Below, piece by piece: positions 1 to 64,000 of a stretch of 64,000 nucleotides of DNA. This DNA comes from Glycomyces fuscus. GTDB lineage: Bacteria > Actinomycetota > Actinomycetes > Streptosporangiales > Streptosporangiaceae. The translations under genes and the position numbers were made by a program. Numbering within the stretch: the first letter of the stretch is position 1; every line of letters starts with the position of its first letter. The notes beneath the pieces were generated by a model. That model was not told where the DNA came from. It did not search any database and was given only the letters and a program-made list of their open reading frames with translations. The stretch lies in NCBI GenBank assembly GCA_002529455.1, contig NYMS01000062.1:1-64000 (forward strand), read 5' to 3'.

Positions 1-1
1 C

Positions 2-1099
2 TCCCTGCCCAAGCCGCGGGAGATCTACGAGTTCCTGGACTCGTACGTGATCGGTCAGGAGCAGGCCAAGAAGGCGTTGTCGGTGGCGGTGTACAACCAC
101 TACAAGCGGGTGCGTTCGGAGGGGGAGCGTCCGGGCGAGGAGGATGTGGAGATCGCCAAGTCCAACATCTTGCTGCTCGGGCCGACGGGGTCGGGCAAGA
201 CGTTGTTGGCGCAGACTCTGGCGCGGATCCTGAACGTGCCGTTCGCGATCGCGGACGCGACGGCGCTGACCGAGGCGGGGTATGTGGGGGAGGATGTGGA
301 GAACATCCTGCTCAAGTTGATCCAGGCGGCTGACTATGACGTGAAGAAGGCCGAGACGGGGATCATCTACATCGACGAGGTCGACAAGGTCGCGCGTAAG
401 AGTGAGAATCCCTCGATCACTCGGGATGTGTCGGGTGAGGGGGTGCAGCAGGCGTTGTTGAAGATCTTGGAGGGGACGACGGCGAGTGTGCCTCCGCAGG
501 GTGGGCGCAAGCATCCGCATCAGGAGTTCATCCAGATCGACACGACGAATGTGTTGTTCATCTGTGGTGGTGCGTTCGCGGGGTTGGAGAAGTTGATCGA
601 GTCGCGGACGGGTCAGCAGGGGATGGGGTTCAACGCGGTGTTGCGTCCCAAGGGTGAGCTGGGTGGTTCGGCGTTGTTCGGTGAGGTGATGCCGGAGGAT
701 CTGTTGAAGTTCGGGATGATTCCGGAGTTCGTGGGTCGGTTGCCGGTGATCACGAGTGTGCATGATCTGGATCGGGAGGCGTTGATCCGGATTTTGACGG
801 AGCCGCGGAATGCTTTGGTGAAGCAGTATCAGCGGTTGTTCGAGTTGGATGGTGTGGAGTTGGAGTTCACGCCGGGGGCGTTGGAGGCGGTGGCGGAGCA
901 GGGGATTATTCGGGGTACGGGTGCGCGTGGTTTGCGGGCGATTATCGAGGAGGTGTTGTTGTCGGTGATGTATGAGGTGCCTTCGCGTGAGGATGTGGGT
1001 CAGGTGATCATTACGCGGGAGACGGTGATCGACAACGTCAACCCCACCATCGTCCCGCGGGCCCAGTCACGCGGTACCCGTCAGGAGAAGTCCGCCTAG
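2..1099 (+). CDS. clpX: ATP-dependent Clp protease ATP-binding subunit ClpX (5' truncated by window)
   Basis: ClpX is the AAA+ unfoldase that recognises substrates and feeds them into ClpP in the cytoplasm. The frame is open from base 2, so the N-terminal zinc-binding domain lies outside the window; what remains starts at [16 protein letters not shown]. Visible motifs are Walker A GPTGSGKT, the GYVGED pore loop, Walker [10 protein letters not shown], the [14 protein letters not shown] segment, and GQQGMGFNA, which sits where the ClpP-contacting IGF loop lies. The C-terminal small domain carries the GARGLR sensor-2 motif. Codon use is odd: bases 60-1020 are rich in TTG and in G- or T-ending codons, while the last 70 bases return to the C-ending style of the neighbours. 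A strong hairpin terminator follows. Identity is secure. Confidence 0.97.
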
Positions 1100-1160
1100 C
1101 CGACGCCTCCACGGGCCCCGGCCCCGCGCTCCGGCGGCCCGCCGCCCGGACGAGCAGGCC

Positions 1161-1210
1161 CGGCACACGCGAAGGGGCGCCCCGACCGGGGCGCCCCTTC
1201 GCGTGTGCCG
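1161..1210. terminator. Bidirectional hairpin terminator between clpX and the DUF305 gene
   Basis: A perfect 24-bp inverted repeat with a 2-base loop (arms 1161-1184 and 1187-1210), core GGGGCGCCCC. It lies between two converging genes and has no U-tract, as is common in high-GC actinomycetes. Confidence 0.85.
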
Positions 1211-1253
1211 GGGACCGCGCCGCCGCAGGGGGCGGCGCGGGGGCCCGCCGGTC

Positions 1254-1967
1254 CTATCCCTCCAGCGCCTGTTCCATACGCGCGATCTCGGTGTTCTGCT
1301 CGGCGATCACGTCGTTGGCCATGCGCATCACCGTCTGGTCCCTGCCCTCGGACAGCACGTCCTCGGCCATGGTGACCGCGCCCTCGTGGTGGGCGGTCAT
1401 CAGCTCCACGAAGAGGCGGTCGAACTCGTCGCCCTCCGCCGCCGCCAGCTGCTCCAGCTCCTCCTCGGAGGCCATGCCCGGCATGTCCTCGTGGTCGACC
1501 TCCAGCTCGCACGAGGGAACGTCGCCGTCCTCGCCGTGATGGGTGCCGTCCCCCTCCAGTCCGCAGAAGTTCTGGTGCGCCGGGTTCTCCCTGGCCGGGC
1601 CGAAGACGTTCTCCTCCAGCCAGCTCTCCATGGCGGTGATCTCCGGGCCCTGGGCGTCGGCGATGCGGTCGGCGATGAGCTCGATGTCCTCGCGCTCGTG
1701 GCGTTCCGGCACCAGGTCGGTCATCTCCAGGGCCTGTGAGTGGTGCTCGATCATCTTCACCAGGTAGGTGACGTCGGCCTCGTTGTGGCCCTGCTCCTCG
1801 GCGAGGGCGGCGATCTGGTCGGTGGTGGCGGGGGAGGAGGACTCCCCGGGGGCGCCGGGGGCGATGACGTTGGCCGACTCCTGCTCCTGCCCGTCCCCGT
1901 CACCCGTACAGGCCGAGGCTCCGAGCAGGGCGAGGGCGGTTCCGGCCGCGAGTACCAGGCGACGCAC
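1254..1967 (-). CDS. DUF305 domain lipoprotein
   Basis: A secreted or membrane-anchored protein of 237 aa that starts at GTG with GGAGG a few bases upstream. The N-terminus MRRLVLAAGTALALLGASAC is a lipoprotein signal with a lipobox ending at Cys20. The mature part holds the DUF305 pattern: MIEHHSQALEMTDL near residue 72 and MTAHHEGAVTMAEDVL near residue 192. These two HH-containing helices belong to the ferritin-like four-helix DUF305 fold, whose function is unsettled, though members are often found beside copper or redox genes. No such partner is adjacent here. It is convergent with clpX and divergent from the LVIVD gene. Confidence 0.9.
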   Translation of the reverse strand: MRRLVLAAGTALALLGASACTGDGDGQEQESANVIAPGAPGESSSPATTDQIAALAEEQGHNEADVTYLVKMIEHHSQALEMTDLVPERHEREDIELIADRIADAQGPEITAMESWLEENVFGPARENPAHQNFCGLEGDGTHHGEDGDVPSCELEVDHEDMPGMASEEELEQLAAAEGDEFDRLFVELMTAHHEGAVTMAEDVLSEGRDQTVMRMANDVIAEQNTEIARMEQALEG

Positions 1968-2288
1968 GAGGTGTCCTCCGATGGGGTGGGGTGCGGACGG
2001 GGCCGCTGTGCCGGGGGCATTGTGCCTCGGGGCAACGTCCTGCGGGCTTTCTACTCACTCGACGGGTGTTCTGTCCAGTCCCGGACACGGGTTGGTGCCA
2101 TCTCGTTCAACTTCGCGCTGCCGGGCGGGCCCGCCGGGGCGCCGGTCGTCCCCAGGGGTGTCTGCGTGCTTTTGGTGTTCTGAAGTGGCAGATGTCCGGT
2201 CTCGGCGTTTCGTCTGGTTGTCACCAATGGAGAGTAGTACAACACATAGTAGTCAGTTGGATGCTTCGTGTATTCCCGGGGGTGTGCG
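1968..2288. other. Intergenic region between DUF305 and the first LVIVD gene
   Basis: A 320-bp divergent spacer with no credible gene. It contains a locally AT-rich patch near 2225-2262 (AGTAGTACAACACATAGTAG) that probably holds the promoter for the rightward LVIVD gene. No clear paired -35/-10 could be assigned. Confidence 0.4.
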
Positions 2289-3668
2289 GTGGTGGCGAAG
2301 ACGCGAGGGCACGGGAACGGGCTGCGCTGGGGAAGCTTCGGAACGGCACCCCTGCTGGTCACCGCCCTGCTCGCCGTTCCCGGGGCGAGGGCCGAGGACG
2401 GGGTGAGCACCGACGGGGGCGTCGTGCACGTGGCCAACCTGCCCAGGGCGCAAGGCCTGGACGGTGCCTCGTCGTACAACTCCGACCTGGCCTTCAGCGG
2501 TGACTACGCCATCGGCGGCAACTACGACGGCTTCGTCGTCTACGACATCTCCGACCCGGAGAACCCGAGCCGGGTGTCCACGGTCGTGTGCCCCGGAAGC
2601 CAGGGCGACGTGTCGGTCAGCGGCGACCTGCTCTACCTCTCGGTCGACTACCCGCGCGCCGACAGCGAGTGCGGAGCGCCCGCGGTGTCGGCCACCGACT
2701 CCGACGGGTTCGAGGGCATCCGGATCTTCGACATCTCCGACAAGGCCGACCCGCGGTACGTGTCCGCGGTGCGCACCGACTGCGGCTCGCACACCAACAC
2801 CCTGGTGCCGGGTGAGGACGGGGAGCGGGACTACGTCTACGTGTCCTCGTACTCGCCCTCGAAGGACTTCCCGAACTGCCAGCCGCCGCACGACAGGATC
2901 TCCGTCGTCGAGGTGCCGCTGGCGGACCCGGCCTCGGCCCGGGTGGTCAGCGAGCCGGTGCTGCTGCCGGACGGCGGCCACGGGACCACCACCGGCTGCC
3001 ACGACATCACCGCCTACCCCGAGCGCGGCCTGGCCGCCGCGGCCTGCCTGGGGGACGGGTTGCTGCTCGACATCGCCGACCCGGTCAACCCCGTGGTGGT
3101 GGAGCGCGTGAGCGATCCCAACTTCGCCTTCTGGCACTCGGCGACCTTCACCAACGACGCCCGCAACGTGATCTTCACCGACGAGCTCGGCAGCGGATAC
3201 GCGGCCACCTGCACCGCCGAGACGGGGCCCGAGCGGGGGGCCGACGCGGTCTACTCGCTCGACCAGAACGGGGCGGACCCGAAACTCGAGTTTCGGAGCT
3301 ACTACAAACTGCCTCGTCATCAGTCCGAAACCGAGAACTGTGTGGCCCACAACGGCTCGCTGATCCCCGTGCCCGGTCAGGACTACTTCGTGCAGTCCTG
3401 GTACCAGGGCGGCGTCTCGGTCATCGACCTCAGCGACCCGGACAAGCCCGAGGAGATCGGCCACTTCGACCGCGGCCCCTGGAACCCCGACGCCCTGACG
3501 ACGGCGGGCTCGTGGTCGGCCTACTACTACAACGGCTACGTCTACTCCTCCGACATCATGCGCGGGCTCGACGTGCTCCGGCTCACCGACCCCCGCCTGG
3601 CCGGGGCGGAGGACGTGCGCATGGAGGAGTTCAACCCGCAGTCGCAGCCGTCCCTGCCCACCGCCTGA
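2289..3668 (+). CDS. Secreted LVIVD-repeat protein, copy 1
   Basis: Predicted extracellular beta-propeller-type protein of 459 aa built from LVIVD repeats; the family's role is unknown. I chose GTG 2289 because a CGGGGG ribosome-binding stretch lies 6-7 bases upstream and the N-terminus then reads as a signal peptide (MVAKTRGHGNG, then a hydrophobic LLVTALLAVPGARA ending in an AxA site). GTG 2268 and 2292 are alternatives. Repeat-like blocks include FSGDYAIGGNYDGFVVYDIS, GIRIFDISDKADPRYVSAV, GVSVIDLSDPDKPEEIGHF and RGLDVLRLTDPRL. Paired cysteines suggest disulfides outside the cell. It is the first of three tandem paralogs and the most divergent. A hairpin terminator follows. Confidence 0.85.
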   Translation: MVAKTRGHGNGLRWGSFGTAPLLVTALLAVPGARAEDGVSTDGGVVHVANLPRAQGLDGASSYNSDLAFSGDYAIGGNYDGFVVYDISDPENPSRVSTVVCPGSQGDVSVSGDLLYLSVDYPRADSECGAPAVSATDSDGFEGIRIFDISDKADPRYVSAVRTDCGSHTNTLVPGEDGERDYVYVSSYSPSKDFPNCQPPHDRISVVEVPLADPASARVVSEPVLLPDGGHGTTTGCHDITAYPERGLAAAACLGDGLLLDIADPVNPVVVERVSDPNFAFWHSATFTNDARNVIFTDELGSGYAATCTAETGPERGADAVYSLDQNGADPKLEFRSYYKLPRHQSETENCVAHNGSLIPVPGQDYFVQSWYQGGVSVIDLSDPDKPEEIGHFDRGPWNPDALTTAGSWSAYYYNGYVYSSDIMRGLDVLRLTDPRLAGAEDVRMEEFNPQSQPSLPTA

Positions 3669-3679
3669 CCCGTCGGGGA

Positions 3680-3709
3680 GCGGCGCACCGGAGGAGTCCG
3701 GTGCGCCGC
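3680..3709 (+). terminator. Hairpin terminator after LVIVD copy 1
   Basis: A 13-bp stem (core CGGCGCACCGGA / TCCGGTGCGCCG) with a GGAG loop, 12 bases after the stop codon. Confidence 0.75.
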
Positions 3710-3862
3710 GCGGCACCGCGCTTAGGCACCTTGTGTAGTCGAATCGGGTCAGCTCGACACCGTGTTAAGAACAAGGTTTCCTTTGTCTCCCCCTATACAT
3801 ATAGATGTTGAACTGTGTACCTTCTTCCTGTTTCGCTCCAATCAGAATCAGGAGTACACAGG

Positions 3863-5169
<1,307 letters not shown>

Positions 5170-5175
5170 CCGCAC

Positions 5176-5210
5176 GGGCGTCCCGGCTCCCGCCGGGGAC
5201 CGGGACGCCC
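5176..5210 (+). terminator. Hairpin terminator after LVIVD copy 2
   Basis: An 11-bp perfect stem (GGGCGTCCCGG / CCGGGACGCCC) 7 bases after the stop. A second 10-bp hairpin (GGGGCCGCGG / CCGCGGCCCC) lies at 5252-5280. Confidence 0.7.
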
Positions 5211-5321
5211 GCCCGAACGCCGCCCGGCCCGTGACCGGGTGACGAAGGAACGGGGCCGCGGCCGTGTACGCCGCGGCCCCGGCGCGCCCACCCCCATCCC
5301 CTAGTGCACACAGGAGAACCC

Positions 5322-6746
5322 ATGCCCGCACCTCCCGCAGCACCACGGGCCAGGAAGGGTCTGCGGCGCACCGCGGCCCTCGCGTCGGCCGCCGCCGCGT
5401 CTCTGCTCGTCGGACTCCTCGGCCCGGCCGCCGCCCAGGCGGACGAGGCACCCGCCGACGACATCCACAGCGCCAACATCACCCACGTCGCCCACACGCC
5501 CAAGCCCTCGACCGTGCGCAACGTCAACTCGGACCTGGCGTTCAGCGGCGACTACGCCATCGGCGGCAACTACGACGGCTTCGTCATCTACGACATCTCC
5601 GAGCCGGAGGAGCCGCAGGTCGTCTCCGAGGTCCTGTGCCCCGGCGGCCAGGGCGACGTGTCGGTCAGCGGCGACCTGCTCTACTTCTCGGTCGACTACC
5701 CGCGCGCCGGCACCGAGTGCGGAGCGCCCGCGGTGCCCACCACCGACCCCGACGGGTTCGAGGGCATCCGGATCTTCGACATCTCCGACAAGGCCAACCC
5801 GCAGTACGTGTCCGCGGTGCGCACCGACTGCGGCTCGCACACCAACACCCTGGTGCCGAGCAAGACCGGTGACAGCGACCTGGTCTACGTGTCGTCGTAC
5901 TCGCCCTCGGAGCGCTTCCCCAACTGCCAGCCGCCGCACGACAAGATCTCCGTCATCGAGGTGCCGCACGACGCCCCGGAGGAGGCCGCGGTCGTCAACG
6001 AGCCGGTCCTGTTCCCGGAGGGCGGCAACCACGAGCAGGACGGGCTGCTGCTGCCCACCCAGGGCTGCCACGACATCACCGTCTACGCCGAGCGCGACAT
6101 CGCCGCGGGCGCCTGCATGGGCGACGGCGTCCTGATGGACATCTCCGACCCGGTGAACCCGGTCGTCACCGAGGTGGTCCAGGACGAGAACTTCGCGTTC
6201 TGGCACTCGGCGACCTTCACCAACGACGCCAGGAACGTGCTGTTCACCGACGAGCTGGGCGGGGGCGGCGCCCCGACCTGCACCGAGGAGGTGGGCCCCC
6301 AGCGGGGTGCCAACGCGATCTACGGCCTGAGCGGCGGCGACTCGCCGGAGCTGGACTTCGCCGGCTACTTCAAGATCGACCGCCACCAGGGCGACCAGGT
6401 GTGCGTGGCGCACAACGGCTCGCTGATCCCGGTGCCCGGTCAGGACTACTTCGTGCAGTCGTGGTACCAGGGCGGCGTCTCGGTCATCGACTTCAACGAC
6501 CCGGAGGCCCCGCAGGAGGTCGGCTTCTTCGACATGGACTCCCGTGTCGAGGAGGGCGTGCAGGACAACGACACCTGGTCGACGTACTACTACAACGGCT
6601 ACGTGTACTCGTCCGACATCGAACGCGGCCTGGACGTGCTGCGGATCGACGACCCGCGCGTGCGCGCGGCCGAGCGGGTGCGGATGGACCAGTTCAACCC
6701 GCAGAGCCAGGAGAGCTACCGGCCGGGACGGGGTAACGGCAGGTAG
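5322..6746 (+). CDS. Secreted LVIVD-repeat protein, copy 3
   Basis: An intact 474-aa paralog. ATG 5322 is preceded by AGGAG at 5312, and the upstream in-frame GTG at 5304 lacks such a site. The N-terminus is a typical signal peptide: basic ARKGLRRT, hydrophobic ALASAAAASLLVGLLGPAA, then AQA. The body repeats the propeller-like blocks FSGDYAIGGNYDGFVIYDIS, GIRIFDISDKANPQYVSAV, GVLMDISDPVNPVVTEVV, GVSVIDFNDPEAPQEVGFF and RGLDVLRIDDPRV. It ends in RPGRGNGR, as does copy 2. By family it is a surface or secreted protein of unknown function. This copy is the reference that shows the deletion in copy 2. Confidence 0.88.
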   Translation: MPAPPAAPRARKGLRRTAALASAAAASLLVGLLGPAAAQADEAPADDIHSANITHVAHTPKPSTVRNVNSDLAFSGDYAIGGNYDGFVIYDISEPEEPQVVSEVLCPGGQGDVSVSGDLLYFSVDYPRAGTECGAPAVPTTDPDGFEGIRIFDISDKANPQYVSAVRTDCGSHTNTLVPSKTGDSDLVYVSSYSPSERFPNCQPPHDKISVIEVPHDAPEEAAVVNEPVLFPEGGNHEQDGLLLPTQGCHDITVYAERDIAAGACMGDGVLMDISDPVNPVVTEVVQDENFAFWHSATFTNDARNVLFTDELGGGGAPTCTEEVGPQRGANAIYGLSGGDSPELDFAGYFKIDRHQGDQVCVAHNGSLIPVPGQDYFVQSWYQGGVSVIDFNDPEAPQEVGFFDMDSRVEEGVQDNDTWSTYYYNGYVYSSDIERGLDVLRIDDPRVRAAERVRMDQFNPQSQESYRPGRGNGR

Positions 6747-6780
6747 GGGACGGACGGGTTCCCCGAACGTGTGACCCCGG

Positions 6781-6808
6781 CGGGGGCGGTGCCGCGGCAC
6801 CGCCCCCG
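6781..6808 (+). terminator. Hairpin terminator after LVIVD copy 3
   Basis: A 12-bp perfect stem CGGGGGCGGTGC / GCACCGCCCCCG with a CGCG loop, 35 bases after the stop. Confidence 0.75.
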
Positions 6809-6968
6809 TTGCCGTGGTGACCCGCGCGCCGCCGCCGTGTCCGGGGCGGTGCGGGCACGGCGGGGCGGAGCGGGCCCGGGGACCCCCCGATTCCAGGAAG
6901 GCAGGAGGACGCCCGGCGCCGCCAGGGCCTCCTCCGTCCTGTGGACAACGCGGGCGGGGCGCGCGGCG

Positions 6969-8270
6969 TCAGCCGAAGAGGCGGTCGGTGGGGGCGTCCA
7001 CGGCCTCCAGGACCCGGCCGGTGAAGTAGACCGTGCCCAGCGCCAGCACGCGCCCGCCGAGCGCGCGCAGGACCGCGGGGGACAGGTCCGCGGCGTCCAT
7101 GCGGCCCCAGTGGTCCGGCAGGGCGTGCTCGAAGCGCAGGTGGGCCTCGGGCAGGCGCACGGCGGTCACGGGCAGGCCGCCGAGGACCTCCACCGCCCCC
7201 GACACGTCCTTGTGGTCGGGCAGGCACAGCAGCACGTGGTCCACCCCGCCCCACGTCCCGCGGGCGTGGGCCAGGGCGGCGGCGACCCCGTTGCGGTCGA
7301 TGGCCGAGTCCACGATCACCTCGGCGTCCGGCGCACCGCCGCCGCCCGCCGGGTCCCCGCCGCTCCCCCCGGAAGCTCCTCGGACCCCGCCGGGCACCGC
7401 ATGGCGGGACAGCCTCCCCGGCAGCCGGACGGTGCCCAGCACGGCGTGCAGCCGCTCCCGGTCCAGGGGCGGGCGGCCCAGGTGGTCCAGCATCCGCGCG
7501 GCCGCGGCCGTCCCCAGCACCCCCGAGGCCGCGGACAGCCCCAGCGGGCGCAGCCCGGGCGGCGGCTCCACCCCGGGCCGCCGCGGATCGACCACCTCGG
7601 CCCGGACCCGGCCCCCGGTGGCCCCGTCCAGGGCGGCGTCGACCTCGGCGGCCACCTCCGCGGTCTGCGGCAGGCTCACCAGCGCGCGGGTCCGCTCCCC
7701 GGCGACCCGGGCCTTCTCCCGGGCGATCTCCACCACGGTGTCCCCGAGGACGCCCACGTGCTCGGCGAAGACCTTCCCCAGGGCGACGACCTCCGGGCCG
7801 ACCAGGCGCAGCTCGTCGCGGTGGCCGCCCATCCCGGCCTCCAGCACGCACACGTCGGCGTCCGCCTCGCGGGCGCGCAGCAGGCCCGCCACCAGGAACA
7901 GCCCGCTCGGTGCCAGGTAGCCGCCCGTCTCCTCCACCGGCGGCAGCCCCCGGCGGGCGGCCTCGATCCGCCCGCCCAACGCGTCCAGCTCGCCGTCGGT
8001 CACCGACGTCCCGTCCACCCGCACCCGCTCGCGGTAGGAGCGAAAGCTCGGCCCGGTGACCAGCACCGTGCGCAGCCCGGCCGACGACAGCGCCGCCGCC
8101 GCCGTGGTCGCGGTGCTTCCCTTGCCCTTGGACCCCACCACCCCCAGCACCGGCGGGCGTTCGGCGTCCAGGTCCAGCACGCGCATCAGCGCCGCGGCGC
8201 GCTCCAGGCTCCGGGCCTGTCCGGGGCGGCGCTGCGCCCACTCGGAGAAGAAGGGGTCAAGGCTTGGCAT
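6969..8270 (-). CDS. FolC-like Mur ligase family protein (divergent paralog)
   Basis: A 433-aa protein with Mur-ligase architecture. The ATP-binding loop reads GSKGKGST near residue 45, instead of the GTNGKGS/T of true FolC. It is followed by VLEAGMGGHRDELRLV where FolC has EVGMGGRWDATNVV, and by EHVGVLGDTVVEIAREKA in the place of HTEYLPDTVEGIAEEKA. The central and C-terminal domains are recognisable (DSAIDRNGVAAALA, LLCLPDHKDV). It is therefore an ATP-dependent amino-acid ligase fold whose substrate may not be folate. It ends 60 aa before its divergent neighbour's promoter region and faces folC, so the pair may have arisen by duplication. ATG 8270 begins MPSLDPFFSEW. Function is not established. 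Confidence 0.75.
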   Translation of the reverse strand: MPSLDPFFSEWAQRRPGQARSLERAAALMRVLDLDAERPPVLGVVGSKGKGSTATTAAAALSSAGLRTVLVTGPSFRSYRERVRVDGTSVTDGELDALGGRIEAARRGLPPVEETGGYLAPSGLFLVAGLLRAREADADVCVLEAGMGGHRDELRLVGPEVVALGKVFAEHVGVLGDTVVEIAREKARVAGERTRALVSLPQTAEVAAEVDAALDGATGGRVRAEVVDPRRPGVEPPPGLRPLGLSAASGVLGTAAAARMLDHLGRPPLDRERLHAVLGTVRLPGRLSRHAVPGGVRGASGGSGGDPAGGGGAPDAEVIVDSAIDRNGVAAALAHARGTWGGVDHVLLCLPDHKDVSGAVEVLGGLPVTAVRLPEAHLRFEHALPDHWGRMDAADLSPAVLRALGGRVLALGTVYFTGRVLEAVDAPTDRLFG

Positions 8271-8390
8271 GGCACCAGTATGGTCTGCGCGACATACGCC
8301 ACCGGATCCTCCGCCCGGGGTCCGAGCCCAGGTGGGGGCGCGTAGACTGACGCGGGTGTACACCCCGAACACACGAGACGCCGAGACGCC

Positions 8391-9743
8391 GTGAGTGAAG
8401 CCAGCACCGAGCAGCGCTACGCCGAGGTGACCGCGGAGATCCTCTCCCGCGCGCCCGAGTCCGACATCGATCCCCGACTGGACCGGGTCCGCACCCTGCT
8501 GGACCTCCTGGGCGACCCGCACCGCAACTTCCGGGCCATCCACGTCACCGGCACCAACGGAAAGACCTCCACCGCCCGCATGATCGACGCGCTCATGCGC
8601 GGACGGGGTCTGCGCGTGGGCCGCTACACCAGCCCGCACCTGCGCACCGTGCGCGAACGCATCGTCATCGACGGGGAGCCCGTATCCCAGGAGCGGTTCG
8701 TCGAGGCCTACGACGACATCCGCCCCTACGTCGAGATGGCCGACTCGATGAACGACGCCCCGCTGTCGTTCTTCGAGATCCTCACGGTGATGGCCTACGC
8801 CGTCTTCGCCGACGCCCCCGTGGACGTGGCCGTCGTCGAGGTCGGCATGGGCGGCCGGTGGGACGCCACCAACGTCGTCGACGGAGACGTCGCCGTGGTG
8901 ACCCCCATCGGGATCGACCACACCGAGTACCTGCCCGACACGGTGGAGGGCATCGCCGAGGAGAAGGCGGGCATCATCAAGCCCGACTCCGTGGCGGTCC
9001 TGGCCCAGCAGCCGCTGCCCGCCGCCGAGGTCCTGATGCGCAACGCCGCGGAGGTCGGCGCGCGTGTGGCCCGGGAGGGGCTGGAGTTCGGGGTCACCTC
9101 CCGGGAGGTCGCCGTCGGCGGCCAGCAGATCGCGATCAAGGGCCTCACCGGCAGCTACGAGAACCTGTTCCTGCCCCTGTTCGGGGCCCACCAGGCCGGC
9201 AACGCCGCCGTGGCCGTCGCCGCCGCCGAGGCGTTCGCCTCCTCCGGCGACGACGCCGGGGGCATGGACCCCGTGATCGTCGGCGAGGCCCTCGCGGGAG
9301 TGGACTCCCCGGGCCGCATGGAGGTCCTGCGCACCAGCCCGACCATCATCGCCGACGCGGCGCACAACCCGGCGGGGATGACCGCCACCGCGGCGGCCGT
9401 GGAGGAGGCCTTCACCTTCTCCCGGCTGGTCGGAGTGGTCGCGGTCATGGCCGACAAGGACGTCGAGGGGATTCTCGAACCCCTCGAACCACTGCTCGAC
9501 GAGATCGTCGTCACCCGTAACTCCTCCCCGCGTTCCCTCGACCCGGAGCGGCTGTCCAACGTCGCCCAGCACATCTTCGGTGAGGACCGCGTGCACGTGG
9601 AGCCCCGACTCGACGACGCCATCGACCGGGCCGTGGGCCTGGCCGAGGAGGGCGGAGAGTTCGGCGGTACCGGCGTGCTGGTCACCGGATCGGTGGTCAC
9701 CGCCGGTGACGCCGTCCACCTGCTGCGAGGTGCGCGGGAGTGA
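8391..9743 (+). CDS. folC: Folylpolyglutamate synthase / dihydrofolate synthase
   Basis: FolC adds glutamate to dihydropteroate and to folates in the cytoplasm, using ATP. The 450-aa product has the P-loop VTGTNGKTSTARM near residue 50, the folate/omega-loop region GRYTSPHLRTVRERI, EVGMGGRWDATNVVDGD, TPIGIDHTEYLPDTVEGIAEEKAGI, and the C-terminal domain motif IIADAAHNPAGM. The start is GTG 8391, with GAGACGCCGAGACGCC upstream. It heads a run of same-strand genes (DUF4233, ndk, mreBCD) in the usual actinobacterial order. Oddity: valS, which in Streptomyces sits just upstream of folC, is not present here. Confidence 0.95.
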   Translation: MSEASTEQRYAEVTAEILSRAPESDIDPRLDRVRTLLDLLGDPHRNFRAIHVTGTNGKTSTARMIDALMRGRGLRVGRYTSPHLRTVRERIVIDGEPVSQERFVEAYDDIRPYVEMADSMNDAPLSFFEILTVMAYAVFADAPVDVAVVEVGMGGRWDATNVVDGDVAVVTPIGIDHTEYLPDTVEGIAEEKAGIIKPDSVAVLAQQPLPAAEVLMRNAAEVGARVAREGLEFGVTSREVAVGGQQIAIKGLTGSYENLFLPLFGAHQAGNAAVAVAAAEAFASSGDDAGGMDPVIVGEALAGVDSPGRMEVLRTSPTIIADAAHNPAGMTATAAAVEEAFTFSRLVGVVAVMADKDVEGILEPLEPLLDEIVVTRNSSPRSLDPERLSNVAQHIFGEDRVHVEPRLDDAIDRAVGLAEEGGEFGGTGVLVTGSVVTAGDAVHLLRGARE

Positions 9744-9777
9744 CGGGACAGGCGACCCATGACGAAGGGAACCCGCC

Positions 9778-10173
9778 GTGCGCGTAGTCTGCGCCGTCAT
9801 CCTGGTGTTCGAGGTCATCGTGATCGGCCTCTTCATCCCCGTCGCCATCTCCCTGGAGGGGATGGACCCGGTCCTGGCCGGGAGTCTGTGGGGCGGGATG
9901 GCCCTCGCCGCCCTCGTGCTCTCCGGACTCCAGAAGCACCGCTGGGCCCACTACGCGGCCTGGGCGCTGCAGGCCGCCTTCCTGTTCACCTCCTTCCTGG
10001 TCTCCGGGGCGATGCTGGTCGCGGTGGTGTTCGTCTCCCTGTGGGTGACCGGCGTCATCATGGGCCGTCGCACCGACGAGATGAAGGCCGCCCACCGTGC
10101 CCGCGCCGAGGCGGAGACCGCCCGGCGGGGCGAAGACGCCGCGGCCTCCGCGCCCACGCGCCAAACGCGATAG
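9778..10173 (+). CDS. DUF4233 membrane protein
   Basis: A small 131-aa integral membrane protein with four hydrophobic segments: residues about 3-25, 35-50, 58-75 and 78-95. The C-terminal tail is basic and charged (GRRTDEMKAAHRARAEAETARR). It starts at GTG 9778 with GAAGGGA 8 bases upstream and lies 34 bases after folC, so it is likely cotranscribed. DUF4233 proteins occupy this slot between folC and ndk in many actinobacteria, and their role is unknown. Confidence 0.85.
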   Translation: MRVVCAVILVFEVIVIGLFIPVAISLEGMDPVLAGSLWGGMALAALVLSGLQKHRWAHYAAWALQAAFLFTSFLVSGAMLVAVVFVSLWVTGVIMGRRTDEMKAAHRARAEAETARRGEDAAASAPTRQTR

Positions 10174-10327
10174 TGTGACGCAGGTCCGGGCGGGCGGCCC
10201 GGGGAGAACCCCTCCTTCTGCGGCCCCCGCACCTGTGACCCACCACCCGATTCCTCCGCGTGCGGCCATGCCGTGGGCGGGTGCCCACGTGCGCCACGCG
10301 GAGCCCCAGTGAGGAGTTGACACGCAC

Positions 10328-10732
10328 GTGGAGCGCACTCTCGTTCTCATCAAGCCGGACGGCGTCCGCCGCAACATCGTCGGCGAGGTCATCTCTCGCA
10401 TCGAGCGCAAGGGCCTGAAGCTGGTCGCCATGGAGCTGCGCACGCTCGACGCCGAGACCGCCAAGACGCACTACGAGGAGCACGCCGAGCGCCCGTTCTT
10501 CGGCTCGCTCGTCGAGTTCATCACCGGCGGCCCCCTGGTGGCCATGGTGGTCGAGGGCGAGCGCGCGGTGGAGGCGTTCCGCGCCCTGGCCGGCGCCACC
10601 GACCCGGTGACCGCCACCCCCGGCACCATCCGCGGCGACTTCGCGCTGGAGGTGCAGCAGAACATCGTGCACGGCTCGGACTCCACCTACTCCGCCGAGC
10701 GCGAGATCAAGCTGTTCTTCCCCGACCTGTAG
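10328..10732 (+). CDS. ndk: Nucleoside diphosphate kinase
   Basis: Transfers the gamma-phosphate from ATP to other nucleoside diphosphates through a phosphohistidine. The length of 134 aa is typical. Visible are the N-terminal [13 protein letters not shown], the [21 protein letters not shown] segment, and the active-site block NIVHGSDS with the catalytic His. It starts at GTG 10328 after GAGGAG at 10312. It is placed between DUF4233 and mreB as in other actinomycetes. A hairpin terminator follows, so mreB probably has its own promoter. Confidence 0.97.
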
Positions 10733-10747
10733 GGGAAACGGGGCGGT

Positions 10748-10778
10748 CCGCGGGTCCTTCGGCATGTGGGACCCGCGG
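10748..10778 (+). terminator. Hairpin terminator after ndk
   Basis: A 10-bp stem CCGCGGGTCC / GGACCCGCGG with an 11-base loop, 16 bases past the ndk stop. Confidence 0.65.
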
Positions 10779-10953
10779 CCACAGGCGACTTCTGCCGATT
10801 CGTCCGCCGACGAGGCCACAATTCGGTGTGTTTGCGTAACGGACTAAGTGCTGACCGTTACGATACGGGGGACTGGATACCTATCGTGCCGGAACGACTA
10901 CGTATGGTCGCCCCGGGCAACCACGTCCGACACGGCGCCTCTGAGGACGTTAC

Positions 10954-11988
10954 ATGCCGAACAACCTTGCTTTTCTCGGCCGGGACATGGCCGTCGACCT
11001 GGGCACCGCCAACACGCTCGTGTACGTGCGAGGACGCGGCATCGTTCTGAACGAGCCGTCGGTGGTCGCGCTCAACACCTCCACGGGCCGGATCGTCGCG
11101 GTCGGCATCGAGGCCAAGCAGATGATCGGCCGCACGCCGACCAACATCACGGCCATCCGTCCTCTGAAGGACGGTGTCATCGCCGACTTCGAGATCACCG
11201 AGCGCATGCTGCGCTACTTCATCCAGAAGATCCACCGTCGGCGCCACTTCGCCAAGCCGCGTCTGATCGTGGCGGTCCCCAGCGGCATCACCTCGGTCGA
11301 GCATCGCGCCGTCAAGGAGGCGGGCTACCAGGCCGGCGCGCGCAGGGTCTACATCATCGAGGAGCCCATGGCCGCCGCCATCGGCGCCGGGCTCCCCGTC
11401 CACGAGCCCACCGGCAACATGGTCGTGGACATCGGCGGCGGCACCACGGAGGTCGCCGTCATCTCGATGGGCGGCATCGTCACCTCACAGTCCATCCGCG
11501 TGGGCGGCGACGAGCTCGACCAGGCCATCGCGACCTTCGTCAAGAAGGAGTTCTCCCTGATGATCGGGGAGCGCACCGCCGAGGAGCTGAAGATGGCCAT
11601 CGGCTCCGCCTACCCGACCGGCTCCGAGGAGATCCGCGCCGAGGTGCGCGGACGCGACCTCGTCAGCGGGCTGCCCAAGACCATCGTCCTGTCCGAGAGC
11701 GACGTCCGCCAGGCCATCGAGGAACCGGTCACCGCCATCGTCGACGCGGTCCGCACCAGCCTCGACAAGTGCCCTCCGGAGCTGTCCGGCGACATCATGG
11801 ACCGCGGCATCGCCGTCACCGGCGGCGGAGCGCTGCTCCGCGGGATCGACGAGAGGCTCCTGCACGAGACCGGGATGCCCATCCACGTCGCCGACAACGC
11901 GCTGGACTCCGTCGCCGTCGGCTCGGGCACCTGCGTCGAGAACTACGAACGGCTCCATCAGGTACTCGTCCCCGAACGGCGGAGGTGA
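10954..11988 (+). CDS. mreB: Rod shape-determining protein MreB
   Basis: An actin-like ATPase that organises lateral wall or spore-wall synthesis at the membrane. The 344-aa product has the phosphate-1 motif [13 protein letters not shown], the connect region [18 protein letters not shown], phosphate-2 [15 protein letters not shown], and the adenosine motif [17 protein letters not shown]. The ATG at 10954 is the natural family start ([20 protein letters not shown]). The 220-bp upstream spacer holds AT-richer DNA around 10840-10890 and likely a promoter. The mreC start follows 2 bases after the stop, so the genes form an operon. Confidence 0.97.
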
Positions 11989-11990
11989 CC

Positions 11991-12890
11991 ATGTTCCGCG
12001 ACTCACGCAGATCCCGCGTACTCCTCGCCGCACTCGTCGCCGTGGCGGTGGCCCTGCTCGTCCTGGACGCCCGTCCCGGCACCAATCCCGTCACCTCCGC
12101 GGTCCGCACGGGCGGCGAGGCCGTCTTCGCGCCCGCCGCCGCGGGCGTCGGCTGGGCGGCCGCGCCCGTGGCCGGCCTCTACGAGGGGCTGAGCCGGGGC
12201 TCCGGGTCGGCCGAGCGCATCGCCGAACTGGAGCAGGCCAACGCCGAGCTGGAGGAGGACCTGCGGGCCGCCCGCATCGACAAGGAGCGCGCCGAGCAGC
12301 TCGACGAGATGCTGGGGCTGGCCGGCCTGGGCGGCTACGAGGTCGTCCCGGCCCAGGCCGTCACCCGCGTCACCGCGCGCGGCTACGCCGACACGGTCAC
12401 CATCGACACCGGCACCGACTCCGGCGTGCGCCCGGACATGACCGTGGTCAACGGCTCCGGCCTGGTGGGGAAGGTGATCGAGGCCGGTCCGGGCACCGCC
12501 ACCGTCATGCTCGCCACCGACGTCAACTCCGCCGTCGGCGCCCGCCTGGAGGCCACGCGCAAGATCGGCGTCGTCCGGGGCGGCACCGCCCCCGGCGGCC
12601 CCGACGCCGAAATGACCCTGGAGCTGTTCGACCTGCAGGCGCCCGTGGAGGCCGGGGACCGGCTGGTCACGCTCGGCTCGCACGAGGGCGCGCCCTTCGT
12701 GCCCGGCGTGCCGATCGGCACCGTCGAGAAGGTGCAGGTGGCGCCCGGCGCGCTCAGCCGCCTCGCCCGTATCGCCCCGGCCGTGGACTTCTCGTCCCTG
12801 GACGTGGTGGGCGTGGTGGTCAGGGGCCCGGAGGAGGACCCGCGCGACTCGGTGCTCCCGCCCCGGCCCGACAAGGGGGAACGCTCATGA
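11991..12890 (+). CDS. mreC: Rod shape-determining protein MreC
   Basis: A bitopic membrane protein that links MreB to the PBP2/RodA machinery in the periplasm-equivalent space. It has 299 aa and starts at ATG 11991 with GGAGG 6 bases upstream. Residues 10-28 form one transmembrane segment (VLLAALVAVAVALLVLDA). They are followed by a coiled coil (ERIAELEQANAELEEDLRAA, near residues 73-105) and the beta-barrel MreC domain with VTARGYADTVTIDTGTDSGV and NGSGLVGKVIEAG. Its stop overlaps the mreD start by 4 bases (ATGA). Confidence 0.95.
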   Translation: MFRDSRRSRVLLAALVAVAVALLVLDARPGTNPVTSAVRTGGEAVFAPAAAGVGWAAAPVAGLYEGLSRGSGSAERIAELEQANAELEEDLRAARIDKERAEQLDEMLGLAGLGGYEVVPAQAVTRVTARGYADTVTIDTGTDSGVRPDMTVVNGSGLVGKVIEAGPGTATVMLATDVNSAVGARLEATRKIGVVRGGTAPGGPDAEMTLELFDLQAPVEAGDRLVTLGSHEGAPFVPGVPIGTVEKVQVAPGALSRLARIAPAVDFSSLDVVGVVVRGPEEDPRDSVLPPRPDKGERS

Positions 12891-13447
12891 GGAACGCAGC
12901 GACCCTGGCCCTGGTGGCCGTCGCCGTACTCGCCCAGGCCGTCGTCGTCAACCGGCTCCCGTTCGAGTGGGGGGCCGGGCCCGACCTCGTGGTCGCGGCG
13001 GTCGTCGCGGTCGCCCTGACCACCACCCCCGCCGCCGCGGCGGGGTGCGGCTTCGCCGCCGGGCTGGCCATGGACGTCCTACCGCCCGCCGAGCACGCGC
13101 TGGGCCGCTACGCCCTGGTCCTGTGCGTGGCCGCCTACCTGCTGGCCCTGCTGCACAGGAACACCGGCTCGGCCGGAGCGCTGAGCGGCAGGCCCTCGGT
13201 GTGGGCGCTGATGGCCGCCACCGCGGCCACCGCCGTGGGGGTGGCCCTGGGCTACGCGCTGGTCGGCCTGCTCATGGGCGACCCGCGGGTGTCACTGGCC
13301 GCCGTGGCGGTCAACACCCTCGTCGGCGCCACCCTGACGACCCTGGTCTCGCCGCTGGTCACGCTCCCGCTGTTGTGGGCGCGGGGGGCGCTCTCCGACG
13401 GCGAGCTCGACGGCGTCCGGGGCTCCGTGTCCCCGGGGAGGTGGTGA
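12887..13447 (+). CDS. mreD: Rod shape-determining protein MreD
   Basis: A polytopic membrane partner of MreC, 186 aa. It has about five hydrophobic segments, beginning with ATLALVAVAVLAQAVVVNRL. The ATG lies inside the mreC stop (ATGA) and translation is likely coupled. The C-terminus ends at a TGA that overlaps the GTG-rich start region of the next gene. Position in the mreBCD-pbp2-rodA operon is as important to the call as the weakly conserved sequence. Confidence 0.9.
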   Translation: MRNAATLALVAVAVLAQAVVVNRLPFEWGAGPDLVVAAVVAVALTTTPAAAAGCGFAAGLAMDVLPPAEHALGRYALVLCVAAYLLALLHRNTGSAGALSGRPSVWALMAATAATAVGVALGYALVGLLMGDPRVSLAAVAVNTLVGATLTTLVSPLVTLPLLWARGALSDGELDGVRGSVSPGRW

Positions 13448-13449
13448 AC

Positions 13450-15600
13450 GTGCACATGTCACCCGTCGACGACGTCGAGCTGCCCGGGCGCAGGCTCGGC
13501 CGGGCCGGGCTGCTGCTCGCCCAGATCCTGGTCCTGGTGCTCTTCGCGGCCCTGGCCGTGCGGCTGTGGTACCTCCAGATCCCGATGTGGGACCACTACC
13601 GCGAGCTCGCGGTGGCCAACCACCACCAACAGCTCCTCGTCCCCGCCACGCGGGGGCAGATCCTCGACGCCACCGGCCGCCCGCTGGTCAACAACAGCAC
13701 CGAGCTGGTGGTCTCCGCCGACTACCACGAGATCGTGGGCATGGAGGACGGCGGGGAGAAGGTCCTGACCGACCTGTCCGAGGTGCTCGACGTACCGCTG
13801 GAGGAGCTCCAGAAGCGCATGCGCCTGTGCGGGCCCGAGGTGAGCCGTCCGTGCTGGCCCGGATCGCCCTACCAGCCCGTCACCCTCGCCGACGACGTGG
13901 AGCCGTCCGTCGCCCTCCAGGTCATGGAGAGCGCCGACCGGTTCCCCGGCATCAGCGCCCAGGCCCACGCGGTCCGCGAGTACCCGCAGGGCGAGCACGG
14001 CTCCCAGATGCTGGGCTACCTGCAGCCGGTGACCCAGGAGGAGCTGGAGGCCCGTGAGGACCTGCGCACCCAGTTCACCGGTATCGACATGGTGGGACGC
14101 GACGGCGTGGAGGCGGTCTACGACGCCCAGCTGCGCGGCACCGCGGGCAGGCGCGTCCTCGGCGTGAACAACCACGGCGAGGTCATGGAGGTCATCTCCG
14201 AGTCGCCTTCCGAACCGGGGATGCACCTGGTCACCCACGTGGACCTGGGAGTGCAGAAGGTCGCGGAGGAGGCGCTGGCCGAGGGCATGGCGGCCGCCCG
14301 GCCCCGCTACAAGGCCGACTCCGGCGCCGCCATCGTCCTGGACGTGCGCACCGGAGGCGTGGTGGCCATGGCGAGTCTGCCCACCTACGACCCCGCCATC
14401 TGGCGCGGCGGCATCGACCAGGAGACCTTCGACGAGATGCTCAGCGAGGAGGCGGGCGAGCCGCTGCTCTCCCGCGCGGTGCAGGGCACCTACCCGCCGG
14501 GCTCCACCTTCAAGGTCTCCTCGCTCGCGGCGGCCGCGGAGAACGGGTACTCGCTGCGCAGCACCTACGCCTGTCCCGGGTCGGTGTCCCTGGCCGGGCA
14601 GAGCTACCAGAACTACGAGGGGCAGGGCCAGGGACCGATCAGCCTGCACCGGGCCATCGTGGTCTCCTGCAACACCGTCTTCTACAACTTCGGCTACCAG
14701 ATGTGGAAGGAGGACGGCGGGCTCTACCCCGAGGGCGAGCCCGACGAGGCGATGGCCGAGATGGCCAAGGGCTTCGGCTTCGGCTCCCCGACCGGCATCG
14801 ACCTGCCCTACGAGACCTCCGGGCGCATCCCCGACCGCGAGTGGAAGCGCACCTTCTGGCAGGAGACGCGCGAGAACAACTGCTACCGGGGCGAGCACGG
14901 CTACCCGGAGGTCGCCGAGACCGACCCGTCGCGCGCCTCCTACCTCAAGCTGCTGGCCTACGAGCAGTGCGTGGAGGGCTTCCAGTGGCGGGCCAACGAG
15001 GCCGTCAACTTCGCCATCGGCCAGGGCGACGTCCTCGTCACCCCGCTCCAGCTCGCCAGCGCCTACGCGGCCGTCGCCAACGGCGGCACGCTCTACGAGC
15101 CCCGTATCGGCAGGGCGCTGGTCTCCGCGGACGGGACGGAGGTACGGCAGATCGAGCCGGTCGTGCGCGGCGAGCTGCCGGTCAGCGACGAGACGCTCGA
15201 GTACCTCCAGACCGCGCTCACCGCGGTCCCCAAGGAGGGGACCGCACGCGGCGCCTTCAACGGGTTCCCGCAGGACAAGGTGTCCGTCGCGGGCAAGACC
15301 GGCAGCGCCGACGTGGAGGGGCGCCAGGTCTCCTCCTGGTTCGCCTCCTACGCGCCCGCCGACGACCCGCAGTTCGCCATCGTCGTCCTGGTCTCCCAGG
15401 GCGGTACCGGCGGTATGACCGCGGCGCCCATCGCGCGCGCCATCTACGACGGGATCTACGGGTTCGACTCCCCCGCACAGGGGGCCGAGACCGAGGAGGG
15501 CGGGTCCGGCGGAGGGAAGCCGCTGATCCCGGGCGGCGCGCCGCCCGAGGAACTGCCAGCCATCCGTCCCGACGGTTCCATCGACCAGCTGGATCGGTAG
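13450..15600 (+). CDS. mrdA: Penicillin-binding protein 2 (elongasome transpeptidase)
   Basis: A class B PBP that cross-links peptidoglycan with RodA. It has one N-terminal transmembrane anchor (AGLLLAQILVLVLFAALAVR), a dimerisation domain from about residue 60, and a C-terminal transpeptidase domain. The active-site SxxK is seen in GSTFKVSS, the SxN in VVSCNTVFYNFG, and the KTG in VAGKTGSADVEG. Several in-frame starts lie close together: GTG 13441, 13444 and 13450, and ATG 13456. I chose 13450 because GGGGAGG ends 8 bases before it. The product is about 716 aa. The 3' end is rich in Gly, Pro and acidic residues and is probably unstructured. rodA begins 2 bases after the stop. Confidence 0.94.
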   Translation: MHMSPVDDVELPGRRLGRAGLLLAQILVLVLFAALAVRLWYLQIPMWDHYRELAVANHHQQLLVPATRGQILDATGRPLVNNSTELVVSADYHEIVGMEDGGEKVLTDLSEVLDVPLEELQKRMRLCGPEVSRPCWPGSPYQPVTLADDVEPSVALQVMESADRFPGISAQAHAVREYPQGEHGSQMLGYLQPVTQEELEAREDLRTQFTGIDMVGRDGVEAVYDAQLRGTAGRRVLGVNNHGEVMEVISESPSEPGMHLVTHVDLGVQKVAEEALAEGMAAARPRYKADSGAAIVLDVRTGGVVAMASLPTYDPAIWRGGIDQETFDEMLSEEAGEPLLSRAVQGTYPPGSTFKVSSLAAAAENGYSLRSTYACPGSVSLAGQSYQNYEGQGQGPISLHRAIVVSCNTVFYNFGYQMWKEDGGLYPEGEPDEAMAEMAKGFGFGSPTGIDLPYETSGRIPDREWKRTFWQETRENNCYRGEHGYPEVAETDPSRASYLKLLAYEQCVEGFQWRANEAVNFAIGQGDVLVTPLQLASAYAAVANGGTLYEPRIGRALVSADGTEVRQIEPVVRGELPVSDETLEYLQTALTAVPKEGTARGAFNGFPQDKVSVAGKTGSADVEGRQVSSWFASYAPADDPQFAIVVLVSQGGTGGMTAAPIARAIYDGIYGFDSPAQGAETEEGGSGGGKPLIPGGAPPEELPAIRPDGSIDQLDR

Positions 15601-15602
15601 CC

Positions 15603-16775
15603 ATGACCACCTACATGGGGGCGCCCGGATCGCGCGGCGCCGAGATCGGACGCGGCGCGGCGGGCCTGGCGCGCCGACTGGACTGGACGCTGGTCGCGTC
15701 GGCGGCGGTCCTGTGCGCCATCGGCTCGCTGCTGGTGTGGTCGGCGACCGTCCCGGGCGACGGGAGCGACCCGCTCGAATCCACCGAACACCTGCGCCGC
15801 CACCTGCTCCACCTGGTGGTGGCGTGGGCGCTGTGCCTGGTGGTCGCCGCGGTGGACCACCGCACGATCCGCGCGTACGGGCCGATCGTCTACCTGGTCA
15901 CGGTGATCGCGCTGGTCCTGGTGCTCACCCCGCTCGGTGAGGTGATCAACGGCTCGCGCGGCTGGATCGTGGTCGGCGGGTTCCAGTTCCAGCCCAGTGA
16001 GCTGTCCAAGGTCGGGCTGGTCCTGGTCCTGGCCACGCTGCTGGGGGAGCCCCGCGACGGCGAGGCCCGGCCGATGACGCGGGACGTGGTGTTCTGCCTG
16101 GTGGTCCTGGCGGTGCCGCTGGCGCTGGTGATGTCGCAGCCGGACCTGGGCACCACGCTGGTGCTCGTCATGATCTTCCTGGGCATGCTCACGCTGTCGG
16201 GCGCCCCGATCGTGTGGGTGGCGGGCATGCTGGTGTGCGGGGTGGTCGGCGCTCTGTGCGTGTGGTGGTTCGACATGCTGGAGCCCTACCAGCTGGACCG
16301 CATCGCGACCCTGATGGACCCGACCGCCGACCCGCAGGGCGCGGGGTACAACTCCAACCAGGCGCTGATCGCGGTGGGGTCGGGCGGGTTCAACGGGACC
16401 GGCCTGTTCCAGGGCGAGCAGACGCACGGGCAGTTCGTGCCCGAGCAGCACACCGACTTCATCTTCACGGTGGCGGGCGAGGAGCTGGGGTTCGTGGGTT
16501 CGGTGCTGGTCATCGGCCTGTTCGCGCTGATCCTGTGGCGGATCCTGCGCATCGCCCGGGGGTGCGAGCAGCCCTACCCGCGCCTGCTGTGCGTGGGCGT
16601 GGTCGCCTGGTTCGGATTCCAGGCCTTCATCAACATCGGGATGGGCCTGGGGGTCGTGCCGGTGACGGGCCTGCCGCTGCCGTTCATGTCCTACGGAGGT
16701 ACCGCGGTCGTGGCCAACATGGTCGCCCTGGGGCTGGTGCTGGGCGTCGACTCCCGGGACCGGGGCTTCGCCTAG
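15603..16775 (+). CDS. rodA: Peptidoglycan polymerase RodA (SEDS family)
   Basis: A SEDS-family glycosyltransferase that polymerises lipid II, paired with the upstream class B PBP. The 390-aa product has about ten transmembrane segments. Family motifs are NGSRGWIVVGGFQFQPSELSK, MSQPDLGTTLVLV, GYNSNQALIAVGSGG, FVPEQHTDFIFTVAGEE and GLPLPFMSYGGTA. ATG 15603 lies 2 bases after the pbp2 stop and ends the mre operon. Confidence 0.95.
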   Translation: MTTYMGAPGSRGAEIGRGAAGLARRLDWTLVASAAVLCAIGSLLVWSATVPGDGSDPLESTEHLRRHLLHLVVAWALCLVVAAVDHRTIRAYGPIVYLVTVIALVLVLTPLGEVINGSRGWIVVGGFQFQPSELSKVGLVLVLATLLGEPRDGEARPMTRDVVFCLVVLAVPLALVMSQPDLGTTLVLVMIFLGMLTLSGAPIVWVAGMLVCGVVGALCVWWFDMLEPYQLDRIATLMDPTADPQGAGYNSNQALIAVGSGGFNGTGLFQGEQTHGQFVPEQHTDFIFTVAGEELGFVGSVLVIGLFALILWRILRIARGCEQPYPRLLCVGVVAWFGFQAFINIGMGLGVVPVTGLPLPFMSYGGTAVVANMVALGLVLGVDSRDRGFA

Positions 16776-17025
16776 CGGGGGCCGGGAGCACGGGCGGGGC
16801 GGGCACGGCGCGGGAGCCGGGGCCCGCCCCACGCCCGTCCGCGGGCGCGGGGCGGCGGCGCGGCGCGGTGGAAACGGGCCTGTGGACGGAGCGGCCCGGG
16901 GCCCCGGGCGCCGGTAGCCTGGGAACATCCGCGCGGGCGCGCTCCACGCGTCACGGCGACGGCTCCCGCCACGGCGGGGGTCCACGCACACCCGACACGA
17001 TGTCCGCCGAACGAAGGCCCACACC

Positions 17026-18963
17026 ATGTCCGTCGAAAGCCTCTTCCCGCGGCTGGAACCCCTGCTGACGCAGGTGGCCAAGCCCATCCAGTACGTCGGT
17101 GGCGAGCTCAACTCCGTGGTCAAGGAATGGGACGAGACCCGGGTGCGCTGGGCGCTGATGTACCCGGACGCCTACGAGGTCGGCGTGCCCAACCAGGGCG
17201 TCCAGATCCTGTACGAGGTCCTCAACGAGCGCGAGGGCGTGCTGGCCGAGCGCGCCTACGCGGTCTGGCCGGACCTGGAGAAGCTCATGCGCGAGCACGG
17301 GGTGCCCCACTTCACCGTGGACGCGCACCGGCCGCTGGCCGCCTTCGACGTGCTCGGGCTGAGCTTCGCCAGCGAGATGGGCTACACCAACATGCTCACC
17401 GCGCTGGACCTGGCGGGCATCCCGCTGCGCTCGGCCGACCGCACCGCCGACCACCCGGTCGTGCTGGCGGGCGGGCACTCGGCGTTCAACCCCGAGCCGA
17501 TCGCCGACTTCCTGGACGCGGTGGTGCTCGGTGACGGCGAGGAGATCACCCTCGCCATCACCGAGATCATCCGCGAGTTCAAGGAGGAGGGCGAGCCCGG
17601 CGGGCGCGACGGCCTGCTGCTGCGCCTGGCCGCGACCGGCGGTGTGTACGTGCCGCGCTTCTTCGACGTGGAGTACCACGAGGACGGGCGGATCGCCTCC
17701 TACACGCCCAACCGGCCCGGGGTGCCCGGCACGGTGCAAAAGCACACCGTGATGGACCTGGACCAGTGGCCCTACCCCAGGAAGCCGATCGTGCCGACCG
17801 CCGAGTCCGTGCACGAGCGGTACAGCGTGGAGATCTTCCGCGGCTGCACGCGCGGCTGCCGGTTCTGCCAGGCGGGGATGATCACCCGGCCGGTGCGCGA
17901 GCGCAACAAGGAGACCGTCACGAAGATGGTCGAGGACGGCGTGAAGGCCTCCGGCTTCCAGGAGGTGGGGCTGCTGTCGCTGTCCAGCGCCGACCACAGC
18001 GAGATCGGGCAGATCGCCAAGGGGCTCGCCGACCGGTACGAGGGCACCAACACCGGCCTGTCCCTGCCCTCCACCCGGGTGGACGCGTTCAACATCGACC
18101 TGGCCAACGAGCTGACCCGCAACGGTCGCCGCTCCGGTCTGACGTTCGCGCCGGAGGGCGGCAGCGAGCGGATGCGCCGGGTGATCAACAAGATGGTCAC
18201 CGAGGAGGACCTGATCCGCACCGTCACCGCCGCGTACGCGGCCGGGTGGCGGCAGGTGAAGCTGTACTTCATGTGCGGTCTGCCCACCGAGGAGGACGAG
18301 GACGTCCTGGCCATCGCCGACCTGGCCACCGAGGTGATCCGGACCGGCCGCGAGGTGACCGGGCGCAAGGACATCCGCTGCACGGTGTCCATCGGCGGGT
18401 TCGTGCCCAAGCCGCAGACCCCGTTCCAGTGGGCGGCGCAGACCTCGCACGAGGCCGTCGACGCCCGGCTGCGCAAGCTGCGCGACAGGCTGCGGGGCGA
18501 CCGCAAGTACGGCAAGTCGATCGGTCTGCGCTACCACGAGGGGCGCCCCTCCATCATCGAGGGCCTGCTCTCCCGGGGCGACCGCCGTGTCGGCCGGGTG
18601 GTCGAGGAGGTGTGGCGCGCCGGGGGCCGCTTCGACGGCTGGAGCGAGCACTTCTCCTACGACCGGTGGACGAAGGCCGCCGAGGCGGGCCTGGCCGGCT
18701 TCCCGGTGGACGTGGACTGGTTCACCACCCGTGAGCGCGACGAGGACGAGGTCCTGCCCTGGGACCACCTGGACGCCGGCCTCGACCGGTCGTGGCTGTG
18801 GCAGGACTGGCAGGACTCGCTGCACGGCGAGGAGTCGCTGGAGGTGGACGACTGCCGGTGGAACCCCTGCTACGACTGCGGGGTCTGCCCGAGCATGGGC
18901 ACCGAGATCCAGATCAACGCCCCCGCCGAGGGCCGTCCGCTGCTGCCGCTGAACGTGGTCTAG
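17026..18963 (+). CDS. TIGR03960 family B12-binding radical SAM protein
   Basis: A 645-aa predicted radical S-adenosylmethionine enzyme of unknown reaction. The 4Fe-4S motif CxxxCxxC is seen as CTRGCRFCQAGM near residue 283. The N-terminal part (residues about 40-200) resembles the cobalamin-binding-like domain of the family. The C-terminus has further cysteines in CRWNPCYDCGVCPSMG, which suggests another metal site. The family is normally followed at once by TIGR03936/DUF2344, and together they are thought to act on tRNA or another RNA, but this is unproven. Here the pair is separated by an unrelated gene. ATG 17026 begins MSVESLFPRLEPLL. Confidence 0.92.
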   Translation: MSVESLFPRLEPLLTQVAKPIQYVGGELNSVVKEWDETRVRWALMYPDAYEVGVPNQGVQILYEVLNEREGVLAERAYAVWPDLEKLMREHGVPHFTVDAHRPLAAFDVLGLSFASEMGYTNMLTALDLAGIPLRSADRTADHPVVLAGGHSAFNPEPIADFLDAVVLGDGEEITLAITEIIREFKEEGEPGGRDGLLLRLAATGGVYVPRFFDVEYHEDGRIASYTPNRPGVPGTVQKHTVMDLDQWPYPRKPIVPTAESVHERYSVEIFRGCTRGCRFCQAGMITRPVRERNKETVTKMVEDGVKASGFQEVGLLSLSSADHSEIGQIAKGLADRYEGTNTGLSLPSTRVDAFNIDLANELTRNGRRSGLTFAPEGGSERMRRVINKMVTEEDLIRTVTAAYAAGWRQVKLYFMCGLPTEEDEDVLAIADLATEVIRTGREVTGRKDIRCTVSIGGFVPKPQTPFQWAAQTSHEAVDARLRKLRDRLRGDRKYGKSIGLRYHEGRPSIIEGLLSRGDRRVGRVVEEVWRAGGRFDGWSEHFSYDRWTKAAEAGLAGFPVDVDWFTTRERDEDEVLPWDHLDAGLDRSWLWQDWQDSLHGEESLEVDDCRWNPCYDCGVCPSMGTEIQINAPAEGRPLLPLNVV

Positions 18964-19135
18964 CCGGGGCGGTGCCGGTCGCGGGACGGTGGGCCCCGCG
19001 GGTCGTGCGCCGGGGCCCCGGCGCGGGCGGGGGCGGTCTGCCGGTCGTGGTCGGAACGGCGGTGCTCCCCGTGCCCGCGGTGTCGTGGGCGGGGTGTACG
19101 TTCGCGTGCACACCGCCCACCGGAGAGGACCGCCC

Positions 19136-20764
19136 GTGGAGTTCGACCGTCCGGGGACCCCCGAGGACCTGCCCCCGCTGGACACCCTCTGGGCGCACGC
19201 CGCCGTGGCGGCCGCCCTGGAGGTCGGCGCGGGCGGCGGGTACCGCCTGCACCGGCTGGAGGACGGGCCGGTCCTCTACGACGACGGCGGCGGCAACACC
19301 TGGCGCCTCCTGCGCCTGGAGGGCGGCCGGGGGCTGCTGATCGGCTTCGACCACGAATGCGACGACTTCGTCGACGACGACGAGTTCGACGTGTTCGAGG
19401 ACGGCCCCGACTGGTTGCCGTGGGACTGGATGCTGGACCTGGAGACCCGGGAGAACATCGGTTTCGTCTACTGGTGGGACGGCACGGCCTGGGCGCGCAC
19501 CCCCTATCCGGAGTACGTGGAGCGCGACGGCGTCGGCTGGCTGCTTCCCCACCTGTTCACGGCGGAGGACCTCACCGTGTGGCTCACCGGGAAACGGTTC
19601 GACCTCGCCGGGGAGGAGCAGCGGGCCCTGCTCGCGCGACGGCTCCCCGGTGTCCTCCGGGCGGCGCGGGAAGGGAGGCTGACCGGCGACGACCTGGGCG
19701 GTGTCCTCGGCCTCCTCGAAGGGGACACCGACCTTCCCGCGGCGGTGGAGGGCGCCCGGAGAACGGGGCTGGTCCCCGGGAGCTCCCACCCTGCCGTGCC
19801 CGCGGGAGGCGGCAGACCGCCCCGCCCGCAGATCCTCCGCGCGGAGGGCGGGTTCGGCCACGGCGACATGCTGCGCGGGGCCCGGGAGATCCCCGGACGC
19901 CCCGAACCCGCTCCCGGCCCCGAGCTGGAGAGGCTCGTCGCCTGGGTGAGGGAGCACCGCCTGGACGGGGACGGGCCCGCGGTCCTGGTCCACGACGCCG
20001 TCGCGGCCCGGTGGGGGCGGCTCCCGCGCGAGGAGCGCGAGACGGAGGAGAGCGTCCTGTGCGGCGCGCTGCACGAGGCAGAGACGCACCCGGAGCACGG
20101 AGGCTGGCTGTACCTGCTGCTGGAGGTCACCGCGGACGCCCACACCGTCCGGCGGGCCTACGACCACTGGCCCGCGTGGTTCACCGAGCACTCGGGGGGA
20201 CCCTCCGCCCGCGGGTTCGGCGACCGCTCCTTCGACGAGTGGATCCGGAGACGGGACGAGCGCTGGCGCCCCGCCTGGCTCCACCGGTGGCAGGGGCTCC
20301 GGACCCCCTCGGGCCCACCGCCGGAGTGGACCCGGCCGGGCGGTCCGGCACCCAGCTACCCCTGGAAGCGGCTCTCCGAGCGGGAGCGCGGCTCCCTTCT
20401 CGCGGAACTCCACGGGGAACTGGCCGCGGCGGCCACGGGCGAGTGGGCGCGCATCGTCCTGAGCTGCCACTCCCTTCTCACCGGCGCGGGTGTCCTCATC
20501 CGCGTGGTCCGGCCGGACGGCACCGGGGAGCGGATGTTCGCCCCGCCAGGCCTCAGCGCGCCCCTGGCCGGGCTGCGCTCGGGCATGTACGAGCGCGGAA
20601 CCGGCACCTGGTACCGGGCCGAGCTCGTCTTCCACCGGGACGGCACCCGGGAGGAGGCCTACGACCACGACGCCGAGCCCGAGTTCGGGCGGCGCGTGGG
20701 TGACGACAGCTACCAGCTGGACTTCCGGTACTTCCCGCGCGACACCGCGCACACCCCCAACTAG
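19136..20764 (+). CDS. Hypothetical protein inserted between the TIGR03960 and TIGR03936 genes
   Basis: I do not recognise a known domain. The likely product is 542 aa from GTG 19136, with GGAGAG about 9 bases upstream; the frame is open further 5' but lacks a site there. The protein is soluble and rich in Trp and acidic residues. The N-terminal third has a very acidic segment (HECDDFVDDDEFDVFEDG, near residues 77-94). The C-terminal third (residues about 400-540) contains GMYERGTGTWYRAELVFHRD and ends DDSYQLDFRYFPRDT, a pattern reminiscent of immunity-type or YezG-like proteins in which beta strands mention input and output values. That resemblance is weak and I do not assign it. It has its own terminator and no partner gene. 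Confidence 0.6.
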   Translation: MEFDRPGTPEDLPPLDTLWAHAAVAAALEVGAGGGYRLHRLEDGPVLYDDGGGNTWRLLRLEGGRGLLIGFDHECDDFVDDDEFDVFEDGPDWLPWDWMLDLETRENIGFVYWWDGTAWARTPYPEYVERDGVGWLLPHLFTAEDLTVWLTGKRFDLAGEEQRALLARRLPGVLRAAREGRLTGDDLGGVLGLLEGDTDLPAAVEGARRTGLVPGSSHPAVPAGGGRPPRPQILRAEGGFGHGDMLRGAREIPGRPEPAPGPELERLVAWVREHRLDGDGPAVLVHDAVAARWGRLPREERETEESVLCGALHEAETHPEHGGWLYLLLEVTADAHTVRRAYDHWPAWFTEHSGGPSARGFGDRSFDEWIRRRDERWRPAWLHRWQGLRTPSGPPPEWTRPGGPAPSYPWKRLSERERGSLLAELHGELAAAATGEWARIVLSCHSLLTGAGVLIRVVRPDGTGERMFAPPGLSAPLAGLRSGMYERGTGTWYRAELVFHRDGTREEAYDHDAEPEFGRRVGDDSYQLDFRYFPRDTAHTPN

Positions 20765-21043
20765 CTGCGAGCCAGGATCGAGTCCTCGGCCTCCGGCACC
20801 TGAGGCGACCGCGCGCCCCGCGACCGCGGGTGCCGTTCCCGCGCGGGCACGGCACCCGGCCCGGCGGCCTCCCGGCGGCGGGACGCGGGGCGGGGCGCCG
20901 ACCCGGTCGGCGCGCTGGCCACCGGGTGCGCCGCGCGGAGGAGGGCGGGCCGCCGCACCCACGCCGCGGGCCCTGGTCCGGGCGGGTCCGCGCACCCGGG
21001 CCCGGAGCGGGGCCCGGCACCGGCGGACGCCGTCGGACACGGA

Positions 21044-21086
21044 AGAACCCCCGGCCCCACCGGTTGCCGGTGGTGCCGGGGGTTCT
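21044..21086 (+). terminator. Hairpin terminator downstream of the hypothetical gene
   Basis: A 20-bp stem with a single C/T mismatch and a TTG loop; the inner stem is CCACCGG / CCGGTGG and the outer stem AGAACCCCCGGC / GCCGGGGGTTCT. Confidence 0.65.
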
Positions 21087-21196
21087 GGTGTCCGTGTCAG
21101 GGGTCGCCCCACGTGCCCCGGGAGGGGTGAAGTAGGATTTCGCGCTCCGGGCGCTCTCTCGACCCTTGGGGGGAGAGTGGCCCGGGGGAGGAAGAT

Positions 21197-21231
21197 GTAC
21201 GGCCCGGCGCCCCGCTCGCGCCGGGCCGTAC
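21197..21231. terminator. Second strong hairpin before the DUF2344 gene
   Basis: A 14-bp perfect stem GTACGGCCCGGCGC / GCGCCGGGCCGTAC with a 7-base loop. It lies between the inserted gene and the DUF2344 gene. Confidence 0.5.
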
Positions 21232-21415
21232 GTGTAATAGGACTCGCGGGTTACGCGGGGGGTTGCCATCGGATCCAGATTTTCTTCGGATTTTTTTCGG
21301 GGAACCCCGTGTTCTGGTGGTGAAAGCGACCCCACTGCCCGCTCCGACCGCTCGGGGACTTTTCGACCGCAGGTCAGTGGGGGAGATACCGGTATGCGTA
21401 GTCCTGTTGGCGCAT

Positions 21416-22375
21416 GTGCACCACGGCGCACCGTACGCTGAACAGGACGAGGAACAGCCCCTTCAGGTCGCCCCGCCGACCACACCAGGGGGCACGAGGA
21501 AAGGAGTTGAGCTGCCCCCCGCATCCGAGGGCACCACCTCACCCTCCACCGCCAAACCCGGACAACGGCTTCGCGTCCACTACGCCAAGCGCGGACGCAT
21601 GAGGTTCGCCAGTCATCGCGACATCGCCCGGGCTCTGGAGCGCGCCCTGCGTAGGGCCTCCGTACCCGTGGCTTTCTCCGCTGGCTTCTCACCTCACCCC
21701 AAGGTCTCCTACACCGGAGCGGCTCCCACCGGGGTCGCCAGCGAGGCGGAGTACCTTGAACTCACTCTGGCCGAGCACCGCCCGCCCGAGCGGGTCCGAG
21801 CCGACATCGACGCGGCGATGCCCCAGGGCATCGACATCGTCGAGGTCGTCGAGGCCCGGCAACCCGGGTTGGCCGATCGGCTCCAGGCCTCCGAGTGGCG
21901 CGTGGAGATGGCAGGCGTCGACCCCGACGACGTCGCCAGGGCGGTGGCCGCCTACATGGCCGCCGACAGCGTCGAGGTGGAGCGGATGACGAAGAAGGGT
22001 CGTCGCCGCTTCGACACACGGCCGGCAGTGGTCCGTATCGACGTGTGTGCTGACTCCCGTGGGCGCGCCCCAGAGGAACATCACACGACATATGCCATAC
22101 TTCGGATGGTTGTACGGCACACGACACCTGCTGTTCGACCAGACGACGTGCTGACCGGCCTTCGCCACGTGGCCGACCTCGCGCCGCCGTCATCACCGTT
22201 GATGACCCGGCTGGCGCAGGGGCCGCTGGACGAGACGACAGGTGCGATCGCGGACCCGCTCTCCCGGGACCGGCCCGAAGCCCACACGAGCTCCGGACCC
22301 GCGGACGACAACGCGGAGGAGCGGCGCGACAACGCATCACGGCCGTCAACGCCCATGGCGGGACCGCGCGGATGA
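21416..22375 (+). CDS. TIGR03936 family radical SAM-associated protein (DUF2344)
   Basis: The conserved partner of the TIGR03960 radical SAM protein. The core begins at QRLRVHYAKRGRMRFASHRD (coding from about 21560), with AFSAGFSPHPKVSYTGAAPTGV and AEYLELTL following. Its molecular role is unknown. The start is uncertain. GTG 21416 gives 319 aa but has no clear ribosome-binding site. A strong AAGGAG at 21501-21506 instead sits 5 bases before an in-frame CTG at 21512, giving 287 aa and placing the conserved core near the N-terminus. The C-terminal 60 residues are low complexity. RNase E/G follows. Confidence 0.85.
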   Translation: MHHGAPYAEQDEEQPLQVAPPTTPGGTRKGVELPPASEGTTSPSTAKPGQRLRVHYAKRGRMRFASHRDIARALERALRRASVPVAFSAGFSPHPKVSYTGAAPTGVASEAEYLELTLAEHRPPERVRADIDAAMPQGIDIVEVVEARQPGLADRLQASEWRVEMAGVDPDDVARAVAAYMAADSVEVERMTKKGRRRFDTRPAVVRIDVCADSRGRAPEEHHTTYAILRMVVRHTTPAVRPDDVLTGLRHVADLAPPSSPLMTRLAQGPLDETTGAIADPLSRDRPEAHTSSGPADDNAEERRDNASRPSTPMAGPRG

Positions 22376-22533
22376 GCGGCCCCGAAGCGGGGAACATGGG
22401 CGACACCACAGGACTTTGCCCCGACGGCGCCTCGGTGCCGTCGGCGCTGACACAGCGACGACAGTCCTCGTGAGCCGCGCCGCCGACCGAGAGGTCGCGG
22501 TGCGCCCGAGGACTCTGACGGGAGACCGCCCGG

Positions 22534-25500
22534 ATGCTCGACAACGAGCCCAACAACGGTGCCGACGGCACCGCGGGTACAACTGAAACAACCAACAACA
22601 TGGCGGCGACGCCCCCCGCAGGGGGCGGCGAGGTGCGCGTGACCACGCCCGCACCCGCCAAGGGCGTCCGCCGCGCCGCCGGACCACCCCCCGAACCCGA
22701 CGACGTCTTCACCCCTCCCTCCGCGCCCGTCACCTCCCTCGCCGGATCCGGTGAGGGAGGCACGGTCAAGACCGCGGTGGCCACCACCTCGCGCAGGCGC
22801 ACCGTGCGCGCCGCGGGCCGTCCGGACGAGGACGCCGCCCCGCGCCGCGGCCGGTCCTCCGCCTCCGACTCCGAGGACGCCGCTCCCTCCGCGACCAGGA
22901 GCCGCGGCCGTTCGCGCGCCCGCTCCGCGGAGACCGCGGAGACCGCGTCCTCCTCCGAGGACGCCGCTCCCTCCACGGCCAGGAGCCGCGGCCGCTCGCG
23001 CGCCCGCTCCACCGAGACCGCGGAGACCGCCCAGAGCGCACCCTCCGAGACCGCCGACAAGGACGAGGAGACCACGGAGGCGGGCGGCGGCAGCGTCTTC
23101 CAGGCTCCCTCCATGCTCTTCCAGCCCCCGGTGGTCAGCGCCGCCCCCGCGTCCGCCCGCACCGCCGCGGCGGCGGCCGACGAGGACGAGGACGAGGAGT
23201 CCGAGGAGGAGACCGCCCAGGCCACCGGCGCCGAGGAGACCGGCGACGGGGACGACGAGCGCCCCAGCCGCCGTCGCCGCCGCCGCGGCGGCCGGGGGCG
23301 CGGCCGCTCCCGCGCGGACGAGGACGAGGCCGCCGAGGCCTCGGAGCCCGCCGAGGAGAGGGCGGAGCAGCGCGGGGACAAGGACAGGGGCGAGGACGAC
23401 GCCGCCGAGGAGGCCTCCGAGTCCGAGGACCGCAGCAGCCGCCGCCGTCGCCGCCGTCGCCGCCGCTCCGGCGGGGGGGACGGTCCCGAGGCCACCGCGG
23501 ACGACCCGCCCAACACCGTGGTGCGGGTGCGCGAGCCCCGCCCGGACAAGCCCATCGAGGACGAGGTCCAGGCGGTTCGCGGCTCCACCCGGCTGGAGGC
23601 CAAGAAGCAGCGCCGCCGCGAGGGCCGCGAGCAGGGCCGCCGCCGCGCCCCCATCGTCACCGAGTCGGAGTTCCTGGCCCGGCGCGAGTCGGTCAAGCGG
23701 GACCTCGTGGTCCGCCGCGTCGAGGACCGCACCCAGATCGCCGTCCTCGAGGACGACATCCTCGTCGAGCACTACGTCGACCGGGCCACGCACCGCTCCT
23801 ACGTGGGCAACGTGTACCTGGGCCGGGTGCAGAACGTCCTGCCCTCGATGGAGGCCGCCTTCGTCGACATCGGCAAGGGCCGCAACGCCGTCCTGTACGC
23901 GGGCGAGGTCAACTGGGACTCCTTCGGCCTGGACGGCCAGCCCAAGCGCATCGAGTCGGTGCTCAAGTCCGGCCAGTCGGTCCTGGTGCAGGTCACCAAG
24001 GACCCCGTCGGCCACAAGGGCGCCCGCCTGACCAGCCAGATCAGCCTTCCCGGCCGCTACCTCGTGTACGTGCCCGGCGGTTCGATGACCGGCATCAGCC
24101 GCAAGCTCCCCGACAAGGAGCGTGCCCGCCTCAAGCAGATCCTCAAGAAGGTCATGCCCTCCGGCGCGGGCGTCATCGTGCGCACGGCCGCCGAGGGCGC
24201 CAGCGAGGAGGAGCTGGAGCGCGACATCAACCGCCTCGCCAAGCAGTGGGACTCCATCAAGGGCAAGTCCAGGTCGGCCAACGCCCCGTCGCTGCTCAAC
24301 AGCGAGCCGGACCTGACGGTGCGGGTCGTGCGCGACGTGTTCAACGAGGACTTCTCCAGCCTGGTCGTGTCCGGTGAGGAGGCGTGGACCACCGTCCGCG
24401 AGTACGTGGACTACGTGGCCCCCAACCTCGCCGAGCGCCTCTCGCACTGGAACGAGGACCGCGACGTCTTCGCCGCGTACCGCATCGACGAGCAGATCAA
24501 CAAGGCCCTGGAGCGCAAGGTCTGGCTGCCCAGCGGCGGCTCGCTGGTCATCGACCGCACCGAGGCCATGACCGTGGTCGACGTCAACACCGGCAAGTTC
24601 ACCGGCCAGGGCGGCAACCTGGAGGAGACGGTCACCAAGAACAACCTGGAGGCGGCCGAGGAGATCGTCCGCCAGCTCCGGTTGCGCGACATCGGCGGCA
24701 TCATCGTCATCGACTTCATCGACATGGTCCTGGAGTCCAACCGCGACCTGGTGCTGCGGCGCATGCTGGAGTGCCTCTCGCGCGACCGCACCAAGCACCA
24801 GGTGGCCGAGGTGACCTCGCTGGGCCTGGTCCAGATGACCCGCAAGCGGGTCGGCCAGGGCCTGCTGGAGGCGTTCTCGCACAGCTGCGAGCACTGCAAC
24901 GGCCGCGGTCTGGTGATCGCCGGCGATCCGGTCGAGGGCAAGAGCGGCGGCAACGGCAACGGCCGCAAGAAGAAGAAGGGCAAGGGCGAGTCCGACCAGC
25001 CCGCGGAGAAGTCCGACAAGGCCGAGAAGGCCGAGAAGCCGTCCTCCGACAAGGCTGACAAGCCCGACAAGGCCGACAAGGCCGGCGGGGACTCCGGGAA
25101 GGCCGCCGAGACCGGAACGGACGCCGCGGGGCCGGAGGAGGCCCCCGAGGCCGCGCAGGCCCCCGAGGCCCCGGCCCCCGAGCCCGCCAAGAAGACCCGT
25201 AAGCGGGCCTCCCGCTCCCGCAAGGCCGAGGCCGTGGCGGAGGAGCAGGAGGAGATCACCGCCGCCGAGGAGGCTCCTGAGGCGGTGGAGGCCGCGGAAG
25301 CCCCCGAGGAGGAGGCCCCGGCCAAGAAGACCCGTGCCCGGCGCACCACCCGTCGTACCGCCCGCGCGGCGGCCGACACCGGTGAGGCCGAGGCAGCGGG
25401 CGGTGAGAGCGCCCCCGCCGAAGCGGACGCGACCACCGCCGAGACGCCCGCCGAGGCCGGCGACGACGAGGCCGCCGAGCGGCCCAAGCGTCGCCGTACC

Positions 25501-25551
25501 CGGCGCACCAGGGCGGCGGCCACCCCGCCGACCGCCGTGGACGCGGGCTGA
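22534..25551 (+). CDS. rne: Ribonuclease E/G family endoribonuclease with long disordered arms
   Basis: A single-strand-specific RNase for rRNA processing and mRNA decay. The 1005-aa product has the catalytic core from about residue 385 to 810: an S1-like domain (VGNVYLGRVQNVLPSMEAAFVD), the DNase I-like part with VVDVNTGKFTG and IIVIDFIDM supplying the metal-binding aspartates, and the zinc-link motif CEHCNGRG. The N-terminal 380 residues are low complexity, alternating acidic runs and arginine runs (RSRGRSRARS, RRRRRRGGRGRGRSR). The C-terminal 190 residues are KADK/AEAP rich, then RRTRRT. Such arms carry RNA or degradosome-partner contacts in actinobacteria. ATG 22534 follows GGAG. Confidence 0.93.
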   Translation: MLDNEPNNGADGTAGTTETTNNMAATPPAGGGEVRVTTPAPAKGVRRAAGPPPEPDDVFTPPSAPVTSLAGSGEGGTVKTAVATTSRRRTVRAAGRPDEDAAPRRGRSSASDSEDAAPSATRSRGRSRARSAETAETASSSEDAAPSTARSRGRSRARSTETAETAQSAPSETADKDEETTEAGGGSVFQAPSMLFQPPVVSAAPASARTAAAAADEDEDEESEEETAQATGAEETGDGDDERPSRRRRRRGGRGRGRSRADEDEAAEASEPAEERAEQRGDKDRGEDDAAEEASESEDRSSRRRRRRRRRSGGGDGPEATADDPPNTVVRVREPRPDKPIEDEVQAVRGSTRLEAKKQRRREGREQGRRRAPIVTESEFLARRESVKRDLVVRRVEDRTQIAVLEDDILVEHYVDRATHRSYVGNVYLGRVQNVLPSMEAAFVDIGKGRNAVLYAGEVNWDSFGLDGQPKRIESVLKSGQSVLVQVTKDPVGHKGARLTSQISLPGRYLVYVPGGSMTGISRKLPDKERARLKQILKKVMPSGAGVIVRTAAEGASEEELERDINRLAKQWDSIKGKSRSANAPSLLNSEPDLTVRVVRDVFNEDFSSLVVSGEEAWTTVREYVDYVAPNLAERLSHWNEDRDVFAAYRIDEQINKALERKVWLPSGGSLVIDRTEAMTVVDVNTGKFTGQGGNLEETVTKNNLEAAEEIVRQLRLRDIGGIIVIDFIDMVLESNRDLVLRRMLECLSRDRTKHQVAEVTSLGLVQMTRKRVGQGLLEAFSHSCEHCNGRGLVIAGDPVEGKSGGNGNGRKKKKGKGESDQPAEKSDKAEKAEKPSSDKADKPDKADKAGGDSGKAAETGTDAAGPEEAPEAAQAPEAPAPEPAKKTRKRASRSRKAEAVAEEQEEITAAEEAPEAVEAAEAPEEEAPAKKTRARRTTRRTARAAADTGEAEAAGGESAPAEADATTAETPAEAGDDEAAERPKRRRTRRTRAAATPPTAVDAG

Positions 25552-25907
25552 GTCAGGGGCGGTAGCCCCGCCGTGGTCCGGACCGGCACCAGCCCGGTCC
25601 GGACCACGGCACGTGTACAGGCCCGTGGCGGGCCGATGGTAATCTGAGGGACGGTGCGTCGGCGCGCTCCACCACAATCGCGCGCCCCGACACCGAAGTG
25701 CTCTCCACGCAGGGTTTGTTTCCCTCGGATCCCCGCGCCCCGCTACAGGCGATCAGTGGATCGTGGAACGAGGTCCCTCCCCGCCCACACGGGGATGAGC
25801 CTCCCGGCCGGCCTGGGCACAGGTGCGGTCGGACCCGGACCCCGGGCTCATGTCTCGGGGATGGTCCCGAGCATTATTCGTTGAGCGAGCAGGAAGAGAG
25901 TTACCCG
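25552..25907. other. Intergenic leader upstream of rplU
   Basis: A 356-bp spacer with no gene. After the RNase E/G terminator it should hold the rplU-rpmA promoter and 5' leader. I see no convincing L21 leader structure, only short GC-rich stretches and an AT-richer patch at 25863-25885. Confidence 0.4.
25570..25610 (+). terminator. Hairpin terminator after RNase E/G
   Basis: A 17-bp perfect stem (arms 25570-25586 and 25594-25610, core GTGGTCCGGACC) with a 7-base loop, 18 bases past the stop. Confidence 0.85.
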
Positions 25908-26219
25908 GTGTACGCGATCGTGCGAGCGGGCGGCCGACAGGAGAAGGTGTCTGTCGATGACGTCCTGAACATCGACAAGGTCTCCGACGAGACCGGCGCC
26001 ACCATCACGTGGCAGCCCCTCCTCGTCGTCGACGGTGACAACGTCATCAGCGACGCCGACAAACTGAGCGGCTACACGGTCAGCGCCGAGATCCTCGGCG
26101 AGACCAAGGGCCCCAAGATCAACATCCTGAAGTACAAGAACAAGACCGGTTACAAGAAGCGCCAGGGTCACCGCCAGAAGCACACCCAGGTGCGCGTCAC
26201 CGGCATCGCGGCGAAGTAG
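25908..26219 (+). CDS. rplU: 50S ribosomal protein bL21
   Basis: A large-subunit protein that binds 23S rRNA. It is 103 aa from GTG 25908, which matches the family N-terminus ([13 protein letters not shown]) and has AGGAAGAG 9-16 bases upstream; longer in-frame versions are not family-like. The typical C-terminal block [19 protein letters not shown] is present. rpmA follows 14 bases after the stop. Confidence 0.97.
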
Positions 26220-26233
26220 GAGGCCTGGAAGAA

Positions 26234-27981
<1,748 letters not shown>

Positions 27982-28062
27982 CCCGCGCGGGGACCGACGG
28001 CCCGGCCGACAGGCACGAGCGCGGCGCCCGGAGCCGCGCCACTGGATGGAAAGCCCCACACG

Positions 28063-29220
28063 GTGCACAGCGCAGGAATCGAACAGACCGACTCCCTGGA
28101 GGCGTCCGGGCGCGCGGCGGTGGCCGCCGCGCGCCGGGTCGTGGTGAAGGTGGGATCGTCGTCCCTGACCACCCCCGACGGCCGGATCGACTCCTGCCGT
28201 ATCCGCGACCTGGTCAGGGTGCTGGCGCAGCGCCGGGCCGCCGGCCAGGAGGTCATCCTGGTCTCCTCCGGGGCGGTCGCGGCCGGGATGACGCCGCTCG
28301 GCATGGTCCGCAGGCCCCGTGACCTGGCCTCCCAGCAGGCCGCGGCCAGCGTGGGCCAGGGGCTGCTGCTCGCCGCGTACACGGCGGAGCTGGCCGGTCA
28401 CGGCCTCACCGCGGCGCAGGTCCTGCTCACGGTCGAGGACATGATGCGGCGGGTGCAGCACCGCAACGCCCAGCGCACGCTGCGCCGCCTGCTGGACATC
28501 GGCGCCCTGCCCATCGTCAACGAGAACGACACCGTGGCCACGCACGAGCTGCGGTTCGGCGACAACGACCGCCTGGCGGCACTGGTGGCGCACCTGATGC
28601 GAGCCGACGCGCTGGTGCTGCTCTCGGACGTGGACGCCCTCTACGACGGCAACCCCGCCGACCCGGGGTCGTCGGTGGTCAGCCTCGTGCGCGGCCCGGC
28701 GGACCTGGACGGGATCGACATCGGCAGCGCGGGCAGGCGGGGCGTGGGCACCGGCGGGATGGTCACCAAGGTGGCGTCGGCGCGGATCGCCACGGAGGCG
28801 GGCGTGCACACCCTGCTGACCTCCGCCGCGAACGCCCGCACGGCCCTGGAGGGCGGGCCCGCGGGCACCCTGTTCGCCCCGGGGCACGGGCGGCGCCCCT
28901 CGGCCCGCCAGCTGTGGCTGGCGCACGCCACCGCGGGGCGGGGCAGCCTGGTCCTGGACCCCGGCGCGGTCGCGGCGGTGGTACGGGAGAAGGCGTCCCT
29001 GCTCCCGGCCGGTGTGGTGAGGGCGACGGGCGACTTCAACGCGGGCGACCCGGTGGACCTGTGCGACGAGGCCGGCACCGTGGTCGCGCGCGGACTGGTC
29101 AACTACGACGCCGCCGAGGTGCCCGACCTGCTGGGGCGGTCCACCCGGTGGCTGGCCCGGGAGATGGGCCCCTCCTACGAGCGCGAGCTGGTGCACCGGG
29201 ACGACCTCGTCGTGCTCTAG
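28063..29220 (+). CDS. proB: Glutamate 5-kinase
   Basis: Phosphorylates glutamate in the first step of proline synthesis. It is 385 aa from GTG 28063. The amino-acid kinase domain carries VVKVGSSSLT, LVSSGAVAAG, PIVNENDTVA, RFGDNDRLAALVA and the GTGGMVTKVASA lysine motif. A C-terminal PUA domain follows from about residue 290 (GSLVLDPGAVAAV to GLVNYDAAEV). Normally proA follows directly, but here proA lies 17.3 kb downstream beyond an accessory island. Confidence 0.96.
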   Translation: MHSAGIEQTDSLEASGRAAVAAARRVVVKVGSSSLTTPDGRIDSCRIRDLVRVLAQRRAAGQEVILVSSGAVAAGMTPLGMVRRPRDLASQQAAASVGQGLLLAAYTAELAGHGLTAAQVLLTVEDMMRRVQHRNAQRTLRRLLDIGALPIVNENDTVATHELRFGDNDRLAALVAHLMRADALVLLSDVDALYDGNPADPGSSVVSLVRGPADLDGIDIGSAGRRGVGTGGMVTKVASARIATEAGVHTLLTSAANARTALEGGPAGTLFAPGHGRRPSARQLWLAHATAGRGSLVLDPGAVAAVVREKASLLPAGVVRATGDFNAGDPVDLCDEAGTVVARGLVNYDAAEVPDLLGRSTRWLAREMGPSYERELVHRDDLVVL

Positions 29221-29313
29221 ACCGCGTTTCCCCGGCCCGTCGCGGTCCTGCCCCGTCGCGGAATCCCTGTGGCAATGTCGGGGACACCCCCCCCGAGGAG
29301 AGTGAAGACACCC

Positions 29314-30204
29314 ATGCCTAGCCTGGTCGCGAGGATGCTCGCATTGGCGTTCCGGGTGGCGCGCAAGCGCCCCATGGAGACCGTGGAGGGTGCGCGGGAG
29401 CGCATCGACGAGGCCAAGGACGACCCCGAGCCGCCGCTCTGGGTCGCCAAGCGCCACGGGACCACCCGACGGGAGGTGGGGGGCTTCGCGAGCTACACGG
29501 TCCTTCCCCGGGAGCGGGAGGGCGACCCCGACAAGGCGGTCCTGTACGTGCACGGGGGCTCCTACATCAGCGAGATCTCCCCGTGGCACTGGGTCCTGAT
29601 CTCGCGCATGGCGGACGCCGGCTGCCGGGTGGAGGTGCCCGTCTACGGACTGGCGCCGCAGCACACCTACCGTGAGGCGTTCGGCTTCCTCCACGCCGTG
29701 TACCGGGACCTGCTGGAACACGTCGCGCCGGGGCGCACGGTGTTCGCGGGGGACTCGGCCGGGGCGGGGCTGGCGCTCGCCCTCGCGCAGACGCTGCCGG
29801 AGGAGGGCCTGCCCCAGCCCGCGCGGCTCATCCTGGTCTCCCCGTGGACGGACCTGACCATGTCCAACCCCGACATCGCCGAGGTGGAGGGCCGGGACCC
29901 CTGGCTCAGCCCGGTCGGGCTCAAGGAGGCGGCCAAGGTCTGGGCGGACGGCGACGACCTGTCCCTGCCCCGGCTCAGCCCCGTCAACGGCGTGCTCTCC
30001 GGCCTGCCGCCCATGGACCTCTACATCGGTACCCGTGACGTGTTCCTGCCCGACACCCGGCGCCTGCGCGCGCTCGTCGCGGAGGCGGGGGGAGAGGTGG
30101 ACCTGCACGAGGAGGAGGGGGCCTTCCACGTCTACCCGCTGGTTCCGGTCCCCGAGGGCAGCCGGGCGCGGGCGCGGATCATCGGAACCGTCCAGGACCT
30201 GTGA
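29314..30204 (+). CDS. Alpha/beta hydrolase (hormone-sensitive lipase-like esterase)
   Basis: A predicted carboxylesterase of 296 aa. ATG 29314 has GAGGAGAG about 10 bases upstream; an in-frame ATG at 29269 is less likely. The oxyanion-hole motif is YVHGGSYIS near residue 75, the nucleophile elbow is GDSAGAGLALA near residue 147, and the acid and base are probably in TRDVFLPD and AFHVYPLV. The substrate is unknown. It is the first gene of the region separating proB and proA and is convergent with the SDR gene. Confidence 0.85.
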   Translation: MPSLVARMLALAFRVARKRPMETVEGARERIDEAKDDPEPPLWVAKRHGTTRREVGGFASYTVLPREREGDPDKAVLYVHGGSYISEISPWHWVLISRMADAGCRVEVPVYGLAPQHTYREAFGFLHAVYRDLLEHVAPGRTVFAGDSAGAGLALALAQTLPEEGLPQPARLILVSPWTDLTMSNPDIAEVEGRDPWLSPVGLKEAAKVWADGDDLSLPRLSPVNGVLSGLPPMDLYIGTRDVFLPDTRRLRALVAEAGGEVDLHEEEGAFHVYPLVPVPEGSRARARIIGTVQDL

Positions 30205-30249
30205 GGGCCCGGGACGGGGCGGCCGGAACCGGAGCGGCGGGGGAGGGCC

Positions 30250-30999
30250 TCACGTCAGCCTTCTGACCACCGACAGGGGGAGGCGCTTCATGGCGAAGCC
30301 GATGGGCGCCCACGGCCACGCGGGCACGTACGCCCTCACCCGGCGCCTCTCGATCGCGGCGACCATCGAGCGCACCCCGGGCTCGGTGTCCACCATGAAC
30401 CGCGTCCTCTGCTCCACGTGCTCGTTCATCTCCGAGCGGATGTAGCCCGGGTAGACCACGGACACGTCCAGCCCCGGCACACGCTCGGCGCGCAGGCCCT
30501 CGGCGATGGCGGCCACACCGGCCTTGGTGGCGGCGTAGACGGTCATCGACCTGCGCATGCCGCGCAGCGCCGACATCGAGGAGACCAGCACCAGGTGGCC
30601 GCGCCCCTGGGCGCGGAAGATCTCCATGGCCGCCTCCGACTGGGCCAGGGCGCCCACGAAGTTGGTCATCGCGGTCTGGCGGTTGGCGTCGTAGCGGCCC
30701 TTGCCCAGGGCCGCGCCCTTGCCGAGCCCGGCGTTGACGATCACCCGGTCCACGGTGCCCAGGGCGGCGGCCAGGTCCGCGAACACCGTGAACACGGCCC
30801 CGTCGTCGGTGACGTCCAGCGCCCGCAGCTCCACCCGGCGGTCGGGGTGGGCCGAGAGGATCTCCCCGCGCAGCTCCTCCAGCCTTCCGGTGCGGCGCGC
30901 GCACAGCCCCAGGTCGTAGCCCAGCGCCGCGAACTGGCGCGCCATCTCGGCCCCGAGCCCGGCGCTGGCGCCGGTGATCAGGATGGTCCCCTTGCTCAT
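30250..30999 (-). CDS. Short-chain dehydrogenase/reductase
   Basis: A 249-aa NAD(P)-dependent oxidoreductase. The cofactor motif TGASAGLGAEMA is at residues 8-19, NAG is seen in VIVNAGLGKG, the catalytic Ser is in VLVSSMSALRG, and the YxxxK is in MTVYAATKAGVAA. ATG 30999 gives the family N-terminus MSKGTILITGA, with GGAGGAAG upstream. The C-terminus is basic and slightly hydrophobic. It is divergent from a TetR gene across a 112-bp spacer that holds a palindrome, so that regulator probably controls it. Confidence 0.9.
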   Translation of the reverse strand: MSKGTILITGASAGLGAEMARQFAALGYDLGLCARRTGRLEELRGEILSAHPDRRVELRALDVTDDGAVFTVFADLAAALGTVDRVIVNAGLGKGAALGKGRYDANRQTAMTNFVGALAQSEAAMEIFRAQGRGHLVLVSSMSALRGMRRSMTVYAATKAGVAAIAEGLRAERVPGLDVSVVYPGYIRSEMNEHVEQRTRFMVDTEPGVRSMVAAIERRRVRAYVPAWPWAPIGFAMKRLPLSVVRRLT

Positions 31000-31092
31000 G
31001 CGTGCTTCCTCCGTGCCGTCTGCGGTGTCCGTCCGCGACCGCCCCGGCGCACGCGGGGGCGCGGCGTCCCTGGCGTTGACACTACGTTCTTG

Positions 31093-31107
31093 TTGAGCAA
31101 TGCTCAA
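31093..31107. promoter_or_regulatory. Palindromic operator between the SDR and TetR genes
   Basis: TTGAGCA-A-TGCTCAA, a perfect 7-bp inverted repeat around one base. It lies in the divergent spacer just before the TetR gene and overlaps a potential ATG at 31100. It is a likely autoregulatory TetR site. Confidence 0.6.
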
Positions 31108-31111
31108 TAGG

Positions 31112-31696
31112 GTGAGCGACGGAGCACCGCGGCGTACGCGGATGACCCAGGACGAGCGCAGGCGCCAGCTGGTCGGGATCGGCCTGCGGATGCTGGTGGA
31201 GAGGCCCATCCAGGAGCTGTCCGTCGACGAGGTGGCCCGGGAGGCGGGGATCTCCCGGGGGCTGCTGTTCCACTACTTCCCCAACAAGACCGCCTTCCAC
31301 GACGCCGTCGTGGCCGCCGCCGTCCGCCGGGTCCTGCGCAACACCGCCCCCGACCCGGGGCTGGCGCCCCGGGAGGCGGTCGCGCAGTTCGCGGCCCGCT
31401 ACTACGGACAGGTGGACCGGCGCCGCGGGTCGTACCTGGCACTGGTCTTCGGCAGCGGGCCGGTGGGCCTGGGCGGGGAACACGTGGAGGACCTGAGGAC
31501 GGCCGTGGCCGAGCGGGTCCTGGCCCTCCTGGGACTGGAGCGCGACGCGCTGCCCGTCGCGCACGGGTGGACCGCCTACGTGGAGGACCGGGCGCTGCGC
31601 TGGTCGGCCGCCCCGGCGGGGGAGCGGACCGCGTCCCTGGAGGACGAGGCCGCCCACTGCGTCCGTGCGCTGGACGCCCTGCTCGCGGTGCGCTGA
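31112..31696 (+). CDS. TetR/AcrR family transcriptional regulator
   Basis: A one-component repressor of 194 aa from GTG 31112. The upstream ATG at 31100 falls inside the operator palindrome and I consider it less likely. The HTH is in ELSVDEVAREAGISRGLLFHYFPNKTAFHDAVV, residues about 28-60. The C-terminal ligand domain is helical and divergent. It probably represses its own gene and the divergent SDR gene. Confidence 0.88.
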   Translation: MSDGAPRRTRMTQDERRRQLVGIGLRMLVERPIQELSVDEVAREAGISRGLLFHYFPNKTAFHDAVVAAAVRRVLRNTAPDPGLAPREAVAQFAARYYGQVDRRRGSYLALVFGSGPVGLGGEHVEDLRTAVAERVLALLGLERDALPVAHGWTAYVEDRALRWSAAPAGERTASLEDEAAHCVRALDALLAVR

Positions 31697-31731
31697 GGCG
31701 GGCGCGGCCGGGCGGGCCCTAGGATGCGGGC

Positions 31732-32178
31732 GTGAGCGAACGAACGACGCACCGCAGCGACGACCACCCCCACCGGGGCGAGGTCCGCGAGATCCCCACC
31801 GCAGCCAGTGCCACCAGGCTCGTCTACGCGCCCGAGCGCGACGGGCTCGCCGACGCGGGCGAGATCGTGTGGACGTGGGTCCCCTACGAGGAGGACCCGG
31901 AGCAGGGGAAGGACCGGCCGCTGCTGGTGGTCGGCCGCCGGGGGAGACGGCTGCACGGGCTGATGCTGTCCTCCCAGCGCCCCGAGGAGTGGGAGCGCCA
32001 GGACTGGCTGCCGATCGGCTCGGGCCCCTGGGACCGTGGGCAGCGCGACTCCTACGTGCGGGTGGACCGGCTCTTCGAGTTCGACGAGGACGACATCCGC
32101 CGCGAGGCGGCCGTCATCGACGAGGAGCTGTTCTGGATGGTCGCGGACGTCCTGCGCGCCCGTTACGGCTGGACCTGA
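31732..32178 (+). CDS. PemK/MazF-like protein, no antitoxin partner
   Basis: A 148-aa protein of the solitary MazF/PemK-like type found in actinomycetes. Family features are the start of the barrel in AGEIVWTWVPYEEDPEQGKDR, the strand PLLVVGRRG, and the region YVRVDRLFEFDEDDI. Classical MazF toxins cleave RNA. No small antitoxin gene is next to this one, and the acidic EEDPEQGKDRP loop differs from canonical toxins. It may therefore be a non-toxic relative. It starts at GTG 31732, 35 bases after the TetR stop. Confidence 0.7.
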   Translation: MSERTTHRSDDHPHRGEVREIPTAASATRLVYAPERDGLADAGEIVWTWVPYEEDPEQGKDRPLLVVGRRGRRLHGLMLSSQRPEEWERQDWLPIGSGPWDRGQRDSYVRVDRLFEFDEDDIRREAAVIDEELFWMVADVLRARYGWT

Positions 32179-32224
32179 CCTGTGGTGCGCGGCCCCGCCG
32201 CGGCCGCGCCCCGCGGAAGGCGGT

Positions 32225-32264
32225 CAGGGCCCCTGGGAGCGGGAGACCGCCGCCCGGGGCCCTG
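32225..32264. terminator. Hairpin between the convergent MazF-like and cyclase genes
   Basis: A 12-bp stem with one bulged base (CAGGGCCCCTGGG / CCCGGGGCCCTG) and a 15-base loop, lying between two convergent genes. Confidence 0.45.
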
Positions 32265-32278
32265 CGTCAACCGCCGCG

Positions 32279-33238
32279 TCAGGTGAGGGCCAGCAGGCGG
32301 ACGGGGCCGCCCGAACCGCCCCGGATGTTGGCGACGCCGACGACCGCCATCGCTCCGGCGTCCGGGGCCTTCTCCAGGTGGGCGACCATCTCCACGGCGT
32401 ACTTGTTCTCGCCGAGGAGGAACACGTGTCCCTCGGGGTTGGACGCGGAGTCGGGCCCGTAGTCGAAGCTCGGGGTGTCCACGGCGATCCCGGCGACGTC
32501 CCGCGCGCTCAGCAGCCAGGCGAGCGCCTCGATGTCGAACCCGGGGAAGTGGGCCACGCCGTCGCTGTCACGGTTGAGCATGGCCTCCTCGCTCTGGAGG
32601 ACCCGCGCGCTCCAGCCGGAGTCCATGGCGACCAGGGCGCCCCGGGGGATGCGGCCGTTGCGCCGTTCCCAGCGGCGCAGGTCGGCCACGCCGACCTGCG
32701 CGTCGTAGTCCCTCGCGGCGCGGTCGGCGATGCGGATGACCACGAGCGGGCAGACCAGGTCGCGCGGGTCCACCTCGTGGGTGTGCAGCGCGTCGGGGCT
32801 GTCGTTGAAGTGCCAGGGCGCGTCGAAGTGGGTCCCGGTGTGTTCGTCGATCTCCAGCTTGAGCGCGTTGAAGCCGTCCTCCTCGATCGACGCGAACTGG
32901 AAGATGTTGGGGTCGAGGATGTAGGGCCGGTAGATCGGGAAGTCGTTGTGGAGGACGTGGGTGAGGTCGGTGACCCTCAGCCGCGACGGGCTGATCCCCG
33001 CGATGGTCTGCGCGTGGGCTGACTCCACCGGGCCCCCGAGGGCGCCGATCCCGGTGAGCACGGCGCCGACGGCCGCCGACCCGGTCAGCATGCGCCGCCG
33101 GTCCACGCCCCCGCCGACCGGGCGCGCGGGCGGGGCGGGCCGCTCCGCCGTGATCGTGCCCCCGGGGGTTTCGGGGGCGTGTCCCGAGGCGGTCATGAAC
33201 GTCTTTCGGGCCTTGTGGATCACGTGGGGTCCGCACAT
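32279..33238 (-). CDS. Secreted cyclase-family (kynurenine formamidase-like) metal hydrolase
   Basis: A 319-aa protein with the cyclase-family metal motif in DEHTGTHFDAPWHF (HxGTHxDxPxHF). Members hydrolyse or lactonise amide and ester bonds. The N-terminus has a twin-arginine-type signal: GGVDRRRMLTGSAAVGAVLT, then a hydrophobic segment and AHAQ. The enzyme is probably exported by Tat. I chose ATG 33238 because GGAAGAGG lies about 9 bases upstream; ATG 33196 is the alternative (305 aa). A TATACT -10 box and a cluster operator lie upstream. It may act on the cluster product outside the cell, or confer resistance by opening it. Confidence 0.82.
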   Translation of the reverse strand: MCGPHVIHKARKTFMTASGHAPETPGGTITAERPAPPARPVGGGVDRRRMLTGSAAVGAVLTGIGALGGPVESAHAQTIAGISPSRLRVTDLTHVLHNDFPIYRPYILDPNIFQFASIEEDGFNALKLEIDEHTGTHFDAPWHFNDSPDALHTHEVDPRDLVCPLVVIRIADRAARDYDAQVGVADLRRWERRNGRIPRGALVAMDSGWSARVLQSEEAMLNRDSDGVAHFPGFDIEALAWLLSARDVAGIAVDTPSFDYGPDSASNPEGHVFLLGENKYAVEMVAHLEKAPDAGAMAVVGVANIRGGSGGPVRLLALT

Positions 33239-33720
33239 CGCAGTGTTCCTCTTCCAGGTCTGGCTGATCGAGCTAGAAGGAGTATACGATCTCTTATGCC
33301 AAAGTGAAGTCTGATCGGCATAAGATGCCTTTTGTTCAGACTGTGTACGGATCCCGCGGCACGGACCGGCTGGCGGTCGCTCCGGCTGCTCCCGGTGGCC
33401 GGGCGCACGCGTGGGCGGACGCGCGTCGGCGCGCACACGGGCGCCCGTCCGGGGGCGTGCCGCCTCCCGGCCGGGGCGGCGGGGAAGGGGGGGAGTGCGC
33501 GCGCCCGCGGTCCGCGTGACGCTTTCCGCCATTCTCCGTTCCCGTTTCGGGAACGGAATCCGCGCTGCCTTCAGGCCTGCCGTGCGCGCTTCCAGGAAAA
33601 GGGGAGAATTCCTCCTGCGGTGGCGTGCCCGGTTCCCCCGGATTTCGCGGGACCTCCGCTACCGCCGCGCCGGGGAATTCCCGACCGGCCCCGTTCGCGG
33701 AGCCGGGTGGCGCGGGCGGG
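33239..33720. other. Intergenic region between ligase 1 and cyclase genes
   Basis: About 480 bp with no gene. The left end holds the cyclase promoter and operator. The rest (33340-33720) is GC-rich, with a GGAACGGAATCC stretch near 33550 and no clear structure. Confidence 0.4.
33281..33335 (-). promoter_or_regulatory. Promoter/operator of the cyclase gene with GGCATAAG sites
   Basis: Reading leftward, a -10 box TATACT lies at 33286-33281. Half-sites CTTATGCC (33293-33300) and GGCATAAG (33317-33324) form an inverted repeat 16 bases apart. The stretch 33317-33335 matches the operator at 37426-37444 at 15 of 19 positions, so the same regulator is likely. Confidence 0.6.
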
Positions 33721-34965
33721 TCAGGCGGAGCACCGTTCCCGGGATCCGGTCCAGACCACCGTCGCCGGAGCAGAGCCGTCCGAGGACTGGTCCAGCAGCC
33801 TCCGGGAGACGGTCACCTCCAGGGTCTCGGGGGCCTCCTCGATGACCTCGGCCAGGGCCAGGCAGCCGGACACCACGTGGTGCCGGATCCACTCGACGGT
33901 GTAGAGGTCCGCCTCCGTTCCCGGGCGGAGCCGGACCCGCAGGCGCAGTCGCTCGTCCGGGGTGCGCGGGGAGATCAGGACCACCTGGGCGGCTTCGACC
34001 CAGTCGAGCTGGAGGGCGAGCGACGCCAGGTCGGCGGGGTCCACCAGACGGCTGAGCGGACCGTAGGGCGCGTCGATGCGGCTGTGGGTCCGCAGGGCCC
34101 GGCCGGGCAGTCCGCAGGGGCACGACGTCCACTCGGCCCCGGTGCCGGTGTCGTAGCGCAGCAGGGGGACGACCGACTTCGTGTGCATGACGGTCACGAG
34201 CATGCGTCCGTTGACGATCTCGGTGTGCTGGTAGGGGAGCGGGTGGAAGGTGTCCACCGCGCAGTCGGGCCGGCTGTGCCCGATGATCCAGGTCTCCGCG
34301 GACCCGAACAGCGTCCATGTGCGCAGGTGGGGGAAGTACGTGCGGATCAGCGAACGCGTCTGCGCGTCCATCGCCGGTCCGCTCCAGAGCACCTTGCGCA
34401 GGAAGTCCAGGCGCCGTCCGGACGCGGCGCAAAAGCGCAGGATGCGCTGGACGGTGTCCAGGGTGGCGGCGAGGGCGGTCACGCCGTGCTGCTCGAAGAG
34501 GTCGAGGCACGGCTCGATCATCTGGTCGGTCGGGGCGTCGAGCGACAGGGTGGGGACGCCGGCCCGCGCGGCGAGCGCGTTGTGGAGGTCGTGCGACGCG
34601 CGCATGTGGAACGGGGTGCTCAGGCTCGCGAGCAGGTCACCCGGCGCGAAGGGGCGCAGGTGGGGGGAGATCTCGTCCACGTGCAGGTCGGAGGGGAGCG
34701 CACCCATGCGGCTCGTGGCCGTCGTTCCGCCCATGAGGTGCAGCGAGGCCCGGGAGAGCTCGGCCGGGGTCTCCCGCATCAGCGTGTCCACGGCCTCGCT
34801 GAGCTCCTCGCGGGTGAGGGGAGGCAGGTCCGCCAGACGGGGTCTGCGCCCCCAGCCCAGGTGTCGGCCGTACTTGCGCCGCAGGGACGGGATCCTCGTG
34901 AGGCGCTGTAGCGCCTGGGTGAGGGAGAGCGGCCCCTCCACTTTCCCTCCGATATTCATCGTCAT
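33721..34965 (-). CDS. PaaK-like AMP-binding ligase, copy 1
   Basis: A 414-aa protein related to phenylacetate-CoA ligase/coenzyme F390 synthetase-type adenylating enzymes. The phosphate-loop position reads LHLMGGTTATSRMG near residue 76, and [12 protein letters not shown] near residue 220 is the adenine-site motif. VVPLLRYDTG corresponds to the hinge-preceding aspartate motif (YxTGD type), and SCPCGLPGRA is a zinc-type CxC. The C-terminal small domain is reduced and the usual catalytic lysine is not evident. It may adenylate an acyl or aryl acid for the cluster product. It is a clear paralog of the protein at 44716-46008, and its leader shares a conserved block with that gene. The start is ATG 34965 (an ATG 6 bases later is possible). 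Confidence 0.72.
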   Translation of the reverse strand: MTMNIGGKVEGPLSLTQALQRLTRIPSLRRKYGRHLGWGRRPRLADLPPLTREELSEAVDTLMRETPAELSRASLHLMGGTTATSRMGALPSDLHVDEISPHLRPFAPGDLLASLSTPFHMRASHDLHNALAARAGVPTLSLDAPTDQMIEPCLDLFEQHGVTALAATLDTVQRILRFCAASGRRLDFLRKVLWSGPAMDAQTRSLIRTYFPHLRTWTLFGSAETWIIGHSRPDCAVDTFHPLPYQHTEIVNGRMLVTVMHTKSVVPLLRYDTGTGAEWTSCPCGLPGRALRTHSRIDAPYGPLSRLVDPADLASLALQLDWVEAAQVVLISPRTPDERLRLRVRLRPGTEADLYTVEWIRHHVVSGCLALAEVIEEAPETLEVTVSRRLLDQSSDGSAPATVVWTGSRERCSA

Positions 34966-35017
34966 TCTCGTGCTCGCATCTCTGGGTGTAAGGGATTGCG
35001 TTCATCCCGCCGGGGGC

Positions 35018-35044
35018 GGCTGCGGTGACGTTAATGAATCTGAA
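35018..35044 (-). promoter_or_regulatory. Conserved leader block upstream of ligase 1
   Basis: A 27-bp block, 25 of 27 bases identical to 46064-46090 upstream of ligase 2. Its core on the coding strand is GATTCATTAACG, 53-79 bases before the ATG. The bases just before each ATG (ACGAGA) are shared too. It is a likely promoter or regulator site. Confidence 0.6.
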
Positions 35045-35597
35045 ATTCTCGTTAAGACTTCTCGGGGGAATGCCTTCCTCGAGGGCATGGCTGGTTCGAG
35101 GCCGTTCGGCCAGTAAAGCAGATTCCCTCTCCGTGGAACATGGCGAAGATTTCCCGCGGTAGTGAGCGAGCGATTACCACAGGTCATGTTCACTTGTTGG
35201 GGGACGTCTCGGAGCGTGTTCCCGTGGTGGCCGGATGCGGTCGGGTGATCTTGCTCACCGGATCGGGCGCGGTGGGGAGGAGGACGTCGGCGCGCTGTCC
35301 CGGGAAGCGCCGGGGCGGGTCCGCGGGAGGGGTGTCCGGGGGAGGCGGCCGTGCCCGGGCGTGCGGGCCCGGGACGTGGGTGCGTCCGGGGGCCACGCGG
35401 AGGGAGGGGGCCTGCGGGGGCCGTGCCGGTTCGGCCGTTCGACCCGGGCCCCGGGTCCGTGCGGACGGCGGTGCGGGCCCGGGGGCGGGTTCCGTGCGCA
35501 CCGGCGGCGGGGGGGCGTCTCCGGGGCATGCCGCGGCGCCGTGCGCTCGTGGCGGAGGGGGCCGTCACCGGCCGGGGCCGCCGGTCGGCGGAGGGGC

Positions 35598-35633
35598 GCC
35601 CGGCGGTGCCGAGCACTGTCGGCACCGCCGGGC
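35598..35633 (-). terminator. Hairpin terminator after the FAD monooxygenase gene
   Basis: A 15-bp perfect stem GCCCGGCGGTGCCGA / TCGGCACCGCCGGGC with a 6-base loop, 48 bases beyond the leftward gene's stop. Confidence 0.75.
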
Positions 35634-35680
35634 GGTGCGGTCGGCCGGGGAGTGGTCGGCCGGCCGCGTGGGTGTGGTCG

Positions 35681-37339
35681 TCAGGCGTGGCTCGGTACGG
35701 CCCGTCCGGCGCTCTCGGACGGGCGCCGCCGACCGGGGGCCGCACCCAGGTGCGCGGCCAGCTCCACCCGCAGCCGGGCGTGGTCCCGCGCGTGCCCGTG
35801 GGCGGCGACGTAACCGTCCGGTCGGACCAGGTGGTAGCCCGGAGCCGAGCACAGCCGGTGCTCCGAGGCCTGGCCGGGGGTCAGCGTCACCGTCCGCACC
35901 TGCGGCCGGTCGGCGACGAGCGCGGAGAACGGCTCCCCGGCGCCGGCCTGTCCGCGGCCGGGGGTGAGGGCGAGCGTCCACCCGGGGGTCCGCGACCCGC
36001 CTCCGCCCCCGTGCCCGGCGACCCCCAGGTCCACCGCGAGGGAGCGGGGGAGGGCGTGGCCGGTGCGGACGGCGCCCGCCAGCCGTCCGGTCAGCCGGCA
36101 CAGGGAGGGCCAGGCGGGTTCCTGGGTGAGGCGCGCGGGTGTGTAGCGGAACCGGTAACCGGCCATGACGGGCAGGTACCCGCGTTCCATGACCGGCTCC
36201 AGGAGCCGGAAGGCCGCGTCCCGGCCCGCCGTCTGCACGGGGTGCTGGAGCATCCACCCGCGTGTCTGGATGTCGGTGTCGCGCACCACCTGCCGCGCCA
36301 CGTCCTTGCGTTCCGGGCCGTAGGTGGCGAGCAGTTCCGGCCTGGCCCCGCCCCCGACCACCGCGGCCAGCTTCCAGGCCAGGTTCTGCGCGTCCTGCAT
36401 CCCGGTGTTGAGCCCCTGCCCCCCGGCCGGGCTGTGCACGTGCGCCGCGTCCCCGGCGAGGAAGACGCGGCCCCGCTGGAAGTCGTCGGCGTGCCGCCGG
36501 TGCACGCGGAACACGGACTCCCACACCGGGTCGACCAGGCGGACCCCGCCCGGTCCCTGCTCGTCCGTGATCCGCTGGAGCAGGTCCACCCCGGCCTTCT
36601 CCCCGGGCGGGAGGCTGGCGAAGAAGCGGAAGACGCCGTCGGGCAGGGCGACGACCACCAGGGCGCCCCGGGGCGACTGGTAGTAGAGCGCCTCGTCGGT
36701 CGGCAGCTCCCCCTCGATGCGGCAGTCCACGAGGGCGAACGCCGACTCGTAGGTGCTGCCGACGAAGCCGGTGCCGATCTGGGCGCGCACCGCGCTGCCG
36801 GCGCCGTCCGCGCCGACGACGAAGGGCGCGTGGTAGCGCTCGACGGTTCCGTCGGAGTGTTCGAGGATCGCGGTCACCCCCTCGGTCGCGGTGATGTCGC
36901 CGGAGAAGTCCAGCCCGTCGAGGGCGAGCAGCCGCACCCCCCGTTCGATGTGCCCGCCGAGCGCGTGCAGCCGCTCGGTGAGCACGCGCTCGGTCTCGTT
37001 CTGGGGCAGGCACAGCGGGGTCAGGTGCTCGGGGAACGTGAACGTGGCCAGCGGATCGCCGGAGGAGTAGTAGCGGAACCTGCGGATGTCGATGCCCGCC
37101 CGCCGGGTGGACTCCAGGGCCCCCAGGTCGTCCAGCAGGTCGAGGGTGCGCGGCCAGAGCAGCAGGGCCTTGGGGAAGGGGGAGGCGGACTCGGCCCGGT
37201 CGATGAGCCGCACGCGCACTCCTCGCCTCAGGAGTTCGCACGCGGCGGTCAGGCCGACGGGGCCGGCGCCGACCACGAGGACGTCGGAGGGGGCGCTGGG
37301 TGTGCGGTTGGAAGGGGTGTCGTCACTGGTCAACGGCAT
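35681..37339 (-). CDS. FAD-dependent aromatic-type monooxygenase
   Basis: A class A flavin monooxygenase of 552 aa (PheA/TfdB, FAD_binding_3 type). The N-terminal dinucleotide motif is VLVVGAGPVGLTAACELL at residues 20-37, the DG-type motif is VVGADGAGSAVR near residue 172, and the second FAD motif GDAAHVHSPAGGQGLN is near residue 291. A C-terminal thioredoxin-like domain (residues about 420-540) is typical of polyketide hydroxylases such as PgaE. It likely oxygenates an intermediate of the cluster. It is divergent from the MFS gene across a shared operator. The start is ATG 37339. Confidence 0.88.
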   Translation of the reverse strand: MPLTSDDTPSNRTPSAPSDVLVVGAGPVGLTAACELLRRGVRVRLIDRAESASPFPKALLLWPRTLDLLDDLGALESTRRAGIDIRRFRYYSSGDPLATFTFPEHLTPLCLPQNETERVLTERLHALGGHIERGVRLLALDGLDFSGDITATEGVTAILEHSDGTVERYHAPFVVGADGAGSAVRAQIGTGFVGSTYESAFALVDCRIEGELPTDEALYYQSPRGALVVVALPDGVFRFFASLPPGEKAGVDLLQRITDEQGPGGVRLVDPVWESVFRVHRRHADDFQRGRVFLAGDAAHVHSPAGGQGLNTGMQDAQNLAWKLAAVVGGGARPELLATYGPERKDVARQVVRDTDIQTRGWMLQHPVQTAGRDAAFRLLEPVMERGYLPVMAGYRFRYTPARLTQEPAWPSLCRLTGRLAGAVRTGHALPRSLAVDLGVAGHGGGGGSRTPGWTLALTPGRGQAGAGEPFSALVADRPQVRTVTLTPGQASEHRLCSAPGYHLVRPDGYVAAHGHARDHARLRVELAAHLGAAPGRRRPSESAGRAVPSHA

Positions 37340-37416
37340 CTCGGGGAGCTCCGATCGAACGGGTCGCGGTGGACGTCCCGGGTCCGCCCACCGCGCACCC
37401 GGCCAGGTCTATAAGA

Positions 37417-37445
37417 TTGACGATAGGCATAAGGTACCTTATGCT
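37417..37445 (+). promoter_or_regulatory. MFS-gene promoter with embedded 18-bp perfect palindrome
   Basis: A -35 TTGACG (37417-37422), 17-base spacer and -10 TATGCT (37440-37445). The perfect palindrome GCATAAGGTACCTTATGC occupies 37427-37444, so a bound repressor would cover the spacer and -10. A further copy, GGCCATAAGG, is at 37461-37470. The divergent monooxygenase gene starts 88 bases to the left. Confidence 0.75.
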
Positions 37446-37492
37446 CATCCACGAATGGATGGCCATAAGGATCCGAATTAAGGGGTAGGGGA

Positions 37493-39034
37493 ATGGCGAT
37501 AGAAGCGACGGATCGGCAGGGCGCACAGGTCGCCCCCGTCCCGTTGACCAGGGGGCAGGCGGTGGCCACACTCGTCGCCGTCGCCCTGTCCAGCGTGATG
37601 CTGCCGCTCGCCGTCACCGCCCCGGCCGTGGCGCTCACCCAGCTCGCGGCCGACCTGGACGCCACCGTCGGCGAGGCCCAGTGGGTCCAGAACGCCTACA
37701 ACGTCACCTTCGCGGCGTTCATGCTCGCCGCCGGAGGGCTCGCCGACCGCTTCGGCAGGCGCCGGGTCCTCGTCATCGGACTCGTCGTCTTCACCGCCAT
37801 GGCCACGGTGATCGGCCTCTCCTCCAACATCCTCGTCATCGACGTCGCCCGGGCGGTCCAGGGCATCGGCGCCGCGGGCATCATGACCAGCGGATCGGCG
37901 ATCCTCGCCGACTCCTTCCGGGGCGTGGCCCGGGCCCGGGCCTTCGGCCTGCTGGGGACCTCCTTCGGCTTCGGACTGGCCATGGGGCCGTTCGTCGCCG
38001 GGCTGATGGTCAACTTCCTGGACTGGCGCATGGTGTTCCTGATGAACCTCGCGTTCGCCGCCGTCGTCCTGCTCCTGGTCCGCTCGGTCCGGGAGTCGAG
38101 CGACCCCAACTCCACCTCGGTGGACTGGGGCGGCGTCATCACCTTCAGCACCAGCCTGTTCCTGCTCTCCCTGGCCTTCGTCCAGGGCGCCGAGGCGGGC
38201 TGGCTCAGCCTGGGCGCGATCGGCTCGGCGGTCGGGTTCCTCGTCTTCCTCGCGGCCTTCGTCCTGGTGGAGTCACGGGTCCGGCGCCCGATGTTCGACC
38301 TCTCGCTGTTCAAGCGGCCCACGTTCGTCGTGGTCGTCTGCCAGCCCTTCACCATCACCTTCGGCTTCGTGGTCCTGCTCGTCTACCTGCCGCCCTTCTT
38401 CCAGGGCGTCGGAGGGTTCGGCGCGGCCGAGGCCGGAGCCCTGCTCCTGCCCCTGACCCTGCCGGTGCTCGCCCTGCCGATGCTGGCCGGGCAGTTGGCG
38501 GCCAGGATCCCCCTGCGGGTCATGCTCGCCACCAGCTCCCTGCTCATCGCGGGCGGCTCCCTGTGGCTGATGACCCTCCAGCCGGGCCAGCACTGGACCG
38601 CGCTGGCCGCGCCCCTGGCCCTGTTCGGCACGGGGGTGGGCAGTGCCTTCGGCGTCATGGACAACGCGGCGCTCAGCTCCGTGGAGGTCGAGCGGGCCGG
38701 GATGGCCTCGGGCATCTTCAACACCATGCGCATCACCGGGGAGAGCGTGGCGATCGCCGGCGCCGGATCCGTGCTGGCGACCCTCTCCCTGAGCACGCTC
38801 GACCTGCCCTTCGCCAGCCCAGAGCAGGAGCGGGTCCTGGCGGGCGAGGCCACCCAGGGCCGGCTGGAGACGGCGCTGGGCCAGTTCGCCGCGGCGGACC
38901 GGGGAACCGCGCTGGAGGCGGTCTCGGCCAGCCTCACCTCCGCGATGCACACCACGTTCCTCGGCCTGGCCCTCCTCGCCCTGGCCGGAGCGGTGGTCAC
39001 GTTCCTCGTCGTCAGGGAACGCGAGCTCCGCTAG
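37493..39034 (+). CDS. MFS drug/metabolite exporter (DHA2 family)
   Basis: A 513-aa proton-coupled efflux protein with 14 predicted membrane segments. MFS motif A is GGLADRFGRRRVL after TM2, and motif C-like residues are in GTSFGFGLAMGPFVAGLM near TM5. The C-terminus ends VVRERELR. AGGGGTAGGGG precedes ATG 37493. Its promoter holds the cluster's palindrome. It is probably the export and self-resistance gene for the product of this cluster. Confidence 0.9.
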   Translation: MAIEATDRQGAQVAPVPLTRGQAVATLVAVALSSVMLPLAVTAPAVALTQLAADLDATVGEAQWVQNAYNVTFAAFMLAAGGLADRFGRRRVLVIGLVVFTAMATVIGLSSNILVIDVARAVQGIGAAGIMTSGSAILADSFRGVARARAFGLLGTSFGFGLAMGPFVAGLMVNFLDWRMVFLMNLAFAAVVLLLVRSVRESSDPNSTSVDWGGVITFSTSLFLLSLAFVQGAEAGWLSLGAIGSAVGFLVFLAAFVLVESRVRRPMFDLSLFKRPTFVVVVCQPFTITFGFVVLLVYLPPFFQGVGGFGAAEAGALLLPLTLPVLALPMLAGQLAARIPLRVMLATSSLLIAGGSLWLMTLQPGQHWTALAAPLALFGTGVGSAFGVMDNAALSSVEVERAGMASGIFNTMRITGESVAIAGAGSVLATLSLSTLDLPFASPEQERVLAGEATQGRLETALGQFAAADRGTALEAVSASLTSAMHTTFLGLALLALAGAVVTFLVVRERELR

Positions 39035-39452
39035 GCGGTGTCCTCCGGGACCTCCGCCTCGTCCCACCCGCCACCCGCCCCACCCTCGACGGACGCCGCG
39101 CGCGGGCCTGCCCGTGCCCGGGCGCCCGAGGAGGGGGAAGCGGGCCGGAGCAGGCACAGCGGTGCCCACGGCGGGGCGGGCCCGTGCCCGCCCGCCGCCC
39201 ACCACCCCCGACCGACGCCCACGGCGCGTGCTCCTCCCACGGGAACCCGCCCGCGTCACCTCCCCGGCCCCGTGGGCGCCCGAACCGGCCCCGCCGGGCG
39301 GGGCCGACCCACAGAACGGACCCCGGCCGCCCCTTCCAACCGGCCCTGCGCGACCCCGCCCCCGTCCGCCGTACCGACGCGCCGCGGGAGGCGCTCCTTC
39401 GAGACCTCCCCACCAGATCAGGTCCACGAGCCCGAGGAATGTGAGACAGACC
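39035..39452. other. Intergenic region before the AfsA-like gene
   Basis: About 418 bp of GC-rich DNA. Rightward and leftward frames are open but composed of Pro/Arg/Gly-rich shadow sequence. I see no terminator after the MFS gene, so readthrough into the AfsA-like gene is possible. A GAGGAATGTGAG stretch sits 11-22 bases before the AfsA start. Confidence 0.35.
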
Positions 39453-40562
39453 ATGCAGATGCCCGTGCGCCACCTCCTCAACGGCGCCACCGACACCGAC
39501 ACCGCGACCGTCGTCCCGGACGGCCCGGTCCTGGACTACGAGCGGACCGTCGACCGCACCGTCGTCCACCGGGAGTCGCTGGCGGAGGTCTTCGTCACCG
39601 ACACCCAGCCCCTCGGCGGCGACGCCCACGCGGCCGCCGCCCAGCTCCCCCGTTCGCACGCCTACTACGGCGACCACCTGCTCCGCCCCCGCCTCCACGA
39701 CCCGGTACTGCTGCTCGAAGCGTGCCGACAGGTGGGACTGGCCATCGCCCACACCCACTACGGCGTTCCCTTCGACCACAAGTTCGTGCTCACCACCATG
39801 CGCATCAACATCACGCGTCCCGAGCGGATGACGGTGGGGACGACCCCGTGCGCCCTGCGCATGCTCTGCTCCGTCGGTGACAAGAGGGTCAAGGAGGGGC
39901 GCGTCGTCGGCTACGACGCCAGGTTCCGCCTCTTCGTCGACGGCACCGAGGTCGGCAACGCCCTCGTCGGGCTGCGGTTCAAGTCCCCGGCGAGCTACAA
40001 GGCGCTGCGCCTGAGCAACCGCTCCGGCGCACCGGTCCCCTCCACGGAGACCTTCGACTTCACCGTCACCGGGGAGATCCCCGCCCCCTACCTCGTCGGC
40101 CGCTCGAACGGCGACAACGTGGTCCTGACCGGGCTCGCGGGTGACGGGGACACCGTGTCGGCCTCCCTGCGCGTGCTCCCGCAGCACCCGAGCCTGTTCG
40201 ACCACGCCCAGGACCACCTGCCGGGCATGGTCCTGATCGAGGCCGGCCGCCAACTGGCCCTGAACACGCTCATGGAGGTCCAGGGCACCTCGCCCGCCAA
40301 GGCCTACCCCGCCGAGATCACCGCCACCTTCACCAGCTTCGGCGAACTGGAGCCCCGGACCGAGGTGCGGGCCCGTACCGCTCCGGCGGCCGCGGAGGAG
40401 GCCGAGGGGGAGGACGTCTACTACACGCAGGGCGGGATCGTGGAGTTCCTCGCGCCCACCGGCGGCCAGGAGGCCGCCCCGGCCTCCGTCGAGGTGGACG
40501 TGCTCCAGAAGGGCGCGTCGATCTGCCGGATCGACGTCGGCCTGGTCCGCATCCCCGCGTGA
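39453..40562 (+). CDS. AfsA-family double-hotdog protein (gamma-butyrolactone-type synthase)
   Basis: AfsA proteins condense a beta-ketoacyl thioester with dihydroxyacetone phosphate, the first step to A-factor-type butyrolactones and to methylenomycin furans. The product is 369 aa, longer than classical AfsA (about 300). Two hotdog domains are visible: the first has SHAYYGDHLLRPRLHDPVLL, LLEACRQVGLAIAH; the second HDPxx-like DHLPGMVLIEAGRQLALN. Both carry the E-x-x-RQ type motif of the family. It is followed at 37 bases by an HAD phosphatase gene and then a KAS III gene. No ArpA-type receptor gene is nearby. Start ATG 39453 (MQMPVRHLLNG). Confidence 0.85.
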   Translation: MQMPVRHLLNGATDTDTATVVPDGPVLDYERTVDRTVVHRESLAEVFVTDTQPLGGDAHAAAAQLPRSHAYYGDHLLRPRLHDPVLLLEACRQVGLAIAHTHYGVPFDHKFVLTTMRINITRPERMTVGTTPCALRMLCSVGDKRVKEGRVVGYDARFRLFVDGTEVGNALVGLRFKSPASYKALRLSNRSGAPVPSTETFDFTVTGEIPAPYLVGRSNGDNVVLTGLAGDGDTVSASLRVLPQHPSLFDHAQDHLPGMVLIEAGRQLALNTLMEVQGTSPAKAYPAEITATFTSFGELEPRTEVRARTAPAAAEEAEGEDVYYTQGGIVEFLAPTGGQEAAPASVEVDVLQKGASICRIDVGLVRIPA

Positions 40563-40599
40563 GGCGGACCGCACCGACCCCCTACAGGCAGGAGACACC

Positions 40600-41346
40600 A
40601 TGACCACCCCGAACGGAACACCCGCCCCGGACGCCCGGGGACGCGGCATCGCGTTCTTCGACGTGGACGAGACGCTCATCGGACCGAAGAGCATGTTCTC
40701 GTTCCTGGAGTTCCACCTCCGGGACGGCTCCGGGCCGCCCGGCGCCTACGAGCGGGCCGTCGCCCGCCTGAAGGCGGCTGCGGCCCGGGGCGTGCCCCGC
40801 CAGGACGTCAACCGCCTCTACTACCGCCTCATGGAGGGCGAGTCCGTCGAGGGGCTGCGCGACGCGGGCCGGGCGTGGTTCTCCGAGGCCGCGCGCGTGC
40901 CGGGCTTCTGGCACGCCCCGGTGCTGGAGCGCCTGCGCCGCCACCGGGCCGAGGGCGACCTGGTCGTCCTGCTGTCGGGATCCTTCTTCGCCTGCCTGGA
41001 CCCGATCGCGGAGGCGGCCGGGGCGCACTGGGCGCTGGGCACGCGGCCCGCCGTCCGCGACGGGCTCCTGACGGGCGAGGTCCTCGTCCCGGTGATCGGC
41101 GCGACGAAGGGGGTCGCGGCCAGGGCCGCCGCCGCGGTGCGGGGCGTCCCCCTGTCCGCGTGCACCGCCTACGGAGACCACTCCAGCGACCTCGCCCTGC
41201 TGTCGGCCGTGGGCACCCCGGTCGTCGTCGGGGAGGACGCGACGCTCGCGGCGCACGCCGAGGCCAACGGTTGGGAACGCGTCCGCTCCGGCTCCGGCGA
41301 CCCGGTCCCGGCGCTCCCGGAGGAGACCCACACCTCCCGCCGGTGA
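40600..41346 (+). CDS. HAD-IB family phosphatase
   Basis: A 248-aa haloacid-dehalogenase-fold hydrolase. Motif I is FFDVDETLIG (nucleophile Asp and general acid Asp), motif II is LLSGSFFACL, motif III is the lysine in GATKGVAA, and motif IV is AYGDHSSDLALL. SerB-like HAD-IB enzymes remove phosphate from small metabolites. Its place just after the AfsA gene suggests it removes the phosphate from the condensation product, as MmfP does in methylenomycin furan synthesis. AGGAGA precedes ATG 40600. It is probably cotranscribed. Confidence 0.85.
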   Translation: MTTPNGTPAPDARGRGIAFFDVDETLIGPKSMFSFLEFHLRDGSGPPGAYERAVARLKAAAARGVPRQDVNRLYYRLMEGESVEGLRDAGRAWFSEAARVPGFWHAPVLERLRRHRAEGDLVVLLSGSFFACLDPIAEAAGAHWALGTRPAVRDGLLTGEVLVPVIGATKGVAARAAAAVRGVPLSACTAYGDHSSDLALLSAVGTPVVVGEDATLAAHAEANGWERVRSGSGDPVPALPEETHTSRR

Positions 41347-41497
41347 ACGCGTGGCGCCCGCGGACCGCGCCCGGCACGCACCGTCCGCGGCCGGGTCCCG
41401 TGCGCACTCCCGGCGCGTCCCGTCCCGGGGGCGCCTCCGCGCGGTGCGGCGGCGCCCCCGAATCCTCCCCGCAGTCCACCAAGAAGGAGACAGCACG

Positions 41498-42553
41498 ATG
41501 ACCATCGCCATCCTCGGCACGGGCTCGTACCTGCCGACCGAAGTGGTCGGCAACGAGCCGATCGCCCGCACCGCCGGTGTCACCGACGAGTGGATCCGCC
41601 GCAAGACGGGGATTCGCGAGCGCAGACGCGCCGCCCCCGACCAGGCCACCTCCGACCTCGCCGCCGAGGCCGGCCGCCGGGCGCTGGCCCAGGCGGGCAT
41701 CCCCGCGGAGCGCCTGGCCTACGTCATCGTCGCCACGTCCACCCCGGACCACCCCCAGCCCGCGACGGCCAGCATCACCCAGCACCTGCTCGGAGCGCGG
41801 TCCGCGGCGGCGTTCGACGTCAACGCCGTGTGCAGCGGGTTCGTCTACGCCCTCTCCGTGGCCGAGCACCTGCTGCGGCCGCACGGGGAGGCCTACGCCC
41901 TGGTCATCGGCGCGGACATCTACTCCCGGATCCTCGACTACGGCGACCGCAAGACGGCGGTCCTGTTCGGCGACGGCGCGGGCGCGGTCCTCCTGGGACC
42001 CGCACACGACCGCGGCGGGGTCATCGGGACCCAGCTGCTCACCGACGGGGACCACCACCACCTGATCAGGGTCCCGGCCGGGGGATCGCGGCTGCCCGCG
42101 TCCCCGGAGACCGTGGGCCAGGGCGAGCACTTCTTCACGATGGAGGGCCGCGGCGTGCGCGAGTACGTCACCCGGCGGCTGCCCGAGGCGGTCCACCGGA
42201 TGCTCGACGGCCTGGGCGTGGACCGGGAGGAGGTCCTCCACTTCGTGCCCCACCAGGCCAACGGCGCCATGCTCGCGGACGTCTGGCCGTCGCTGGGCCT
42301 GGACCGCGCCCGCCTCCACCTGACCGTGGAGACCCACGGCAACACGGGTTCGGGGTCGGTGCCCGTCGCCCTCGACACGGTGCACCGGGCCGGGCTGCTC
42401 GAGCAGGACGACCTCGTCCTGCTCGCGGGGTTCGGCGGTGGAATGAGCGTCGGACTGGCCCTCGTGCGGTGGAGCCCCGTGGTCGCGAAGGCGGCCTCCG
42501 TGTTCGCTCCGGCCCGTTCCGCGGGGGTCGCCCCGGTCCACGTCCCCGCGTAA
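41498..42553 (+). CDS. 3-oxoacyl-ACP synthase III (KAS III, FabH-like)
   Basis: A 351-aa ketosynthase that condenses an acyl-CoA starter with malonyl-ACP. The catalytic triad is complete: Cys in DVNAVCSGFVYAL near residue 113, His in HFVPHQANGAML, and Asn in HGNTGSGSVPVAL. ATG 41498 follows AAGGAGA. It probably supplies the beta-ketoacyl thioester used by the AfsA-like enzyme, although a stand-alone role in fatty-acid initiation cannot be excluded. No acyl carrier protein gene is in the cluster, so the ACP would come from the primary pathway. A GC-rich 18-bp palindrome lies downstream. Confidence 0.9.
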   Translation: MTIAILGTGSYLPTEVVGNEPIARTAGVTDEWIRRKTGIRERRRAAPDQATSDLAAEAGRRALAQAGIPAERLAYVIVATSTPDHPQPATASITQHLLGARSAAAFDVNAVCSGFVYALSVAEHLLRPHGEAYALVIGADIYSRILDYGDRKTAVLFGDGAGAVLLGPAHDRGGVIGTQLLTDGDHHHLIRVPAGGSRLPASPETVGQGEHFFTMEGRGVREYVTRRLPEAVHRMLDGLGVDREEVLHFVPHQANGAMLADVWPSLGLDRARLHLTVETHGNTGSGSVPVALDTVHRAGLLEQDDLVLLAGFGGGMSVGLALVRWSPVVAKAASVFAPARSAGVAPVHVPA

Positions 42554-43070
42554 CGCCCCCTCCCGGGACGGCCGGGGGAGCGCGGCCCCCGGGGGCCGCT
42601 CACGGGCCCCTCCGGGCGCGGTGAACGGCCGGGCCTTTCGCCCGTGACGTTCACCGCCGTTTCGGAACGCCTTTCGGAACGCCTTCGGAAGGGCGCCTTT
42701 CGCGACGCTCCGCCGGGCGCCTTTCCCAAGAAGGCGCGGAAGGGCCCATGCCCCTGCGCCGCGGGGCGGAAAGGCGGACCGCACTCCGGTGCGCCGCCGC
42801 GCGTTCCGCCGACGTCGCGCGCCATTGTCCGCGGGGCCCGCGGCGCGCCGCGGATTCGCGATCGGCCCACGCGGCCTCCGCGCGCGGCGCTTCCGGTTCC
42901 GGGCCTCCGGCCACGGCCGGGGGCGGACCGCGCCGTGCCCTCCCGCGACTTTGCCCGCTTCCGGTCCGTGCGGGGGCGGGCGCAGGCCCGCGGGTACGAG
43001 GCCGCGGCGGGGCCCGTGGGGACCGGACCGCGCCGGCCGGAACGTGCCGGGGCGCCCGTCCGGGCCGGCC
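42554..43070. other. 517-bp non-coding gap with iterated TTTCGGAACGCC-like repeats
   Basis: No credible gene. At 42658-42715 related units occur head to tail: TTTCGGAACGCC, TTTCGGAACGCC, TTCGGAAGGGCGCC, TTTCGCGACGC and CCTTTCCCAAGAAGGCGC. The rest is GC-rich. It separates the AfsA operon from the leftward MarR gene. Confidence 0.45.
42582..42599. terminator. GC-rich palindrome after the KAS III gene
   Basis: GCGGCCCCCGGGGGCCGC, an 18-bp perfect palindrome with no loop, 29 bases after the stop. It may be a terminator; with a zero-base loop the stem would be about 7 bp in practice. Confidence 0.5.
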
Positions 43071-43535
43071 CTACTCCTCGCCCAGGTCCGCCAGCTCCGT
43101 GCGGGTCTCCGCGGAGACCTCCGCGCACCGGCTGAGGAAGCGGACGAACTCGCCCTCCTCCTCGCGGCTGAACGCCTCGCTCAGACGCGTCTCCACCCGG
43201 ATCGCGACCTCGTCCGCCTTGGCGAGCAGGTCCCGTCCGCTGGGCGAGAGCCGCGTCTCCAGGATGTGGGAGTGCAGCGGATGGGGCTTGCGCTCGATCA
43301 GTTCGCGCCTGCTCAGGGTCGCGAGCACGGAGGACATCGTCTGGGGGGTCACCAGGCACCGGCGGGCCAGGATCGCGCCTGAGGCCCCGGGCTCCTCCGA
43401 GAGCACGAGGAGGACCGTGTACTGGGGGACCGAGAGGTTGAACTGCCGCAGAGCGGCGTGCTTCGCAGAGATCAGCTCCTGCTCGGCGCGCTTCAGGTGA
43501 TGACCGATCCGCTGGTCCATGGGAAGCTGGGTCAT
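43071..43535 (-). CDS. MarR family transcriptional regulator
   Basis: A 154-aa winged-helix regulator and the only regulator inside the core cluster. The recognition region is GASGAILARRCLVTPQTMSSVLATL (residues about 48-72) and the wing is SRRELIERKPHPLHSHILETRLSPSG. Start ATG 43535; ATG 43520 is an alternative. MarR proteins bind palindromes of this size class, so it is the best candidate to bind the GGCATAAG sites at 33317 and 37426. That assignment is inference. It lies downstream of the aldo-keto reductase gene on the same strand. Confidence 0.9.
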   Translation of the reverse strand: MTQLPMDQRIGHHLKRAEQELISAKHAALRQFNLSVPQYTVLLVLSEEPGASGAILARRCLVTPQTMSSVLATLSRRELIERKPHPLHSHILETRLSPSGRDLLAKADEVAIRVETRLSEAFSREEEGEFVRFLSRCAEVSAETRTELADLGEE

Positions 43536-43645
43536 CTGGGAATCGTATCTCAGGGCGCTTGTCCCTCCGTGCTCGTCGGCCGCCGTCAGGTCGGCGTCGG
43601 GGCTGCGCCGGGAGCGGCTCGAGGCCGCCCCCGGCCCGGGAAGGA

Positions 43646-44608
43646 TCAGTACCGCGCACCCGCGGTGGCGTCGGCGATGGTGTCGAGTTCGGCGACGTCC
43701 TCCGGCGAGAGCGCCAGGTCCGCGCCGCCGACGTTCTCGTCCAGGCGTTCGCGCCTCCTGGTCCCGGGGATGGGAACGACGGGCAGGCCCCAGCGCTCGG
43801 ACTGGGCGTGGACCCAGGCCAGGGCGACCTGTCCCGGGGTCGCGCCGTGCGCGTCGGCCACCCCCCGCACGATGGCGAGCAGTTCCTGGTTGCGCACGGC
43901 GTTCTCGCCGGAGAAGCGCGGCTTGCCGCGGCGGAAGTCGTCGGCGGGCAGCTCGTCCACCGGGGGGAGGGCCCCGGTGAGGAAGCCCCGGCCCAGCGGG
44001 GAGTAGGGGACGAAGCCCACACCGAGCCGCGCGCACTCGCCCACCACGGACTCCTCCACGTCGCGGCTCCACAGCGACCACTCGGTCTGCACCGCGGCGA
44101 TCGGGTGCACGGCGTGGGCGGCGCGCAGGTCGTCGGCGCTCACCTCGGACAGCCCCAGGTGGCGCACCTTGCCCTGGGCCACCAGCTCGGCCATGGCCCC
44201 GACCGTCTCCTCGACGGGGACCGAGGTGTCGCGCCGGTGCATGTAGTAGAGGTCGATCGTCTCGATGCCGAGGCGGGAGAGGCTGGCGTCGCACGCCGCG
44301 CGGACGTACTCCGCGTCCCCGCGGTGGCTGCGGGCGCCGGTGGCGCGGTCGCGGACGATCCCGAACTTGGTGGCGAGGACGACCTCCTCCCGCCGTTCCC
44401 GGACGACCTTGCCCACCAGCTCCTCGTTGGCCCCGTGCCCGTACATGTCCGCGGTGTCGAGGAAGTTCAGGCCCAGGTCCAGGGCGTGGTGCAGGGTCGC
44501 GAGGGATTCGGCCTCGTCCCCCGGGCCGTAGAACTCGCTCATTCCCATGCAGCCCAGCCCCTGGGCGGACACGGTGGGGCCGTCGGTGGTCAGCGGGACA
44601 GTCCGCAT
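43646..44608 (-). CDS. Aldo-keto reductase
   Basis: A 320-aa NADPH-dependent carbonyl reductase. The catalytic tetrad is recognisable: Asp and Tyr in [11 protein letters not shown], Lys in LATKFGIV, and His in DLYYMHRRD. The cofactor end has [17 protein letters not shown] and the body is a TIM barrel. Start ATG 44608 ([10 protein letters not shown]). It may reduce a keto group of the cluster intermediate, the role that BprA-like or other reductases play in butyrolactone pathways, but that is inference. It lies between ligase 2 and the MarR gene on the same strand. Confidence 0.92.
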
Positions 44609-44715
44609 GCGCGCTCCTGTGGTCGGTGCTCGTGCTCGACGCGACTCAGGGACGGCGCCACCTGGGGGTGTGACCGGGGTGCCGCGGACAGCCCGTGCAA
44701 CCTGTCCTCCTGAAT

Positions 44716-46008
44716 CTATTTCGTGAAGGTATCATAAGAACCCTGATTCGAAGTCGATATCGATTGGATTCGGAGGCGTCCCCCCTCGCGCACCAGGAAC
44801 TCGGGGGCCGACCCGTCCGGGCGTTCCCGCAGCAGGTGCCGGGTGACGATGACCTCGAAGGACTCCGGCGCCTCCTCCGTCGCCTCGGACAGGCCCAGGG
44901 ACTCCGACAGCACGTGCTGCCGTATCCACTCGCCGGTGTAGAGCTCGGACCGGGTCTCCGGGCGCAGCCGGACCCGCAGGTGGAGCCGTTCGTCCTCGGT
45001 GTGCGGGTCCACCAGGACGACCTGGGCCGCCTCCACCGAGTCCAGCCGCAGGGCCAGCGGTACGAGGTCGCGGGGGGAGGCCACGCGGCTGAGCTGCCCC
45101 ATCGGGGCGTCTATGCGGTTGTGGGTGCGCACCGCGGGGCCGGGCAGGTCGCAGGGGCAGGACGCCCACTCGGCCGCGACCCCGGTCTCGTAGCGCAGCA
45201 GCGGGACGACCGCCTTCTCGTGCGTGACGGTCACCAGCATGTGCCCGTCGACGATCTCCGTGTACTGGTGGGGGAGCGGGTGGAGGGTGTCGTTGGCGCA
45301 GTCCGGCCCGCTGTGCCCGATGATCCAGGTCTCCGCCGAACCGAAGAGCGTCCACGTGCGCAGGTGGGGGAAGTGCGTCCGGATCAGCGAGCGGGTGGCG
45401 GCGTCCATGGCGGGGCCGCTCCACAGCACCTTGCGCAGGAAGCCCAGGTCCCGGCCGGACGCGGCGCAGTAGCGGAGCATGCTCCGGAAGGTGTCGAGGG
45501 TGGTGCCCAGGGCGTTGACCCCGTGGCGCTCGAACAGGTCGAGGTAGGCGTCGATCATCTGGTCGGTCGGCGCGACCATGGAGAGGGTGGGTATCCCGGC
45601 CCTGGAGGCGAGCCCGTTGTGCAGGTCCTGGCAGGCCCGCATGTGGAAGGGGGTGCCGAGGGTGGTGAACAGGTCGCCCGGCTCGAAGGGGCGCACGTGC
45701 GGCGCGATCTCGTCCAGGTACAGGCCCGCCGGAACCGCCCCCATGCGCATGGTCGACCGTGTGCCCCCCATGACGTGCAGGGAGGCGCGGGTCAGGGCGG
45801 ACGGGTCGGTGCGCACCAGGGTGTCGATCGCCCGGCCCAGTTCGTCCCTGCCGAGCGTGGGCAGCTCGGACAGCTCCGGCGCGGAGGCTCCGGAGGCGTG
45901 GCGCAGGTACTTCTCCCGCAGCACCGGGATCCTGGACAGCTTGTCCAGCGCACGCGCCGTGGACGGAGCCCCGCCGTGGGACACCCGTGAACCGAAACTC
46001 GTCGTCAT
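44716..46008 (-). CDS. PaaK-like AMP-binding ligase, copy 2
   Basis: A 430-aa paralog of the ligase at 33721-34965. It conserves [31 protein letters not shown] and the [14 protein letters not shown] block. The phosphate-loop position reads [14 protein letters not shown], so the TTG of classical adenylating enzymes is replaced. The C-terminus has an extra AT-richer tail ([20 protein letters not shown]) that copy 1 lacks. The start is ATG 46008, and the bases before it match those before copy 1. Two such paralogs at opposite ends of one cluster suggest separate substrates or a heteromeric enzyme. Adenylation or CoA ligation is not shown. Confidence 0.72.
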
Positions 46009-46538
46009 TCTCGTACTCGCGTTCTTGGTGTATTCAGATGCGGCCGACCATGGACGTCCTTGCGGCTGCGGTGCCGTTAATGAATCCGAAGCGACGAGAA
46101 GTGCCCTGGATTTGTCGTCCATTCGCGGCGGGGCAGAGCCGCGGGTGCCTTCGCAGTACATCCGCTCAGGAGAATGCGACGATATCCGAGGGGCCCCGGG
46201 GGCCCGTGTGACCGTGCGGACACCTTTCGTCATCGTCCGTCGTCGGGGCCTTTTCCGGAGTCGGGTGATTACTTCTCGTGAAATATGACCTTCATCACGT
46301 GCGGATCCCGGGATCTGACTCTCGGTGAGTGGGGCCCCGCGTCGGTCCGGTACACGCCGAGGTGGCGGACCGGACCGGCGGCACGGCCGCGCGCACCCGA
46401 CTCCGGGCTGTGGACAACCGCTGCGCCGACCGCACCGCGCTATACGCTGGAAGCGTTCACCCTGGCGCATGCCTCCGAGACCCTTCGACGCCGCAGGGCG
46501 GGTACGCCGGGATGGCCTCCCAACCAAGAGAGAGCACC
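46009..46538. other. Intergenic region between ligase 2 and proA
   Basis: About 530 bp of divergent spacer. The left part holds the ligase 2 leader. An AT-richer patch at 46265-46300 (ACTTCTCGTGAAATATGACC) may hold a promoter. No gene is supported. Confidence 0.4.
46064..46090 (-). promoter_or_regulatory. Conserved leader block upstream of ligase 2
   Basis: A 27-bp block matching 35018-35044 at 25 positions, at nearly the same distance from the start codon (55-82 bases). Core GATTCATTAACG on the coding strand. Confidence 0.6.
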
Positions 46539-47813
46539 ATGAGCGACATCGAGCGCGAGGTCCACGCGGTAGCCGGGCGGGCCAGGGACGCGGCGGCCGA
46601 CCTCGCCCCGCTCAGCCGGGCGGTCAAGGACGCCGCACTGCTGGCGATCGCCGACGCCCTGGTCAAGCGGTCCGACGAGATCACCGCGGCCAACGCCGAG
46701 GACGTGGCGCGGGCCCGTGAGGACGGCACCAGCCCGGCCATGGTCGACCGGCTCACCCTCACCCCGCAGCGGATCGAGGCCATCGCCGACGCCGTCCGCG
46801 AGATCGTCGAGCTCCCCGACCCCGTGGGCGAGTCCGTGCGCGGGGCCGTGCTGCCCAACGGCCTGGACCTGCGCCAGATCCGGGTGCCGCTCGGTGTCAT
46901 CGGCATCATCTACGAGGGCCGCCCCAACGTCACCGTGGACGCCGCCGCCCTGTGCCTCAAGAGCGGCAACGCCGCCCTGCTGCGCGGCTCCTCCTCGGCC
47001 TACTCCTCCAACACCGCCATCGTCGGGGTCCTGCGGGACGCCCTGGAGGGCACCGGGGTCCCGGTGGACGCAGTCCAGATGGTGCCCGGCCGCACCCGCG
47101 AGTCCTCCACCGCGCTCATGCGGGCGCGCGGCCTGGTGGACGTGCTCATCCCGCGCGGCGGCGGCTCCCTCATCCAGGCCGTGGTGCGCGACTCCACCGT
47201 GCCGGTCATCGAGACGGGCGAGGGCCTGTGCCACGTCTACGTGGACGCCCACGCCGACCTCGACAAGGCCGTGGCCATCGCCACCAACGCCAAGGCGCAG
47301 CGCTGCTCGGTGTGCAACTCCGCCGAGACCCTGCTGGTGCACGAGGCCGTCGCCGAGGAGTTCCTGCCGCGCGTGCTGGAAGCCCTCGGCGAGAGCGGTG
47401 TGACCGTGCACGGCGACCCCCGCGTGCTGGAGGCCGCCGCCGCCCACCCGACCGGGGCCCGGGTGGTCGAGGCCACGGAGGAGGACTGGGCGACCGAGTA
47501 CCTGTCCATGGACCTGGCCGTGCGCGTGGTGCCCACCATCGACGAGGCGCTCGCCCACATCCGCAGGTACTCCACCCGGCACACCGAGGCGATCGTCACC
47601 GACTCGCTGAAGGCCTCCCGGTACTTCGTCTCCCGGGTCGACTCCGCCGCGGTCATGGTCAACGCCTCCACGAGGTTCACCGACGGCGGCGAGTTCGGCT
47701 TCGGCGCCGAGATCGGCATCTCCACCCAGAAGCTGCACGCCCGAGGGCCGATGGGCCTCACCGAGATGACCTCCACCAAGTACGTGGTCACCGGGGACGG
47801 CCACCTCAAGTAG
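46539..47813 (+). CDS. proA: Glutamate-5-semialdehyde dehydrogenase (gamma-glutamyl phosphate reductase)
   Basis: Reduces gamma-glutamyl phosphate in the second step of proline synthesis. It is 424 aa from ATG 46539, with AGAGAGAG upstream. Motifs are [50 protein letters not shown], and the catalytic cysteine in [14 protein letters not shown]. The C-terminus [20 protein letters not shown] is canonical. It is separated from proB by the accessory island, although the two enzymes act in sequence. Confidence 0.97.
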
Positions 47814-48123
47814 CCGCACCCGTCGGGGGCCGTCCGCGCGCGGACGGCCCCCGACCCGCGAGAAGCCGCGCACCGCGGGGCCGTCCGGGGCACCGGCCGG
47901 AACCGTGTGCTCGGTTCTGCACCGAAAGTGACGATCGGGGGCCGAGGGGCCGTTGGCATCTGGAGCGTTTTCCCACTGGAAACCTGGACAGAAGCGAATC
48001 TTCGTCTAACACGTATTCCCAAAGCGACGGCTGGTCGGTAATTTCACTGTGGTGTCTCACGGCGCTCTTCCGCATCGTTCGGAGTGTCGCCCCCCCACGG
48101 TCACGACGAAAGGAATCCCCCGA
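47814..48123. other. Intergenic region before the secreted protein gene
   Basis: 310 bp with the proA terminator and an AT-richer 47995-48050 segment (AATCTTCGTCTAACACGTATTC) that is a plausible promoter. No gene. Confidence 0.4.
47822..47855 (+). terminator. Hairpin terminator after proA
   Basis: A 15-bp perfect stem GTCGGGGGCCGTCCG / CGGACGGCCCCCGAC with a CGCG loop, 8 bases past the stop. Confidence 0.85.
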
Positions 48124-49095
48124 ATGAAGCTCCGGAGCAAGGTCGCTGCCATCGCCACGGCCGCCCTGGCCGTCGGTGGTGTCACGCTGATGGCCTCTCC
48201 CGCCCAGGCTGACCTGGTCACCCTCTGCTCGGGCCACGGCGGTGCCATCACCCTGCCCACGGACCTCGCGGTCCCCGCCGGCAAGAGCTGCTTCCTGGAC
48301 GGCACGGTCATCCAGGGCGACGTCACCGTCCGCCAGGGTGCCAACCTGCACATCATCGGCGGCGAGATCGAGGGGAAGGTGACCGTCCAGAAGGACGCCT
48401 ACTTCGACTCCCAGGAGAGCTCCGTCGGCGACCGCGTCGTCAACCGCGGCTCCTACGGCACCTACCTGGAGGACAGCTCCACGGGTGCCGCCCTGCGCAC
48501 CGTCCCGGTCGACGGCGGCAACACCGACGGCTTCGCCTACGTGGTGGACTCCTCCGTCCGCGCCATCAACGCCGAGGTCGGCGCCCTCTACGTCTCCGGC
48601 TCGCGCGTCAGCGGCCAGGTCCAGGCCGACGGCGTCGAGTACGCCGACATCTACGACTCCGTGGTGCGCGGCGCCCTGACCGTCAACAACCCCCTCAGCG
48701 GGGGCATCCTCTGCGACAGCGAGGTGATCGGCGCGGCCACCTACAGCGGCGGCACCGGCCCGGTCGCGGTCGGCGCCGGCGAGCAGGAGGGCTTCTGCTC
48801 CTCCGTCAACTACGTCGACGGCGACCTGAGCGTCACCGGCGTCAGCGGCGGCGTCTACGTCGACAACAACATCGTCGGCGGCGACCTGTCCACCTCCGGC
48901 AACACCCCGACCGCCCAGATCGGTGAGAACAACCGCGTCCGCGGTGACATCCTCACCGAGGAGATCGCCCTGCGCAGCTTCTCCGCCGCGGTGGTCGAGG
49001 AGTTCGAGGCCCACGAGGACGACCTCGCCGAGGAGGTCGAGGAGGCCCGCTCCACGACCATCGACGAGGCCATGGCCGCCGGTCCCGCCTTCTAG
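48124..49095 (+). CDS. Secreted beta-structure (polymer-forming-like) protein
   Basis: An exported 323-aa protein of unknown function. ATG 48124 follows an AAGGAA stretch. The N-terminal signal peptide is MKLRSKVAAIATAALAVGG, then ASPAQA. The mature protein is a series of short strands with repeating I/V-x-G-x-V (VIQGDVTVRQGANLHIIGG, IEGKVTVQKDAYF, VSGQVQADGV, VVRGALTVNN, VDGDLSVTGVSGGVYVDN, IVGGDLSTSG), as in right-handed beta-helix or bactofilin-like folds. Cysteines (LCSGHGG, SCFLDG, ILCDSEV, GFCSSV) may form disulfides. The last 40 residues are acidic and helical. It stands alone, with strong terminators on both sides. Confidence 0.7.
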   Translation: MKLRSKVAAIATAALAVGGVTLMASPAQADLVTLCSGHGGAITLPTDLAVPAGKSCFLDGTVIQGDVTVRQGANLHIIGGEIEGKVTVQKDAYFDSQESSVGDRVVNRGSYGTYLEDSSTGAALRTVPVDGGNTDGFAYVVDSSVRAINAEVGALYVSGSRVSGQVQADGVEYADIYDSVVRGALTVNNPLSGGILCDSEVIGAATYSGGTGPVAVGAGEQEGFCSSVNYVDGDLSVTGVSGGVYVDNNIVGGDLSTSGNTPTAQIGENNRVRGDILTEEIALRSFSAAVVEEFEAHEDDLAEEVEEARSTTIDEAMAAGPAF

Positions 49096-49127
49096 GACCT
49101 GCCGCCCGGTCACACCTGGACGCCCGA

Positions 49128-49156
49128 CAGCGCCGACGGCCCCGCCGTCGGCGCTG
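49128..49156 (+). terminator. Hairpin terminator after the secreted protein gene
   Basis: A 13-bp perfect stem CAGCGCCGACGGC / GCCGTCGGCGCTG with a CCC loop. Confidence 0.8.
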
Positions 49157-49290
49157 CCGTGTGTCCGGGGCCGCTCCGCCGGGACGTGCGCCGACGCGGC
49201 GCGGGGCGCGAAGCGGGGGCGCGCGGGGGAGGAGGCGGGGGAGGGCTGTTACCGTCCGCGGGGAGCCAGCCCGACGACGAGGAGCGACGC

Positions 49291-50025
49291 GTGCCGACCA
49301 CCGTGGCCTACGGAGACCACCCCAGCCAGATCGCGCACCTGTGGGAACCGGAGGGCGCGACGGGCGGGGCCGCGCCCGTCGCCGCCCTGCTGCACGGCGG
49401 CTGGTGGCGAGACCGCTTCGACGCCGGACTCATGGACCCGCTGGCCCGCGACCTGGCCGCCGCCGGGTGGGCGGTGTGGAACGTGGAGTACCGCCGTACC
49501 GGCGGTGACGGGGGCGGCTGGCCCCAGACGCTCGACGACGTCGACCGGGCCCTGCGGTTCCTCGCCGGGGCCGCGGCCCGCGAGCCCGGACGCTACGACC
49601 TGTCCCGAACGGTGTCCGTGGGCCACTCGGCGGGCGGCCACCTGGCCCTGCTCAACGCGCTCGACCCGCGCACGCCCGTGAGCGCCGTGGTCGCCCTCGC
49701 GCCCATCACCGATCCCGAGCGCTGTGCCCGGGAGGGGCTGGGAGAGGGCGCGGTGGGTCCGTTCCTGGGCCCCGACCCCTCAGCGCGGGTGTACGCCGCC
49801 TGCTCACCGCGGCTGCGGGTGCCGGCGGTGCCCCAGCTGGTCGTGCACGGAGACGCCGACCAGCGCGTCCCCGCCTCCCACAGCCGCGACTACGTCGCCG
49901 CCGCGCGCGCCGCCGGGGCCGTCGTGGACCACCACGAGCCGGCCGGGGCCGACCACTTCGCGGTCATCGACCCCGCCCACCCCGCCTGGCGGGGGGTGCG
50001 TGCCCACCTGGCGGAGCGGTACTGA
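49291..50025 (+). CDS. Alpha/beta hydrolase
   Basis: A 244-aa hydrolase of the BD-FAE/kynurenine-formamidase-like type. GTG 49291 follows GACGAGGAG and gives a compact family-like N-terminus; the open frame upstream lacks a site. Oxyanion motif LLHGGWWRDRF, nucleophile elbow VGHSAGGHLALL near residue 113, acid in VVHGDADQRVP, and base His in AGADHFAVID. The substrate is unknown. It is convergent with the M48 peptidase gene across a strong shared terminator. Confidence 0.88.
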   Translation: MPTTVAYGDHPSQIAHLWEPEGATGGAAPVAALLHGGWWRDRFDAGLMDPLARDLAAAGWAVWNVEYRRTGGDGGGWPQTLDDVDRALRFLAGAAAREPGRYDLSRTVSVGHSAGGHLALLNALDPRTPVSAVVALAPITDPERCAREGLGEGAVGPFLGPDPSARVYAACSPRLRVPAVPQLVVHGDADQRVPASHSRDYVAAARAAGAVVDHHEPAGADHFAVIDPAHPAWRGVRAHLAERY

Positions 50026-50032
50026 GCCGCAC

Positions 50033-50072
50033 ACGTGAGGGGCGGCCCGCACCCGCGGGCCGCCCCTCACGT
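50033..50072. terminator. Bidirectional terminator between the hydrolase and M48 peptidase genes
   Basis: An 18-bp perfect stem (arms 50033-50050 and 50055-50072; core GAGGGGCGGCCC) with a 4-base loop. Confidence 0.9.
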
Positions 50073-50142
50073 CGGAGCGCAGGACCAGCGCGCGGCGGGC
50101 CCGGTACCGGGCCCCCGGGGCCTCACGCCCGGGGAGGCCCCC

Positions 50143-51198
50143 TCAGGAGGAGGTGTCCGACCCCTGGCCGCTGCGGGAGGAGCCGTTGCGCCACCGGTCG
50201 GCGACGGTGTCGAAGATCTTGCCGCCCGCGCTGGCCGCGCTGCCCGCGACGTCGCGCAGGGTGCCCAGCAGGGGGTCGCCCGTACGCTCCCACGACTCCT
50301 TGTAGGAGTTGGCGGCCCTGCGCGCCTCCTCGCCCACCTTGGCGTCGCGGTCGGAGGAGCGGCGCGGGTAGTCGCCGTTGATGACGCGCTGGTAGGAGCC
50401 GTCCTCGATCCACCGGTGCAGCTCGGCCAGGCGCACCACCGCGAAGGGGTGGGTCTGCCCGACCAGGCTGACCAGCTTGATGAGGCCGTCGCGGGCGTCG
50501 CCGCCGGACTCGTACTCGCGGGCCTGCTCCAGGAAGGCGTCGGGGTTCATCTCCACGAGCCTGGAGCCGCCCGCCATCTTCATCAGGGCGCGCTTGCCCG
50601 CCTCGGGGTCCTGGCTGGCGAGGATCCCGGCGCGGTCACAGGACAGCTCGGACTTGCGGTACCACTCCTCCAGCGCGGCCACGATGGCCTGGATGCCGAT
50701 GAAGCCCAGCGGCACCCACGCCACGCGGGTGGCCAGCCGGATCAGGGCCAGCAGCATGGTGCGGTACACGGCGTGGCCGCTGAGGATGTGGCCGACCTCG
50801 TGGCCGATGACGAAGCGCTGCTCCTCGGCGTCCAGCAGGTCGAACAGCCCCGTGGTCATCACGATGAACGGGCGGTTGCTGCCGATCGCCATGGCGTTCG
50901 GCTTCGGGTTCATCTGGATGTAGAGCTCGGGAACCTCGTCCAGGTCCAGGACGTAGGCGGCGTCGCGCACGTAGTCGTACACGTGGGGGAACTGGGTGGG
51001 CCCGACCCGGACGGCGCTGGACAGGAACATCAGTCGCAGGGCGCGCTCGTTGAACAGCCCCGACAGGCGCTTGAACACCTCGTCGAACCCGCGCAGCGAG
51101 CGCAGCGCGACCAGGGCGCCGCGGTCGGCGGGGTGCTCGTAGGCACGGGACGAGATCTCGGAGAGCCGGACGCGGACGCGGTCTGGTGTGTTGGCCAT
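50143..51198 (-). CDS. M48 family metallopeptidase
   Basis: A membrane-associated zinc protease (HtpX/Ste24-like) of 351 aa. The zinc motif HEXXH is seen in VIGHEVGHILSGH near residue 134, with a likely third ligand in ELSCDRAG. A hydrophobic stretch (MLLALIRLATRVAWVPLGFIGIQAIVA split over residues 145-172) follows the motif. The C-terminal 80 residues are charged and end in a Ser/Gly-rich tail. Start ATG 51198. It is divergent from nadD. Confidence 0.9.
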   Translation of the reverse strand: MANTPDRVRVRLSEISSRAYEHPADRGALVALRSLRGFDEVFKRLSGLFNERALRLMFLSSAVRVGPTQFPHVYDYVRDAAYVLDLDEVPELYIQMNPKPNAMAIGSNRPFIVMTTGLFDLLDAEEQRFVIGHEVGHILSGHAVYRTMLLALIRLATRVAWVPLGFIGIQAIVAALEEWYRKSELSCDRAGILASQDPEAGKRALMKMAGGSRLVEMNPDAFLEQAREYESGGDARDGLIKLVSLVGQTHPFAVVRLAELHRWIEDGSYQRVINGDYPRRSSDRDAKVGEEARRAANSYKESWERTGDPLLGTLRDVAGSAASAGGKIFDTVADRWRNGSSRSGQGSDTSS

Positions 51199-51428
51199 AT
51201 CGGCATGTTATGCGTCGTGGTGACGCTTGGCCACGGTTTCCGGCTTCGAGATATGACGCGATTTTCGGATGCTGCCGAACCGGCCGGGGAAGGAAGCCGA
51301 CGCGGTGTTCGTTGTCCCAGTTCAAGGAGTGAACGGGGAGGAAGGGGACAGCGGTGGTGCCCTCCGTCGGCTAATCTCGGTTGGCCGATCCCGGCAACGG
51401 CAACGTCCACGGCGAAACGGAGCGCACA

Positions 51429-52082
51429 GTGGCGCACGCAGCTTCCGACGCACCCCGCAACGAGGATTCCCCCGCAGGCCGGAGAGGTGCCGGCCCCACC
51501 AAGGTCGGGATCATGGGCGGCACCTTCGACCCCATCCACCACGGCCACCTCGTGGCGGCCAGCGAGGTCGCCCACCTCTTCGGACTCGACGAGGTGGTGT
51601 TCGTGCCCACCGGCCAGCCCTGGCAGAAGGACCTGGCCAAGGTGACCCCCTCCGAGGACCGCTACCTGATGACGGTCATCGCGACCGCCGAGAACCCCCA
51701 GTTCCGGGTGGACCGCGTCGAGATCGACCGCTCGGGGCCCACCTACACCCTCGACACGCTGCGTGAGATGCGTGCCAAGTACGGCCCCGGGGTGGAGCTG
51801 TACTTCATCACCGGGGCGGACGCGCTGGGCGCCATCCTGAGCTGGCACAACGTCGACGAACTGTTCGAGCTCGCGCATTTCGTAGGCTGTAACCGGCCCG
51901 GTCACCACCTCAGCGACACCGGACTGCCCGAGGGCAAGGTCTCCCTGGTGGAGGTCCCCGCACTGGCCATCTCCTCGACCGAGTGCCGGGAACGCGTCCG
52001 CAAGGGCGAACCCATCTGGTACCTGGTCCCCGACGGCATCGTCCGCTACATCAACAAGACCGGGCTTTACCGAGAGAGCTGA
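51429..52082 (+). CDS. nadD: Nicotinate-nucleotide adenylyltransferase
   Basis: Converts nicotinate mononucleotide to deamido-NAD with ATP. The motif [12 protein letters not shown] near residue 30 is the nucleotidyltransferase signature, and [13 protein letters not shown] is the second ATP-site motif. The protein is 217 aa from GTG 51429, which has GGAG 6 bases upstream; an in-frame TTG at 51381 would add 16 residues of low-complexity leader. nadD-rsfS-phosphatase form an operon. Confidence 0.95.
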
Positions 52083-52099
52083 AAGGCAGCAAGCACAAC

Positions 52100-52498
52100 G
52101 TGACAGCCACCGACAGGGCACTGGATCTGGTCAGGGTCGCGGCGGAAGCCGCCTCCGACAAGCTCGCCCAGGAGATCATCGCCTACGACGTCAGCGAGCA
52201 GCTGGTCATCACCGAGGCCTTCGTTCTGTGTTCGGCCCCCAACGACCGGCAGGTCCGCGCGATCGTGGACGAGGTCGAGGACCAGCTGCGCCTGCAGACC
52301 GGGGCCAAGCCGGTCCGGCGGGAGGGCGAGCGTGACGGGCGCTGGGTCCTGCTGGACTACGCCGACATCGTCGTGCACATCCAGCACGAGGAGGAGCGCG
52401 GCTACTACGGCCTCGAGCGGCTGTGGAAGGACTGCCCCGAGATCGACCTGCCCGAGAACGCGCGCGGTGCCGAGCGCACGCCGCTGGACGAGCGCTGA
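52100..52498 (+). CDS. rsfS: Ribosomal silencing factor RsfS
   Basis: Binds uL14 and blocks subunit joining when nutrients are low. It is 132 aa from GTG 52100. The RsfS core is seen in LAQEIIAYDVSEQLVITEAF, NDRQVRAIVDEVED, and GRWVLLDYADIVVHIQHEE, with YYGLERLWKDCP near the end. It follows nadD by 17 bases. Confidence 0.95.
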   Translation: MTATDRALDLVRVAAEAASDKLAQEIIAYDVSEQLVITEAFVLCSAPNDRQVRAIVDEVEDQLRLQTGAKPVRREGERDGRWVLLDYADIVVHIQHEEERGYYGLERLWKDCPEIDLPENARGAERTPLDER

Positions 52499-52532
52499 CA
52501 CCGACGACACTCCGAGCGGAGAGACACACCAC

Positions 52533-53156
52533 GTGAGCGACACCCCTCGTGTGCTGTTCTGGCGGCACGGACGCACGTCCTGGAACGTGGAGAACCGTTT
52601 CCAGGGGCAGACCGACATCCCACTCGACCCGGTCGGCCACGCCCAGGCCAGGCGGGCGGGGGAGCTGCTCGCCTCCATGAACCCCGACTTCATCCTCGCC
52701 TCCGACCTGACCAGGGCCGCCGACACCGCCGGATACCTCTCCCAGGCCTCCGGGGTGCCCGTGGAGTCCGACGCGGGGCTGCGCGAGCGCTTCGGCGGTT
52801 CCTGGGAGGGGATGACGGGGGCGGAGCTGTCCGAGCGCTGGCCGGTCGAGCACGCGCGGATGGACATCCCCGACGGCGAGGGCATCGCCGAGGTCGGTGA
52901 CCGGATGCGCGCCGCCGTCGAGCGCGGGCTGGGCAAGACCCCGCCCGGAGGGCTGCTCGTCGTGGTCAGCCACGGTGCCGCCCTGAGGGTGGGGATCGCC
53001 CGGATGCTGGGGATCCCCGACGAGCAGCGCGAGATCCTGGGGCCGATCAGCAACTGCTGCTGGTCGGTGCTCCAGGAGCGCCGGGGGCGGTGGCGGCTGA
53101 TGGAGCACAACGCGGCCAGCCTTCCCGAGCCGGTCGTGCTCAGCGACGACGCGTAA
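52533..53156 (+). CDS. Histidine phosphatase family protein
   Basis: A 207-aa phosphoglycerate-mutase-like phosphatase. The active-site RHG is in LFWRHGRTSWN, other core residues are in ERFGGSWEGM and the second catalytic His in VVSHGAALRVG. GTG 52533 follows GGAGAG. It completes the nadD-rsfS-phosphatase run, which is followed by tRNA-Ala in this and other actinomycetes. Substrate unknown. Confidence 0.93.
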   Translation: MSDTPRVLFWRHGRTSWNVENRFQGQTDIPLDPVGHAQARRAGELLASMNPDFILASDLTRAADTAGYLSQASGVPVESDAGLRERFGGSWEGMTGAELSERWPVEHARMDIPDGEGIAEVGDRMRAAVERGLGKTPPGGLLVVVSHGAALRVGIARMLGIPDEQREILGPISNCCWSVLQERRGRWRLMEHNAASLPEPVVLSDDA

Positions 53157-53234
53157 CCGTTTCGACGTCGCGGCCGGATTCCGCTATGGTTCAGGGAGTC
53201 GGCAGGACCGCACAGGTCCGATCGACTCCCTTGA

Positions 53235-53307
53235 GGGGCTATGGCGCAGTTGGTAGCGCGCCTCCATGGCATGGAGGAGGTCTGGGGTTCGAATCCCCAT
53301 AGCTCCA
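53235..53307 (+). tRNA. tRNA-Ala (anticodon GGC)
   Basis: A 73-nt cloverleaf. Acceptor GGGGCTA pairs with TAGCTCC and includes the G3:U70 wobble that is the alanine identity element. The D arm has GCGCAGTTGGTAGCGC, the anticodon stem-loop is CCTCC-ATGGCAT-GGAGG (anticodon GGC), and the T arm has GGGGTTCGAATCCCC. The discriminator is A, and the CCA end is not encoded. Confidence 0.97.
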
Positions 53308-53439
53308 CAAACCCAGGGCGACCCTGCTCGCGCGTGACCGCGCTCGCCGGGTCGTCCTTCGTCCTTCCCGGGGAAAGACCCCGAACCCCCGGGGCGGCCC
53401 CCTGTGGTCCGGGCCGCGCTGGTCGGCGACCGGTCGGGG

Positions 53440-54090
53440 TCAGCCCGCCTCCCGCCGGCGCTTCCAGTGGACGTAGCCGCCCCTGAGGCTGCGCGCGCGG
53501 CGTCCCGTCCCGCCGAGCAGGCGCACGGCGCGCGGTGAGACCACGCAGTAGGGCCCCTGGCAGTAGGCCACGATCGTCACGTCCCACGGCAGCTCGTCCA
53601 GCCGCTCCTCCAGCTCGCGCGAGGGGATCGACACCGCGCCGGGCACGTGGTCCTCCTCGTACTCCCGCTCCGAGCGCAGGTCCACCAGCAGGACGTCCCC
53701 CGCGCGCAGCAGCTCCTCCAGCTCCGCGCCGGTGACCGCGTCGACCGTCCCCTCCGCGCCCAGGTGCTCCTCGATCTGCGCGCGCAGGTCGCTCGTGCGC
53801 TCCTCGGCGAACTCCTGGAACGCCCCCAGGAACCGCGACACCTCCCGGTCGCGCAGGGAGTAGTGGATCCGGGTGCCCTCCCGCCGGGTGGACACCAGCC
53901 CGGCCGCGCGCAGCTGCTGCAGGTGCGCCGACGTGTTCTTCAGCGGCAGCCCGCCCCGCTGGGCCAGCTCCTCGACGGTGCACCCGCCCTGGTCGAGCAG
54001 GTCGAGCAGCCGCAGCCGCACCGGCGCGGACAGCGCCTTGCCCAGGCGGGCCAGGTGCTCGTAGATCGGGGCTTCGGGAAAGTCACTCAT
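53440..54090 (-). CDS. ArsR-type HTH regulator fused to a rhodanese domain
   Basis: A 216-aa regulator. The N-terminal winged helix carries PVRLRLLDLLDQGGCTVEEL and NTSAHLQQLRAAGLVSTRRE (residues about 21-60). The C-terminal rhodanese domain (residues about 125-205) has the active-site loop VAYCQGPYC. Such fusions sense or carry reactive sulfur in the persulfide-responsive branch of ArsR regulators. Start ATG 54090 overlaps the upstream gene's stop by 8 bases (ATGAGTGA), so the two are translationally coupled. A palindrome upstream of the pair is a likely operator. Confidence 0.88.
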   Translation of the reverse strand: MSDFPEAPIYEHLARLGKALSAPVRLRLLDLLDQGGCTVEELAQRGGLPLKNTSAHLQQLRAAGLVSTRREGTRIHYSLRDREVSRFLGAFQEFAEERTSDLRAQIEEHLGAEGTVDAVTGAELEELLRAGDVLLVDLRSEREYEEDHVPGAVSIPSRELEERLDELPWDVTIVAYCQGPYCVVSPRAVRLLGGTGRRARSLRGGYVHWKRRREAG

Positions 54091-54940
54091 AGGCGGGCAG
54101 GTCCCCCCTGAGGAAGCGGACGTAGCGTTCGGCGTCGCGCGCGAGGAGCTCCTTGGCGCCGCCCCCGATGGCGGGTTCCCACCATCCACCGTGGATCCGG
54201 TCGAAGTCCAGGTGGTCCACCGCGGCCACCACGCGCCGCACCAGGCGCTCCGGGAGGGGGAGGCGGTTCGGTGCGCTGTAGACGAAGGTGACGTGGTCCC
54301 CGCCCGGGGTGACCATGATCGTGTCCCCGGTGAAGAGCACGCCCGGCCCCCGGTCCAGGTGCAGCACCGCGCTGCCGGGGAAGTGGCCGCCGGTCTGGAC
54401 GAGGGTCACGCCCGGCAGCGGCCGGTGCTCCCCGCTCCAGGTCCGCACCCGCCCGCTCGGCCGCTGGAGCCAGTGCGCGTCCGCCTCGGGCAGGGCGATC
54501 GGAGCTCCGAACAGGTCGGCCCACTCCACGGCGGAGCCGTACATGTGCGGGTGGCTCGACGCGACCACGGTGACGCCCCCGAGCCGTTCGACCCCGGCCA
54601 CGGCGTCGCGGTCGAGGAAGCCGGGCGGGTCCCACAGCAGGTTGCCCCGTCCGGTCCGCACGAGGACGCCGCGGTGGCCGACGCCGAGTCCGGGCTCGAC
54701 GCCGATCCCCACCACGGACTCCTCCACGGGGCGCAGCACGGTCCGGTAGCCCTCGGCGGCCAGCTGCGCGCGCGTGGCCCAGCGGTGCCCGTCCCGGGGA
54801 ACCCACTGGCGGTCGTCCTCGCAGAGCGGGCAGTCGGCGGGGGCGGCGTCGGAGGGCGGCCGGTTGGCGCCGCAGGTGAGGCAGACCCAGTAGTCGGCGA
54901 TCTCGGCGGTGTCGGCGGACGCGGGGGGTGAGGTGTCCAT
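54083..54940 (-). CDS. Metallo-beta-lactamase-fold protein with N-terminal zinc ribbon
   Basis: A 285-aa protein. The N-terminus has a CxxC pair (VCLTCGANRP and CPLCEDDRQ), a rubredoxin-like zinc ribbon. The MBL-like body follows: VASSHPHMYGSAVEW stands where HxHxDH is expected, so the Asp-His of the second metal site is missing. GGHFPGSAVLHL, LFTGDTIMVTP and RIHGGWW supply other ligands. Activity may therefore differ from typical hydrolases. Its gene overlaps the ArsR-rhodanese gene, which suggests a sulfur-related role. Confidence 0.78.
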   Translation of the reverse strand: MDTSPPASADTAEIADYWVCLTCGANRPPSDAAPADCPLCEDDRQWVPRDGHRWATRAQLAAEGYRTVLRPVEESVVGIGVEPGLGVGHRGVLVRTGRGNLLWDPPGFLDRDAVAGVERLGGVTVVASSHPHMYGSAVEWADLFGAPIALPEADAHWLQRPSGRVRTWSGEHRPLPGVTLVQTGGHFPGSAVLHLDRGPGVLFTGDTIMVTPGGDHVTFVYSAPNRLPLPERLVRRVVAAVDHLDFDRIHGGWWEPAIGGGAKELLARDAERYVRFLRGDLPAYE

Positions 54941-54960
54941 GGCTCTCTCGTCTCCGGATG

Positions 54961-54994
54961 TTCTACTGATCCATTGATCTAGTGATGAGTAGAA
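54961..54994 (-). promoter_or_regulatory. Imperfect palindrome upstream of the MBL/ArsR-rhodanese operon
   Basis: An inverted repeat TTCTACT (54961-54967) ... AGTAGAA (54988-54994) in an AT-rich patch of otherwise GC-rich DNA, 21 bases before the ATG at 54940. It is a likely ArsR operator. Confidence 0.55.
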
Positions 54995-55227
54995 TATGGG
55001 GAGCGAGCGGGAGCGGGCAACCCCGGACACCGGCTTCCCCCGGGGCCCTCCACAGGCCGCGGGGGAAGCCGGCGGGTGCCGTGGGCGCTCCCCCGGGCCG
55101 GACCCGGGGGCGACCCGGCCGCTCACGGGCGCCTCAGGCGTCCCCGGGCCCGGTGCGACCGCCCACCGCGCCCCGCGGCCGGGCCCGTACCTCCACGCCT
55201 GTGGACGGTCCGGCCCCGCCGGGGCGC

Positions 55228-56886
55228 TCACTCCCGGCGCAGCCACACCGCCGCGTTCCCCGGCAGCCGCCCGTCCGTCTCCACGCTGGCCACCAGCACC
55301 CGGCCCGGCGGCAGCTCCACCGCCTCCTCACCCGTGTTGACCAGCACCAGGACGTCGCCGCCCCGCCAGTAGGCCAGCACCGGCCCCCGGTTCAGCGTGT
55401 CGTCCCACGTCAGGACCTCGTCCGAGGAGAACTCCCCGCGGTGCGCCAGGGCCCGGCGGTAGAGGGAGAGCACGGACCCGGGGTCGTCGGCCTGGGCCTG
55501 TACCGACCACCGGCCCCACCCCTCGGGCTGGGGCAGCCACGGGGCGCTCCCCGGCTCCTCGGAGCCCACAGCGTCCCCACCGGCCCCGCTGAACCCGTAC
55601 GAGGCCCCCTCCACCGTCCAGGGCAGCGGCACCCGGCACCCGTCCCGCCCCTTGTCGGTGTGCCCGCTGCGCACCCACCGCGGGTCCTCCAGCGACTCCG
55701 CGGGCAGGTCCGCCACCTCCGGCAGACCCAGCTCCTCGCCCTGGTACACGTACGCCGACCCCGGCAGCGACAGCTCCAGCAGCGCCAGCGCCCGCGCCCG
55801 CCGCGTGCCCAGCTCCAGGTCCGGCTCCGGGTCGTGCCCGTCGGAGAGCAGCCACGCCCCCTGGTCGGTGCCCGCGGGCAGCCCCAGCACCGACACCGGG
55901 CGCACCACGTCGTGGTTGCCGATCACCCACGTGGGCACCGTGCCCACCTGCGCGGCGTCGGCGATCGAGGAGTCGATCACCCTCCGGTAGGCGTCGGCGT
56001 CCCACGCCGTCCGCAGGAAGTCGAAGTTGAACGCCTGGTCCAGCTCGTCCGGCCGCGTGTACAGCACCCGCCGCTCACTGGGCAGCCACACCTCGCCCAC
56101 CGTGGCCGGGGGAGGGTCGAACTCGGCCAGCACCCGCCGCCAGTCCCGGTACACCTCGTGCACCTCGGGCCGGTCCAGGAACGGGTGGTCCGGGTTGGCC
56201 AGGATGTCCTCGAACCGGCCGCCCTCCACCAGCACCAGGTCGCGCAGCGGTTCGTCCAGGTCCTTGACCAGCGCGTACGCCACGTCGATCCGGAACCCGT
56301 CCACACCGCGCCCGCTCCAGAACCGCAGGATGCCGCGGAACTCCTCGCGCACCCGCGGGTCGCCCCAGTTCAGGTCCGGCTGCTCGGGCGCGAACATGTG
56401 CAGGTACCACTGCCCGTCCGCCGCGCGGGTCCAGGCCGGTCCGCCGAACGTCGACCGCCAGTTGGTCGGCGGCAGCCCGCCGTCCGCGCCCCGCCCGTCG
56501 CGGAACACGTACAGCTCCCGCTCGGGCGATCCGGGGCCGGCCTCCAGCGCCTTCCGGAACCACGGGTGCTCCTCGGAGGTGTGGTTGGGCACGATGTCGA
56601 CCATCACCCGCAGGCCCAGCGCGTGCGCGGCCGCCACCATCGCGTCGAAGTCCTCCAGGGTGCCCAGGCGCGGGTCCACGTCCCGGAAGTCGGCCACGTC
56701 GTACCCGCCGTCCGCCCACGGCGAGGTGTAGAACGGCGACAGCCAGATCCCGTCCGCGCCCAGGTCGGCGACGTGGCCCAGACGCGCGGTGATCCCCGCG
56801 ATGTCGCCGGTCCCGTCCCCGTCGGCGTCGGCGAAGCTGCGCGGATAGACCTGGTACAGGACCGCGTCGCGCCACCAGTGCTGCAT
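55228..56886 (-). CDS. Alpha-glucosidase, GH13 family
   Basis: A cytoplasmic GH13 enzyme of 552 aa that hydrolyses alpha-glucosides such as maltose or isomaltose. N-terminus MQHWWRDAVLYQVYPRSFAD. Conserved regions are DIVPNHTS, GFRIDVAYAL (nucleophile Asp), TVGEVWL (acid Glu) and VIGNHDVVRP (transition-state Asp). There is no signal peptide, so it acts on imported sugars. It follows the LacI gene on the same strand with 130 bp between them. The divergent ABC importer supplies the substrate. Confidence 0.93.
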   Translation of the reverse strand: MQHWWRDAVLYQVYPRSFADADGDGTGDIAGITARLGHVADLGADGIWLSPFYTSPWADGGYDVADFRDVDPRLGTLEDFDAMVAAAHALGLRVMVDIVPNHTSEEHPWFRKALEAGPGSPERELYVFRDGRGADGGLPPTNWRSTFGGPAWTRAADGQWYLHMFAPEQPDLNWGDPRVREEFRGILRFWSGRGVDGFRIDVAYALVKDLDEPLRDLVLVEGGRFEDILANPDHPFLDRPEVHEVYRDWRRVLAEFDPPPATVGEVWLPSERRVLYTRPDELDQAFNFDFLRTAWDADAYRRVIDSSIADAAQVGTVPTWVIGNHDVVRPVSVLGLPAGTDQGAWLLSDGHDPEPDLELGTRRARALALLELSLPGSAYVYQGEELGLPEVADLPAESLEDPRWVRSGHTDKGRDGCRVPLPWTVEGASYGFSGAGGDAVGSEEPGSAPWLPQPEGWGRWSVQAQADDPGSVLSLYRRALAHRGEFSSDEVLTWDDTLNRGPVLAYWRGGDVLVLVNTGEEAVELPPGRVLVASVETDGRLPGNAAVWLRRE

Positions 56887-57016
56887 GTTGGTTCCCCCAG
56901 ATGGTCGGGTGATCGGATGGTCGGGTGGGGTCAGGGGCGCCGCACTCCCGTCGGCGCACGGAGTCTTCCGGCAACCGGGTTCTCCGGCGACCGAAACCCC
57001 GGGGGCCGTCCGCGCC

Positions 57017-58036
57017 TCATGAGAACAGGCCGCGCGTGCTCCGGGGAGCGGCGGTGGACTGCCTCAGGATGAGCTGGGTGGGCATCTCCACCTGGAGGCG
57101 CCCGGCCGTTCCGCCGAGGACGTCCACGGTGAGCCGGCCCGCGGTCAGCCCGGTGTCGTAGGGAGCCTGGTCGACGGTGGTCAGGTCCATCACCGCCGCG
57201 GTGTCGTGGTTGTCGAAGCCCATGAGGGAGATCGAGTCCGGTACGCGCACACCCGAGTGGCGCAGCGTGCGGTACGCGCCCAGCGCGAGGTCGTCGAACT
57301 CCGCCAGCACGGCCGTGGGCGGATCGTGGTCCGACAGCAGCTCTCCCATGGCCAGCTCACCGCCCGCGTGCCCGGTGGCCTTGGCCACGCTCCACGGTGA
57401 CAGTCCCTCCTCCGCCATGGCCGCCTCGTACCCCTCCAGCCGGTGCCGCGAGCTGGCGCTGGACCAGGCCTCGGACCGGGAGGCGATGTAGGCCACGCGC
57501 GTGTGCCCCAGGTTGAGCAGGTGCCGGGTGGCCCCCGCCGCACCGGCCCGGTCGTCGATGTACACGCTGGCCCGCCCGGGCACCCTCTGGCCGACCAGCA
57601 CCATGGGCACGCCCACGTCGTCCAGCCGGTGGCACTCCTCCTCGGACAGGTCCATGGACACGGTGACCACGGCGTCGGTGTTGCGCCGCAGCGGCAGCGC
57701 GCGCGTCCAGCCCTCCCGGGCCCGCGTCTCGCCGACCTGGTAGACGAGCATGTCCAGGTCGGACTCGCGCAGCGCGTCGCTGATCCCGGCCAGGACCGCT
57801 CCGAAGAACCACGGTTGGAGGAAGGGCACGACCACCGCGACCCGCCCCGTGCGGCCGGTGACCAGGCCGGAGGCGTTGCGCGAGACCACGTAGGCCAGTT
57901 CGTCGGCGGCGCGCTGGACCCGCCGGCGGACCTCCGGCGCGACCCCGGGGGCCCCGCGCAGCACACGGGAGACCGTCGAGAGGGAGACCCCCGCTCGATG
58001 GGCGACGTCCCGCATGCTCGCGGGTGGGCTGGGCAT
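57017..58036 (-). CDS. LacI family transcriptional regulator
   Basis: A sugar-responsive repressor. The N-terminal HTH is SMRDVAHRAGVSLSTVSRVL, residues about 7-27. The periplasmic-binding-like effector domain follows from VAVVVPFLQPWFFGAVLAG. ATG 58036 gives 339 aa; GTG 58045 would add three residues. It is divergent from the ABC importer and in line with the alpha-glucosidase gene. An AACGTT-centred operator lies 31-46 bases upstream. Confidence 0.93.
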   Translation of the reverse strand: MPSPPASMRDVAHRAGVSLSTVSRVLRGAPGVAPEVRRRVQRAADELAYVVSRNASGLVTGRTGRVAVVVPFLQPWFFGAVLAGISDALRESDLDMLVYQVGETRAREGWTRALPLRRNTDAVVTVSMDLSEEECHRLDDVGVPMVLVGQRVPGRASVYIDDRAGAAGATRHLLNLGHTRVAYIASRSEAWSSASSRHRLEGYEAAMAEEGLSPWSVAKATGHAGGELAMGELLSDHDPPTAVLAEFDDLALGAYRTLRHSGVRVPDSISLMGFDNHDTAAVMDLTTVDQAPYDTGLTAGRLTVDVLGGTAGRLQVEMPTQLILRQSTAAPRSTRGLFS

Positions 58037-58066
58037 GCCGTCCACGGTAGGAGCGCGACCCGGATT

Positions 58067-58082
58067 ATGGCAACGTTTTCAT
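58067..58082. promoter_or_regulatory. LacI-type operator
   Basis: ATGGCAACGTTTTCAT, a partial palindrome around AACGTT, as seen in MalR/LacI operators of actinomycetes. It lies in the divergent spacer between the lacI-like gene and the ABC importer genes. Confidence 0.65.
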
Positions 58083-58259
58083 GAGGACATTCGGACGGCG
58101 TGCCGTCTCTCTCCGTGCATGTCGTATATCGAGACACATTCTCTGTTGACTAGGTCACACCGTCGGTGGCATCGTTTGCGCACGACCCCGGGGGATGACC
58201 CAGCACACACTCGACGCCGCGCGCCCGGACACCCACCCGGCGCGGAAGGAGAGAGAGTC

Positions 58260-59570
58260 ATGCCAGTGCATTCACGCCAGAAGAGGTACACGGTGCGCGC
58301 ATGCGCTGCCGGGCTCGCCGCGCTGAGCCTCACCCTGGCCACCGCGTGCGGCGAGCCGCCGGGGGAGGAGACCGCGGGGGAGGGCGGCGAGACCGCGGGC
58401 CTCGCCGAGGACCCGGCGTTCGTCTGGGCGGTCACCGGCGCCGACCGCGCGATCCACGAGGAGGTCGCCCGCCTCTGGAACGAGAACAACCCCGACCGGC
58501 AGGTCGACATCTTCTTCCTGGCCCCCACCGCCGACGAGCAGCGCCAGGCCATGTTCCAGGACCTGCAGAACCAGGCCGGGGAGTTCGACGTCCTGGGCCT
58601 GGACGTCATCTGGACCGGCGAGTTCGCCGAGTACGGCTACGTCGAGAGCCTGGAGGACCTGCGCGGCGAGGTCGAGGGCGTCAGCCTGGAGGGCGCCATC
58701 GACAGCTCCCAGTGGCAGCAGGAGCTGTACGCGCTGCCCTACTCCTCCAACGGCGCCTTCCTCTACTACCGCACCGACCTCGTCGAGGAGCCGCCCACGA
58801 CGTGGGAGGAGCTCTACGAGACCGGCATGCAGGCCGCCGAGGAGGAGGGCATCTCCGCCTACGTCGGCCAGGGCGACCAGTACGAGGGCTTCGTCGTCAA
58901 CTACCTGGAGATGTTCTGGTCCGCCGGGGGCGAGCTGTTCGACGACGCCCAGGAGCAGAGCACCTTCCTGGAGGGCGACGCCGCCACCACGGCCCTGGAC
59001 TTCATGACCGAGGCCTACGAGAGCGGGTTCTACGCCGACGGCTTCGACACCATGGTCGAGGACGACGCGCGCGCACTGTTCCAGGCGGGCGACGCCGTCT
59101 ACATGCGCAACTGGCCCTACGCCATCCCGCTCCTGGAGGGCGAGGGGGACGAGGAGAGCGCGGTCGCGGACGACTTCGCGGTCGCCCCGCTGCCCACCTT
59201 CGACGGTGAGGGCACCACCAGCGCGCTGGGCGGGCTCAACAACGCGGTCAGCACGCTGAGCGACAGCAAGGACCTGGCCCGCGAGTTCGTCCTGTGGGCG
59301 GCCACCGACCCCGAGGCGCAGGACATCCTCCTCCAGAACAGCCTGCCGCCGACCATGATGAGCGCCTACGAGAACACCGACGACCCCGACGTGCAGATGC
59401 TCGGCGACATCCTCGCCGAGGCCCAGGCCCGCCCGCCGGTGCCCGGCTACAACTCGCTGTCCCTGGCCGTGCAGGACAGCCTGCACCCGGCCTTCCGGGG
59501 ACAGGGGGAGCCCGAGGCGGCCCTGGAGGCGGTGGACCAGGCGGCCAACGACGCGCTCGAGCAAGAGTAG
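58260..59570 (+). CDS. Sugar ABC transporter substrate-binding lipoprotein
   Basis: The extracellular solute receptor of a CUT1-type sugar importer, 436 aa. The signal ends in LTLATAC, giving a lipobox Cys at about residue 30. The mature protein has the type-1 binding fold, including NPDRQVDIFF, FDVLGLDVIWTGEFAEYGYV and GEPPTTWEELYETG-like segments. ATG 58260 follows GGAAGGAGAGAG. Two permease genes follow with no gap, so the three form an operon under the LacI operator. The specific sugar cannot be read; the alpha-glucosidase next door suggests an alpha-glucoside. Confidence 0.92.
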   Translation: MPVHSRQKRYTVRACAAGLAALSLTLATACGEPPGEETAGEGGETAGLAEDPAFVWAVTGADRAIHEEVARLWNENNPDRQVDIFFLAPTADEQRQAMFQDLQNQAGEFDVLGLDVIWTGEFAEYGYVESLEDLRGEVEGVSLEGAIDSSQWQQELYALPYSSNGAFLYYRTDLVEEPPTTWEELYETGMQAAEEEGISAYVGQGDQYEGFVVNYLEMFWSAGGELFDDAQEQSTFLEGDAATTALDFMTEAYESGFYADGFDTMVEDDARALFQAGDAVYMRNWPYAIPLLEGEGDEESAVADDFAVAPLPTFDGEGTTSALGGLNNAVSTLSDSKDLAREFVLWAATDPEAQDILLQNSLPPTMMSAYENTDDPDVQMLGDILAEAQARPPVPGYNSLSLAVQDSLHPAFRGQGEPEAALEAVDQAANDALEQE

Positions 59571-59575
59571 GCCAC

Positions 59576-60475
59576 ATGGCGACGACCCAGACAGTCCGCG
59601 TGAGCAGGGGCCTGGGTGAGCGTGCGATGGGGCGGGTCTTCCTCGCCCCGTCGTTCGCCTTCATGGCCGTGATCGCGCTCTTCCCCGTGTTCTACGCGAT
59701 CGGGATGAGCCTCTACGAGATCCGGGGGTTCCACCAGGAGTTCACCGGCGTCGACAACTACGTCCGGGTCCTGACCGACTCCGGCTTCTTCAACGCCGTC
59801 TGGAACACCCTGGTGTTCACGGTCGCGTCGGTGTCGCTGGAGTTCCTCGTCGGGATGGCCTTCGCGCTGATCATGCACCAGGCCTTCTTCGGACGGGGCC
59901 TGACCCGCGCGGTCATCCTCATCCCGTGGGTCATCCCGACCGCCGTGGCCGCGCAGGTGTGGCGGTTCATGTTCGACCCCAACCCGGGCTTCGTGAACGC
60001 CGTCCTGGGCACGGACATCAACTGGCTGCGCGACCCGTTCTGGTCGATGGTCGGCATCATCAGCGCCGACGTGTGGAAGACCGCGCCGTTCGTGGCACTG
60101 CTGCTGCTGGCGGGCCTGCAGACCATCCCGAAGGACTACTACGAGGCGGCCAGGGTGGACGGGGCCAACGCGCTCCAGAGGTTCTGGAACATCACCCTGC
60201 CGCTGCTGCGCCCGTCGATCGTCGTGGCCCTGCTGTTCCGCACGGTGGACGCCCTGCGCATGTTCGACTTCGCGTACGTGTTCACCGGCTACTCGAACTC
60301 GCTGGCCACACTGTCGGTCTACGCGCAGCGCTACCTGGTCCGGGACCCGGACCTGGGCTACGCCAACGCGTTGTCCACGGTCACGTTCGTCATCGTCATG
60401 CTCGTCGGCCTGGCCTTCATCAGCCGGATGGGCCGCCACATGATCGGTGAGGCGCCGCGGAAGGAGAAGCGATGA
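59576..60475 (+). CDS. Sugar ABC transporter permease (MalF type)
   Basis: A 299-aa integral membrane protein with six predicted segments. The EAA motif that contacts the ATPase is in EAARVDGANALQRFWNITLP. ATG 59576 lies 5 bases after the binding-protein stop. It pairs with the next permease. Confidence 0.93.
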   Translation: MATTQTVRVSRGLGERAMGRVFLAPSFAFMAVIALFPVFYAIGMSLYEIRGFHQEFTGVDNYVRVLTDSGFFNAVWNTLVFTVASVSLEFLVGMAFALIMHQAFFGRGLTRAVILIPWVIPTAVAAQVWRFMFDPNPGFVNAVLGTDINWLRDPFWSMVGIISADVWKTAPFVALLLLAGLQTIPKDYYEAARVDGANALQRFWNITLPLLRPSIVVALLFRTVDALRMFDFAYVFTGYSNSLATLSVYAQRYLVRDPDLGYANALSTVTFVIVMLVGLAFISRMGRHMIGEAPRKEKR

Positions 60476-61371
60476 CGGCCGAGACGGTGAGGCCGAGCGG
60501 GCCGGTCCACAAGCCGCGCCGACGCGTCCACCCGGCGGTGGGCAACACCCTCAAGCTGCTCGGGCTGGCCGTGGTGCTGCTGTGGTGCCTGTTCCCGTTC
60601 CTGTGGATGGGCATGACCAGCCTGCGGTCGGGGTCGGCGGCGATCACCGACCCGAACCTCTTCCAGGGGCCCTTCGACCTCAGCAACTACCGGGAGATCT
60701 TCGACCAGGGCTTCCAGTTCGCGCTGCGCAACTCGCTGATCGTGGCGACGGTGACCACGCTGGTCTGCATTCCGGTGGCCTCGCTGGCGGGCTACGCCCT
60801 GGCCCGGCTGCCGCTGGCCGGCAAGTTCGCGATCCTGGCCGCCACCCTGGTCGCGACCCTGTTCCCGCCGGTGGCGCTGGTCAACCCCCTCTACCAGATG
60901 TACCTGCGGCTCAACGAGTGGACCGGGATCAACCTGCTCAACTCCTTCGCGGGCATGATCATCCCGTACGTGGCGCTGACCCTGCCGCTGGCCGTCTTCA
61001 TCCTCACCACGTTCTTCGCGGGCATCCCGAAGGAGATCGAGGAGTCGGCGAAGGTGGACGGGGCGACCCCGTTCCAGGCCTTCCTGCGCGTGGTGGCGCC
61101 ACTGGCGGCGCCGGGCGTGGGGGCTGCGGCCATCCTGACCTTCGTGTACTCCACCAACGAGTTCCTGCTGGCCTTCTCCTTCGCCCCGAACGACCTGAAC
61201 GTGCAGACGGTCCCGGTCTTCGTGGCCACCTTCCAGCGGGTCGGCTACGAGAACCCGATCGGGCAGATCATGGCCGCGTCGGTCCTGGTGTCGGTCCCGC
61301 TGATCGTCTTCGCCCTGGTCCTGCAGCGCAGGATCGTGGCGGGCCTGACCTCCGGAGCCGTCAAGGGCTGA
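60472..61371 (+). CDS. Sugar ABC transporter permease (MalG type)
   Basis: The second membrane subunit, 299 aa, six segments. The EAA-like motif is ESAKVDGATPFQAFLRVVAP. Its ATG overlaps the previous stop by 4 bases (ATGA). No ATP-binding subunit gene follows, so the importer must borrow an ATPase encoded elsewhere, as MsiK does in Streptomyces. Confidence 0.93.
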   Translation: MTAETVRPSGPVHKPRRRVHPAVGNTLKLLGLAVVLLWCLFPFLWMGMTSLRSGSAAITDPNLFQGPFDLSNYREIFDQGFQFALRNSLIVATVTTLVCIPVASLAGYALARLPLAGKFAILAATLVATLFPPVALVNPLYQMYLRLNEWTGINLLNSFAGMIIPYVALTLPLAVFILTTFFAGIPKEIEESAKVDGATPFQAFLRVVAPLAAPGVGAAAILTFVYSTNEFLLAFSFAPNDLNVQTVPVFVATFQRVGYENPIGQIMAASVLVSVPLIVFALVLQRRIVAGLTSGAVKG

Positions 61372-61393
61372 CAGCGCCGTCGGGAGGAACCGG

Positions 61394-61428
61394 GCCGGTC
61401 CCGGAGGCGTGTGCCGCCTCCGGGACCG
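61394..61428. terminator. Bidirectional terminator between the ABC importer and the oxidase gene
   Basis: A 15-bp perfect stem CCGGTCCCGGAGGCG / CGCCTCCGGGACCGG with a 5-base loop, between convergent genes. Confidence 0.85.
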
Positions 61429-61481
61429 GACCCGTGCCCGGGGCGCGGCGCCCACCGCCCCCGGGTCCCGGCGGAAGCGGT

Positions 61482-62645
61482 TCAGCGGCGCACGACGTCG
61501 GTCCCGTCCAGGTCCGCCGCGTCCTTGCCCATCAGCTCGGCGGTGATCTGCAGCTCCGCCAGCGTCGCGCGCAGCACGTGCTCCACGCCCGCGGCGCCGT
61601 CCACGGCCAGTCCGTACACCCACGGCCGCCCCAGCAGCACCGCCTTCGCCCCCAGCGCCATCGCCACCGCCACGTCGGCGCCCGAACGCACACCCGAGTC
61701 GAACAGCACCGTGGCGCGGTCGCCGACCGCGTCCACCACCTCGGGCAGGGCGTCCAGCGCGGCCACGGCGTTGTCCACCTGCCGACCGCCGTGGTTGCTG
61801 ACCACGATCCCGTCCACGCCCGCCGAGACCAGGTCGGCGGCCTCGTCCCCGCGCACGACGCCCTTGACCAGTACCGGCAGGTCCGTCCACCGGCGGACGC
61901 GGGCGATGTTGTCGGTGCTCAGGGACCTGCTGGCGAACGCGCCCAGGAAGTGGAACACCGCCTCGGTGAACACTCCGCCCGGTTCCGGGTCGGCCTTGAG
62001 CCGGGACCGGAACTCGGGGTCGCTGAAGTAGTTCGCCGTGCCCTGGCTGCGCAGGAACGGCAGGTGTCCCAGCGCCAGGTCGCGGGGCCGCCACCCCAGC
62101 CGCTTGGTGTCGGCGGTGACGACGACCGCCTCCGCCCCGGCCGCCGTCGCCCGCCGCACGAACGACTCGGCCAGCGCGTCGTCGCTGGGCCAGTACAGCT
62201 GGTACCACCAGGAGTCGGCGGCCTCGGCGACCCGCTCCATCGGGGTGGAGGCGGCCGTGGACAGCACCATCGGCACCCCCACGGCGTTGGCGCCCTCGGC
62301 CACGGCGAGTTCGGCCTCCTCGTGCACCTGCTCCAGCACGCCGATCGGCGCGGTCAGCAGCGGAGTGGGGTACTCCCTGCCGAACAGGGTGACCCCCAGC
62401 CCTCCGGCCCCCTCGGCTCCCGGCCGCAGGCTGCGCGGGCGCAGCGCGTAGCGGGCGAACGCGTCCACGTTGGCGCGGGCGGTGCGCTCCCGGCCCGCGC
62501 TCCCCTCCACGTAGCCGAACGGCCCCGGCTCCATGGCCTTCTCGGCCAGGTCGCGCAGGTCCTCGTGGTGGTAGGGCAGCCCGGGCAGGCGGCCGTTGGT
62601 CGCGTCGGCGTAGACGCCGTCCTGGTACTGGGCGAAGTCGGTCAT
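61482..62645 (-). CDS. FMN-dependent alpha-hydroxy-acid oxidizing protein
   Basis: A 387-aa TIM-barrel flavoprotein of the lactate 2-monooxygenase/glycolate oxidase family. The catalytic His motif is GIVVSNHGGRQVD near residue 282. The FMN-site regions are TAPIGVLEQVHEEAELA, VVVTADTKRLGWR, LPVLVKGV and DSGVRSGADVAVAMALGA. Start ATG 62645 (MTDFAQYQDGVYAD). The substrate is a 2-hydroxy acid, probably lactate. It lies alone on this strand between the importer and an ABC exporter. Confidence 0.92.
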   Translation of the reverse strand: MTDFAQYQDGVYADATNGRLPGLPYHHEDLRDLAEKAMEPGPFGYVEGSAGRERTARANVDAFARYALRPRSLRPGAEGAGGLGVTLFGREYPTPLLTAPIGVLEQVHEEAELAVAEGANAVGVPMVLSTAASTPMERVAEAADSWWYQLYWPSDDALAESFVRRATAAGAEAVVVTADTKRLGWRPRDLALGHLPFLRSQGTANYFSDPEFRSRLKADPEPGGVFTEAVFHFLGAFASRSLSTDNIARVRRWTDLPVLVKGVVRGDEAADLVSAGVDGIVVSNHGGRQVDNAVAALDALPEVVDAVGDRATVLFDSGVRSGADVAVAMALGAKAVLLGRPWVYGLAVDGAAGVEHVLRATLAELQITAELMGKDAADLDGTDVVRR

Positions 62646-62802
62646 GGATCCCTCGCTGGCGCCGCGGCGCCGGGTACGGGCACCGCGGGGCACGGCGCAC
62701 GGGACGGAAGCAGGGCGGGCCGGGCCGCGGGGGCCGTGCCCCCGCGGCCGTGGCCGTCGAACCGTTCGCGCCGACCGGTCCTGGCCGGATGCTACCGCGC
62801 GG

Positions 62803-64000
62803 TCACGTGACCGGCGCCGCCCGGTCCGCCGCCGTCCGGTCGCCGCCGGGGGCCGGAGTCCCGGACCCGGCGATGTGCAGTGCCGCGATCAGCTCCCGGT
62901 ACAGGTCGTCCCGGTCCATCAGCTCCCGGTGCGTGCCCCTGTCCCGCACCCGTCCGTCCTCCATCAGCACGATGGTGTCGGCGCGGATCACGGTGGACAG
63001 CCGGTGCGCGACGGTCACCACGGCCGCCCGCGCGGCGTGGGCGCGCACGCTCTCGGTGATGGCGGCCTCGGTGATCGCGTCCACCTGCGAGGTGGCCTCG
63101 TCCAGCAGCAGCACGTCGGGCGAGCGCAGCAGGGCGCGGGCCAGGGCGATGCGCTGGCGCTGGCCTCCGGAGAAGGACGTGGCCTCCAGCGGGGTGTCCA
63201 GTCCCTCCTCCAGGGCGTCGACCTTGTCGGCCAGCCGCACCTGGGCCAGGACCCGGCGTACCTCCTCCTCGGTGGCGTCGGGCCGGCTGAACAGCAGGTT
63301 GTCCCGGACGGTGCCGGGGATGACGGGGGTGTCCTGCTCCACGTAGGCGAAGTGGCCGCGCACCTGCGCGGGGGTGAGCTCCCGGTAGGGCGTCCCGTCC
63401 AGGAACAGCCGCCCCTCCTCGGGTTCGAGGAAGCGCAGCAGCAGTGAGAGCACGGTGGTCTTGCCCGCGCCGGAGGGGCCCACGATCGCGGTGTGCCCGC
63501 GACGGGGAATGGCCAGGTCCACTCCGTCCAGGGCGGACTCGGCGCCGGGGGCGTAGCGGGCGGTGACCCCGCGCAGCTCCAGCAGCGCGTCCTCGCGGTC
63601 CCCGTCGGCGGGGGCGGCCGGTGCGGACGCGTCCGGCTCCTCGGAGGAGGGTTCGAGCGGGATGGCCTCCACCTCGCGGATGCGCCTGGCCGCGGCGACG
63701 CCCGACTGGAGCGTGGTGACGCTCTGGGACAGCTCCATGACCGGGGTCATCAGGGTGAACGCGTAGAGCAGGAAGGCGATGAGGGTGGAGACGCCGATGT
63801 CGCCCGAGGACACGCGCAGCGCGCCCGCGCCCAGGATGGCGATGATGGCCAGCTGGATCCCGCTGAACGCGATCGTCCAGGCGACCGCCTCGCGCCGCAC
63901 CGAGCGCACTCCGTGCCGCGCGGACTCCCGGGCGTGTTCGAGGATCCGGCCGCCCAGGCGCTCCTCGGCCCGGCTGACCTTGACCGTGCGGATCGCCCGC
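62803..64000 (-). CDS. ABC transporter, fused permease/ATPase (5' part beyond the window)
   Basis: A type-1 ABC exporter half-molecule cut by the window end. The frame is open through base 63999. The last membrane segments are seen in VAWTIAFSGIQLAIIAILGA and TLIAFLLYAFTLMTPVMELS. The ATPase domain carries Walker A IVGPSGAGKTTVLS, the Q-loop FAYVEQDTPV, the signature FSGGQRQRIALARALL, Walker B VLLLDEATSQVD and the H-loop VTVAHRLST. The substrate is unknown. Confidence 0.92.
   Translation of the reverse strand, partial: RAIRTVKVSRAEERLGGRILEHARESARHGVRSVRREAVAWTIAFSGIQLAIIAILGAGALRVSSGDIGVSTLIAFLLYAFTLMTPVMELSQSVTTLQSGVAAARRIREVEAIPLEPSSEEPDASAPAAPADGDREDALLELRGVTARYAPGAESALDGVDLAIPRRGHTAIVGPSGAGKTTVLSLLLRFLEPEEGRLFLDGTPYRELTPAQVRGHFAYVEQDTPVIPGTVRDNLLFSRPDATEEEVRRVLAQVRLADKVDALEEGLDTPLEATSFSGGQRQRIALARALLRSPDVLLLDEATSQVDAITEAAITESVRAHAARAAVVTVAHRLSTVIRADTIVLMEDGRVRDRGTHRELMDRDDLYRELIAALHIAGSGTPAPGGDRTAADRAAPVT

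Follow-up and report, generated by a model that had tools for sequence, protein, structure and literature searches.

Judged from gene content, the known systems closest to the locus described here appear to be the sphydrofuran and methylenomycin clusters, in which AvrD takes the place of AfsA, the methylenomycin furan (MMF) loci, which carry AfsA plus a HAD-IB phosphatase, and a killing locus of Ruegeria pomeroyi. AfsA genes themselves are usually labelled hormone synthases. According to its published gene list, the sphydrofuran cluster of S. ambofaciens GI-9 holds a KAS III, two aldo-keto reductases (AKRs), a flavin monooxygenase (FMO), an ABM protein and a phosphatase beside AvrD (PMC11195616). 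The cluster in our window (the whole 64-kb stretch of DNA that was analysed) shares with that list KAS III, AKR, FMO and a phosphatase beside the butenolide synthase, and the sphydrofuran island likewise includes an MFS gene; ABM is shared only by relatives of the window cluster. However, the sphydrofuran cluster as listed has AvrD for AfsA and a histidine phosphatase for HAD-IB, has an ACP, a CMD and a hotdog thioesterase, and includes neither a PaaK-like nor a PF04199 gene, both of which the window cluster has (PMC11195616).

The initial annotation knew of no described pathway with this gene set. Our literature search found none and gave no product name for the cluster; however, "undescribed" needs qualifying because the published sphydrofuran gene list is similar, with AvrD for AfsA (PMC11195616). 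Sphydrofuran itself was rejected as the product because the organism's own genome has no AvrD. AvrD is present in 5 of 40 genomes of the genus; in three AvrD clusters of the genus, KAS III, FMO and AKRs are 35-55% identical to their counterparts in the window and its relatives. An ACP gene is present in the AvrD clusters, whereas none was found at 32.0-46.5 kb of the window (six ACP queries, best E 0.27).

Locus L060 of S. anthocyanicus, taken from its gene content to be the methylenomycin locus, shares KAS III (42%), HAD-IB (44%) and MFS with the window. The AKR and PgaE-type FMO of the window are not annotated in the stretch of L060 examined. The methylenomycin cluster also differs in its ACP and in an AvrD-type protein, MmyD, thought to use a pentulose, according to an account of the pathway (PMC12593393). 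The MMF-type loci (mmfLHP; L060 and L141-L143) share AfsA plus HAD-IB with the window, where the two genes are adjacent, and the proposed likeness to MMF-locus logic was borne out to that extent. However, those loci have a ScbR receptor and an acyl-CoA-dehydrogenase-like or other oxidoreductase partner, and their AfsA proteins are only 29-31% identical to that of the window; no such flavoprotein lies between AfsA and HAD in the window, and its domain was found in 0 of the 10 genes. The killing locus of R. pomeroyi DSS-3 (L140) shares AKR (51%), HAD-IB (40%), MFS and a protein annotated as AfsA-related, but this protein is short, and its similarity to the window AfsA is not significant by blastp (E 0.05). 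It differs further in having a tautomerase, a CMD and a LysR, and neither KAS III nor FMO is annotated in the stretch.

A ten-gene unit and its distribution

Ten genes were confirmed at 32279-46008 of the window (Table 1); all are real and form one compact unit, as first described. Minus-strand genes for cyclase, ligase 1 and FMO are followed by a plus-strand run (MFS-AfsA-HAD-KAS III) and a minus-strand run (ligase 2-AKR-MarR). A codon-position GC filter was passed by 8 of the 10; ligase 2 and MarR did not pass and were recognised by translating the minus strand. Pfam matches above cut-off were Cyclase, FAD_binding_3, MFS_1, AfsA (twice), HAD, ACP_syn_III, Aldo_ket_red and MarR. The starts of the AfsA, KAS III and cyclase genes were corrected to those in Table 1, the cyclase having an MCGP/MCSP start common to its relatives. 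Catalytic motifs are established for KAS III, HAD and PF04199 proteins, and those of the window KAS III are kept in alignment. Sequence searches found no solved relative of AfsA or ligase 1.

Table 1. Genes and sequence elements of the cluster, in window coordinates
Feature	Position	Strand
PF04199 cyclase/hydrolase; HTGTHxDxPxH motif; RRRMLTG Tat-like signal	32279..33238	-
Ligase 1, PaaK-like and without the A7 Asp; a duplicate of ligase 2	33721..34965	-
27-bp element ahead of ligase 1, with a second copy ahead of ligase 2	35018..35044	+
FAD monooxygenase (FMO), lineage found in AfsA loci	35681..37339	-
Palindrome ATAAGGTACCTTAT, FMO/MFS divergent promoter, candidate MarR operator	37429..37442	.
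MFS exporter, DHA2-type	37493..39034	+
AfsA-type double hotdog protein, butenolide synthase candidate	39453..40562	+
HAD-IB phosphatase, related to the HAD-IB proteins at AfsA and AvrD loci	40600..41346	+
KAS III, Cys-His-Asn motifs kept	41498..42553	+
MarR-family regulator	43071..43535	-
Aldo-keto reductase (AKR)	43646..44608	-
Ligase 2, PaaK-like, A7 Asp lost	44716..46008	-
Second copy of the 35018-35044 element, ahead of ligase 2	46064..46090	+

The unit is inserted between a small conserved gene and proA. No cluster gene was found at this site in any of 20 cluster-free genomes examined, and by comparison with those sites the boundaries first proposed are the edges of the inserted segment. 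The TetR at 31100, the SDR at 30250 and the hydrolase at 29269 were excluded from the cluster because they are present at the site in 11, 16 and 18 of the 20 cluster-free genomes, respectively.

Of 40 genomes examined from the genus (Nocardiopsis-type), 7 carry cluster-type AfsA (≥65% identity). All 7 clusters have FMO, HAD, KAS III, MarR, AKR and a ligase at the AfsA locus in the same order, some with intervening extra genes; in an eighth genome, a truncated contig carries a ligase and KAS III. The same core occurs in Streptomyces, Kitasatospora, Streptacidiphilus and Actinomadura. The suggested co-occurrence of ligase, AfsA and KAS III was thus seen both in the genus and in other families, although the cluster is patchily distributed. 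For wider comparison, loci were called cluster-type when their AfsA shared ≥49% identity with that of the window or of NBC_00158, and we set a threshold for each gene ourselves; the 31 relatives were counted apart from the window and G094, and L106, the second of two copies in the L083 genome, was excluded. KAS III accompanied AfsA in 31/31 cluster-type and 3/37 other AfsA loci, in agreement with its description as dedicated. The corresponding counts were 31/31 and 17/37 for HAD, 24/31 and 1/37 for MarR, and 18/31 and 0/37 for the ligase, while MFS1 (16 vs 18) and AKR (14 vs 21) did not separate the two groups. Fisher values for the loci were computed as if related ones were independent. The ligase was missing from 13/31 related loci and the cyclase from 21/31, partly because contigs ended or the flanks taken were limited. 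The stretch upstream of FMO holds a shared palindrome in 7/7 clusters that include it. Taken together, synteny, the empty site, co-occurrence and the shared palindrome support the ten genes as one cluster.

AfsA lineage and regulation

The window AfsA scored 216.6 bits against a 200-bit cut-off with the NCBIfam ScbA/BarX model, so a product like a gamma-butyrolactone (GBL) is possible. A GBL autoregulator (hormone) locus with accessory genes is nevertheless unlikely in our judgement. ScbR-like genes do lie beside 3 of the 31 related clusters (in a Streptacidiphilus, for which a model score above cut-off was checked, a Kitasatospora and Streptomyces sp. NRRL B-24484), and the R. pomeroyi afsA acts on its own locus, in that an afsA mutant also loses locus transcription, which the authors link to GBL regulation in the published account (PMC7426152). 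However, a search of the whole 64-kb window gave no ScbR/ArpA-like gene; the absence of an ArpA-type receptor therefore stands for the window but not for those three relatives. The nearby TetR, itself present at 11 of the 20 cluster-free sites, scored 18 against a cut-off of 150. A long supported branch also divides the window AfsA from four MMF-type AfsA proteins in a midpoint-rooted tree whose GBL group consisted of MmfL, three MMF-type plasmid proteins and the own-genome C60 copy, A-factor/SCB synthases being left out. Ten genes with an exporter and an oxygenase would, moreover, exceed the needs of a hormone.

The HAD-IB protein appears to go with AfsA or AvrD: one of these genes lay nearby in 10/10 plasmid records examined, mostly the strongest, of 20 with a HAD match. 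A 27-bp element occurs twice, once ahead of each ligase.

Ligases and tailoring enzymes

The two PaaK-like proteins had been read as divergent adenylating-type proteins. They are 66% identical, by sequence paralogues, and of the 8 genomes of the genus with the cluster, only 4 yielded a ligase 1. With the PaaK phenylacetate-CoA ligase family they share a weak AMP-binding match, the GSAETW region and CxCG; however, both fall under the 29.9-bit Pfam AMP-binding cut-off (23.4 and 24.8 bits for ligases 1 and 2), the P-loop is altered and the A7 Asp is lost. Adenylate-forming enzymes carry motifs A3, A5 and A7 of known role, and the A7 Asp binds the ATP ribose. This residue is absent from 12/12 ligase copies of the genus and from 18/36 of all aligned. 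The window ligases are thus probably not adenylating, because the ATP-binding Asp is missing, and in view of their identity and its loss we rejected the reading of them as two divergent substrate-activating enzymes. They are degenerate ligases that probably act as acyl- or CoA-handling helpers.

In a midpoint-rooted tree with few outside FMOs, 16 FMOs of cluster-type loci formed one branch (100/99), nested in a 26-row set (99/96) drawn entirely from AfsA loci; five more FMOs of cluster-type loci did not join the 16-row branch, and three of these lay at a great distance from it. The FMO of the own-genome C60 AfsA locus sits on a long branch outside the main sets. Four AKRs encoded at other AfsA or AvrD loci show 51-60% identity with the window AKR. 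The second AKR of relatives, used as a query, matched the AKR gene alone (31%) at 26-48 kb, with ≤44% identity elsewhere in the genome. Twin-arginine (Tat) motifs are a known signal pattern; the cyclase was described as Tat-exported, and a Tat-like RR motif is present in the window protein but absent from two Streptomyces relatives aligned.

An aromatic or quinone pathway, in which an aryl acid from a PKS or the ligases is lengthened by KAS III and joined to a triose by AfsA, with FMO and ABM making the quinone, seems improbable. The window FMO resembles aromatic polyketide and rifampicin hydroxylases, ABM occurs in 8/31 relatives, and a PKS 56-100% identical to that of NBC_00158 (domain order KS-AT-DH-ACP, read for NBC_00158 only) is present in 4/31; acyl units may therefore differ between clusters. 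This PKS presumably resembles orsellinate synthase. However, no convincing ABM or ADH match was found at 26-48 kb of the window, nor any remnant of ABM or the second MFS with E <1; the search for a close PKS copy elsewhere in the own genome gave partial matches only (≤48% identity), and the ligases lack the A7 Asp. That unrelated neighbouring units came together by chance can hardly be expected: species do differ in ligase 1, the cyclase, the MFS and second MFS, ABM and the second AKR, but synteny (site and core order are constant in the genus) and co-occurrence in other families largely refute it.

Proposed route and meaning

We consider it reasonably likely that the cluster makes a small exported metabolite of furan or butenolide type, probably antibiotic-like and not a hormone. 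The sequence itself shows the gene set, its conservation, the boundaries, the catalytic motifs and the conserved palindrome, whereas we infer every enzymatic step, the pairing of regulator with operator and the type of product. KAS III would use malonyl-ACP drawn from fatty-acid synthesis to extend a short acyl-CoA, and AfsA would then join the resulting beta-ketoacyl thioester to DHAP or a phospho-ketose like it, giving a phosphorylated butenolide. HAD-IB would take off the phosphate, AKR would reduce and the flavin monooxygenase oxygenate, the cyclase-family protein may open or close a lactone or ester, and the MFS protein would export the product. MarR may sense that product and control the divergent FMO/MFS promoter.

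A broader reading, which we hold only tentatively and find somewhat doubtful, is that an actinomycete-wide AfsA-KAS III-HAD-IB-FMO-AKR cluster family produces furan/butenolide antibiotics of a new, triose-derived class, and that one lineage of PaaK-like ligases in it has lost adenylation and taken on another role, in acyl transfer or self-protection. The ligase family would offer a natural series of degenerating adenylate-forming enzymes, with the Asp kept in some clusters, as in a Streptacidiphilus relative, and lost in others. The sharply bounded 14-kb segment should be readily cloned. The AfsA lineage traced here is a distinct one, placed in large clusters that have a KAS III and a phosphatase dedicated to them, much as in the AvrD systems responsible for methylenomycin and sphydrofuran; it points to small-molecule clusters awaiting exploration in five or more actinomycete genera.

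Gene content and boundaries of the cluster

The window locus is a real, conserved biosynthetic cluster with sharp bounds. All ten genes that the initial annotation had grouped into one unit (cyclase, ligase 1, FMO, MFS, AfsA, HAD, KAS III, MarR, AKR, and ligase 2) were present in the window sequence where it had placed them. The starts of three were revised, that of the cyclase by the MCGP/MCSP start common to relatives. The assembly containing the window is 6.56 Mb.

Positions of the features discussed
Feature	Sequence	Position	Remark
Inserted segment	window	~32.2-46.3 kb	
Cyclase	window	32279-33238	revised start
Palindrome copy	window	33319-33334	three mismatches; ~80 bp upstream of cyclase start
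Palindrome ATAAGGTACCTTAT	window	37429	in FMO/MFS gap
AfsA	window	39453-40562	revised start
KAS III	window	41498-42553	revised start
ABM protein	L138	9652-9945	
Second AfsA locus, same genome (L135)	contig C32	1-14000	
Third AfsA locus, same genome (L136)	contig C60	130000-146000	

A ligase search of 341 family genomes gave some match in 39, mostly weak or distant. Close matches (E < 1e-100) were confined to 8 of 40 genus genomes and one non-genus genome (G132, 46%). Cluster-type AfsA at 65% identity or more was found in 7 of the 40; no AfsA was found in the eighth ligase genome, G104, whose contig starts within KAS III. The proA flank was visible in all 8 ligase genomes and the opposite flank in six (window, G124, G094, G112, G114, and G115), the contigs of G104 and G099 stopping short. 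In 32 genus genomes the ligase search gave no close match; 20 of these were fetched, and none of the 20 had cluster genes at the insertion site. The distance from proA to the small conserved gene on the other flank (31732-type) was at most about 0.8 kb in 18 of them; G100 had no match to the latter gene, and in G123 one AKR gene, 65% identical to the third AKR of G115, sits in the gap before proA. The flanks and these cluster-free sites delimit the inserted segment, with which the boundaries first proposed agree.

FMO, AfsA, HAD, KAS III, MarR, AKR, and one ligase were common to the seven genus clusters. The MFS gene is missing from G114, a ligase 1 copy occurs only in the window, G124, G094, and G112, and G112 has an extra cyclase gene between HAD and KAS III. 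G115 carries a fuller set: cyclase, third AKR, ABM, CynX-like MFS, second AKR (81% identical to its Streptomyces NBC_00158 counterpart), and a carboxyltransferase gene. Several genes of G112, G114, and G099, which are draft assemblies, have frame breaks.

Related loci and enzyme kinship

An AfsA profile scan of named genomes gave 66 loci, 28 of which, with three plasmid loci, formed a cluster-type group (n = 31; AfsA at least 49% identical to the window or NBC_00158 protein) that was compared with 37 other AfsA loci. The co-occurrence proposed for AfsA, KAS III, and the ligases was borne out: KAS III was present in 31 versus 3 loci and a ligase in 18 versus 0. Also counted were HAD (31 versus 17), FMO (29 versus 12), MarR (24 versus 1), second AKR (13 versus 0), cyclase (10 versus 0), ABM (8 versus 0), ADH (7 versus 0), second MFS (5 versus 0), SDR (3 versus 0), PKS (4 versus 3), and carboxyltransferase (1 versus 2). 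MFS (16 versus 18) and AKR (14 versus 21) did not separate the groups. The NBC_00158 and NBC_01276 plasmid clusters hold the gene set plus a PKS, with domains KS-AT-DH-ACP as read in NBC_00158 alone. The nearest named relative of the window AfsA is that of Streptomonospora nanhaiensis 12A09, followed by Nocardiopsis strains. In Streptomyces diastatochromogenes ATCC 21481, the cluster (L083, L106) lies close to both ends of a 7.7-Mb contig, with many split matches; the two copies are perhaps in terminal repeats.

HAD protein matches occurred in 20 plasmid records, and each of the ten examined, mostly the strongest, had an AfsA or AvrD gene nearby. The Cys, His, and Asn motifs are intact in the window KAS III, which shares 42% identity with the enzyme of the S. 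anthocyanicus locus (L060) taken as the methylenomycin cluster from gene content. In the FMO tree, 16 of 21 cluster-type rows fell in one branch (100/99) with L065 and L067 as its sister, and three lay elsewhere. A 26-row set held AfsA loci only (99/96), and the FMOs of three AvrD clusters joined other AfsA-locus FMOs (96/98). The sole NCBIfam match of the ABM protein was LsrG, a phospho-AI-2 isomerase, at 44.6 bits, far below the 135-bit cut-off, a hint that the protein may act on a small ketone bearing a phosphate.

Ligases and a candidate operator

The initial annotation's "two divergent adenylating-type proteins" was not supported, the ligases being 66% identical and both missing the RTGD Asp. 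They share a 27-bp upstream element. Among 36 aligned relatives, the Asp was missing from 12 of 12 genus copies and from L043, L044, L056, L057, L081, and L082, and kept in 18. Three clusters keep it, those of Streptomyces sp. NRRL B-24484 (L076), a Streptacidiphilus (L070), and a Kitasatospora (L074), so the residue was probably lost within the family; given its loss, adenylation by the window ligases appears unlikely. A sequence-based search found no solved relative of ligase 1. In L043 and L044, from two other genera, ligase relatives (42-46%) lie near MarR genes (68-71%) and no AfsA was found in the fetched stretches, so ligase and MarR may be an older pair.

The palindrome ATAAGGTACCTTAT occurs once in the window and matched in 1 of 100 shuffles. 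At two mismatches or fewer, it stands upstream of FMO in 7 of 7 clusters holding this stretch (window, L036, L037, L038, L039, L041, and L042), and in L041, which has no MFS, it faces AfsA. Among ten scanned loci of other genera, one (L071) had it at one mismatch or fewer, after KAS III. With MarR encoded in the cluster, the palindrome is probably an operator. A search of the window turned up no ScbR-like gene; one was present in 3 of 31 related clusters.

AvrD clusters and known pathways

In the sphydrofuran and methylenomycin pathways, an AvrD-type butenolide synthase stands in the place of AfsA. AvrD clusters of G111, G117, and G120 (L145, L146, and L147) contain AvrD, KAS III, ACP, FMO, and AKR; Pfam confirmed a histidine phosphatase in G111 and G120, a hotdog thioesterase in G111 and G117, ABM in G117, and CMD in G120. 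This content is close to the gene list given for the sphydrofuran cluster of S. ambofaciens (PMC11195616). It fits with the sphydrofuran derivatives reported for Nocardiopsis (PMC9917766, PMC11944181), neither of which uses the words "genome" and "gene cluster". There was no AvrD in the window's own genome. G115 and G099, carriers of the window-type cluster, have AvrD genes too (L148 and L149), beside which no KAS III, FMO, or AKR matches were found in the stretch fetched.

According to PMC12593393, KAS III and MmyD are proposed as butenolide makers in methylenomycin biosynthesis, and mmyD deletion abolished production. Killing by R. pomeroyi requires an AfsA locus, and afsA is also required for transcription of that locus (PMC7426152). 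On a Klebsiella michiganensis plasmid from a fruit fly sample (L144), IS6 elements lie close to AfsA-related, HAD-IB, ACP, and asnB genes, an AfsA system beyond actinomycetes. The window's own genome has two more AfsA loci: L135, with a single-hotdog AfsA protein near KAS III and an acyl-CoA-oxidase-like gene, and L136, with a SARP-type regulator, AfsA, HAD hydrolase, and FAD monooxygenase.

We infer the product of the window cluster and every single reaction. Among furan-butenolide clusters of the AvrD/AfsA kind, this cluster is a new variant built on AfsA.
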